A stretch of DNA of 35,527 nucleotides from Methylococcaceae bacterium. GTDB lineage: Bacteria; Pseudomonadota; Gammaproteobacteria; Methylococcales; Methylomonadaceae. Positions 1-35,527 of this stretch are shown in pieces (the stretch's first letter is position 1; the number at the start of each line of letters is the position of its first letter). Both the position numbers and the translations under genes were made by a program. Location: positions 1 through 35,527 of the forward strand of contig DAOUTG010000020.1 in the NCBI GenBank assembly GCA_030626845.1, written 5' to 3'. Under the pieces are notes generated by a model. That model was not told where the DNA came from. It made no database searches and worked only from the letters and a program-made list of their open reading frames with translations.

Positions 1-507
1 GTAATGTGGTACAGAACGAGGATCTATACCTGAACCTACTTGACGGGCTTCGTTACTTTTTTCATCTAAGCTACTAAAGAAATGAATATCATTATCCATA
101 TATTCATATTCCCATTTCCACTGCCAACCTGTTACCTTAATCGACATATCAGAATCCTGAACATCATTCATTTCTAACATAACCTTTGTCGCAGGAATTG
201 CCATACCAATTAAGATCAAAGTAGGTATGATTGTCCATATAATTTCAATAGTGGTATTTTCATGAAACTGCGCCGCTTTATGTCCTTTTGATTTACGATG
301 ATAATAAATCGAATAAAACATAGTGCCAAACACACCGATGCCAATAAATACACATATCCATAAAATTAGCATGTGCAAATCATAAATGTCATTACTGACT
401 TTTGTGACCCCTTTCATTAAGTTAAGGGTGTAATCACTCGCATGAGCTGACCCTAGACTAAGCGTCATCAGGGTCAAATATGCGAATAGTTGCTTTGTTT
501 TCTTCAC
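1..507 (-). CDS. coxB: Cytochrome c oxidase subunit II, N-terminal part (runs off left edge)
   Basis: Subunit II of a heme-copper cytochrome c oxidase, which takes electrons from cytochrome c through its CuA centre. Read from a GTG at 505-507, the frame is open for 169 codons to the window edge. It shows a signal peptide (about residues 1-23), two transmembrane helices (about 46-68 and 88-107) and the subunit II segment GWQWKWEYEY at 127-136. The GTG start is chosen because GGGAGG lies 7 nt upstream and no ATG follows before the mature domain. The CuA Cys/His ligands would lie in the missing C-terminal half, so integrity cannot be judged. Family assignment is firm; the type of oxidase is not resolved. 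Confidence 0.9.
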   Translation of the reverse strand, partial: MKKTKQLFAYLTLMTLSLGSAHASDYTLNLMKGVTKVSNDIYDLHMLILWICVFIGIGVFGTMFYSIYYHRKSKGHKAAQFHENTTIEIIWTIIPTLILIGMAIPATKVMLEMNDVQDSDMSIKVTGWQWKWEYEYMDNDIHFFSSLDEKSNEARQVGSGIDPRSVPHY

Positions 508-800
508 GGAGCAGCCTCCCAGTTTGTAGTTATAAACTAATATATGTGTACTTCTTTTGCCGAACTACCATAAAGGCTTTCCATAAAAGTTAAAAAATAA
601 CTCATAAGCCTATGACCATTTTTTAATAATTCCTTACAAATCAAGAAGTAACAGTGTTTAACGTTTAAACGTTATATTTTAGAGTAATTAAAATAGCTAA
701 ACGCGATTGCTATTTTAATTATTTATAATTATTAAAAAATTAACTGTACAATTTTAACCTATGCCGCGTTCGTAAGCTAGAAAGCTTTTTATCTAGGCAT
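508..800. other. Intergenic region between coxB and the hemerythrin gene
   Basis: About 350 bases without a gene, very AT-rich. It must hold the coxB promoter on the minus strand, but no clear -35/-10 pair could be fixed. The only marked structure is a perfect 14-bp palindrome, AACGTTTAAACGTT, at 660-673. The hemerythrin terminator lies at its right end. Confidence 0.5.
660..673. promoter_or_regulatory. 14-bp perfect palindrome upstream of coxB
   Basis: AACGTTTAAACGTT is fully self-complementary and lies about 150 bp upstream of the coxB start. It could be a regulator site for the oxidase genes. It does not match the FNR consensus, and in AT-rich DNA chance occurrence is possible. Confidence 0.25.
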
Positions 801-833
801 AAAAAAAGCTTGTGAAACCTTCATTTCACAAGC
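801..833 (-). terminator. Rho-independent terminator of the bacteriohemerythrin gene
   Basis: A perfect 10-bp stem (GCTTGTGAAA at 808-817 against TTTCACAAGC at 824-833) with a 6-nt loop is followed on the minus strand by seven T residues (801-807). It lies 27 bp after the hemerythrin stop codon. Confidence 0.9.
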
Positions 834-860
834 CTTAACAAACTTAAATCATTTTTATCT

Positions 861-1259
861 TTAGCTATTTAAAGCATCAGCATAAGGCATATCATAGGCA
901 GGAATATGACTATCTAACCAACCTTTCACCATTTGACCTACTTCTTCAGTTACATCAGCTTCACCTGCATGGAATTTTGTTTGTAAACCTGCACAAATTC
1001 CAATCAAAGCCTCATGTTCGCCTTTATGACCTGCTAAACCAGCATAACCTTTCGCTTCCATTTCTTTTTCTTCATGGGTAAAATGATCGACAACATAGCT
1101 GATTAAATCATCAAGTTGCGCGCCAATATCTGCACGAGCCGCCTCACCTGTTGCTAAATCATACAACTTATTCAATTTATCAAATAATATTTTATGCTCA
1201 TCATCTGCAAAATTAACATTTGTTCCGTGTTGTGCAACATTCCAAGTAATTAAAGCCAT
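861..1259 (-). CDS. Bacteriohemerythrin (O2-binding di-iron protein)
   Basis: Small soluble di-iron protein that binds O2 reversibly. In Methylococcus capsulatus the homologue is reported to deliver O2 to membrane-bound particulate methane monooxygenase. All ligands of the four-helix fold are visible: His22, His59, Glu63 (HFTHEE), His78, His82 (HKGEH), His118 and Asp123 (HIPAYD). The length, 132 residues, is the family's usual single-domain size, with no fused signalling domain. A GAGGA-like ribosome site precedes the ATG and a strong terminator follows the stop, so it is probably monocistronic. Its neighbour on the same strand is cytochrome oxidase subunit II, another O2 consumer. The O2-shuttle role here is inferred from the family. 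Confidence 0.93.
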   Translation of the reverse strand: MALITWNVAQHGTNVNFADDEHKILFDKLNKLYDLATGEAARADIGAQLDDLISYVVDHFTHEEKEMEAKGYAGLAGHKGEHEALIGICAGLQTKFHAGEADVTEEVGQMVKGWLDSHIPAYDMPYADALNS

Positions 1260-1523
1260 AGTTTTTCCTCATTAAATTATTAAGAAACAGATACTACATA
1301 AATATTATTGTTTATCTTCTGATTAAATGCAACCTTTTTAAATTAATATTTTAAATAACAATGAGTTGTAATATAAATAGCAACGATTATCTTTAGGGTT
1401 TACAAAATTATAAAACCGCCGATGTTTAATTCTTAATAGCCCTTAATATTTTTTTGGAGCGATAGGTTTAATCTTTTAATTTATAATACTCAAAATAAAT
1501 TATATAAAATAACTCAGGAAAAT

Positions 1524-1730
1524 ATGGATCATTCAACACATAATAAGATTGTCATTTTCATTTGGTCAGTTGCAGATGACTTGCTCAGGGATGTTTATGT
1601 TAGGGGGAAATATCGTGATGTTATCTTGCCTTTTACTGTTTTAAGAAGACTTGATGTTTTATTAGAACCCACTAAAGAACAAGTGCTTAATTCGTATCGC
1701 CCATTATCCGCCGTATACATCGAAATATAA
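1524..1730 (+). pseudogene. Remnant of type I restriction-modification methylase HsdM (N-terminus only)
   Basis: The 68-residue frame reads like the HsdM N-terminal helical domain: FIWSVADDLLRDVYVRG then KYRDVILPFTVLRRLDVLLE and PTKEQVL, a stretch highly conserved in type I DNA methylases. After about residue 57 the similarity stops and the frame closes. The S-adenosylmethionine-binding and NPPF catalytic motifs of the normally roughly 500-residue protein are absent, as are hsdS and hsdR. It is therefore a fragment, not a working methylase. The sequence that follows in another frame looks like the tail of a transposase, suggesting that the gene was cut by insertion and later deletion. Confidence 0.75.
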
Positions 1731-1866
1731 CCCATTTGAAATAGGGCGTAAAGTAGCGGATGATTTCAAAGAAAATAGGCGAATTCAGTTTGATGAATTC
1801 TTGCCTCAATGGAATTATGTTGCCGTTCCTGTTGACCCTGTCGCTTCGGGTTTTATTAAGTCCTGA
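1696..1866 (+). pseudogene. Decayed transposase C-terminus (ISAzo13-like, tentative)
   Basis: A frame without a start codon gives AHYPPYTSKYNP, then RKVADDFKENRRIQFDEFLP and QWNYVAVP. The first motif resembles the DDE-transposase segment (YPPY.SKYNPIEHR) and the second the very C-terminus of ISAzo13/Rhodopirellula-type transposases. The region normally between them (IEHRLF and about 60 further residues) is missing, so an internal deletion is likely. The assignment rests on recalled motif similarity only. No terminal inverted repeats were found. Confidence 0.4.
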
Positions 1867-1960
1867 GTCCTTAATAGCTCGTAGCTGAAATTACAGGGGA
1901 CACAACTAGGCTGTCGAAATCATGGTAAATATAAATATTAAAGCCAAGAACTCAAGAGCC

Positions 1961-2010
1961 GCGTAGGTTGAGTTACATGTTTTTCGTAACCCAACATTAA
2001 ACTACCTGCG
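1961..2010. repeat. REP-like inverted repeat downstream of the radical SAM gene
   Basis: GTTGAGTTAC (1967-1976) and GTAACCCAAC (1986-1995) form a stem with one mismatch around a 9-nt loop, flanked by GTAGG and CTACC. Elements of the form GTAGGTTGGGTTACG...CGTAACCCAAC are dispersed in several bacterial genomes. It lies just after the stop of the radical SAM gene and may also act as a transcription stop. Confidence 0.5.
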
Positions 2011-2016
2011 ATTGAT

Positions 2017-2865
2017 TTAACAAACAGAAACTTGAAACCCCATCGCTTTAATTTCATCAGCAAAATTTTCCATTATTTCAAGCGGCATTTTTTCTAAATC
2101 AACCGCTTCTGGCTGAAATGACTCCCTAGCAACGCTATAAAGCATAATATTTTTTAATTCAGTTTGTATTTGTAGATTTTTTAACAGCTTAAGATAAGCT
2201 TGTTTTTCAACGTCTAATAAGCCTTGATTACGATAATTAACCAAACAAGTTTGTAATTTAGTTTTACATAAATTTATTGCAGTTATTAGATTTTCATACT
2301 GAGTTTGTGGCGATAAAACCGTATTATTAATTAAAAATAGTCCTTTGGACGTTGCACTATCAAGCTTAAACCAAACTTCTCCCTTATACTGATTTAGTAT
2401 TTTCAAACCTTGCTGGACTTCTTGCCGCTGCATTAAACTACCATTACTAATAAGGACAAAATTAGCTTGCGGAAAAATACCTAATTTTGTTGCAATGCTG
2501 GCAATTAACTGGATTGCCTCGGCAAAATTTTTTAAAGTAGTCGGTTCACCATTCCCTGAAATAGCAATATCTTTAATTACTTGCTGTTGTTTTGGCACTT
2601 TAAAACGTTGATAAAAACCCCCGTGCAAAACTTCATTTAAAAAATAACTTAACTCTCTTCTTAATAAAATAAGATCCATTTCAGGGGCTGTTCCCTTTTT
2701 TAAATTAGGTACTTGGCAATAAATGCAACGCCAATTACACGCATTGTTTGGATTAAAATTAATCCCTATTGATAAACCGCCCGCGCGTCTTGAAATAACG
2801 GGGTAAATATATTTTAATCCCGCAACCTCGCGGTTATGGTCGGTCGTGGTTAATTGTTCTGACAT
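2017..2865 (-). CDS. Radical SAM protein of unknown function
   Basis: A 282-residue radical S-adenosylmethionine enzyme. The CxxxCxxC iron-sulfur motif is CNWRCIYC (Cys43, Cys47, Cys50), preceded by GINFNPNNA, and a glycine-rich SAM motif follows as ISGNGEPT. This arrangement resembles the COG0731-type proteins related to wyosine enzymes, but the substrate cannot be named. The gene is divergent from the Fae homologue with about 76 bp between the starts, so the two may share a control region. A role in C1 or pterin cofactor chemistry is possible only by association. Confidence 0.8.
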   Translation of the reverse strand: MSEQLTTTDHNREVAGLKYIYPVISRRAGGLSIGINFNPNNACNWRCIYCQVPNLKKGTAPEMDLILLRRELSYFLNEVLHGGFYQRFKVPKQQQVIKDIAISGNGEPTTLKNFAEAIQLIASIATKLGIFPQANFVLISNGSLMQRQEVQQGLKILNQYKGEVWFKLDSATSKGLFLINNTVLSPQTQYENLITAINLCKTKLQTCLVNYRNQGLLDVEKQAYLKLLKNLQIQTELKNIMLYSVARESFQPEAVDLEKMPLEIMENFADEIKAMGFQVSVC

Positions 2866-2941
2866 TTTAAAGTTAAAAAGAGACTTAAATCATGCTATTC
2901 TACGCAGTTGAATTCTTTTTATAAATAGTTTGGAGACAAAA

Positions 2942-3490
2942 ATGAGTGATAGAATCGTATTGCGTACAGGTGAAGCATTAGTGGCAGGGGGACCTCCTGG
3001 AACGGCAGCAGAACCTGAAATTGTTATTGGTGAATTAGATGGACCTGTCGGTACTGCTTTAGCAACATTAACAGGCGATCAAGCAAAAGGACATTCTAAA
3101 GTATTTGCTATTTTAAATACCGATATTCAAGTGCGTCCTGTCACGTTAATGGTCAGTAAAGTAACGGTTAATAATAATCGTTATACCAATATTTTAATGG
3201 GAACAGTCCAAGCTGCCATTGCTAATGGCGTTTTAGACGCGGTTCGTGCAGGCGATATTCCGAAAGAAAAAGCCAATGATTTAGGAATTATTTGTTCGGT
3301 TTGGTTAAACCCAAGTGTGGCTACAGATGACAACTTAGATCATCAAATTTTATTTGATATTCATCGTAAAGCCACCGCTTTAGCGATTAAAAAAGCCATG
3401 AATAATGAGCCTAGCATTGATTGGTTATTAGAAAACCAAGATAAAATCACCCATAAATATTTTCAAATGGGTTTAGACGGTAAAATTTAA
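2942..3490 (+). CDS. fae: Formaldehyde-activating enzyme family protein, lacking the usual catalytic His
   Basis: Member of the Fae family, whose true members condense formaldehyde with tetrahydromethanopterin. Recognisable blocks are GEALV (10-14), RPVTLMVSKVTV in the middle and NDLGIICSVWLNP in the second half. The length of 182 residues is close to the usual 170. In true Fae a segment like GNEVAHIDL carries the catalytic His; here the matching stretch reads GTAAEPEIVIG with no His. It is therefore probably a paralogue of the Fae2/Fae3 kind, perhaps binding formaldehyde or pterin without the classic reaction. The ATG at 2942 is preferred over an upstream TTG (2930), because GGAGA at 2932-2936 is spaced for it. 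A strong terminator follows. Confidence 0.85.
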   Translation: MSDRIVLRTGEALVAGGPPGTAAEPEIVIGELDGPVGTALATLTGDQAKGHSKVFAILNTDIQVRPVTLMVSKVTVNNNRYTNILMGTVQAAIANGVLDAVRAGDIPKEKANDLGIICSVWLNPSVATDDNLDHQILFDIHRKATALAIKKAMNNEPSIDWLLENQDKITHKYFQMGLDGKI

Positions 3491-3511
3491 TCATCGTCTT
3501 AAGTTAGTTTT

Positions 3512-3545
3512 AAAAGCCTCGATGAGCTCATCGAGGCTTTTTTAT
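3512..3545 (+). terminator. Rho-independent terminator after the Fae homologue
   Basis: A long perfect palindrome centred on GAGCTC (arms AAAAGCCTCGATGAG and its complement) runs directly into a T-run at 3538-3545. It separates the Fae homologue from slyX. Confidence 0.9.
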
Positions 3546-3565
3546 TAAATAATACTGAGAAAAAT

Positions 3566-3772
3566 ATGAGTGAAAAAAGTATCGTTGAGCTAGAAATTAA
3601 ATTAGCTTTTCAAGAAGATTTGTTAGAATCACTTAATCACATTATTACTGAACAACAGCGGCAAATTCAATGCTTGGAAAATTCTTTTACGTTATTGCAT
3701 CAGCGGCAACAAAATTTAGCTGAAAGTATTGAATCAACTCAAGAAGATAATCAACCTCCGCCGCATTATTAG
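3566..3772 (+). CDS. slyX: SlyX family protein
   Basis: Small coiled-coil protein of 68 residues. The SlyX pattern is clear: ELEIKLAFQEDLLESLN near the N-terminus, heptad-like helices through about residue 55, and the typical proline-rich end PPPHY. The biochemical function of SlyX is unknown. The gene starts 20 bp after the preceding terminator and overlaps the convergent gene at 3769-4377 by four bases at the stop codons. Confidence 0.9.
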   Translation: MSEKSIVELEIKLAFQEDLLESLNHIITEQQRQIQCLENSFTLLHQRQQNLAESIESTQEDNQPPPHY

Positions 3773-4377
3773 GTTAATTCCTCTTGCTCAATTAAATTGG
3801 CTAAAAACTCTAAAGCCCCATAAAGTTTAGCTAGGTTATCAATCGTAAAACTATGAGCATTTTTAGTAAATATTTCTTTTCTAAGTCGCCCGAATTGCCA
3901 TAAATTACCATCCGTTACTACACCGTAGACAGGTCTTTGTAAATCGGCATTAATTTTTTGTGAGGCAACTAATTCGGCTAAACATTGTCCCCATCCTTGC
4001 TCAAAATCATTCTTTTTTGCTTCAACAACAATAACAATAGGCGTTTCAAGCACCGTTTTACCTAATGAAGATTTTTTTGAAAAAATATAGTCAGGTGTTC
4101 CTGTCAATATATCATCAAATGAAATACTTTTTTGAATCCAAAAAGCGTATTTTTCACAGTGATTTTTATACATTTCTCGTAATAAAGGTGAAATAATTAT
4201 TTCACAACGCGATGCCTCAGAGGTAAAAATATCTATATTTTTCTGGTTAAATTCAAAATCATTAATAAAATTCTTAGAAGGTAGCAGGGTGTTATCTAAA
4301 ATAAATAATCCCTCTTCAAATTTTATTTTATAACGCATTTGTACTTCGGCAATATTTTTAAAATCACTGAATGCCAT
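3769..4377 (-). CDS. PD-(D/E)XK nuclease-like protein of unknown function
   Basis: A 202-residue protein with a core that looks like the PD-(D/E)XK fold: GTPDYIF (Asp) followed about 20 residues later by IVIVVEAKKNDFEQGWGQ (Glu-x-Lys). These are the metal-binding and catalytic positions of the HsdR N-terminal-like class. No helicase or specificity domain is present. The gene begins 15 bp after the stop of the PilU-like gene upstream, with its own AAGGA ribosome site, so it is likely the last gene of a pilU operon. Whether it cuts DNA, or is linked to pilus-mediated DNA uptake, cannot be told from sequence. Confidence 0.65.
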   Translation of the reverse strand: MAFSDFKNIAEVQMRYKIKFEEGLFILDNTLLPSKNFINDFEFNQKNIDIFTSEASRCEIIISPLLREMYKNHCEKYAFWIQKSISFDDILTGTPDYIFSKKSSLGKTVLETPIVIVVEAKKNDFEQGWGQCLAELVASQKINADLQRPVYGVVTDGNLWQFGRLRKEIFTKNAHSFTIDNLAKLYGALEFLANLIEQEELT

Positions 4378-4392
4378 AATAATTTTTCCTTA

Positions 4393-5982
4393 TTAACCAA
4401 AATTAAGCTTGGCTTCTAAATCATTGCGTGAATCTGCATTCGCTAAGGCTTCATCTAAACTAATTTTATCGGCTTTGAACAAATCAAATAAGGCATCATC
4501 AAAAGTTTTCATCCCTTTAGTCCCACTGCTTGCCATAGCATCCTTAATTTCATTTAATTCACCTTTGAGAATAAGCGTGGAAATATGGGGGGTATTAATC
4601 ATATTTTCAATGGCCGCACAACGTCCTCCCGATTTTGTTTTTACCAAACGTTGAGAAACCACCGCATTTAAATTACCTGCAATATCCATAAACAATTGTT
4701 TATGTCGTGATTGAGGAAACATATTAACAATACGTTCCATGGCTTGGTTAGCATTATTAGCGTGCATTGTTGAAATACATAAATGCCCGGTATTCGCCAA
4801 CTCTAATCCTGCTTCCATCGTTTCATCATCACGAATTTCACCAATCAAAATAACATCGGGGGCTTCACGTAGCGAGGCTTTTAACGCTTTTGCATACGAT
4901 GCGGTATCAACCCCTACTTCCCGTTGATTCACAATTGACATTAAATTAGGATGTGAAAATTCAACAGGATCTTCGATCGTTAAAATATGACCTGGGGAGT
5001 TTGCATTACGATGGTTAATCATCGCGGCTAAGGTCGTTGATTTTCCTGAGCCTGTTCCGCCGACCATTAATAATAACCCCCGCTTTGCCATAATTAATTC
5101 TGTTAATATCGGAGGCAAATTTAATTGTTCAGCCGTTGGAATTTCTGAGGGGATGAGACGCATCACTAACCCGACGGTTCGGCGTTGATAAAAAGCATTC
5201 GCTCGAAAACGCGCACTGCCATCAGGCATAGCAATTGCAAAATCTAAATCCTTGGTTCTTTCAAATTCTTCGATTTGCTCATCATTCATAATCCCTAACG
5301 TTCCAGAACGGGTCATTTCTGGGGTTAATAAATAATTATCAAGGGGAATTGCTGTGCCTGAAACTTTTGCTTTTACCTTTGAAGCTACGGTTAAAAATAA
5401 ATCAGAGCCATCAATTTCAACCATTTTTTTAAGATAGGCTAAAACGTCTAGTTTACCTTCAGGGGCTTTTCCTAAGACTTCATAGGAAATGGTATCTTCC
5501 TTAGGTTTAGTTGGTTTTTTTACTTCTTCCTCTTCCGCCTCTTCTGGTGTTGACATGCCTAAATTTAAAAAACCATCTTCATCTTCCTCTTCTTCCTCTT
5601 TTTTTTCTTTAACAGGTTCTTCGGGTTTAACTTCAGGTTCAGGTTCTTCGGGTTTAACTTCAGGTTTAACTTCAGGTTCAGGTTTTTTAGGTGTAACAAT
5701 CATTTCTAAGGCCTTGCCTTTGATTGTTATGCTAAGATTAAAATGATGCGTTTCTTCCCAGATGTAGGTCGATTCCAACGATTTATTTTTAATTAAATCT
5801 TGCTTTTCATTGGCGGTAATTAAGGTAAAAATAATTTTTTGAATAACTTTGTTATCCAACAAATTTTTTCCAATATTTTTACTTTGGCCAGCAATGCTTA
5901 AAAGGGGCGAAGAGTTTGTTTTAAACGTTAAACTCTCCCCCTTTTTTTCAATCATTAATTTTAGATAAGCGGTTATATCCAT
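4393..5982 (-). CDS. PilU/PilT-like type IV pilus ATPase with duplicated N-terminal domain
   Basis: Hexameric twisting-motility ATPase thought to power pilus retraction. The ATPase part (about 179-529) has the N-terminal PAS-like domain starting DVLAYLKKMVEIDGSDLFLT, Walker A GGTGSGKST (308-316), DVILIGEIRD (376-385) and the His box GHLCISTMHANNA. The C-terminus, TFDDALFDLFKADKISLDEAL, is of PilU type. At 529 residues it is about 150 longer than usual. The extra N-terminus (2-97) opens DITAYLKLMIEKKGESLTF and reads as a diverged second copy of the same domain. It is joined by a Pro/Glu/Lys linker (about 99-165) with PEVKPEEP repeats and an acidic block. The gene lies 32 bp after pilU, so it is probably cotranscribed. 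Confidence 0.85.
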   Translation of the reverse strand: MDITAYLKLMIEKKGESLTFKTNSSPLLSIAGQSKNIGKNLLDNKVIQKIIFTLITANEKQDLIKNKSLESTYIWEETHHFNLSITIKGKALEMIVTPKKPEPEVKPEVKPEEPEPEVKPEEPVKEKKEEEEEDEDGFLNLGMSTPEEAEEEEVKKPTKPKEDTISYEVLGKAPEGKLDVLAYLKKMVEIDGSDLFLTVASKVKAKVSGTAIPLDNYLLTPEMTRSGTLGIMNDEQIEEFERTKDLDFAIAMPDGSARFRANAFYQRRTVGLVMRLIPSEIPTAEQLNLPPILTELIMAKRGLLLMVGGTGSGKSTTLAAMINHRNANSPGHILTIEDPVEFSHPNLMSIVNQREVGVDTASYAKALKASLREAPDVILIGEIRDDETMEAGLELANTGHLCISTMHANNANQAMERIVNMFPQSRHKQLFMDIAGNLNAVVSQRLVKTKSGGRCAAIENMINTPHISTLILKGELNEIKDAMASSGTKGMKTFDDALFDLFKADKISLDEALANADSRNDLEAKLNFG

Positions 5983-6014
5983 ATTTTTAATTGGTACTGA
6001 GTGGCTTTAAAAAA

Positions 6015-7166
6015 TTAATTGTTTGCATTCTCTTCATCTTCTTCCTCGGTCGATTCGAGTGAAAACCCTCCATCGTCTAACCCTGAGCCCCCATCTAGTT
6101 TTATACTTAATCTCAATTCGTTGGCGGAATCTGCATTTTTTAAGGCTTCGTCTTCACTAATTTTTCCCTTTTTAAATAAATCAAATAAGGCTAAATCAAA
6201 CGTTTGCATTCCCAGTTCTTTTGATTTTGCCATGATGGGTTTGATGCCCCCTATATCACCTTTGGCAATTAAATCTTGAATCAGTGGGGTGTTAAGTAAA
6301 ATTTCAATGGCGGCACAGCGTCCACCATCAACTGTTTTAATGAGCCGTTGTGAAATAATCGCACGTAAATTAATGGATAAATCTTGCATGAGCTTTAATT
6401 GGGTTTCTGTTGAGAAAAACCCTAAAATACGGTCAACGGCTTGGTTAGCATTATTCGCATGAAGTGTTGCCATGGCTAAATGCCCTGTTTGCGCAAATTC
6501 CATTCCAAAATTCATAATTTCTGCATCTCGAATTTCCCCCAGTAAAATAACATCAGGGGCTTGTCGCAAAGTATTATGAAGAGCTGATTCCCAGCTTTCG
6601 GTATCAACCCCTACTTCACGCTGCATAACCACACAATTTTTATGGGGGTGAACGTATTCAATCGGGTCTTCAATGGTAATAATATGACCATAACTAGTTG
6701 CATTACGATGGTCAATGAGAGCTGCCATGGTGGTTGATTTACCTGACCCTGTTCCGCCAACCATCACTATTAAGCCATTTTTTGCCATGATGACATCTTT
6801 TAAAATAGGGGGAAGACCTAATTTATCAAAGTTAGGGACTTCAGCGGCAATCACCCGCATGACAACGCCCTGACAGCCTTGTTGTACAAAGGCATTGACC
6901 CGATAACGTCCTAATCCAGGGGGGGCAACGGCAAAATTACATTCTTGCGTTTCTTCAAATTGTTTAAGTTGCTTATCATTCATAATACATTGGGTAAATG
7001 ATTTAGCGTCATCGGCGGATAAAGGCTGTTTTGTAACGGGGGTCATTCTGCCTTTAATTTTCATCGCGGGGGGAAACCCTGCGGTAATAAATAAATCTGA
7101 ACCATCTTTTGTGTGCATTGCTTTAAGTAACTTAAGCATGATTGCCATTGCCTGATCTCTTTCCAT
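6015..7166 (-). CDS. pilU: Type IV pilus retraction ATPase PilU
   Basis: Cytoplasmic AAA-type ATPase that assists PilT in pilus retraction. Its 383 residues match the usual PilU length. Visible are the N-terminal GSDLFITAGFPPAMKIKG block (22-39), Walker A GGTGSGKST (138-146), the Asp box ITIEDPIEY, Walker B DVILLGEIRD (205-214) and His box GHLAMATLHANNA. The end, MQTFDLALFDLFKKGKISED, is PilU-like, with no PilT AIRNLIRE motif. A short acidic tail (ESTEEEDEE) follows. An AGAGG site precedes the ATG. It is the first gene of a minus-strand run with the second ATPase and a nuclease-like gene. pilT itself is not in the window. Confidence 0.9.
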   Translation of the reverse strand: MERDQAMAIMLKLLKAMHTKDGSDLFITAGFPPAMKIKGRMTPVTKQPLSADDAKSFTQCIMNDKQLKQFEETQECNFAVAPPGLGRYRVNAFVQQGCQGVVMRVIAAEVPNFDKLGLPPILKDVIMAKNGLIVMVGGTGSGKSTTMAALIDHRNATSYGHIITIEDPIEYVHPHKNCVVMQREVGVDTESWESALHNTLRQAPDVILLGEIRDAEIMNFGMEFAQTGHLAMATLHANNANQAVDRILGFFSTETQLKLMQDLSINLRAIISQRLIKTVDGGRCAAIEILLNTPLIQDLIAKGDIGGIKPIMAKSKELGMQTFDLALFDLFKKGKISEDEALKNADSANELRLSIKLDGGSGLDDGGFSLESTEEEDEENANN

Positions 7167-7227
7167 TTTTGCCTCTTAGTTTTGTAAATGTTGACCTGAT
7201 AATTTTATTTCGACGGGTATTAGTGTA

Positions 7228-7233
7228 TATAAT
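7228..7233 (+). promoter_or_regulatory. Possible -10 box for the thiolase-tusA-CDF-argJ run
   Basis: TATAAT lies 27 bp before the ATG at 7260, in the divergent gap between pilU and the PP-loop gene. No good -35 hexamer is seen at the expected spacing, so the call is weak. The leader would be only about 20 nt, with no obvious ribosome site. Confidence 0.35.
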
Positions 7234-7259
7234 ACGCTCTTTTTAACGTTTAAATCTAA

Positions 7260-8303
7260 ATGAGTAAGCAAATAAAAGCAGTCGCCTTAATTTCTGGGGG
7301 CTTGGATTCAATGCTTGCTGCACAAACAGTGATGCAGCAAGGGGTTCATGTGGAAGGAATTAATTTTTTCACAGGGTTTTGTGTCGAAGGTCATACCCAT
7401 GCTATTCGCAAAAAAGATAAAGCCAAACCTAAACGCAATAATTCTTTATGGGTGGCTGAACAATTAGGGATGAAATTACATATCGTTGATATTATCGAGG
7501 AATATAAAGATGTATTAATTAATCCTAAACATGGCTATGGGGCCAATATGAATCCCTGTTTAGACTGTAAAATTTTTATGGTTAATAAAGCGAAACAATG
7601 GATTCAAGAAAATGACTTTGATTTTATTATTACTGGTGAAGTCATGGGGCAACGCCCAATGTCTCAGCGTAAAGAAACCATGCCTATCGTCGCCAGAGAA
7701 TCGGGCGCGGATGATTTATTATTACGTCCTTTATGTGCGAAGAATTTACCGATAACAAAACCTGAGCGTGAGGGGTGGGTTAATCGTGAGTTACTTCATG
7801 ATTTTAGTGGTCGTTCACGTAAACCACAAATGGCACTCGCGGATGAATTTGGTTTTGAAGATTATGCCCAACCTGCGGGAGGCTGTTGTTTTTTAACCGA
7901 TGAGTCTTACTCTAAAAAATTAGTGGATTTGTGGGAAACACGGGGCGATAAAGATTATGATTTAGATGATGTTATGTTGTTAAAAGTAGGGCGGCATATT
8001 CGTCCTAATCCGCGTTTTAAAATTATGGTTGCCCGTGAAGAGGGTGAAGCACGTTTTATGACAGGTTATAAAAAAACATTCATCAATATGAACTGTAGCA
8101 CGCATCGAGGCCCTTTAGCTTTGCTTGTTGGCGAACCTAATGAAGACGATATTAAGTTAGCGGCACAAATTCTGGCACGTTATGGACAAGGACGTGAGAC
8201 AGAAGATGTGGGGGTGGAAGTACGTTTATTGAATGGTGAAATTCTGCAAATTAATGTCAAACCTCTATTAGCGACTGAAATTCCACAAGCGTGGTTTATA
8301 TGA
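7260..8303 (+). CDS. PP-loop tRNA-thiolase-like protein (MnmA-related)
   Basis: A 347-residue ATP-pyrophosphatase of the class that adenylates tRNA before sulfur transfer. The PP-loop SGGLDS lies at residues 12-17, where MnmA and ThiI have theirs. Two Cys sites could carry persulfide or metal: NPCLDCK (Cys100, Cys103) and GGCCF (Cys209-210). The C-terminal third is unlike MnmA and may be an RNA-binding domain of the NFACT-R type. The next gene, overlapping by ATGA, is TusA, the sulfur-relay donor, which supports a thiolation role. Databases often label such proteins tRNA 2-thiouridylase. The target base is unknown, and it is probably distinct from canonical MnmA. Confidence 0.75.
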   Translation: MSKQIKAVALISGGLDSMLAAQTVMQQGVHVEGINFFTGFCVEGHTHAIRKKDKAKPKRNNSLWVAEQLGMKLHIVDIIEEYKDVLINPKHGYGANMNPCLDCKIFMVNKAKQWIQENDFDFIITGEVMGQRPMSQRKETMPIVARESGADDLLLRPLCAKNLPITKPEREGWVNRELLHDFSGRSRKPQMALADEFGFEDYAQPAGGCCFLTDESYSKKLVDLWETRGDKDYDLDDVMLLKVGRHIRPNPRFKIMVAREEGEARFMTGYKKTFINMNCSTHRGPLALLVGEPNEDDIKLAAQILARYGQGRETEDVGVEVRLLNGEILQINVKPLLATEIPQAWFI

Positions 8304-8527
8304 ATTTACATAAATTAGATGCACGACGTTTATTATGTCCTTTACCCGTAATTCGTACGCAAGATAAAGTTAAACAATTACAAACGGGAGATGAATTGGA
8401 AGTGACTTCAACCGATCCTGGAGTCATGCAAGATATTCCAACTTGGTGCAGAATTAATGGGCATCAAATTTTAGAAACACAACAGCAAAACAACGATTAT
8501 ATTATTCGATTAAAAGTAGGTGAATAA
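8300..8527 (+). CDS. tusA: TusA-like sulfurtransferase
   Basis: A 75-residue sulfur carrier. The family signature LDARRLLCPLPVIRT is present, with Cys13 of the CPxP motif as the persulfide-bearing residue. TusA passes sulfur from a cysteine desulfurase to thiolation enzymes or to molybdenum-cofactor-related steps. The ATG at 8300 is preferred over an in-frame GTG at 8291, because it gives the ATGA overlap with the upstream thiolase-like gene. The stop in turn overlaps the start of the next gene by one base. This tight coupling suggests that TusA supplies sulfur to the upstream PP-loop protein. Confidence 0.85.
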   Translation: MNLHKLDARRLLCPLPVIRTQDKVKQLQTGDELEVTSTDPGVMQDIPTWCRINGHQILETQQQNNDYIIRLKVGE

Positions 8528-9675
8528 TGTCAGAAAAATTTAATGCAGATGAATTAGCAGCCTTAAAATCACAGGTAACTTTTGTTGCGATGTGGGTTAA
8601 TGTTTTTTTAACCCTTATAAAAATTAGCATAGGTATTATTGGACAATCAACTGCATTAATTGCCGATGGGATTCATTCATTTTCAGATTTAGCGAGTGAT
8701 GTCTTAGTTTTAATTGCGATTAAATTAGGTTCAAGAGAAGCCGATTATGAACATCCTTATGGTCATAAACGCTTTGAAACCTTAGCAACCGTTATTTTGG
8801 GATTGGGTTTAGTTTTAATTGCAGGGGGAATTGCTTGGGATGGAGGGCAACGATTATTGCACCCTGAAACGCTTTCAATTCCAAATGTTGATACTTTAGG
8901 TGTTGCCGCTATTTCTATCCTTGCTAATGAATGGCTTTATCACTATACCAAACGCATAGGCATTCTCACGCGTTCTAAATTATTGTTAGCCAATGCGTGG
9001 CATCATCGTAGTGATGCTATTTCTTCTGTTATTGTTCTATTAGGCATCGGTGCGGTATTGCTTGGTTATTCTTTTGCTGATACGGTTGCCGCGATTCTTG
9101 TTGCCTTAATGGTCGGTAAAATTGGACTACAGTTAGTTCTAGAAAGTATTAAAGAATTGGTTGACACTTCATTATCAGAAGAGATGGTTCAAGAGATTCG
9201 CCGTGAAATTAAGATGACGCAAGGTGTACAAGGCATTCACTTATTACGCACTCGGCAAATGGGTGAAGATGCTTATATTGATGCCCATATTGTGGTTGAT
9301 ACCAAAATTAGTGTATCCGAGGGGCATGTCATCGGTGATAGAGTCAGAGAAAATTTAACCCATAAATTTGATGATATTGTTGATGTTTTGGTTCATATTG
9401 ATCCAGAAGATGATGAATTTAGAGATGACTCAGAAAATTTATTATCACGGGAAAAATTAACTAAATTGCTAGCGCAATCATTAGGTGAAGATTTATATGA
9501 ACGGGTAGAAGCGATAAATATTCATTATTTGAATGATAAAATTGAAATAGAAGTTATTATTCCTCAACGGCTGTTACCTGAAACTGAACAAACTAAATAT
9601 ATCAGTCAACAGTGTTATGCACTGGCAAAAAATCATGAAAGTATTGCAAAAATTAATTTATTTTTAAAGGTATAA
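8527..9675 (+). CDS. Cation diffusion facilitator family transporter (Zn/Fe/Cd-type efflux)
   Basis: Inner-membrane proton-coupled divalent metal exporter. Several hydrophobic helices cover roughly residues 14-200. The paired metal-site motifs are ADGIHSFSDLASD in TM2 and HHRSDAISS in TM5, followed by the cytoplasmic ferredoxin-like domain with GVQGIHLLRTRQMG and DAHIVVD. At 382 residues it is about 80 longer than FieF/YiiP. The extra C-terminal part (from about 305) looks like a second small regulatory or metal-sensing domain. It is translationally coupled to tusA by a one-base overlap. The metal transported cannot be read from the sequence. Confidence 0.88.
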   Translation: MSEKFNADELAALKSQVTFVAMWVNVFLTLIKISIGIIGQSTALIADGIHSFSDLASDVLVLIAIKLGSREADYEHPYGHKRFETLATVILGLGLVLIAGGIAWDGGQRLLHPETLSIPNVDTLGVAAISILANEWLYHYTKRIGILTRSKLLLANAWHHRSDAISSVIVLLGIGAVLLGYSFADTVAAILVALMVGKIGLQLVLESIKELVDTSLSEEMVQEIRREIKMTQGVQGIHLLRTRQMGEDAYIDAHIVVDTKISVSEGHVIGDRVRENLTHKFDDIVDVLVHIDPEDDEFRDDSENLLSREKLTKLLAQSLGEDLYERVEAINIHYLNDKIEIEVIIPQRLLPETEQTKYISQQCYALAKNHESIAKINLFLKV

Positions 9676-9679
9676 AAAA

Positions 9680-10894
9680 ATGGCAGTTAATCAACCCCTA
9701 TTTCCAAAAATGAACCCTGTTACAGGTATTTCTCTTGGGACAACTAACGCGGGTATAAAACAAACCGAACGTGATGATTTGCTCGTTATGCAAATGGTTA
9801 AGGGCGGAAGTTGTGCTGCTGTTTTTACTCAAAATGCGTTTTGTGCAGCCCCTATTCATATTGCCAAGTCCCATTTAGATAAAAATCCTCGTTGGTTAGT
9901 GATTAATTCAGGCAATGCGAATGCTGGAACGGGACAACAAGGAATGGATGATGGCTTAAAAACTTGTACGGAAATAGCACGATTAGTTGGCGGGTCATGT
10001 TCACAAGTTTTACCTTTTTCAACAGGGGTTATTGGCGAAAATTTACCGATAAAAAAAATAATCACAGCATTACCCAAAGCTATTGAGTCATTAACTGAAA
10101 CGCATTGGCAAGAAGCGGCCAATGCCATTATGACCACAGATACTTTTGCTAAAGGGGCATCCAAAGTCATTGAAATAAAAGGGGAGAAAATTACTATCAC
10201 GGGTATTTCCAAAGGTGCAGGGATGATACAACCGAATATGGCAACCATGTTAGGCTTTATTGCTACCGATGCTAAAATTTCACAGCCCTTATTACAAAAC
10301 TGCCTATCTCATGCTGCTGAACACTCATTTAATCGTATTACTATTGATGGGGATACTTCAACTAATGATGCCTGTGTTGTCATGGCAAGTGGTTGTTCTA
10401 AGGTCGCTGAAATCACAGTGGAGAGTGAAAGTTATTCCATTTTTTCAAAAGCAATAGAAGATATTTGCAAAACATTAGCTGAGGCAATTGTTAGAGATGG
10501 GGAAGGGGCAACTAAATTTATTCGTATCCATGTTGAACAAGCATTAAACCAAAATGAGGCGATGATTGTTGGTAAAACGATAGCGCATTCTCCGTTGGTT
10601 AAAACGGCTTTTTTTGCCAGTGATCCTAATTGGGGAAGGATTCTTGCGGCTATTGGTCGAGCTGAGATTAAAAATCTTAATGTGGAAAAAATTGAAATTT
10701 ATTTAGATAATATTTGTATTGTTGAAAATGGTTGTCGCGCGGAAAGTTATACTGAATTAGCAGGTCAAGCGGTGATGAATAAAGAAGAAATTACGATGAT
10801 CGTTAAATTAGGTCGGGGAAAAGTTAAAGAAGAAATATTAACGTGTGATTTTTCGTATGATTATGTAAAAATTAATGCAGAATACAGAACCTAA
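9680..10894 (+). CDS. argJ: Bifunctional ornithine acetyltransferase / N-acetylglutamate synthase ArgJ
   Basis: Moves the acetyl group from N-acetylornithine to glutamate in arginine synthesis, and in bifunctional forms also uses acetyl-CoA. The 404-residue length is standard. The proenzyme cleaves itself before the nucleophilic Thr in KGAGMIQPNMATMLGF, here Thr189. Other family blocks are NSGNANAGTG near the N-terminus, TDTFAKGA before the cleavage site and SDPNWGRILAAIGRA in the beta chain. It starts 4 bp after the metal transporter and ends a tightly packed four-gene run that otherwise concerns sulfur and metals, so functional linkage to those genes is doubtful. Confidence 0.95.
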   Translation: MAVNQPLFPKMNPVTGISLGTTNAGIKQTERDDLLVMQMVKGGSCAAVFTQNAFCAAPIHIAKSHLDKNPRWLVINSGNANAGTGQQGMDDGLKTCTEIARLVGGSCSQVLPFSTGVIGENLPIKKIITALPKAIESLTETHWQEAANAIMTTDTFAKGASKVIEIKGEKITITGISKGAGMIQPNMATMLGFIATDAKISQPLLQNCLSHAAEHSFNRITIDGDTSTNDACVVMASGCSKVAEITVESESYSIFSKAIEDICKTLAEAIVRDGEGATKFIRIHVEQALNQNEAMIVGKTIAHSPLVKTAFFASDPNWGRILAAIGRAEIKNLNVEKIEIYLDNICIVENGCRAESYTELAGQAVMNKEEITMIVKLGRGKVKEEILTCDFSYDYVKINAEYRT

Positions 10895-10905
10895 TAGGAA
10901 AAATT

Positions 10906-11721
10906 ATGAAACGCGTTGCTTCATTACGATATGGTGTAATATTTAAAAAAGCCTTTGTACAAGTCGATATATTTAAAGCCTTTGTTAAAGCTGTTTTAGA
11001 TATTGATTTAGAAATAGATAAAGTTGAAACTGAAAAATCTTTTAGACCTGCTGTAGGTTATGTTGATTCTCGCTTTGATTTATTTGCACAAGATAAAAAA
11101 AATCGTATCATCGTTGATATTCAACATTGGCAATCAGATAGCCATTATGATCGTTTTTTGCATTATCATTGTGCTGCTATGTTAGAACAAATTCCTAGAG
11201 GTCATAATACTTATTGTCCAGAATTAAAAGTTTTTACCATTGTTGTATTAACCACCGCAGATAAACATAATAAAGATGTATTAACCATTGATTTTGATCC
11301 CAAAGATTTACAAGGCAATGGGGTTAACGAAATTCCACATAAAGTGATTTATTTATGCCCCAAATGTGTTAATGAAAATACCCCTATGAAATATAGGGAA
11401 TGGATGGAAGCTATTAATGACAGTTTAGATGAGCAGGTTGATGAAACGCATTATCATAATGCAATGATTCAAAAAATATTTAATGCGATTGAAGAAGACG
11501 GACTAACGCCTAGAGATCGTTATGAAATGATTGAGGAAAATGAGAAACATGCGTTTGAAAAAAAATTCAAAGAAGCAGGTTTAATGGCTGGTTTGAAAGA
11601 AGGACATCTAAAAGAAAAACAAAACATTGCTAAAAACTTACTCGCAGCGAATATAGCGATTGAAGTTATTATGCAAACAACAGGATTGACACTTTTTGAG
11701 ATTGAAAAATTAGATAATTGA
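10906..11721 (+). CDS. Rpn family / PD-(D/E)XK nuclease-type putative transposase
   Basis: A 271-residue protein of the large Rpn/PDDEXK-transposase-like family, found in many copies in methanotrophs and cyanobacteria. The N-terminus RYGVIFKKAF resembles the usual D..FK..F opening. The nuclease core is DSRFDLFAQDKKNRIIVDIQ, with Asp and a D-x-Q in place of E-x-K/Q. The C-terminus is a charged helix (EEDGLTPRDRYEMIEENEKHA) followed by AGLMAGLKEGHLKEKQN repeats typical of the family. E. coli Rpn proteins promote RecA-independent recombination. No inverted repeats were found at the ends. It starts 11 bp after argJ and is followed by a hairpin terminator. Confidence 0.8.
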   Translation: MKRVASLRYGVIFKKAFVQVDIFKAFVKAVLDIDLEIDKVETEKSFRPAVGYVDSRFDLFAQDKKNRIIVDIQHWQSDSHYDRFLHYHCAAMLEQIPRGHNTYCPELKVFTIVVLTTADKHNKDVLTIDFDPKDLQGNGVNEIPHKVIYLCPKCVNENTPMKYREWMEAINDSLDEQVDETHYHNAMIQKIFNAIEEDGLTPRDRYEMIEENEKHAFEKKFKEAGLMAGLKEGHLKEKQNIAKNLLAANIAIEVIMQTTGLTLFEIEKLDN

Positions 11722-11733
11722 ATGTTAGACAAT

Positions 11734-11765
11734 GGAGTGAAAATAAGTTTTTTCACTCTCTTTAA
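11734..11765 (+). terminator. Terminator between the Rpn-like gene and the sigma-54 activator
   Basis: GAGTGAAAA and TTTTCACTC form a stem a few bases after the Rpn stop codon, with a T-rich stretch (CTCTTTAATTT) behind it. Its position argues that translation of the activator starts downstream, at 11809, not at 11722. Confidence 0.65.
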
Positions 11766-11808
11766 TTTGTATAAATCACTTAAGAACAGTGATATTAGCC
11801 ATAACTCT

Positions 11809-13242
11809 ATGAATAACCCAGAACAAATTTTACGCCGCTATGAACTCATTTTAACCTCCGTAGGGGAGGGGATTTATGGTTTAAATAGTGAGGGTCAAGG
11901 CACGTTTGTTAATCCTGCGGCGATTACAATGACGGGGTGGACGAAAGCGGATGTCATTGGTCAACCCATGCATGAAAAACATCACCACACTAAAGCCAAT
12001 GGCGAACATTATTCTCAGTATGAATGCCCTATTTATGCGGCTTTAAAGGATGGAGAGGTTCATCATATTACCGATGAAATTTTTTGGCGCAAGGATGGCA
12101 GTCATTTTCCTGTGCATTATACCAGTACCCCGATTTTGGAAGATGGCAATATTATTGGTGCAGTAGTCGTTTTTCAGGATGTTAGTGAATTAAAGCAAAC
12201 CGAGCTGAAACTTAAACATTCGTTGTCTAAAATTAAACAACTCAAAAATCGTTTGCAAGCGGAAAACATTTATTTACAGGAAGAAATTAATCTTAATCAT
12301 CAGTTTGAAGACATTTTAGGACAAAGCCAACCGTTAAAAGCCGTCTTACATCAACTTGAACAGGTTGCCCCGACTGAAACGACGGTATTAATTCAAGGGG
12401 AAACAGGAACGGGTAAGGAATTAATTGCACGAGCGTTACATAACCTTAGTCAGCGTAAACACCGAACTTTGGTTAAAATTAATTGTGCCGCTTTGCCCCG
12501 TAATTTGATTGAAAGTGAATTATTTGGACATGAAAAAGGCAGTTTTACGGGGGCGATGGCACGACGAATTGGGCGTTTTGAATTAGCCGATGAGGGAACG
12601 ATCTTTTTGGATGAAATCGGGGAATTGCCCTTAGAATTGCAAGCAAAGTTGTTACGTGTTTTACAAGAAGGTGAAATTGAACGCTTAGGGGATTCTAAAA
12701 CCATTAAGATTAATGTTAGGGTGATTGCTGCGACGCATCGTGATTTAAAAGCAATGGTCAGTCAAGGAAGTTTTAGAGAAGATTTGTTTTATCGCTTGAG
12801 TGTTTTTCCATTAACTTTACCGCCATTACGTGTTCGTAAAAACGATATTGCGTTACTGGCACAATATTTTGTGAATAAGTATGCGCGTAAAATGAATAAG
12901 TCAATTGACATTATTCCTCAAGCCGTCATGACTCAGTTACGTGATTATTCATGGCTTGGCAATGTCCGTGAATTGGAAAATGTGATTGAACGAGCAGTGA
13001 TTTTATCGCCTGACAATCACTTGCAATTGCCTGAGTTATTGGTAATAAAGTCTAGCAAAATAGATAATAATCTCTTGTCTTTAAGTGCTATGGAAACAGC
13101 GCATATTATTAAGGTGTTAGAACAAACCCGTTGGCAAATTTCAGGTGAACAGGGTGCTGCGGCTATCTTAGAAATGCACCCCAATACCTTACGTTCACGT
13201 ATGAATAAATTAGGCATTCGCCGCTCCTCTTTATCAAATTAA
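11809..13242 (+). CDS. Sigma-54-dependent transcriptional activator with PAS sensor domain
   Basis: Enhancer-binding protein of 477 residues that drives sigma-54 promoters. Domains in order: a PAS domain (about 10-130; [33 protein letters not shown]), a coiled coil (about 140-170), the AAA+ domain with Walker A GETGTGKE (197-204), the sigma-54 contact loop as GSFTGA (244-249, Ser instead of the common Ala), Walker [13 protein letters not shown], and a Fis-type helix-turn-helix at the end ([20 protein letters not shown]). The ATG at 11809 begins the conserved part; an upstream in-frame start at 11722 would span a terminator. There is no receiver domain, so sensing is probably cytoplasmic through PAS. 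A sigma-54 promoter lies just downstream. Confidence 0.9.
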
Positions 13243-13272
13243 CGAAATATCATATATTCATGATATTTCGTT
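13241..13272. promoter_or_regulatory. Perfect inverted repeat, candidate activator binding site (UAS)
   Basis: AACGAAATATCA (13241-13252) and its exact complement (13261-13272) flank an 8-bp spacer, beginning at the stop codon of the activator. It sits about 86-117 bp upstream of the -24 element, which is where sigma-54 activators bind. No T-run follows, so it is a poor terminator. Binding by the neighbouring activator is inferred. Confidence 0.55.
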
Positions 13273-13357
13273 ACTTCAATTTAAGTTTTTTGCTATTATT
13301 TTTCTTGGTTAGTTTATAACCTATTGTTTTATTGGAAATTAATTAAAATTTTAATTC

Positions 13358-13373
13358 TAGCACGACTTCTGCA
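13358..13373 (+). promoter_or_regulatory. Sigma-54 (-24/-12) promoter
   Basis: TAGCACGACTTCTGCA matches the sigma-54 consensus TGGCACG-N4-TTGCA in length and in all but two positions. Transcription would start near 13384, about 27 bp before the ATG of the DUF1348 gene at 13411. A GAGGAG ribosome site lies in between. Confidence 0.7.
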
Positions 13374-13410
13374 GTATCTATTCTGTCATTAGATCACTGA
13401 GGAGTAAAAC

Positions 13411-13860
13411 ATGTCAGAATTGAATCAACATAGCTCTAATCATAGCAATAGACCGCCACATCCTCCTTTTTCGATCGCCACTGCCACAGAGAAAGTTCAA
13501 TTAGCTGAAAATGCGTGGAATAGCAAAGACCCTGTAAAAGTAGCTAGTGCTTATACGATAGATTGCCAATGGCGCAATCGTGCTGAAGTTTTTTCAGGTC
13601 GAGAAAAAATTATCGAATTTTTAACCCGCAAATGGGCGAAGGAACTCGATTACCATTTAAAAAAGCAATTATGGTGTTTTGCTGACGATCGCATCGCGGT
13701 TACGTTTCGTTATGAATGGCATGATGATTCGGGGCAATGGTTTTGCGCTTATGGTAATGAATTATGGGCATTTGCCGAGAATGGTTTAATGCAACGCCGT
13801 ATTGCCAGTATTAATGATAAACCAATCCGTTCATCAGAACGTGAATTTTTTAAGCCTTAG
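13411..13860 (+). CDS. DUF1348 / SnoaL-like (NTF2 fold) protein
   Basis: A 149-residue protein of the NTF2-like superfamily, DUF1348 type. Typical blocks are [38 protein letters not shown], then [36 protein letters not shown] and [21 protein letters not shown] near the end. No catalytic function is established for the family. The N-terminus has a His/Pro-rich stretch (residues 6-20) outside the domain. The gene sits directly behind a sigma-54 promoter and ahead of a glutathione S-transferase gene. The set looks like a stress or detoxification unit controlled by the adjacent activator. Confidence 0.85.
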
Positions 13861-13921
13861 AACAATGAAATGGCTACTATAAAAGTTTTAACTCACTTCA
13901 TATCACTATTTAGGATTTATT

Positions 13922-14545
13922 ATGTCTAATTTAAAATTATATCGTCACCCTTTATCAGGTCATGCACATCGTGCGGAATTATTGTTATCAATTTTAGGAT
14001 TAAATGCTGACATCATTGATGTTGATTTAATGCAAGGAGAGCATAAGCAAGCGGAATTTTTGAAAAAGAATCGTTTTGGACAAGTGCCTGTTTTAGAAGA
14101 TGGCGAGGTCACTATTGCTGATTCTAATGCCATCTTGGTTTATTTAGCCAGCAAATATGATAAACACCATACTTGGTTACCACTTGAACCTGTAGCAGCC
14201 GCTGAAGTACAACGATTTTTATCGGTTGCGGCGGGGGCAGTTGCCTCAGGGCCTGCAACAGCACGGTTAATTAATCTATTTGGTGCAAAACTGGATAAAG
14301 ACAAAGCCATTGCAACCGCGCATAGTATTTTAGATTTATTGAATCAGCATTTACACAGGCGTGACTGGTTAGCAGGTAATCAAGCCACGATTGCTGATTT
14401 ATCAAATTATGCTTATATTGCTCATGCACCTGAGGGGGATGTTTCTTTAGACAACTATCCTAATGTTAAAGCATGGTTACAACGTATTGAAGCGTTACCT
14501 AATTTCATCCCTATGCAATCGTCTGTTGTGGGATTAGCGGCATAA
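13922..14545 (+). CDS. Glutathione S-transferase family protein
   Basis: A 207-residue two-domain GST. The N-terminal thioredoxin-like domain shows LYRHPLSGHAHRAELLLSIL, with Ser/His near the catalytic position, and the glutathione-binding segment GQVPVLEDGEVTIADSNAIL (about 54-73). The C-terminal helical domain has DWLAGNQATIADLSNYAYI, with the conserved N-capping Asp, and NVKAWLQRIEALPNF. It probably conjugates or reduces electrophiles in the cytoplasm, but the substrate is unknown. It follows the DUF1348 gene by 61 bp with no terminator between, so it likely shares the sigma-54 promoter. A hairpin terminator follows. Confidence 0.9.
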   Translation: MSNLKLYRHPLSGHAHRAELLLSILGLNADIIDVDLMQGEHKQAEFLKKNRFGQVPVLEDGEVTIADSNAILVYLASKYDKHHTWLPLEPVAAAEVQRFLSVAAGAVASGPATARLINLFGAKLDKDKAIATAHSILDLLNQHLHRRDWLAGNQATIADLSNYAYIAHAPEGDVSLDNYPNVKAWLQRIEALPNFIPMQSSVVGLAA

Positions 14546-14549
14546 GGTA

Positions 14550-14588
14550 AGACGTAACCCAACAGATTTATTATTTTGTTGGGTTTTA
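14550..14588 (+). terminator. Terminator after the GST gene
   Basis: AACCCAACA and its complement TGTTGGGTT form a stem around an AT-rich loop, with TTTTAAT following. It closes the sigma-54-driven DUF1348-GST unit before the toxin-antitoxin pair. Confidence 0.7.
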
Positions 14589-14617
14589 ATATCTGCTGAC
14601 ACGCTACTGATAAATGA

Positions 14618-14646
14618 TTGCTCTAAAAAAAACTTTTTAATATAAT
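14618..14646 (+). promoter_or_regulatory. Sigma-70-type promoter of the toxin-antitoxin operon
   Basis: TTGCTC (14618-14623) and TATAAT (14641-14646) are separated by exactly 17 bp. Transcription would start near 14653, just in front of the antitoxin gene at 14680. Confidence 0.7.
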
Positions 14647-14655
14647 TGTGTTTCA

Positions 14656-14668
14656 TTTGTAATACAAA
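14656..14668. promoter_or_regulatory. Candidate antitoxin operator palindrome
   Basis: TTTGTAATACAAA is a 13-bp palindrome over the predicted transcription start of the toxin-antitoxin operon. This is where RelB/DinJ-type antitoxins usually bind to repress their own synthesis. Inferred from position and symmetry. Confidence 0.45.
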
Positions 14669-14679
14669 AAGAGATTAAC

Positions 14680-14934
14680 ATGAAAACAGCCATTATTAAT
14701 GCGCGAATTAAGCCTGAGTTAAAGACAGATGTGGATAAAATACTTTCTCAATTAGGTATTACCACGACACAGGCGATTACGATGTTTTTTGAGCAAATAA
14801 AAATAAATAGAGGTATTCCTTTTGAGTTAAAAATCCCTAATGATGAAACTATTCAGGCAATGGAAGATATACATGCTAATCAAGATCTAGAAACAATAAG
14901 CATTGAGCAACTCAAAGAAAATTTAGTTCAATGA
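14680..14934 (+). CDS. RelB/DinJ family antitoxin
   Basis: Antitoxin of 84 residues. The N-terminal ribbon-helix-helix pattern INARIKPELKTDVDKILSQL followed by GITTTQAITMFFEQIKIN and GIPFELKIPN is typical of DinJ/RelB proteins. They bind operator DNA with this domain and wrap the toxin with the C-terminal tail (here about 58-84). The stop overlaps the toxin start as ATGA, the classic coupling in these modules. The pair has its own promoter and sits as an insert in a group of detoxification-like genes. Confidence 0.9.
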   Translation: MKTAIINARIKPELKTDVDKILSQLGITTTQAITMFFEQIKINRGIPFELKIPNDETIQAMEDIHANQDLETISIEQLKENLVQ

Positions 14935-15197
14935 TATTAATTCAGACTAAAGCGTTTGCACGGGATCATAAAAAATTAAAAATGAGTGATAAGCATTTTA
15001 CTAAATTTATTGAAATTCTTTATTGTTTGTCCCAAGCAAAACCATTACCTGTAGAAGCTAAAGACCATGCCTTAACAGCGGAATGGGTAGATTTTAGAGA
15101 ATGTCATATTAGCGGTGATTTATTACTTATTTATCAAGTGGAAGGTGAGACGATAAAACTCGCTAGAATGGGTAGTCATAACCAATTATTTAAATAG
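14931..15197 (+). CDS. RelE/YafQ family toxin (mRNA interferase)
   Basis: Toxin of 88 residues, partner of the RelB/DinJ-type antitoxin. YafQ-like proteins cut mRNA on the ribosome. Family features are AFARDHKKLKM at the N-terminus, PLPVEAKDHAL, WVDFRECHISGDLLLIYQVE, and the C-terminal LARMGSHNQLFK, where the His is near the catalytic site of YafQ. The length is full and nothing suggests inactivation. The next ORF begins 31 bp later with no terminator seen, so some read-through into it is possible. Confidence 0.88.
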   Translation: MILIQTKAFARDHKKLKMSDKHFTKFIEILYCLSQAKPLPVEAKDHALTAEWVDFRECHISGDLLLIYQVEGETIKLARMGSHNQLFK

Positions 15198-15228
15198 CGA
15201 ATATATTTGTGGCAATGAGGTCATCTTA

Positions 15229-15624
15229 ATGAACAACGTCATCGAATCCCCTTTTCACCCAGGTGAGAAAAAAGTCCAAGCCCGTTTAGGGGGCAGTGAA
15301 AAAATGGAACGATTTGGACGGCAGGTCATTCGTGATTATATGCCAGAACAACATCAACAGTTTTTTACACAATTACCCTTTGTATTGGTTGCTCATGCAG
15401 ATGATTCAGGATTTCCGTGGGCCTCTATTTTATTTAATCAGCCACCTTTTATGAGTTCAGCTCATAATCAACATTTATTGATTAATGCCAAGCCCGTCGA
15501 AGGAGACCCTCTAGCGAAGAGTTTACACACAGGAAGACGTTTAGGTTTATTAGGGATTGAATTAGAAACACGGCGTAGAAATCGTTTATCGGCTTATATC
15601 AACCAAGTTTCAGCACAAGGCTAA
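15229..15624 (+). CDS. Pyridoxamine-phosphate-oxidase-like (FMN-binding split barrel) protein, probably truncated
   Basis: A 131-residue ORF matching the N-terminal part of a family annotated as pyridoxamine 5'-phosphate oxidase-like, FAD- or ferredoxin-linked oxidoreductases. Recognisable segments are ESPFHPGEKKVQARLG, GRQVIRDYMPEQHQQFF, LPFVLVAHADDSGFPWASIL and GLLGIELETRRRNRLSAYIN. Homologues continue well past this point (about 300 to 700 residues), whereas here the frame stops after SAQG and no continuation is seen before narI. It is either a truncated gene or an unusually short version. A GAGGT ribosome site precedes the ATG. It may once have belonged to the sigma-54-controlled group upstream. 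Confidence 0.65.
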   Translation: MNNVIESPFHPGEKKVQARLGGSEKMERFGRQVIRDYMPEQHQQFFTQLPFVLVAHADDSGFPWASILFNQPPFMSSAHNQHLLINAKPVEGDPLAKSLHTGRRLGLLGIELETRRRNRLSAYINQVSAQG

Positions 15625-15656
15625 GTGACCACCCACGTGTTTTAATGGCACTTTAA

Positions 15657-15682
15657 GGAGTACAAAACATGTTTTGTACTCC
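15657..15682. terminator. 26-bp perfect palindrome between converging genes
   Basis: GGAGTACAAAACA is followed at once by its exact complement. It lies 32 bp after the truncated oxidoreductase-like ORF and 11 bp after the narI stop on the other strand. There is no long T-run on either side, so it is a possible bidirectional terminator, but a protein-binding site cannot be excluded. Confidence 0.5.
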
Positions 15683-15693
15683 AATAATTGTGA

Positions 15694-16383
15694 TTAACGA
15701 TAGCGGACATATTTACTGCGTACAATTTGATAAGGGCGCATTAAATAACCGAAAGGTACACTCCAGACATGAACTAAGCGGGTAAAAGGGAATAAGAAAA
15801 ATACGCTCATTCCTAAGAATAAATGTAATTTATATAAAAAACCCACTTCCGCTAATAATCCAGAATCTGCTTGTAGAGTGACAACACTTTGCGCCCAGTC
15901 GGCTAATGAAACCATGGCTGAAGCATCACCACTCACCGCATGATAAAACGAAACGGGAATAGTTAATAAACCAACGCCTAAAGTCACCAATAACCAATCA
16001 AGAATAAAAATATCCATAAAATGACTGTTAGCTCTAACTCTAGAGTTATTCATTCTGCGTCTCCACAAAATAACCCCGCCCATCATACAAACTGAGCCAA
16101 AAACTGAGCCTGCAATAATGGCTACATATTGGTGTGCCATATCAGAAATACCCAAGCCTAAAAACCATGAATGCGGGGTTAATAGACCCGCAGCATGACC
16201 CATAAATAAAGCTAAGATGCCAATATGGAATAAAATACTCCCTTTGCGTAACTGTTCTTTTTCAAAAAGCTGACTGGAGTCGGCTTTCCATGTATATTGT
16301 TCACGGTCAAAACGTATTAAACTACCCACCAAGAAAGTAGTTAAAGCAATATACGGATAGAGGCTAAAAAGTAATTTTTCCAT
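15694..16383 (-). CDS. narI: Respiratory nitrate reductase gamma subunit NarI
   Basis: Membrane diheme cytochrome b subunit that oxidises quinol and passes electrons to NarH. The 229 residues match E. coli NarI (225). Five hydrophobic helices are visible, and the family segments IALTTFLVGSLIRFDREQYTWKA-like N-terminus, HIGILALFMGHAAGLL (heme His), YKLHLFLGMSVFFLFPFTRLVH (second pair of His) are present. It lies 8 bp after narJ in the same operon. A palindrome follows its stop. Because narG is not in the operon, the complex depends on a catalytic subunit encoded elsewhere, if one exists. Confidence 0.95.
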   Translation of the reverse strand: MEKLLFSLYPYIALTTFLVGSLIRFDREQYTWKADSSQLFEKEQLRKGSILFHIGILALFMGHAAGLLTPHSWFLGLGISDMAHQYVAIIAGSVFGSVCMMGGVILWRRRMNNSRVRANSHFMDIFILDWLLVTLGVGLLTIPVSFYHAVSGDASAMVSLADWAQSVVTLQADSGLLAEVGFLYKLHLFLGMSVFFLFPFTRLVHVWSVPFGYLMRPYQIVRSKYVRYR

Positions 16384-16391
16384 GCGTGTTC

Positions 16392-16916
16392 CTAGGCTGC
16401 AATATTAACAAGACGACCGTGACGCTGTACTACTCTGAGCAGTGGGGCATACGGACTGTTTATTTTTTCAAGGTTTTTGGCAATGGTGTCAGAAACATGC
16501 GCACTTTGTTGTAAAAACAAACGGACATCCGTTTCTGTTGTCAAAGTAGACACATATTCAAGTACCAGTGGTAAATAATCGGGTAATTCACCTTCAGATA
16601 TTTCAAAGCCCTCGGCCTTATAATATTCGGATAAATCAACTAAAGCAGGTCCTCGTTCGCGGTCTTGCTCTGCAAACAAATGATGGGTTAAATAGAGTGC
16701 GTTGTCAGGGGTGAAATCAAAGGTATTGACATAATGCGCTTGATATTCAGTCAGTGATAAATCACCAGCCCAGTCCATGAAGTCTAATAAGGCTTGCTGA
16801 TCTTCTTGACTGGTTAATTCTAAGATTGGAATTAATTGTCTAATTTCATCCCAATGCTCACGTAACTCAGGCTTAGGGTATTCCAATAATAACGACAATA
16901 TTTTATAAACTTGCAT
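16392..16916 (-). CDS. narJ: Nitrate reductase molybdenum cofactor assembly chaperone NarJ
   Basis: Cytoplasmic chaperone that holds NarG for cofactor insertion and is not part of the final enzyme. Diagnostic parts are LLEYPKPELREHWDEI near the N-terminus and FDFTPDNALYLTHHLFAEQD in the middle, followed by the GELPDYLPLVLEYVSTL segment. At 174 residues it is shorter than E. coli NarJ (about 236), mainly at the C-terminus, which is common in other bacteria. Its start ATG shares one base with the narH stop. Retention of an intact NarG-specific chaperone hints that a narG gene still exists elsewhere in this genome. Confidence 0.93.
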   Translation of the reverse strand: MQVYKILSLLLEYPKPELREHWDEIRQLIPILELTSQEDQQALLDFMDWAGDLSLTEYQAHYVNTFDFTPDNALYLTHHLFAEQDRERGPALVDLSEYYKAEGFEISEGELPDYLPLVLEYVSTLTTETDVRLFLQQSAHVSDTIAKNLEKINSPYAPLLRVVQRHGRLVNIAA

Positions 16917-18487
16917 TAAACTGGCTCACTATTTGACGTTTTTGCCGCAGGTTGCCAAGGTTTAAATTCCATGACATGTTCCATTTTCTTGCGTTTTTCA
17001 GGAAATAAAGAGGCATTTGGACTAATACTACAGCCTTCATTACCAAAACTAAAACCATTTTGTCCTTGAAAAGCATAAGGGTCTTCTTGATGTAATTCTT
17101 CATGACTGGTTGGAATGACAAAACGATCTTCATAATTAGCAATGGCCATATAACGATACATTTCTTTAACTTGAGCCTCACTTAACCCTACTTCTTCCAA
17201 AACAGCTAAATCAGTTTTACCTTCGACATTAAGTGAACGAAAATAACTACGCATCGCAATCATACGTTTTAAGGCTAAAACTACGGGTTCTTCTTTACCC
17301 GCAGTGAGCATATTAGCAAGGTATTTAATCGGTAAGCGTAAAGTTTCAAGTTTTGGAATGACCCCATCAGGTGTGGTTTCTAAATTACCCTGGTCAATTT
17401 GTGATTGCACTGGTGATAGTGGGGGGACATACCAAACCATTGGCATGGTACGAAATTCAGGATGCAAAGGAAAGGCGACTTTCCATTCAACGACCATTTT
17501 ATAAATAGGCGAATTTCTTGCAGCTTCCATCCAAGACTCAGGAATACCGTCTTCTTTTGCTTGCTTAATAACTTCTGGATCATTAGGGTCTAAGAAAATA
17601 TCTAACTGCGCTTGATATAAATCCTGCGTATCGTCCATTGAGGCTAACTCAGAAATACGATCAGCATCATAAAGCATTATTCCATTATAACGAATCCGAC
17701 CTACACAGGTTTCAGAACAAACAGTGGGCAGACCTGATTCAACACGAGGGTAGCAGCCTGTACATTTTTCAGCTTTTCCTGATTCCCAGTTATAAAAAAC
17801 TTTTTTATAGGGACAATTACTAATACACATCCGCCAACTACGGCATTTATCTTGATCGACTAATACGATACCATCTTCTTCCCGTTTATACATGGCACCC
17901 GATGGACAAGAGGCAACACAAGAAGGGTTAATACAATGATTACACATGCGGGGTAAAAATAGGTGGAATGAGTTTTCAAACTCCGCATACACTTGTTTTT
18001 CCATATCATTAAAATTAGTATCTTTACCGCGTTTTTCAAATTCACCTGCTAACCCATCTTCCCAATTAGGTCCCCAAGCGATTTTCTCCATTTGACTACC
18101 ATCTAACAACGAATAAGGACGTGCCGTAGGTGTCGCTTCAACAAGCGGACTATTTTGAAGATGTGCATAATTATAAGTAAAGGGTTCGTAATAATCATCA
18201 ATTAATGGCATGTCAGGGTTCATGAAGATATTACGCAATCTTTGGCGACGACTTCCTGATTTTAATTCCAATTTACCGTCATTCATCGTCCAGCCACCAT
18301 TCCACTGTGCTTGATCTTCCCAGTTTTTCGGGTAACCAATCCCAGGTTTAGATTCAACGTTATTAAACCAGGCGTATTCCATCCCTTTACGGTTCGTCCA
18401 AACGTTTTTACAGCTTACAGAACAGGTGTGGCAGCCAATACACTTGTCCAGATTAAATACCAACGAAAAATTTGCTCTTACTTTCAT
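16916..18487 (-). CDS. narH: Respiratory nitrate reductase beta subunit NarH
   Basis: Iron-sulfur electron-transfer subunit between NarI hemes and the NarG molybdenum site. All four cluster motifs are intact: LDKCIGCHTCSVSCKNVW (N-terminal), CNHCINPSCVASCP, the CRSWRMCISNCP motif with Trp for the 3Fe-4S cluster, and KCTGCYPRVE/CSETCVGRIRY. The 523-residue length fits the family (E. coli 512). A GAGGTG ribosome site precedes the ATG, and a TATAAT box 37 bp upstream suggests that narH is now the first gene of its operon. The usual first gene, narG, is absent. The next gene upstream (18583-19944) is an unrelated efflux protein. Confidence 0.96.
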   Translation of the reverse strand: MKVRANFSLVFNLDKCIGCHTCSVSCKNVWTNRKGMEYAWFNNVESKPGIGYPKNWEDQAQWNGGWTMNDGKLELKSGSRRQRLRNIFMNPDMPLIDDYYEPFTYNYAHLQNSPLVEATPTARPYSLLDGSQMEKIAWGPNWEDGLAGEFEKRGKDTNFNDMEKQVYAEFENSFHLFLPRMCNHCINPSCVASCPSGAMYKREEDGIVLVDQDKCRSWRMCISNCPYKKVFYNWESGKAEKCTGCYPRVESGLPTVCSETCVGRIRYNGIMLYDADRISELASMDDTQDLYQAQLDIFLDPNDPEVIKQAKEDGIPESWMEAARNSPIYKMVVEWKVAFPLHPEFRTMPMVWYVPPLSPVQSQIDQGNLETTPDGVIPKLETLRLPIKYLANMLTAGKEEPVVLALKRMIAMRSYFRSLNVEGKTDLAVLEEVGLSEAQVKEMYRYMAIANYEDRFVIPTSHEELHQEDPYAFQGQNGFSFGNEGCSISPNASLFPEKRKKMEHVMEFKPWQPAAKTSNSEPV

Positions 18488-18523
18488 GCTTTTAACACCT
18501 CGTGTTTAAAGGGAATATGCCTC

Positions 18524-18578
18524 ATTATATAACGTGTTGAACCCTTGTGATGAGAATTTATTCATTGATAGAGATGAT
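18524..18578 (-). promoter_or_regulatory. Putative narHJI promoter region with a weak FNR-like half site
   Basis: On the minus strand TATAAT (complement of 18524-18529) lies 37 bp before the narH ATG, without a convincing -35. Read on the plus strand, TTGAT-AGAG-ATGAT at 18565-18578 has one perfect FNR half site and one poor one. Its centre would be near -54, not the usual -41.5. Only the -10 box is reasonably supported. Confidence 0.35.
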
Positions 18579-18582
18579 TTTT

Positions 18583-19944
18583 TTACATTGTATTGTTACT
18601 CGATAGAAATGACGCGGATAAAGCGCGATATAAGGCGATGTGATATTCAAGTAATTGTCGTTGAGCGCGTAATTTATCACGTTCTAAACTTTGATAACTT
18701 AAGGTGATAGATAAGACCCGTAAAAAACTTTCAGCCCCATTCATATAGCGTAACCTAATTTGTTCAGTTGCTTGTTTGGATAGGTATAATTGTCGTTCTA
18801 AACTTGCCACTAATTGTTGTTGTTGCTGTTGTTGAATCAGTGCATCTTCGGTTTCTTGTACCGCTTTTAATAAACGCTCTGCATAATTATTTAACGCCGC
18901 CTTTGCTAACGCTTGATTACGTTCAACTTCTGCAACACGACGATGCCCATCAATAATGGGAAGTATCAAATTACCTGCTAAGGTTGCCAGCCAGTTATTA
19001 AATAATGATTGTAAATTAGGGGCAGAAGTATCAATGCCTGCAGAAAGACTAATTTTAGGAAAACGGTCAGCAATAGCCGCTGCAACCCGTTGATCGGCCG
19101 CTTGAACTTCAAAATAAGCTTTGCGTAAATCAGGGCGGAGTTGAATTAAATCCGTGGTTAATCCTGTTGCAGGTAAGAGAGGAATCATAGGAAATTTATT
19201 ATTAGCAGGAATTTGAAACGTTGTTGTCGTTTTACCTAATAATACGGCTAATTGATGTTCTAAAACTTTAATGGTTGCCAATACCGTGGTTTTATTTCCC
19301 TTGGAACTTTCTAAGAGTTGCTGTTGTTGAAAGACATCGGCTGCCGTTGCTTGCGCCCCTCTAAAACGTAATTCTAAAATTTCATAGTGGTTATAATTGG
19401 TCGTAATTTGTTGTTCTAAGAGAATGAGTTGTTGACGTTGTTCAATTAAACGATACCAAGTATTAGTAATTTCAGCACTCAGTGAAATTGCAGCGGCTTG
19501 AAAATCTTCGGTTAGTGCGTGAAAGTCTAATTCTGAGGCATGTAAATTTGCCCGAACCCGTCCCCATAAATCTACTTCGTAACTGGCAATAAGACCTAAA
19601 CTAAAACCACTAGTGCTTAAAGTATCAGTCATGTTACGTGAGCCATTAAAATTAGCATCAAGGCTTGGAGTTAAAGCTGCTCCGCTCTTTTTAGCAATGG
19701 CTCTTGCTTGTTCTACTCGATTAAATGCAGAACGTAGAGAGAAATTATTGCTAAGGGCTTGTTCAATTAAATAGTTGAGTTCAGCGTCATTAAAAACTTG
19801 CCACCATTTTTGTGTCAGGGGGGTTGCGCCTGTTCTTGAAAATACTTTGGGGAGTTCGACGGGTAGGGGAACTTGTTTAACCTCAACAGAACAAGAAGTA
19901 ATAACTAAAAAGAAAAAGAAGGTGAATAAAAGAGAGTGGCGCAT
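18583..19944 (-). CDS. RND-type efflux outer-membrane lipoprotein (NodT/OprM family)
   Basis: TolC-like outer-membrane channel of a tripartite efflux pump, 453 residues. The signal peptide ends in a lipobox (VITSC, Cys18), so the mature protein is lipid-anchored. Family features are WWQVFNDAELNYLIEQAL, NFSLRSAFNRVEQARAIAKK, YEVDLWGRVRANL, LIQLRPDLRKAYFEVQAADQ-like and GAESFLRVL segments, in two repeats with long coiled coils. No membrane-fusion or RND pump gene is adjacent, which is unusual for this class. It sits between yrfG and narH, where narG would be expected. No ribosome site is obvious before the ATG at 19944. Confidence 0.9.
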   Translation of the reverse strand: MRHSLLFTFFFFLVITSCSVEVKQVPLPVELPKVFSRTGATPLTQKWWQVFNDAELNYLIEQALSNNFSLRSAFNRVEQARAIAKKSGAALTPSLDANFNGSRNMTDTLSTSGFSLGLIASYEVDLWGRVRANLHASELDFHALTEDFQAAAISLSAEITNTWYRLIEQRQQLILLEQQITTNYNHYEILELRFRGAQATAADVFQQQQLLESSKGNKTTVLATIKVLEHQLAVLLGKTTTTFQIPANNKFPMIPLLPATGLTTDLIQLRPDLRKAYFEVQAADQRVAAAIADRFPKISLSAGIDTSAPNLQSLFNNWLATLAGNLILPIIDGHRRVAEVERNQALAKAALNNYAERLLKAVQETEDALIQQQQQQQLVASLERQLYLSKQATEQIRLRYMNGAESFLRVLSITLSYQSLERDKLRAQRQLLEYHIALYRALSASFLSSNNTM

Positions 19945-19971
19945 TATGAGATAAGTAACAGAGAAAAATGG

Positions 19972-19995
19972 AGTGAAAAAACCTGTTTTTTCACT
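19972..19995 (-). terminator. Terminator overlapping the yrfG stop codon
   Basis: AGTGAAAAAAC and its exact complement are separated by two bases, and the stem overlaps the last two bases of yrfG. The T-rich arm serves as the U-tract. It separates yrfG from the downstream efflux gene. Confidence 0.65.
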
Positions 19996-20674
19996 ATTTA
20001 GTTATTTGAATATTTGCAAGCTGATCCGATAATTGACGAAAATCTTCTATAGCACAATAATTATCAACTACTTTCACTGCTTTTTGCATATCAGGTTTAC
20101 TAATGGCTATTAAATAAGCAATCCCAAATTGTTTAGCCGCATCTAATACCGCTAAACTATCGTCTATCATTAATGTCCTTTGTTTATCAAATCCTTGCTG
20201 CTGTTGTAAAGAAACCCAAAAGAGCGGATTCTCTTTAGCAACCCCAAAATCATGGGAACAAATAATGCCATCAAAAAAAGACTGTAAACAGGTTTTATTC
20301 ATTTTTAAATTTAAACTGTCACGATGTGCATTGGTGACTAAAAAAACTTGTTTTTTAGTCTTCTTTAAAAGATCTAAAAACTCAATAACATGAGGTAGAA
20401 CAGCAATCAATTCAGCTATCTCAGCTTTAAGTTCCGCAATATTAAGTTCTAAAACTTGCGTCCAATAATCTAAGCAATACCATTCTAATTTTCCTTCCAT
20501 TTGTTTAAACTTTGGTTGTAAAATGATTTTAGCCTCTGATAATGATAGCTGATTCTTCTCAGCGTATTTTAAAGGCACAAATTCCTGCCAAAAATGATTG
20601 TCAAAGTTCAAATCAAGTAAAGTGCCATCCATATCTAATAATACGGTGTCACACAAATTCCAATTTATCATCAT
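19994..20674 (-). CDS. yrfG: HAD-family GMP/IMP nucleotidase YrfG
   Basis: Haloacid-dehalogenase-type phosphatase of 226 residues, closest in layout to YrfG, which dephosphorylates GMP and IMP. Motif I is LLDMDGTLLDL, with nucleophile Asp14 and Asp16. The YrfG-like segment NHFWQEFVPLKYAEKN follows. Motif II is FLVTNAHRDSL, the Lys motif is in GVAKENPLFW, and motif III is TLMIDDSLAVLDAAKQFG. It is divergent from nudE with about 46 bp between starts; the same two genes are also neighbours in enterobacteria, which supports both names. Confidence 0.88.
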   Translation of the reverse strand: MMINWNLCDTVLLDMDGTLLDLNFDNHFWQEFVPLKYAEKNQLSLSEAKIILQPKFKQMEGKLEWYCLDYWTQVLELNIAELKAEIAELIAVLPHVIEFLDLLKKTKKQVFLVTNAHRDSLNLKMNKTCLQSFFDGIICSHDFGVAKENPLFWVSLQQQQGFDKQRTLMIDDSLAVLDAAKQFGIAYLIAISKPDMQKAVKVVDNYCAIEDFRQLSDQLANIQITK

Positions 20675-20720
20675 ATAGCCTATAGTTAAATCATCCTTTC
20701 ACAATTGTCATCATAACATT

Positions 20721-21275
20721 ATGCCTAAAAAACCTACTATTTTAAGTCGTCAAGCTATCTGTCATAGTCGTTTATTTGCCATTGAAAGTATGGATATTAT
20801 CTTTAGTAATGGTGAACAACGTAATTATGAACGTTTAAAACGCAATGGAGGTCAGGGCGCTGTATTAATTATCCCGTTGTTAGATGACGAAACGGTCTTA
20901 TTAATTAGGGAATATTCAGCAGGTATTAATCGTTATGAATTGGGGTTGCCAAAAGGTAAAATTGATGCGGGTGAAACTGTTTTAGAGGCGGCAAACCGTG
21001 AGTTAAAAGAAGAAGTGGGTTATGGTGCAAAAGATTTTCAAACACTCACCTCATTAACCCTTGCCCCAGCTTATATGGAACATGATATTCATGTGATTGT
21101 CGCGCAGGATTTATATCCTGAAAAATTAGTCGGTGATGAACCCGAACCTTTGGAGGTTATTCCTTGGAAATTATCTGATATTAGTGGACTTTTAGCCACC
21201 CAAGAATGCAGTGAAGCTCGTTCTATTGCCGCACTTTACATGACTGTTGATTATCTTCGTTTAAAAAATAAATAA
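20721..21275 (+). CDS. nudE: ADP compounds hydrolase NudE (Nudix)
   Basis: Nudix hydrolase of 184 residues acting on ADP-linked compounds such as ADP-ribose, NADH and diadenosine polyphosphates. The Nudix box (residues 79-101) is complete: GKIDAGETVLEAANRELKEE followed by VGY. Upstream are RNGGQGAVLIIPLL and REYSAGINRYELGLPKG, and downstream the NudE-type TLAPAYMEHDIHVIVAQDLYPE. It is divergent from yrfG and 4 bp ahead of the solute-binding protein gene, so the latter is probably cotranscribed. Confidence 0.92.
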   Translation: MPKKPTILSRQAICHSRLFAIESMDIIFSNGEQRNYERLKRNGGQGAVLIIPLLDDETVLLIREYSAGINRYELGLPKGKIDAGETVLEAANRELKEEVGYGAKDFQTLTSLTLAPAYMEHDIHVIVAQDLYPEKLVGDEPEPLEVIPWKLSDISGLLATQECSEARSIAALYMTVDYLRLKNK

Positions 21276-21279
21276 CAAA

Positions 21280-23406
21280 ATGTACGCTAATAAAGTTTTA
21301 TTTTTCCTAATCTTCACCCTGTTATCTGCCTGTAATTTAACCGAACTTAATAACCCTTATGTTGAAAAAGATGCGTCATTGAATGTTTTATATTCCTCAT
21401 TCTCAGAACGCCCCAAACATTTAGACCCCGCAGTTTCATATAGTAGCAATGAATACCTTTTTATTGCGCAAATTTATGAACCGCCTTTTCAATATCACTA
21501 TTTAAAACGCCCTTACCAACTGATTCCTTTAACGGCAACCCAATTACCTACTATCCAGTATTTCAATGCTGCGGGTGAATTATTAGCAGTCGATGCAAAT
21601 GAAAAAGAAATTGCTTTTAGTGATTATATTATTGAAATAAAATCAGGGATTCAGTATCAACCTCATCCTGCTTTTACAAAAAATAGCCAGGGAAATTTTT
21701 CTTATCACCATCTTAGTGAAGATCGCTTAGAAAATATCAATGCCTTAAATGATTTTGCAAAGACTGGAACACGTGAATTAATTGCAAAAGATTATGTTCA
21801 TCAAATAAAACGTTTGGCTCATCCTAAAATTCATTCCCCCATTGCTGAAATTATGAAGCAATATATTGAAGGATTTACAGATTATGCAGAGCAACTTAAA
21901 GAGCGACCTAAAACTTCAGTTAAAGATTTAGAAATTACAGGGGTTAAAGTACTAAATCGCTATCAATATAGCATTCGTATTAAGGGAAAATACCCCCAAT
22001 TTCGCTTTTGGTTAGCGATGCCTTTTTTTGCGCCCATGCCTTGGGAAGCTGATGTTTTTTATGCACAACTTGGGCTTATCGAACGTAATATCACCTTAGA
22101 CTGGTATCCTATTGGTACGGGTAGTTATTTATTAGCCGAAAATAATCCGAATCGAAGAATGGTTTTAACTAAAAACCCTAACTTTCATGGTGAAAAATAT
22201 CCTGTTGATGGAGAAAAAACAGATCTTGAACAAGGTCTATTAAAAGATGCAGGTAAAGCCTTACCCTTTATAGATAAAGTGGTTTATATTCTTGAAAAAG
22301 AAACGATTCCCTACTGGAATAAATTTTTACAAGGTTATTATGATGCCTCAGGTATTGCCTCCGATAGTTTCGATCAAGCCGTACAATTTGCAAGTGACGG
22401 CGATGCACAATTAACAGCGACTATGCAGGAAAAAGAGATTCATTTACAAACATCCGTCGCGACTTCTATTTATTATTTAGGCTTTAATATGCTGGATAAT
22501 ATTGTTGGGGGAGATTCAGAAAAAGCCCGAAAACTACGCCAAGCCATTTCTATTGCCATTGATTACGAAGAATATATTTCTATTTTTAACAATGGTCGCG
22601 GTATTGCCGCACAAGGTTTATTGCCCCCTGGTATTTATGGTTTTTTAGAGAGTGATGCAGGATTTAATTCTTATGTTTATGATGCTTTTGGAAAACGAAA
22701 AAATATTAGCCAAGCCAAAAAAATATTAACCGAGGCAGGTTATCAAGCAGGAATAGACCCTAAAACAGGGGAAGCTTTAACTTTATATTTTGATACCGCT
22801 TCGGCAAGTGTTGATGATAGACCGCGAATGAATTGGTTTAGAAAGCAATTTGAAAAGCTAGGAATTAAATTAGTTATTCGTGCCACAGATTACAATCGTT
22901 TCCAGGAAAAAATGCGTAATGGTCATGCACAAATTTTTGTTTGGGGTTGGAATGCTGATTATCCAGATCCTGAAAATTTCTTTTTTCTACTGTATGGTAA
23001 AAATGGCAAAGTAAAACACGGTGGTGAAAATGCGGTCAATTATCATAACCCGCAATTTGATGCATTATTTGAAAAAATGCGACATAGGGAAAATGGGGCG
23101 TTACGTTTTGAAATGATTCAACAAATGCAAGAAATTGTTCGTCATGATGCGCCGTGGGTTTTTGGGTTACATCCGAAGAATTTTATTTTAGCACATCATT
23201 GGTATAAAAATTTAAAACCTAATTTAATGGCAAATAATACCCTTAAATATACACGTATTGAAGGAACTGCCCGAGCGCAAAAACGTGAACAATGGAATAA
23301 ACCCATTTTTTTACCTTTATTAATAGGTCTTGTCATCCTAATTTTACTTTTTTTTCCTGCTATCTATGCTTATAAAAAACGTTTAAAAAGGACGATGAGA
23401 AACTAA
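21280..23406 (+). CDS. Peptide-type ABC transporter solute-binding lipoprotein with C-terminal membrane anchor
   Basis: Extracytoplasmic binding protein of the SBP_bac_5 (DppA/OppA/YejA) family. At 708 residues it is much larger than the usual 500-600. An N-terminal signal ends in a lipobox (LLSAC, Cys18). The family core includes ERPKHLDPAVSYSSNEYLF, GTGSYLLAENNPNRRMVLTK, LRQAISIAIDYEEYISIFNN and FVWGWNADYPDPENFFFLLY. The C-terminus adds a hydrophobic helix (about 676-698) followed by a basic KKRLKRTMRN tail, predicting an inner-membrane anchor. No permease or ATPase genes follow. It may act as a sensor or scaffold, or pair with a transporter encoded elsewhere. Confidence 0.85.
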   Translation: MYANKVLFFLIFTLLSACNLTELNNPYVEKDASLNVLYSSFSERPKHLDPAVSYSSNEYLFIAQIYEPPFQYHYLKRPYQLIPLTATQLPTIQYFNAAGELLAVDANEKEIAFSDYIIEIKSGIQYQPHPAFTKNSQGNFSYHHLSEDRLENINALNDFAKTGTRELIAKDYVHQIKRLAHPKIHSPIAEIMKQYIEGFTDYAEQLKERPKTSVKDLEITGVKVLNRYQYSIRIKGKYPQFRFWLAMPFFAPMPWEADVFYAQLGLIERNITLDWYPIGTGSYLLAENNPNRRMVLTKNPNFHGEKYPVDGEKTDLEQGLLKDAGKALPFIDKVVYILEKETIPYWNKFLQGYYDASGIASDSFDQAVQFASDGDAQLTATMQEKEIHLQTSVATSIYYLGFNMLDNIVGGDSEKARKLRQAISIAIDYEEYISIFNNGRGIAAQGLLPPGIYGFLESDAGFNSYVYDAFGKRKNISQAKKILTEAGYQAGIDPKTGEALTLYFDTASASVDDRPRMNWFRKQFEKLGIKLVIRATDYNRFQEKMRNGHAQIFVWGWNADYPDPENFFFLLYGKNGKVKHGGENAVNYHNPQFDALFEKMRHRENGALRFEMIQQMQEIVRHDAPWVFGLHPKNFILAHHWYKNLKPNLMANNTLKYTRIEGTARAQKREQWNKPIFLPLLIGLVILILLFFPAIYAYKKRLKRTMRN

Positions 23407-23416
23407 GGCTGTCACT

Positions 23417-23498
23417 TGTAGGTGCAGATTCATCTGCATTGTGCGGATAAATCCGCACCTACAAATGCAAGCGGATAAATCCGCACCTACAAATGCAA
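23417..23498. repeat. REP-like block: two perfect 28-bp direct repeats plus an inverted degenerate copy
   Basis: A 28-bp unit beginning GCGGATAAATCCGCACCTAC occurs at 23443-23470 and again, identical and adjacent, at 23471-23498. The preceding TTGTAGGTGCAGATTCATCT (from 23417) is a near-complement with about three mismatches, so the block can fold into a long hairpin. Each unit also holds its own GCGGAT-AA-ATCCGC stem. It lies between the convergent stops of the binding-protein and gnnB genes and may stop transcription. Confidence 0.8.
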
Positions 23499-23501
23499 GT
23501 A

Positions 23502-24593
23502 TTAAAATAATCCCTTAATAACATCAGTAATTTTTATGATAGTTTCATCATTAATATTGGCACAAATGGGTAATGATAAGCAATTAGCGGCAACAGATTC
23601 GGTTATGGGGAGTGATAAACCCTTACATTCCGCTTTAAAAACATTTTGTTGATGCAAAGGAACAGGATAATAAATCGCACAGCCAATTTTTTGTGCTTGT
23701 AAGACTTTTAGAATTTCATCACGGCGTTCAGATAATAAAGTATATTGATGATAAACATGAATCCCTATCTTATCTTCAAAGGGCGTTATTACAGGTAAGT
23801 CAGCCATTAATTGGGAATATAAATGCGCGCTATCTCGGCGTGCTTGATTATAATCATCAATGCGTTTTAATTTAGCCCGTAAAACCACCGCTTGTATTTC
23901 ATCCAAACGACTGTTAAAACCAATCACATCATGATAATAACGTTCACCTGAACCATGATTACGCAATTGCTTTACTTTGGCTGCAATTTCATCGGAATTA
24001 GTAGCAACTAAGCCACCATCACCAAAAGCCCCTAAATTTTTACTGGGGAAAAAACTATAACCTGCGGCATCTCCCATAGAGCCTGTTTGCTTGCCTTCTA
24101 TACTCGCACCAAATGATTGTGCGCAATCTTCAATGAGTTTCAGATTATGCTGTTCACACAATGATTTAATCGCCACCATATTAACGGGTTGACCAAACAA
24201 ATGCACAGGTAGAATCGCACGGGTTTTAGACGTAATCGCTTTTTTAATTTCGTCTAAGTTAATATTAAAAGTCTTTGGCTCTATATCTACAAAAATAGGT
24301 TTTGCACCGATATATTTTATTGCTTCTGCGGTGGCAATAAAGGTAAAAGCCGTGGTAATCACCTCATCACCTGCTTTAATCCCTGCGGCTAATAATGCTA
24401 AATGTAACGCATCTGTTCCAGAGGCAACCCCTATGGTATGTTTTACTCCTAAATAACTCGCGGCTTCTTTTTCAAAAGCTTGTACGTTTTTCCCCAAAAT
24501 AAAAGTACAATTGCTTAGTGTTTGAGCCAATCCTATTTCAATTTCATCTTTAATATCGGTGTATTGTGCTTTGAGGTTTACCATCGGTATCAT
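23502..24593 (-). CDS. gnnB: DegT/DnrJ/EryC1-type sugar-nucleotide aminotransferase, GnnB-like
   Basis: PLP-dependent aminotransferase of 363 residues. The cofactor Lys is in YSFFPSKNLGAFGDGG (Lys185), with the family segments GVASGTDALHLALLAAG, TTAFTFIATAEAI and PVHLFGQPV before it and LRNHGSGERYYHDVIGFNSR after it. The next upstream gene encodes a GnnA-like dehydrogenase. In Acidithiobacillus and Leptospira, GnnA and GnnB convert UDP-GlcNAc through a 3-keto form to UDP-GlcNAc3N, used for amide-linked lipid A. WbpE of the O-antigen pathway is a close relative and cannot be excluded. Confidence 0.75.
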   Translation of the reverse strand: MIPMVNLKAQYTDIKDEIEIGLAQTLSNCTFILGKNVQAFEKEAASYLGVKHTIGVASGTDALHLALLAAGIKAGDEVITTAFTFIATAEAIKYIGAKPIFVDIEPKTFNINLDEIKKAITSKTRAILPVHLFGQPVNMVAIKSLCEQHNLKLIEDCAQSFGASIEGKQTGSMGDAAGYSFFPSKNLGAFGDGGLVATNSDEIAAKVKQLRNHGSGERYYHDVIGFNSRLDEIQAVVLRAKLKRIDDYNQARRDSAHLYSQLMADLPVITPFEDKIGIHVYHQYTLLSERRDEILKVLQAQKIGCAIYYPVPLHQQNVFKAECKGLSLPITESVAANCLSLPICANINDETIIKITDVIKGLF

Positions 24594-24627
24594 GAGTTAA
24601 TGCCTTTTTTCTTTATGAAATACAGTG

Positions 24628-25566
24628 CTATTTATTAGCTAATAATTGCGTAATTTTAATTGCTGTTGCTAAGGCACGTTTCCCAGCTTCCCCAGAAACT
24701 AAAGGGTTTGTTCCTGTTTGAATACAGCCTATAAAATGTTTAATTTCTTCAAGCAAGGCATCTCCGCCTTCAAAAACAAACTCTTCTGTTTCTATTTCAG
24801 GGATTCCTGGAAACATTTCTTTATCCCCTGTGCGGTGTTTTGTGAGTATTTTGTTTTGAAAGTCAACAGAAATATAAGAGCAGGGACGAAACATTCGCAT
24901 TTTACGTTCAATTTTCATACTGATACGACTGGCGGTGACATTAGCGACGCAACCATTTTTGAAGGTTAAACGCGCATTAGCTATATCTGTGCCTTGCGTT
25001 AAAACGGCTGTACCACTGGCATCTATTCGTTCTACTTCACTATCAACTAAAGCCAAAATAATATCTATATCATGAATCATTAAATCTAAAACCACACTAA
25101 CATCATTAGCACGAGGATTAAACGGTGACAAACGATGAGATTCAATAAATAAAGGTTTATTTTCACTTTCATCTAAACCTAAGATAGCGGGGTTAAAGCG
25201 TTCTAAATGACCTACTTGTAAAATTAAATTTTTATCCTTTGCAATCCTAATCAGTTCATTGGCTTCTTCAACTGTAACAGTAATCGGTTTTTCAACTAAA
25301 ACATGAACCCCAGCCATTAAAAAATCTTTTGATACTTGATGATGAAGGCTGGTTGGAACAACAATACTCACTGCATCCACTTGAGATAATATTGTTTTAT
25401 AATCAGTAACAGCTTTTGTATTATATTTTTGAGAAATTTCCTTTGCAATTACTGGGTCAATATCAACAATGGCAACTAATTCACAATCAAGATGGTTTGC
25501 ATATTTTTCAGCGTGAAATTTTCCAAGATAACCTGTCCCGATTACTGCACATTTAAGTTTTTTCAT
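24628..25566 (-). CDS. gnnA: Gfo/Idh/MocA-type UDP-sugar 3-dehydrogenase, GnnA-like
   Basis: NAD-dependent oxidoreductase of 312 residues. The Rossmann motif is AVIGTGYLGKFHAEKYA (7-23), the catalytic Lys lies in HVLVEKPITV, and the GnnA-like region RLSPFNPRANDVSVVLDLMI followed by HDIDIIL matches proteins found in lipid A gene clusters of other bacteria. It would oxidise UDP-GlcNAc at C3 so that the following gene product can add the amino group. It is 34 bp upstream of gnnB in the same direction. No lpxA, lpxB or O-antigen genes are nearby, so the pair is detached from the usual lpx cluster. WbpB is the main alternative. Confidence 0.72.
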   Translation of the reverse strand: MKKLKCAVIGTGYLGKFHAEKYANHLDCELVAIVDIDPVIAKEISQKYNTKAVTDYKTILSQVDAVSIVVPTSLHHQVSKDFLMAGVHVLVEKPITVTVEEANELIRIAKDKNLILQVGHLERFNPAILGLDESENKPLFIESHRLSPFNPRANDVSVVLDLMIHDIDIILALVDSEVERIDASGTAVLTQGTDIANARLTFKNGCVANVTASRISMKIERKMRMFRPCSYISVDFQNKILTKHRTGDKEMFPGIPEIETEEFVFEGGDALLEEIKHFIGCIQTGTNPLVSGEAGKRALATAIKITQLLANK

Positions 25567-25603
25567 GTAAATAAAGATTAATTATAAATAAAATTATCGG
25601 CGT

Positions 25604-25626
25604 AAAATATAGCTAAACTAAGCTAT
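25604..25626 (-). terminator. Weak hairpin at the copA stop codon
   Basis: ATAGCT and AGCTAT (25609-25614 and 25621-25626) form a short stem over the copA stop codon, followed on the minus strand by TATTTTA. It may partly separate copA from gnnA transcription. Confidence 0.35.
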
Positions 25627-27869
25627 TTTAATTTAATCCAACGCAGACGATTGGCATTACTAACGACAGTGAGTGAAGATATTGCCATTGCAGCCCCTGC
25701 AATCATAGGGTTAAGCAATACCCCAAAAAGAGGATAAAACAAACCCGCTGCAACAGGGATACTTAGGGTATTGTAAAAAAAAGCCCCTATTAAATTTTGT
25801 TTAATATTTGTTAATGTTGCTTTTGATAAGTTCATCGTTTCAGCAATTTTTAAAAGTGAGCCTTGTAAAATAACAATATCGGCACTTTCTATCGCAATAT
25901 CTGTCCCTGTACCAATAGCAAAACCTACATCGGCTTGTGCTAATGCGGGGGCATCATTAATGCCATCTCCCACCATCCCTACTTTTTCACCTTGTTGCTG
26001 CAATTTTTTTATCACAATGGCTTTATCTTCAGGTAATACCTGCGCTCGAACCTCAGTAATTCCTGCTTGTTTGGCAATTGCTTTGGCAGTGATTTCATTA
26101 TCCCCCGTCACCATTAATATTTTTACCCCCAATTTTTTTAATTGTTGTACGGCAATAATAGAGTCTTGTTTAATGGGATCAGCTACACTGATAATTGCCG
26201 CTATTTGTTGATTAATTGCTAATAGCATCGGTGTCTGACCTAAGGCTGATAAATGTTCAAGTTTTTTAATATAGTCACTATAATTAATTCCCTTATCATC
26301 CATTAAGGCGACATTACCAAATAGAATCTTTTGTTCCGCAATTTCACCACTAATCCCATGACCTGCAATCGCATTAAAAGATTTTACTTTTTGCAATTTT
26401 ATTTTTTTCTCCGCAGCTTTGGCTAAAATAGCGGCTGCTAAGGGGTGTTCTGAACCTGATTCAATACTTGCCGCTAATTGTAAGACTTTATTTTTATCAA
26501 GATCAATAAATGTTTCTATATGAGTTACCGTGGGTTTTCCTATTGTCACTGTCCCTGTTTTATCCAATACTATACAGCTTAATTTACCCACTGTTTGTAA
26601 GGCATCGCCCTTACGAATTAAAATGCCCGCGTGCGCTGCACGACCCACTGAAACCATAACCGAAATAGGCGTTGCTAAACCTAAAGCACAAGGACAAGCA
26701 ATCACTAATACGGTCATCGAAGTTACAAAAGCATAACCTAAGGCAGGCTCTGGCGCGAAGATATACCAAATGAAAAAGGTTAATAGAGCAATAGCAACCA
26801 CAATGGGAACAAAAATACTTGAAATTTTATCGGCTAATTTTGCAATTTCAGGTTTACTAGATTGTGCTTGGCGGACACTTTCTATAATTTGAGATAATGC
26901 GGTATCTCGTCCTATTCGCGTGGCAGTAAAGAGGAAACTCCCCTGTTGATTCATTGTTCCTGCAACAACGCTTGTCCCTATAACTTTTTCAACGGGTATA
27001 GGTTCACCCGTTAGCATTGATTCATCAATCGTCGAATGACCTTCTATCAATTCCCCATCAACCGCAATTTTTTCACCTGGGCGAACTCTTAGTGTTTCAC
27101 CTAAACCCACTTCCTCAATAGCAATATCTTGTTCAACCCCTTCTCTAATCACTCGTGCTGTTCTTGGTTGTAAACCAATTAAATTTCGGATAGCTTCTGA
27201 GGTTCTTCCTCTAGCACGGGTTTCTAATCCTGCGCCTAAATTAATAAAAGCTAAAATAATAACCGAGGCTTCAAAATAAGCATGGGTAGAAAGAGAGGGA
27301 AGCGATTGATAATAATCTAACACCACACAAGAATAAATCCAAGCAGATCCTGTCCCTAAAGTAATCAGGGTATCCATATTGGTCTGTTTTAATTTGAGTG
27401 CTTTAAATGCTCCCCTATAAATAGACCAGCCTGAATAAATTAAAACAGCAAAAGTTAACAAGGCTATTTGTGGCCAAAACCATTGACCTGTATTTGAGCC
27501 TATTTCAGGTAACCAGTCAAGGTGACTAAATATCATCAGTGGTACGCCAAATCCTGCGGCAACCGCTGCTTTTTTTATTAAAACCCGATAGCGTTCTAAT
27601 TCTTGTTGTTCTTGTTGATGAGGATCTTCAAAAGCTTCCATGACTGCCGCATCATAACCCGCTTCTTTAACTGCTTTTATTAACAACTCATAGTCGGCAG
27701 AACCTTTTACTGTTGCCGAGTGATCTGCGAAATTAACGCTAACAAAAATAACGCCATCGACACTTTTTAGTGAACCTTCCACAGCCCCTACACAACCTGC
27801 ACAGCTCATTCCGAGAATAGATAATCTTAGTTGATTATCAGTCTGTTCTAATTTTTTCTGTATACTCAT
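25623..27869 (-). CDS. copA: Copper-translocating P1B-type ATPase CopA
   Basis: Inner-membrane Cu(I) exporter of 748 residues. One N-terminal HMA domain carries the copper site [10 protein letters not shown] (Cys23, Cys26). The actuator domain has TGEP, the transmembrane copper motif is CPC (392-394), the phosphorylated Asp is in DKTGT (Asp436), and SEHPLA and [20 protein letters not shown] complete the ATP-binding and hinge regions. The ATG at 27869 is preferred over an in-frame GTG at 27881, because GTGGA lies at ribosome-site distance before it. A CopZ-like gene sits 108 bp upstream on the same strand. In a methanotroph, copper import for methane monooxygenase makes such export capacity expected. 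Confidence 0.95.
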
Positions 27870-27977
27870 AAAATAATCCACAATAAAATTTTAGTAGCCC
27901 GTATAAAGTTTGTGGAATAGAACAGGAACATGCCTCTCGTATTCTGCAAGTTACATAAGGGCTACAATTCTTATTCC

Positions 27978-28187
27978 TTATACAACTTTATAACCTGCTT
28001 CGGTAATAACACTAATAATTGCCTCTTCATTGGTATTTTCCAATTTAAATTCAACTTCAATTTTATTATCTTTATGACTCGCTATCACTTTAGTGATACC
28101 CTCAACAGCTTCTAGTTTATGCTTTGCATTTGTTTCACAGCCACCACACTTCATACCAGTTACATTTAAAAATATTGATTTAGACAT
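27978..28187 (-). CDS. Heavy-metal-associated domain protein, CopZ-like copper chaperone
   Basis: Single HMA domain of 69 residues with the metal-binding motif GMKCGGCET (Cys at 14 and 17) after a first beta strand IFLNVT, and the usual ending ITEAGYKVV. It probably binds Cu(I) in the cytoplasm and passes it to the N-terminal domain of CopA, encoded just downstream in the same direction. The GG between the two Cys residues is unlike the more common xSxC form, but occurs in the family. A GGAGAAAG ribosome site precedes the ATG. Confidence 0.85.
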   Translation of the reverse strand: MSKSIFLNVTGMKCGGCETNAKHKLEAVEGITKVIASHKDNKIEVEFKLENTNEEAIISVITEAGYKVV

Positions 28188-28412
28188 TTCTTTCTCCTAC
28201 TAAATTTCACAAAACGAGATGATACTTAAGCAATAATTGGGTATTATGTTACCTAATTTAGCTATATAAAAAAGTCGATATTTAAACACCTATAATATAG
28301 GGTAGATAAATTAAATACTGAGTAATTCAAAACTTATTCCATTTTCAGTTAGCAACCCAATTAATCACTTACTATTAGTAAGCACTTTACCTTAACGAGT
28401 CGATAGAAAACA

Positions 28413-28850
28413 ATGATTTTAAAATTATTTTTTAGCAGTTTCCTTATTTTAGTTAGTTTTAATCTTTTAGCAACGGAATTAGGACAACTAACCTCTGAAC
28501 AATTAGAAAACTTACAGCAACAACAAAACCCATTAGTTATTGATGTTCGTACCACCAAAGAATGGACACAAACAGGTATTATTCCGAATAGTCATCCTTT
28601 ACAGTTTTTTGATGAGCGAGGACATTTTGATGAAGAAGAATGGTTAGCTGATTTAAAAAAGTTACAAGAAAATAGTAATCAAGCCATTGTACTAGTCTGT
28701 CGTTCAGGTAGTCGCTCCGGTAAAGTCGGTGAATTTTTAACTAAAAAATTAGGCATGAAAAATATCCATCATCTGTCTAATGGTATTCAACAATGGCTTA
28801 AAACTCGTCATAAATTAGTTGAAAATTGTCATCCTAATAAAACGTGTTAA
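28413..28850 (+). CDS. Periplasmic rhodanese-like protein
   Basis: Single-domain rhodanese of 145 residues with an N-terminal signal peptide (about 1-20, ending LLATE), so it acts in the periplasm. Domain landmarks are LVIDVRTTKEW (42-52), the active-site loop CRSGSRSGK with Cys96, and HLSNGIQQWL near the end. Rhodaneses move sulfane sulfur; the acceptor here is unknown. It ends 4 bp before the hflD start and so probably heads the hflD-ABC-mutL-miaA run. A Cys-containing tail (ENCHPNKTC) is unusual and might carry a second thiol function. Confidence 0.85.
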   Translation: MILKLFFSSFLILVSFNLLATELGQLTSEQLENLQQQQNPLVIDVRTTKEWTQTGIIPNSHPLQFFDERGHFDEEEWLADLKKLQENSNQAIVLVCRSGSRSGKVGEFLTKKLGMKNIHHLSNGIQQWLKTRHKLVENCHPNKTC

Positions 28851-28854
28851 AAAT

Positions 28855-29481
28855 ATGTCAACTAACAAAACTTTTACTAATCAAACCATTGCCCTTGCAG
28901 GAATTGCTCAAGCAGCCGCTTTAGTTCAACAATTAGCAACCACAGGAAAAGCCGATGTGAATGCCTTGGAAGTCAGTATTGGTAGCCTACTAAAACTTGA
29001 CTCTCGTTCTGTAATTAATGTTTTCGATGACCTTACAGGCATTGAAGTTGGACTAAAGCAGCTCCAGCAACAAGTCACAGGGTATAATATTAAAAATCGT
29101 GAGCAAGCACGTTATGCCGCCTCATTAGTTTTTTTAGAACGACAATTGGTTAAACAACCTGATATGTTAAAAATCATTAAACAGGGTATTGAAAGAGTAC
29201 AATTGCAAACACAACATTTTGAATTAACCCATGAAAATATTCTAGCTAATTTAGGCGATATTTATTCTAATAGCTTAAGTAATATAAAACCACGGATTAT
29301 GGTTAATGGTGACTCGCAATTTTTAGAACGCCCCCTTATTGTCAACAAAATAAGAGCCTTGTTATTAGCAGGCGTTCGGTCTGCCCTTTTATGGCGACAA
29401 TGCGGCGGTACACGTTGGAAATTTATATTTTATCGTGGAAAATTACAAACAGAAGTTAAATTTTTATTAACCAAGGTTTAA
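28855..29481 (+). CDS. hflD: High-frequency lysogenization protein HflD homolog
   Basis: A 208-residue protein of the HflD family. It is peripheral to the inner membrane, and in E. coli it restrains phage lambda CII. Clear signatures are TNQTIALAGIAQAAALVQQL at the start, LLKLDSRSVINVFDDLTGIE in the middle and ALLLAGVRSALLWRQCGGTR with WKFIFYR near the end. The ATG at 28855 is chosen since the conserved protein begins with MSTNKTFTNQ and it avoids a long overlap with the rhodanese gene. In many gammaproteobacteria hflD sits between mnmA and purB; here neither neighbour is present. Confidence 0.92.
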   Translation: MSTNKTFTNQTIALAGIAQAAALVQQLATTGKADVNALEVSIGSLLKLDSRSVINVFDDLTGIEVGLKQLQQQVTGYNIKNREQARYAASLVFLERQLVKQPDMLKIIKQGIERVQLQTQHFELTHENILANLGDIYSNSLSNIKPRIMVNGDSQFLERPLIVNKIRALLLAGVRSALLWRQCGGTRWKFIFYRGKLQTEVKFLLTKV

Positions 29482-29486
29482 AATAA

Positions 29487-30407
29487 ATGTCAGCGTTAGT
29501 TCAAGTAACGGAGCTTTATCGTTATTATGCACAACATTGTGTCATCGAAAACTTAAATTTTAGTTTAAAAAAAGGGCAAATCTTAGGTTTTTTAGGCGTT
29601 AATGGCGCAGGTAAAACAACCACATTACAAATGTTATCGGGCAATCTTGCACCAACGGCTGGAAACATTAAAATTAAAGGGGTTGATTTACTCAAACAAC
29701 CATTACAAGCAAAACTTGCGCTAGGTTATCTACCTGAAACTCCCCCTCTATATAAAGATTTAACCGTGGATGAATTTTTAAGCTATTGTGCAAAACTACA
29801 CCACGTGTCTAATACTTTACAGCAAAAATCAATCAATAATAGCAAAGAACGTTGCGGACTAACCCAGGTGGGTAAACGATTAATTACTAATCTTTCCAAA
29901 GGTTATCAACAACGGGTTGGCATTGCACAAGCCATTTTACATAATCCTGATGTGATTATTCTTGATGAGCCTACGGTCGGTCTCGATCCCATTCAAATTA
30001 AGGATATTCGAAATTTAATTAAAGAATTAGGGCAAGAACACGGGATTATTGTCTCCAGCCATATTTTATCTGAAGTGCAAGAATTTTGTACCCATGTACA
30101 AATTATTCATCAAGGTAAATTAATATTAAAAGAAACGATTGCTGAACTTAACAACAAAATTACTTACCTTTGCCTTAAATTAACTACTCGCACAGCAATA
30201 GATAGTGCAAAACTTAAAACTATCAAGGGAATCACTGAGATTGAATCATTAGCGAATAATCAATATTTAATTCATCACCACAAAAGTGAAAATCCCACCG
30301 AAGCATTAACGGAATTAATTATTATCAATGGTTGGGGGTTAGAAGAAATTTCCCCCCTAAAACGTTCATTAGAAGATGTATTTCTAACTTTAACCGCTCA
30401 AACTTAA
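29487..30407 (+). CDS. ABC transporter ATP-binding protein (GldA/NatA-like), no permease partner nearby
   Basis: ATPase subunit of 306 residues of the GldA/CcmA-type ABC-2 exporter class. Walker A is GVNGAGKTTTLQMLSG (36-51), the signature loop is the class variant NLSKGYQQRVGIAQA, Walker B is VIILDEPTVGLD and the switch His is in IIVSSHILSE. The C-terminal domain (about 220-306) ends EISPLKRSLEDVFLTLTAQT, as in GldA. In relatives the next genes encode an ABC-2 permease and a GldG-like protein, but here mutL starts 6 bp after the stop. The partner must be elsewhere, or the gene is a leftover of a lost operon. Confidence 0.88.
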   Translation: MSALVQVTELYRYYAQHCVIENLNFSLKKGQILGFLGVNGAGKTTTLQMLSGNLAPTAGNIKIKGVDLLKQPLQAKLALGYLPETPPLYKDLTVDEFLSYCAKLHHVSNTLQQKSINNSKERCGLTQVGKRLITNLSKGYQQRVGIAQAILHNPDVIILDEPTVGLDPIQIKDIRNLIKELGQEHGIIVSSHILSEVQEFCTHVQIIHQGKLILKETIAELNNKITYLCLKLTTRTAIDSAKLKTIKGITEIESLANNQYLIHHHKSENPTEALTELIIINGWGLEEISPLKRSLEDVFLTLTAQT

Positions 30408-30412
30408 TCAAA

Positions 30413-32209
30413 ATGCGTATTTATTCTCTAGCCCCTCAGCTTATTAATCAAATTGCCGCAGGTGAAGTAGTTGAACGCCCCGCCTCTATTGTTAAAGAGT
30501 TGGTTGAAAACTGTTTTGATGCAGGTGCAATTCAAATAACTATCGACATAGAACAAGGGGGCGCTCGATTAATAAAAATTTATGACAATGGCTGTGGCAT
30601 TGAACAAGCTGATTTAACTTTAGCTTTATCACGTTATGCTACCAGTAAAATAAGCTCTTTAGATGATTTAGAACAGGTTAAAAGCATGGGGTTTAGAGGT
30701 GAGGCATTATCCAGCATTAGTTCTGTTGCAAAACTTTCTTTAACCTCAAAGACGACAAAGAGTGATTATGCTTGGTGTATTTCAACGGACGGCGCAGAAG
30801 CTGTTTTTGATATTCAACCCGCAGCACACCCTCAAGGCACAACTGTTAAAGTTGAAGACCTTTTTTATAACACCCCTGCACGCCGTAAATTTTTAAAAAC
30901 CGAAAAAACCGAATTTTCACATATTGAAAATTTAATTAAAAAAATGGCATTAAGTCGTTTTGATATTGGGTTCAAATTAACCCATAATCAACGTGAAATT
31001 ATCAATTTAAAAATCGCCGATACTGAGTTATTACAGCAACAACGAATCGCCAGTATTTTTAGGGCTGAATTTATAAAAAACTCCCTAAAAATAGATTTTA
31101 TTGCCTCAGGGTTACAATTAACGGGTTGGGTTGGACTCCCTACATTTTCACGTAGTCAGCCAGATAGACAATATTTTTATGTTAATCAACGTTTAATAAA
31201 AGACCGCTTAATTTCTCACGCGGTCAAAAAGGCTTATCAAGATGTGATGTTTCATGGTCGTCATCCTGTCTTTGTATTGTATTTAAGCTTAGACCCTGCT
31301 TTAGTTGATGTTAACGCCCATCCTGCTAAACTTGAGGTGCGATTTAGAGAAGGTCGTTTAGTGCATGATTTTTTATTTCGTGCTTTGCATCGAAGTATTG
31401 CCGAACAACGTCCTTCAAGCCCAGAAGGGGGAGGTATTGAATCTCAAGCTGTGGATTACGATATTCCCGCCCCTATCAAACAACAATTAGTATCATCCCC
31501 TTCATTTCAATATGCCTCTTTAACAGTACAATCCGCTGTGCCTTTTAATATTGCTGAGAAAACTCAAAACTACGTTATTCAACCACAAATAGAAGACAAT
31601 GAAGTAACGTTATCGGCGGATAATTTTCCACCATTAGGTTACGCGATGGCACATTTGCATAGTATTTATATCTTATCTGAAACTCAAAAAGGGATGATTT
31701 TAGTTGATGCACACGCAGCTCACGAACGTATTACCTATGAACGATTAAAAAAACAATATCACCAAGAAGCTATTGCCAATCAACCGTTATTATTACCCGT
31801 TAGAATTTCAGTGACCTCAAACGAAGCTGATTTAGCCGAACAGCAACAAGCTATTTTTAATGCTTTAGGTTTTGAAATCAATCGCATTGACCTTCAAACA
31901 TTATTATTGCGTTCAGTTCCTCTGTTATTAGCCAAAGCGGATAATGAAACCCTAGTTCGTGATGTTTTAGCAGATATTACAGCACAGGGGAGTAGTGAGC
32001 GGATAGAAGAACGAACTAATGAAATGTTAGCCACCATGGCCTGTCATGGTTCAGTGAGGGCAAAGCGGCGTTTGACTATTGAAGAAATGAACGCCTTGTT
32101 ACGAGAAATGGAACAAACGGAACGCATTGGACAATGTAATCATGGGCGACCTACTTGGATTAATTTAACCCATGCTGAATTAGATCAATTTTTTTTACGG
32201 GGTCAATAA
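30413..32209 (+). CDS. mutL: DNA mismatch repair protein MutL (endonuclease type)
   Basis: Links MutS recognition to strand removal. The GHKL ATPase half shows ENCFDAGA, DNGCGIEQAD, SMGFRGEALSSI and TPARRKFLK. The C-terminal half carries DAHAAHERITYE (from Asp432), the nicking-endonuclease pattern DQHA-x2-E-x4-E with Ala for Gln, plus ACHGSVRAKRR and the zinc motif variant CNHGRP. This points to a MutL that nicks DNA itself, as in bacteria without MutH. At 598 residues it is of normal length. The ATG at 30413 begins the conserved MRIYSLAPQLINQIAAGEVV; a longer frame from 30332 would overlap the ABC gene. It is followed one base later by miaA. Confidence 0.95.
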   Translation: MRIYSLAPQLINQIAAGEVVERPASIVKELVENCFDAGAIQITIDIEQGGARLIKIYDNGCGIEQADLTLALSRYATSKISSLDDLEQVKSMGFRGEALSSISSVAKLSLTSKTTKSDYAWCISTDGAEAVFDIQPAAHPQGTTVKVEDLFYNTPARRKFLKTEKTEFSHIENLIKKMALSRFDIGFKLTHNQREIINLKIADTELLQQQRIASIFRAEFIKNSLKIDFIASGLQLTGWVGLPTFSRSQPDRQYFYVNQRLIKDRLISHAVKKAYQDVMFHGRHPVFVLYLSLDPALVDVNAHPAKLEVRFREGRLVHDFLFRALHRSIAEQRPSSPEGGGIESQAVDYDIPAPIKQQLVSSPSFQYASLTVQSAVPFNIAEKTQNYVIQPQIEDNEVTLSADNFPPLGYAMAHLHSIYILSETQKGMILVDAHAAHERITYERLKKQYHQEAIANQPLLLPVRISVTSNEADLAEQQQAIFNALGFEINRIDLQTLLLRSVPLLLAKADNETLVRDVLADITAQGSSERIEERTNEMLATMACHGSVRAKRRLTIEEMNALLREMEQTERIGQCNHGRPTWINLTHAELDQFFLRGQ

Positions 32210-32210
32210 A

Positions 32211-33152
32211 ATGGTGAAACAACTTCCCCCCGCGCTATTATTAATGGGACCTACCGCTTCTGGAAAAAGTGCCTTAGCAGTACAACTTGCACAAAAATTA
32301 GACACTGAAATTATTAGTGTTGATTCAGCGTTGGTGTTTAAAGGAATGAACATTGGCACGGCAAAACCAACATTAGAAGAACAAGGGGAGGTTAAACATC
32401 ATTTGATTGATATTATTGATCCCAGCGAATCTTTTTCCACAGGACAATTTAGAAAACAAGCATTAGAGCTAATGGCAGAGATAACTGCACGTGGCAAAAT
32501 GCCAATCTTAGTGGGTGGTACTATGCTATATTTCAAAGCCTTAACGCAGGGAATGGCAGAGCTACCACCCGCAAACCCTGAAATTAGAAAGCAATTAGAT
32601 CATGATTTAGACACATTGGGGAAACAGGTATTACATCAACGATTAAAGGGCATTGACCCAGAATCTGCGGCAAGAATCCATCCTAATGATCCTCAACGAG
32701 TACAGCGTGCTTTAGAAGTTTATGAAATCAGTGGTAAACCCTTAAGCCTTTTTTTTAAAGAATCTCAGCATAATGCACTACCTTACCGCACCTTAAAAAT
32801 AATTATTGCCCCCGAAGATCGTAAGCAATTGCATGATATTATTGCGCAACGTTTTAAACAAATGCTGGAACAAGGATTGATTGCAGAAGTTGACAAACTT
32901 TATCAACGCCCTGATCTCAATGAACGCTTACCCGCGATTCGAGCCGTAGGTTATCGGCAAGTTTGGTCCTATTTAAAAGGTGACGATGATTTATCAAGCA
33001 TGACTGGAAAAGCGATTATCGCCACACGACAATTAGCTAAACGGCAGTTTACTTGGTTAAGAAAAGAAACTGATGCTAAACTATTTCTCTCAAATGATGC
33101 CTTATTATTTGATAAAGTTTTAAAAGAAATAAACGCTTTTATTTTAAACTAA
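32211..33152 (+). CDS. miaA: tRNA dimethylallyltransferase MiaA
   Basis: Adds the dimethylallyl group to A37 of tRNAs reading UNN codons. The 313 residues match the family. The P-loop GPTASGKSALA is at 12-22, followed by the substrate segment ISVDSALVFKGMNIGTAKP, HHLIDIIDPSESFSTGQF, and PILVGGTMLYFKAL. The region HPNDPQRVQRALEVYEISGK and AVGYRQVW complete the tRNA-binding fold. The order mutL-miaA is conserved in gammaproteobacteria; the usual next gene, hfq, is not here and prlC follows instead. Confidence 0.96.
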   Translation: MVKQLPPALLLMGPTASGKSALAVQLAQKLDTEIISVDSALVFKGMNIGTAKPTLEEQGEVKHHLIDIIDPSESFSTGQFRKQALELMAEITARGKMPILVGGTMLYFKALTQGMAELPPANPEIRKQLDHDLDTLGKQVLHQRLKGIDPESAARIHPNDPQRVQRALEVYEISGKPLSLFFKESQHNALPYRTLKIIIAPEDRKQLHDIIAQRFKQMLEQGLIAEVDKLYQRPDLNERLPAIRAVGYRQVWSYLKGDDDLSSMTGKAIIATRQLAKRQFTWLRKETDAKLFLSNDALLFDKVLKEINAFILN

Positions 33153-33193
33153 TTTTTCCTCACGACTCTCTAACCTTAATCATTTAAAATCAC

Positions 33194-35227
33194 ATGAGCA
33201 ATCCGCTATTAGAATCAACTGAACTCCCTCAATTTTCTAAAATAAAACCAGAACATATTATTCCTGCTGTAGATAAATTATTAACTCAAGCACGCGAAGT
33301 TGTTAACCAATGTTTACAACAAGACATTTATACATGGGAAAACTTAATTGATCCCATAGAAAATATTGAAGATAAATTGAATAAAGCTTGGTCACCTGTC
33401 AGTCATCTAAACTCAGTGCTTAATAGTGATGAACTACGGGATGCCTACAATGCTTGCCTAGCTAAATTAAGCGAATATTCAACCGAAATGGGACAAAACA
33501 AGGCCTTGTTTAAAGCTTATCAAAGTATTAAAACAGGTCCTGAATTTACCAAATTAGCAATGGCACAAAAGAAAATAATTGATAATACTCTAAAAGATTT
33601 TCAGTTATCAGGGATAGACTTAGATAATGATAAGCAACAGCGTTATAAAGAAATAAGTCAACTGTTATCAGAACTTTGTAGTCGTTATAGTGACAATGTT
33701 TTAGATGCAACCAATGACTGGACAAAATTAATAACCGATGAAAATGAATTAAAAGGTTTACCAGAATCTGCCATGATTCAAGCAAAACAAGCGGCGAAAC
33801 AGATCGCGAAAGAAGGTTGGCTAATTAGCCTGCAATTTCCCTCTTATATTGCCGTAATGACTTATGCTGATAACCGTGAATTACGCCAGCAACATTACCA
33901 AGCCTTTGTAACCCGTGCCTCCGAATTAGGAACAAACCCTGATTGGGATAATTCCGAAGTGATGGAAAAAATACTAAGTTTACGTCATGAAAAAGCACAG
34001 TTATTAGGTTTTGAGAATTACGCCCAATTATCATTAGCCACTAAAATGGCCAATAAACCCACTGATGTAACTTTATTTTTGGAAGATTTAGCTGAAAAAT
34101 CTTTACCGCAAGCCCATCAAGACTTACAAGAACTAAAACAGTTTGCCCTACAAGAATATGCTTTAAATGAATTAAATGCTTGGGATGTGGGTTATATTTC
34201 AGAAAAAATGCGTCAATATTATTATCAATTATCCCAAGAAGAGGTCAAAGTTTATTTTCCTGCTAACAAAGTTATAACAGGTTTATTTGCTGTGGTTGAT
34301 AAACTTTACGGTTTACAAATTGAGGAAATTTCTGAATTTGATCGTTATCACGCTGATGTTCAATTTTTTGAAATTAAAGATAAAAATAACAAACTTCGTG
34401 GGAAATTTTATTTAGATTTATATGCCAGAGGGAAAAAACGGGGGGGTGCGTGGATGGATGATTGTGTCGGACGTAAAAAAATAGGTAATGAAATTCAACA
34501 ACCTGTCGCCTATTTAACCTGTAACTTCACCCCACCAGTAGACGATACACCCGCTCTTTTAACCCATGATGAGGTCACTACTTTATTTCATGAATTTGGG
34601 CATGGTTTACAACACATGTTAACCCAAATAGATTACTTAGGGGTTTCAGGAATTAATGGTGTGGAATGGGATGCCGTGGAATTACCGAGTCAAATAATGG
34701 AAAACTGGTGTTGGGAAAAAGAAGCGTTAGCCTTAATGTCGGCACATTATCAAACAGGCGAACCCTTACCTGAAACGCTTTATAATAAAATGTTAGCGGC
34801 AAAAAATTTTCAAGCAGGGATGATGATGGTTCGGCAGTTAGAATTTAGTCTGTTTGATTTTAAAATTCACCAAGCGTTTGATCCAGAACAAGGCGGACGT
34901 ATTTATCAAATCTTAGACGAAATTAGACAACAAGTTGCGGTTATTCTTCCTCCCGATTTTAATCGTTTTGCTCATGCGTTTTCGCATATTTTTGCAGGCG
35001 GTTATGCGGCAGGTTATTACAGTTATAAATGGGCAGAAGTTTTATCTGCTGATGCTTATTCTTTATTTGAAGAAAAAGGAATTTTTGATCGAGAAACGGG
35101 TGAATCTTTTTTAACTCATATATTAGAAAAAGGCGGGAGTGCTGATGCTATTGAGTTGTTTAAAAACTTTAGAGGTCGTGAACCTGAAATTGATACCTTG
35201 TTGCGTCATAACGGCATTAAGGAATGA
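33194..35227 (+). CDS. prlC: Oligopeptidase A
   Basis: Cytoplasmic M3-family zinc metallopeptidase of 677 residues that degrades short peptides, including released signal peptides. The zinc site HEFGH is at 466-470 with the downstream Glu in the VEWDAVELPSQIMENW segment. Other M3A markers are FYLDLYARGKKRGGAWMDDC, LTHDEVTTLFHEFG and FAGGYAAGYYSYKWAEVLSA near the C-terminus. It starts 41 bp after miaA on the same strand and is probably the last gene of the block. No strong terminator is seen after it. Confidence 0.95.
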   Translation: MSNPLLESTELPQFSKIKPEHIIPAVDKLLTQAREVVNQCLQQDIYTWENLIDPIENIEDKLNKAWSPVSHLNSVLNSDELRDAYNACLAKLSEYSTEMGQNKALFKAYQSIKTGPEFTKLAMAQKKIIDNTLKDFQLSGIDLDNDKQQRYKEISQLLSELCSRYSDNVLDATNDWTKLITDENELKGLPESAMIQAKQAAKQIAKEGWLISLQFPSYIAVMTYADNRELRQQHYQAFVTRASELGTNPDWDNSEVMEKILSLRHEKAQLLGFENYAQLSLATKMANKPTDVTLFLEDLAEKSLPQAHQDLQELKQFALQEYALNELNAWDVGYISEKMRQYYYQLSQEEVKVYFPANKVITGLFAVVDKLYGLQIEEISEFDRYHADVQFFEIKDKNNKLRGKFYLDLYARGKKRGGAWMDDCVGRKKIGNEIQQPVAYLTCNFTPPVDDTPALLTHDEVTTLFHEFGHGLQHMLTQIDYLGVSGINGVEWDAVELPSQIMENWCWEKEALALMSAHYQTGEPLPETLYNKMLAAKNFQAGMMMVRQLEFSLFDFKIHQAFDPEQGGRIYQILDEIRQQVAVILPPDFNRFAHAFSHIFAGGYAAGYYSYKWAEVLSADAYSLFEEKGIFDRETGESFLTHILEKGGSADAIELFKNFRGREPEIDTLLRHNGIKE

Positions 35228-35463
35228 AACAAAAAATTTCTAGTGGTAAAACATTTTAATTTTTAATCAAAGAACATGAGGCTTGTAACGCTTATAATTG
35301 TGTTTTCCATTGATTTATGCTTGTTTTTTGTTTTAAGAGGTATTGGATTTTATTATAGAATAATCAATAGGTTACTTTAACTTACTGGTATTGGATTAAC
35401 CCCTTTTAATAAAACAACTCAACATTTTATCATTCTTATAAAACAATAACTCTAGGTTGAAAA

Positions 35464-35527
35464 ATGAAAAACTATACTCTATATTATTCTAAATACCCCT
35501 TATTTTTTTTCCTAGCAATATTATTCA
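35464..35527 (+). CDS. Start of a possible secreted or membrane protein (runs off right edge)
   Basis: An ATG after an AAAA spacer and AGGTTG begins a frame that stays open for 21 codons to the window edge: MKNYTLYYSKYPLFFFLAIL. The hydrophobic run looks like a signal peptide or membrane helix. Too little is present for a family call. The 236 bp before it hold no gene; only an 11-bp direct repeat GGTATTGGATT (35339-35349 and 35387-35397) was noted. Confidence 0.35.
   Translation, partial: MKNYTLYYSKYPLFFFLAILF

Follow-up and report, generated by a model that had tools for sequence, protein, structure and literature searches.

The genus analyzed here very probably has a single NarGHI nitrate reductase of the ordinary kind whose subunits come from two unlinked transcription units, the operon being broken between narG and narH. 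Complete narH, narJ, and narI genes lie together in the window, i.e., the whole 35,527-nucleotide stretch of Methylococcaceae DNA that was analyzed, and an intact narG lies on another contig of the same genome. This reading draws on complete gene sets, a split that recurs in three genomes of the genus, purifying selection, and a conserved narH leader. All four proteins of the window's genome score above equivalog cut-offs, and NarG and NarH align nearly full length with those of Escherichia coli nitrate reductase A (narGHJI; PDB 1q16). In E. coli, narG is the first gene of the operon, whereas in the window's genus it forms a separate locus: NarGHI itself is ordinary here, but the layout of its genes is unusual.

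Two nar loci in one genome

The window's own genome (G000) comprises 2.51 Mb in 116 contigs and is 96% complete. The identities of NarH, NarJ, NarI, and NarG were scored against NCBIfam equivalog cut-offs, which are given below in brackets.

Window, 15694..16383, minus strand: narI, cytochrome b gamma subunit, complete, 229 aa; TIGR00351 236 bits (cut-off 106)
Window, 16392..16916, minus strand: narJ, NarG chaperone, complete, 174 aa; TIGR00684 108.5 bits (cut-off 59)
Window, 16916..18487, minus strand: narH, nitrate reductase beta (Fe-S) subunit, complete, 523 aa; TIGR01660 860 bits (cut-off 524)
Window, 18493..18506, minus strand: AACACGAGGTGTTA leader, a small inverted repeat with Shine-Dalgarno-like GAGGTG, conserved in the genus
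Window, 18524..18529, minus strand: TATAAT, -10-like box of a putative narHJI promoter, inside the conserved string CGTTATATAAT
Window, 18583..19944, minus strand: NodT-type outer-membrane efflux lipoprotein gene, directly upstream of narH; OEP and outer_NodT matches on the G234 copy
G000:C70:2746-6522, minus strand: narG, intact, 1258 aa; TIGR01580 1969 bits (cut-off 1084)
G000, end of contig C108 (L005:9717-11963): second PF00384 protein, a formate dehydrogenase/PhsA-like molybdoprotein

In the window, the three genes occupy 15694-18487(-), 15.7 and 17.0 kb from its two ends, and no narG adjoins them. A preliminary description made from the sequence alone had called all three complete, with every NarH cluster cysteine in place and only 95 bp between narH and an outer-membrane lipoprotein gene, and these statements hold. 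Each gene is whole and above its equivalog cut-off, and the gap to the NodT-type neighbor, so labeled because the G234 homologue of the window lipoprotein scores above the TIGR01845 cut-off, is 95 bp. E. coli NarH (1q16_B) can be aligned with the window NarH across residues 1-498. Four groups of Fe-S ligands are present (C16/19/22/26, C182/185/190/194, C215/W218/C221/C225, and C242/245/257/261), a division into clusters that we take as given; these positions are invariant in all eight aligned NarH, including that of the window, and also align with 1q16_B.

The same description saw no narG trace, which is correct for the window but not for the genome. A PF00384 search of the whole genome, of the kind it had proposed, returned two proteins, an intact NarG on contig C70 and one other molybdoprotein. 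Residues 1-1230 of the 1258 in NarG align with E. coli NarG (1q16_A), and so do STHGVNCTGGCSW and a second 31-residue segment, in which the HxxxC-type FS0 site and the Mo-ligand Asp are found; the roles of these motifs are presumably those of E. coli NarG. The models for the NarI membrane cytochrome b and the NarJ chaperone are likewise both above cut-off in this genome. This narG stands alone on a different contig from narHJI, 2.7 kb from a contig end, and narH, narJ, and narI were not found in the 20 kb read around it. It is flanked by an Rpn/YhgA-like gene 89 bp upstream and by an ORF without a Pfam match downstream. The Rpn label reflects PF04754 scoring barely above cut-off on the G234 copy, with TIGR01784 below cut-off on the G000 copy.

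Distribution of the split layout

To place this layout, the models for narG and narH were run against 237 family genomes, with fragments counted, and genes were called adjacent when their model matches lay on one strand at most 931 bp apart. Traces of both genes were detected in 71 genomes, of which 67 showed adjacency, three a split (G000, G234, and G236, all of the window's genus), and one (G144) a non-adjacent pair in which narG and narH are both short fragments. Comparison with relatives, also proposed in the preliminary description, thus gave the same split in two further genomes of the genus, and narG is absent directly upstream of narH in 3/3 genus genomes that have both genes. In G236, assembled in 5 contigs, a single 2.97 Mb contig carries both narHJI and narG in the same orientation, with about 64 kb separating the narI end from the narG start, and this is the only genome that gives a physical distance. 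In G234 the two loci fall on separate contigs (68.7 and 37.3 kb), in each case at least 11 kb from the nearest contig end.

The genus has six members, and only the three above show the split directly. By model search, none of narG, narH, and narI was found in G235 (94% complete), narG but neither narH nor narI in G232 (83% complete), and narH and narI but not narG in G233 (73% complete). Beyond the family, a class-wide sample of 274 genomes included 45 with both genes, 41 of them adjacent; the other four are G000 itself and G237, G336, and G430, whose narG matches are incomplete and for which contig breaks may be the cause of non-adjacency. Among the best 80 of at least 588 NarH relatives in named genomes, a scan that may omit near records, 77 loci carry narG directly upstream and the remaining three have <350 bp of upstream sequence, too little to judge. 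Within the genomes searched, the split layout is clear only in one genus. The preliminary description had named, as evidence that would refute it, a narHJI layout common across the family with narG fixed at another place; this is borne out only in part, for the genus has the layout in common and the family beyond it does not.

Candidate signals for separate expression

All four genus genomes with narH share CGTTATATAAT and CACGAGG unchanged ahead of that gene, across two upstream gene contexts (G233 differs), and the sequence farther upstream is poorly conserved. The leader AACACGAGGTGTTA is exact in three of the four members and has two changes in the fourth. In the window's genome, a single site combines the -10-like box and CACGAG at the allowed spacing, and AACACGAGGTGTTA has one exact copy and four copies with one mismatch. 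The TATAAT box with ATCACA at 16 bp gives 10/12 hexamer matches. Consensus promoter scans returned no excess over shuffles at either locus, with 4 promoter-like sites in window positions 15500-18800 against a shuffle mean of 9.1, and 26 in the narG region against 30.0 expected, so that the argument for a narHJI promoter is one of conservation only. The TATAAT box had originally been offered as a sign of independent transcription; as a hexamer match it is meaningless against shuffles, but its conservation in relatives upholds the suggestion, and an independent promoter for narHJI is supported at the level of sequence comparison.

For narG, AAGGAG ahead of the ATG provides its own ribosome-binding site, and a terminator-like hairpin and T-run follow the stop codon. 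At narG, the leader GATAAACGCCAACAAGGAGACAAATTA is shared without change by G000, G236, and G234, but G232 differs. The analysis identified no promoter for narG. Since the Rpn-like gene ends only 85-159 bp before narG in the genus genomes, co-transcription of narG by read-through from that gene is possible.

Selection and alternative explanations

Within the genus, dN/dS was 0.044-0.047 for narG (3 pairs), 0.031-0.042 for narH (4 pairs), 0.046-0.052 for narI (4 pairs), and 0.065-0.083 for narJ (3 pairs), ratios that are rough at dS values of 0.8-1.4. By this measure all four genes are clearly constrained, and the low ratios indicate strong purifying selection on narG and narH. Four sister pairs with contiguous clusters gave 0.026-0.032 for narG and 0.013-0.029 for narH. 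Because these are lower, with the genus values for both genes at about 1.5 times theirs, narG and narH may be slightly relaxed in the split lineage. For narI and narJ, the genus ratios resemble the values from the single sister pair used for these genes (0.053 and 0.067).

These values bear on whether the split marks a nitrate reductase that is being lost, which we regard as improbable. Slightly raised narG and narH ratios would fit such a decay, as would the genomes in which the models found no narG, narH, or narI (G235) or narG only (G232). Against it, G000, G234, and G236 each retain intact copies of all four genes, at dN/dS of 0.03-0.08, and narI and narJ resemble the sister pair. An artifact, with narG and narHJI truly adjacent and parted by the assembler, is barely credible: the window's genome is indeed fragmented and its narG lies near a contig end, but narHJI sits deep within the window with the NodT gene directly upstream, the NodT-narH junction recurs in G236 and G234, and the Rpn-like neighbor of narG is the same in four genomes. 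G236, with both loci on one contig, also counts against misassembly unless it repeats the same error, and so does G234, whose two loci lie far from the ends of their contigs.

The preliminary description had left two options, that narG had moved elsewhere or that NarHI now serves another catalytic partner, and had leaned toward the former. Under the latter, NarHI would pass electrons to or from a different molybdoenzyme and narG would be a bystander. The search for an orphan catalytic subunit did yield one candidate, the PF00384 protein on C108, and G232, where narG was found and narH and narI were not, suggests that narG and narHI are not always together. However, the C108 protein scores best with the formate dehydrogenase alpha (295 bits) and PhsA (287 bits) models, both below cut-off, and reaches 50 bits with the NarG model, whose cut-off is 1084. 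An intact NarG is present in the genome, NarJ, its chaperone, remains beside NarHI, and NarG and NarH of the split genomes have similarly low dN/dS and the same sister. A partner switch is thus very unlikely, and relocation of narG, seen in the intact C70 copy and in the same split in G234 and G236, is the option that survives. The C108 frame itself runs off the contig end, and by eye its last residues resemble the start of an AMP-binding (acyl-CoA synthetase-like) domain.

For a single NarGHI enzyme encoded at two sites, narHJI, preceded by its conserved promoter-like box and leader, would be transcribed as a unit of its own, and narG as a separate unit elsewhere, behind the Rpn/YhgA-like nuclease gene. 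Following transcription from those sites, NarG from the distant gene would most likely be folded and loaded with help from the NarJ encoded at the narHJI locus, and by analogy with E. coli it would then join NarH on NarI in the membrane. We infer that the complex so assembled would carry out quinol-driven nitrate reduction in this genus, in which the split is apparently stable and working.

Host and implications

By pmoA, the genus is methanotrophic: the gene was found in three of the six assemblies (G233, G235, and G236), and TIGR03080 did not find it in the G000, G232, and G234 assemblies, where assembly gaps may explain this. The persistence of operons for membrane complexes is commonly put down to a need for subunits in a fixed ratio and to their assembly near the site of synthesis. 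A genus in which the largest, cofactor-bearing subunit comes from an unlinked gene under strong selection is a natural test of this idea. Operon-based annotation or surveys could also miscall these methanotrophs as having an incomplete nitrate reductase or an orphan NarH. No report of a narG/narHJI split was found in the literature at the level of titles and the opening lines of abstracts, and one may nevertheless have been published; a passage of PMC4466248 describes a cloning construct.

Origin of the split and possible exchange of narG

All 10 sister-genus loci read have narG, narH, narJ, and narI in succession, with narG and narH within 15 bp of each other once starts are set right, and Ifr-MOX-184 (L094) has narK, narG, and narHJI in one row with 141 bp between narG and narH, whereas narG and narH are unlinked in the window's genus. 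The contiguous clusters of the sister genera and of Ifr-MOX-184 encode the same NarG and NarH type as the window's genus, at 80-90% identity. A NarK/NarU-like gene lies upstream in 8/10 sister loci (all but G192 and G198 of genus g24), its NarK models matching below their cut-offs; downstream, a hemerythrin gene (cluster c5) occurs in seven and a nirK-cluster gene in four, cluster identities resting on one or two copies identified per cluster. In one sister locus (G156, L080:15374-19054), narJ appears interrupted, as by an inserted element: two narJ-like frames, of 123 and 119 aa, are separated by ~3 kb that holds a pair of ORFs on the opposite strand.

Each locus of the split genus has its own neighborhood. 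The Rpn-like gene precedes narG in 4/4 genus genomes with narG (72-83% identity), and the NodT gene precedes narH in three of the four with narH (G000, G236, and G234; 74-79% identity), DUF4389 and DUF2333 genes taking its place in G233. G232 has a NarK-like gene immediately past its Rpn-like gene, and in G236 an MFS gene (c14) lies downstream of narI, where genus g15 has it behind the whole cluster (67-69% identity). Both genes would fit as traces of the old cluster, and because they remain at these loci, the arrangement is consistent with a formerly contiguous cluster that may have broken between narG and narH.

In phylogenies, the split genomes fall beside Ifr-MOX-184 in both the NarG tree (95/90) and the NarH tree (99/100). 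The 12 kb Ifr-MOX-184 contig, with its contiguous nar cluster, has 58% GC, against 36% in the window. G232 is an ordinary genus member by OpdA (84% to G000), and its narG (L070:1098-4868) is g18-like at a site matching that of the stand-alone narG of the genus, with the Rpn-like gene and clusters c13 and c18 on one side, c11 on the other, and a DUF4160/DUF2442 pair between. The NarG encoded there shares 87-88% identity with genus g18 and 81-82.5% with the three split genomes. A single clade for the four genus NarGs was rejected at p-AU 1.5e-9 in a set with Ifr-MOX-184 and without the long-branched G185, and was not rejected (p-AU 0.20) in an earlier set without Ifr-MOX-184, so the outcome depends on the sequence set used. 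A mosaic G232 NarG was considered and rejected: 90 informative columns divide into 66 g18-like, 14 genus-like, and 10 other, spread along the gene with no clear breakpoint.

Because G232 carries the narG of another lineage at the corresponding site, with narH and narI undetected, a separated narG may be exchangeable on its own. The NarK-like protein of G232 likewise has its closest matches in g18 and one g24 genome (86-88%), and for this reason more than narG may have been exchanged; alternatively, G232 may keep the older copy, and either lineage may be the one that changed. A broader proposal, which we hold only tentatively and consider rather unlikely, is that the split made narG an exchangeable module, its site held by at least two lineages (Ifr-MOX-like in G000, G236, and G234; g18-like in G232) independently of narHJI, with NarG dose regulated apart from its electron-transfer partners.

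The searches also recovered a second, divergent narG/narH pair beside the standard one in G185 (G185:C68:2211-7351; 1470 and 655 bits), and low-scoring pairs similar to it occur in G293, G346, and G430 of the class sample.
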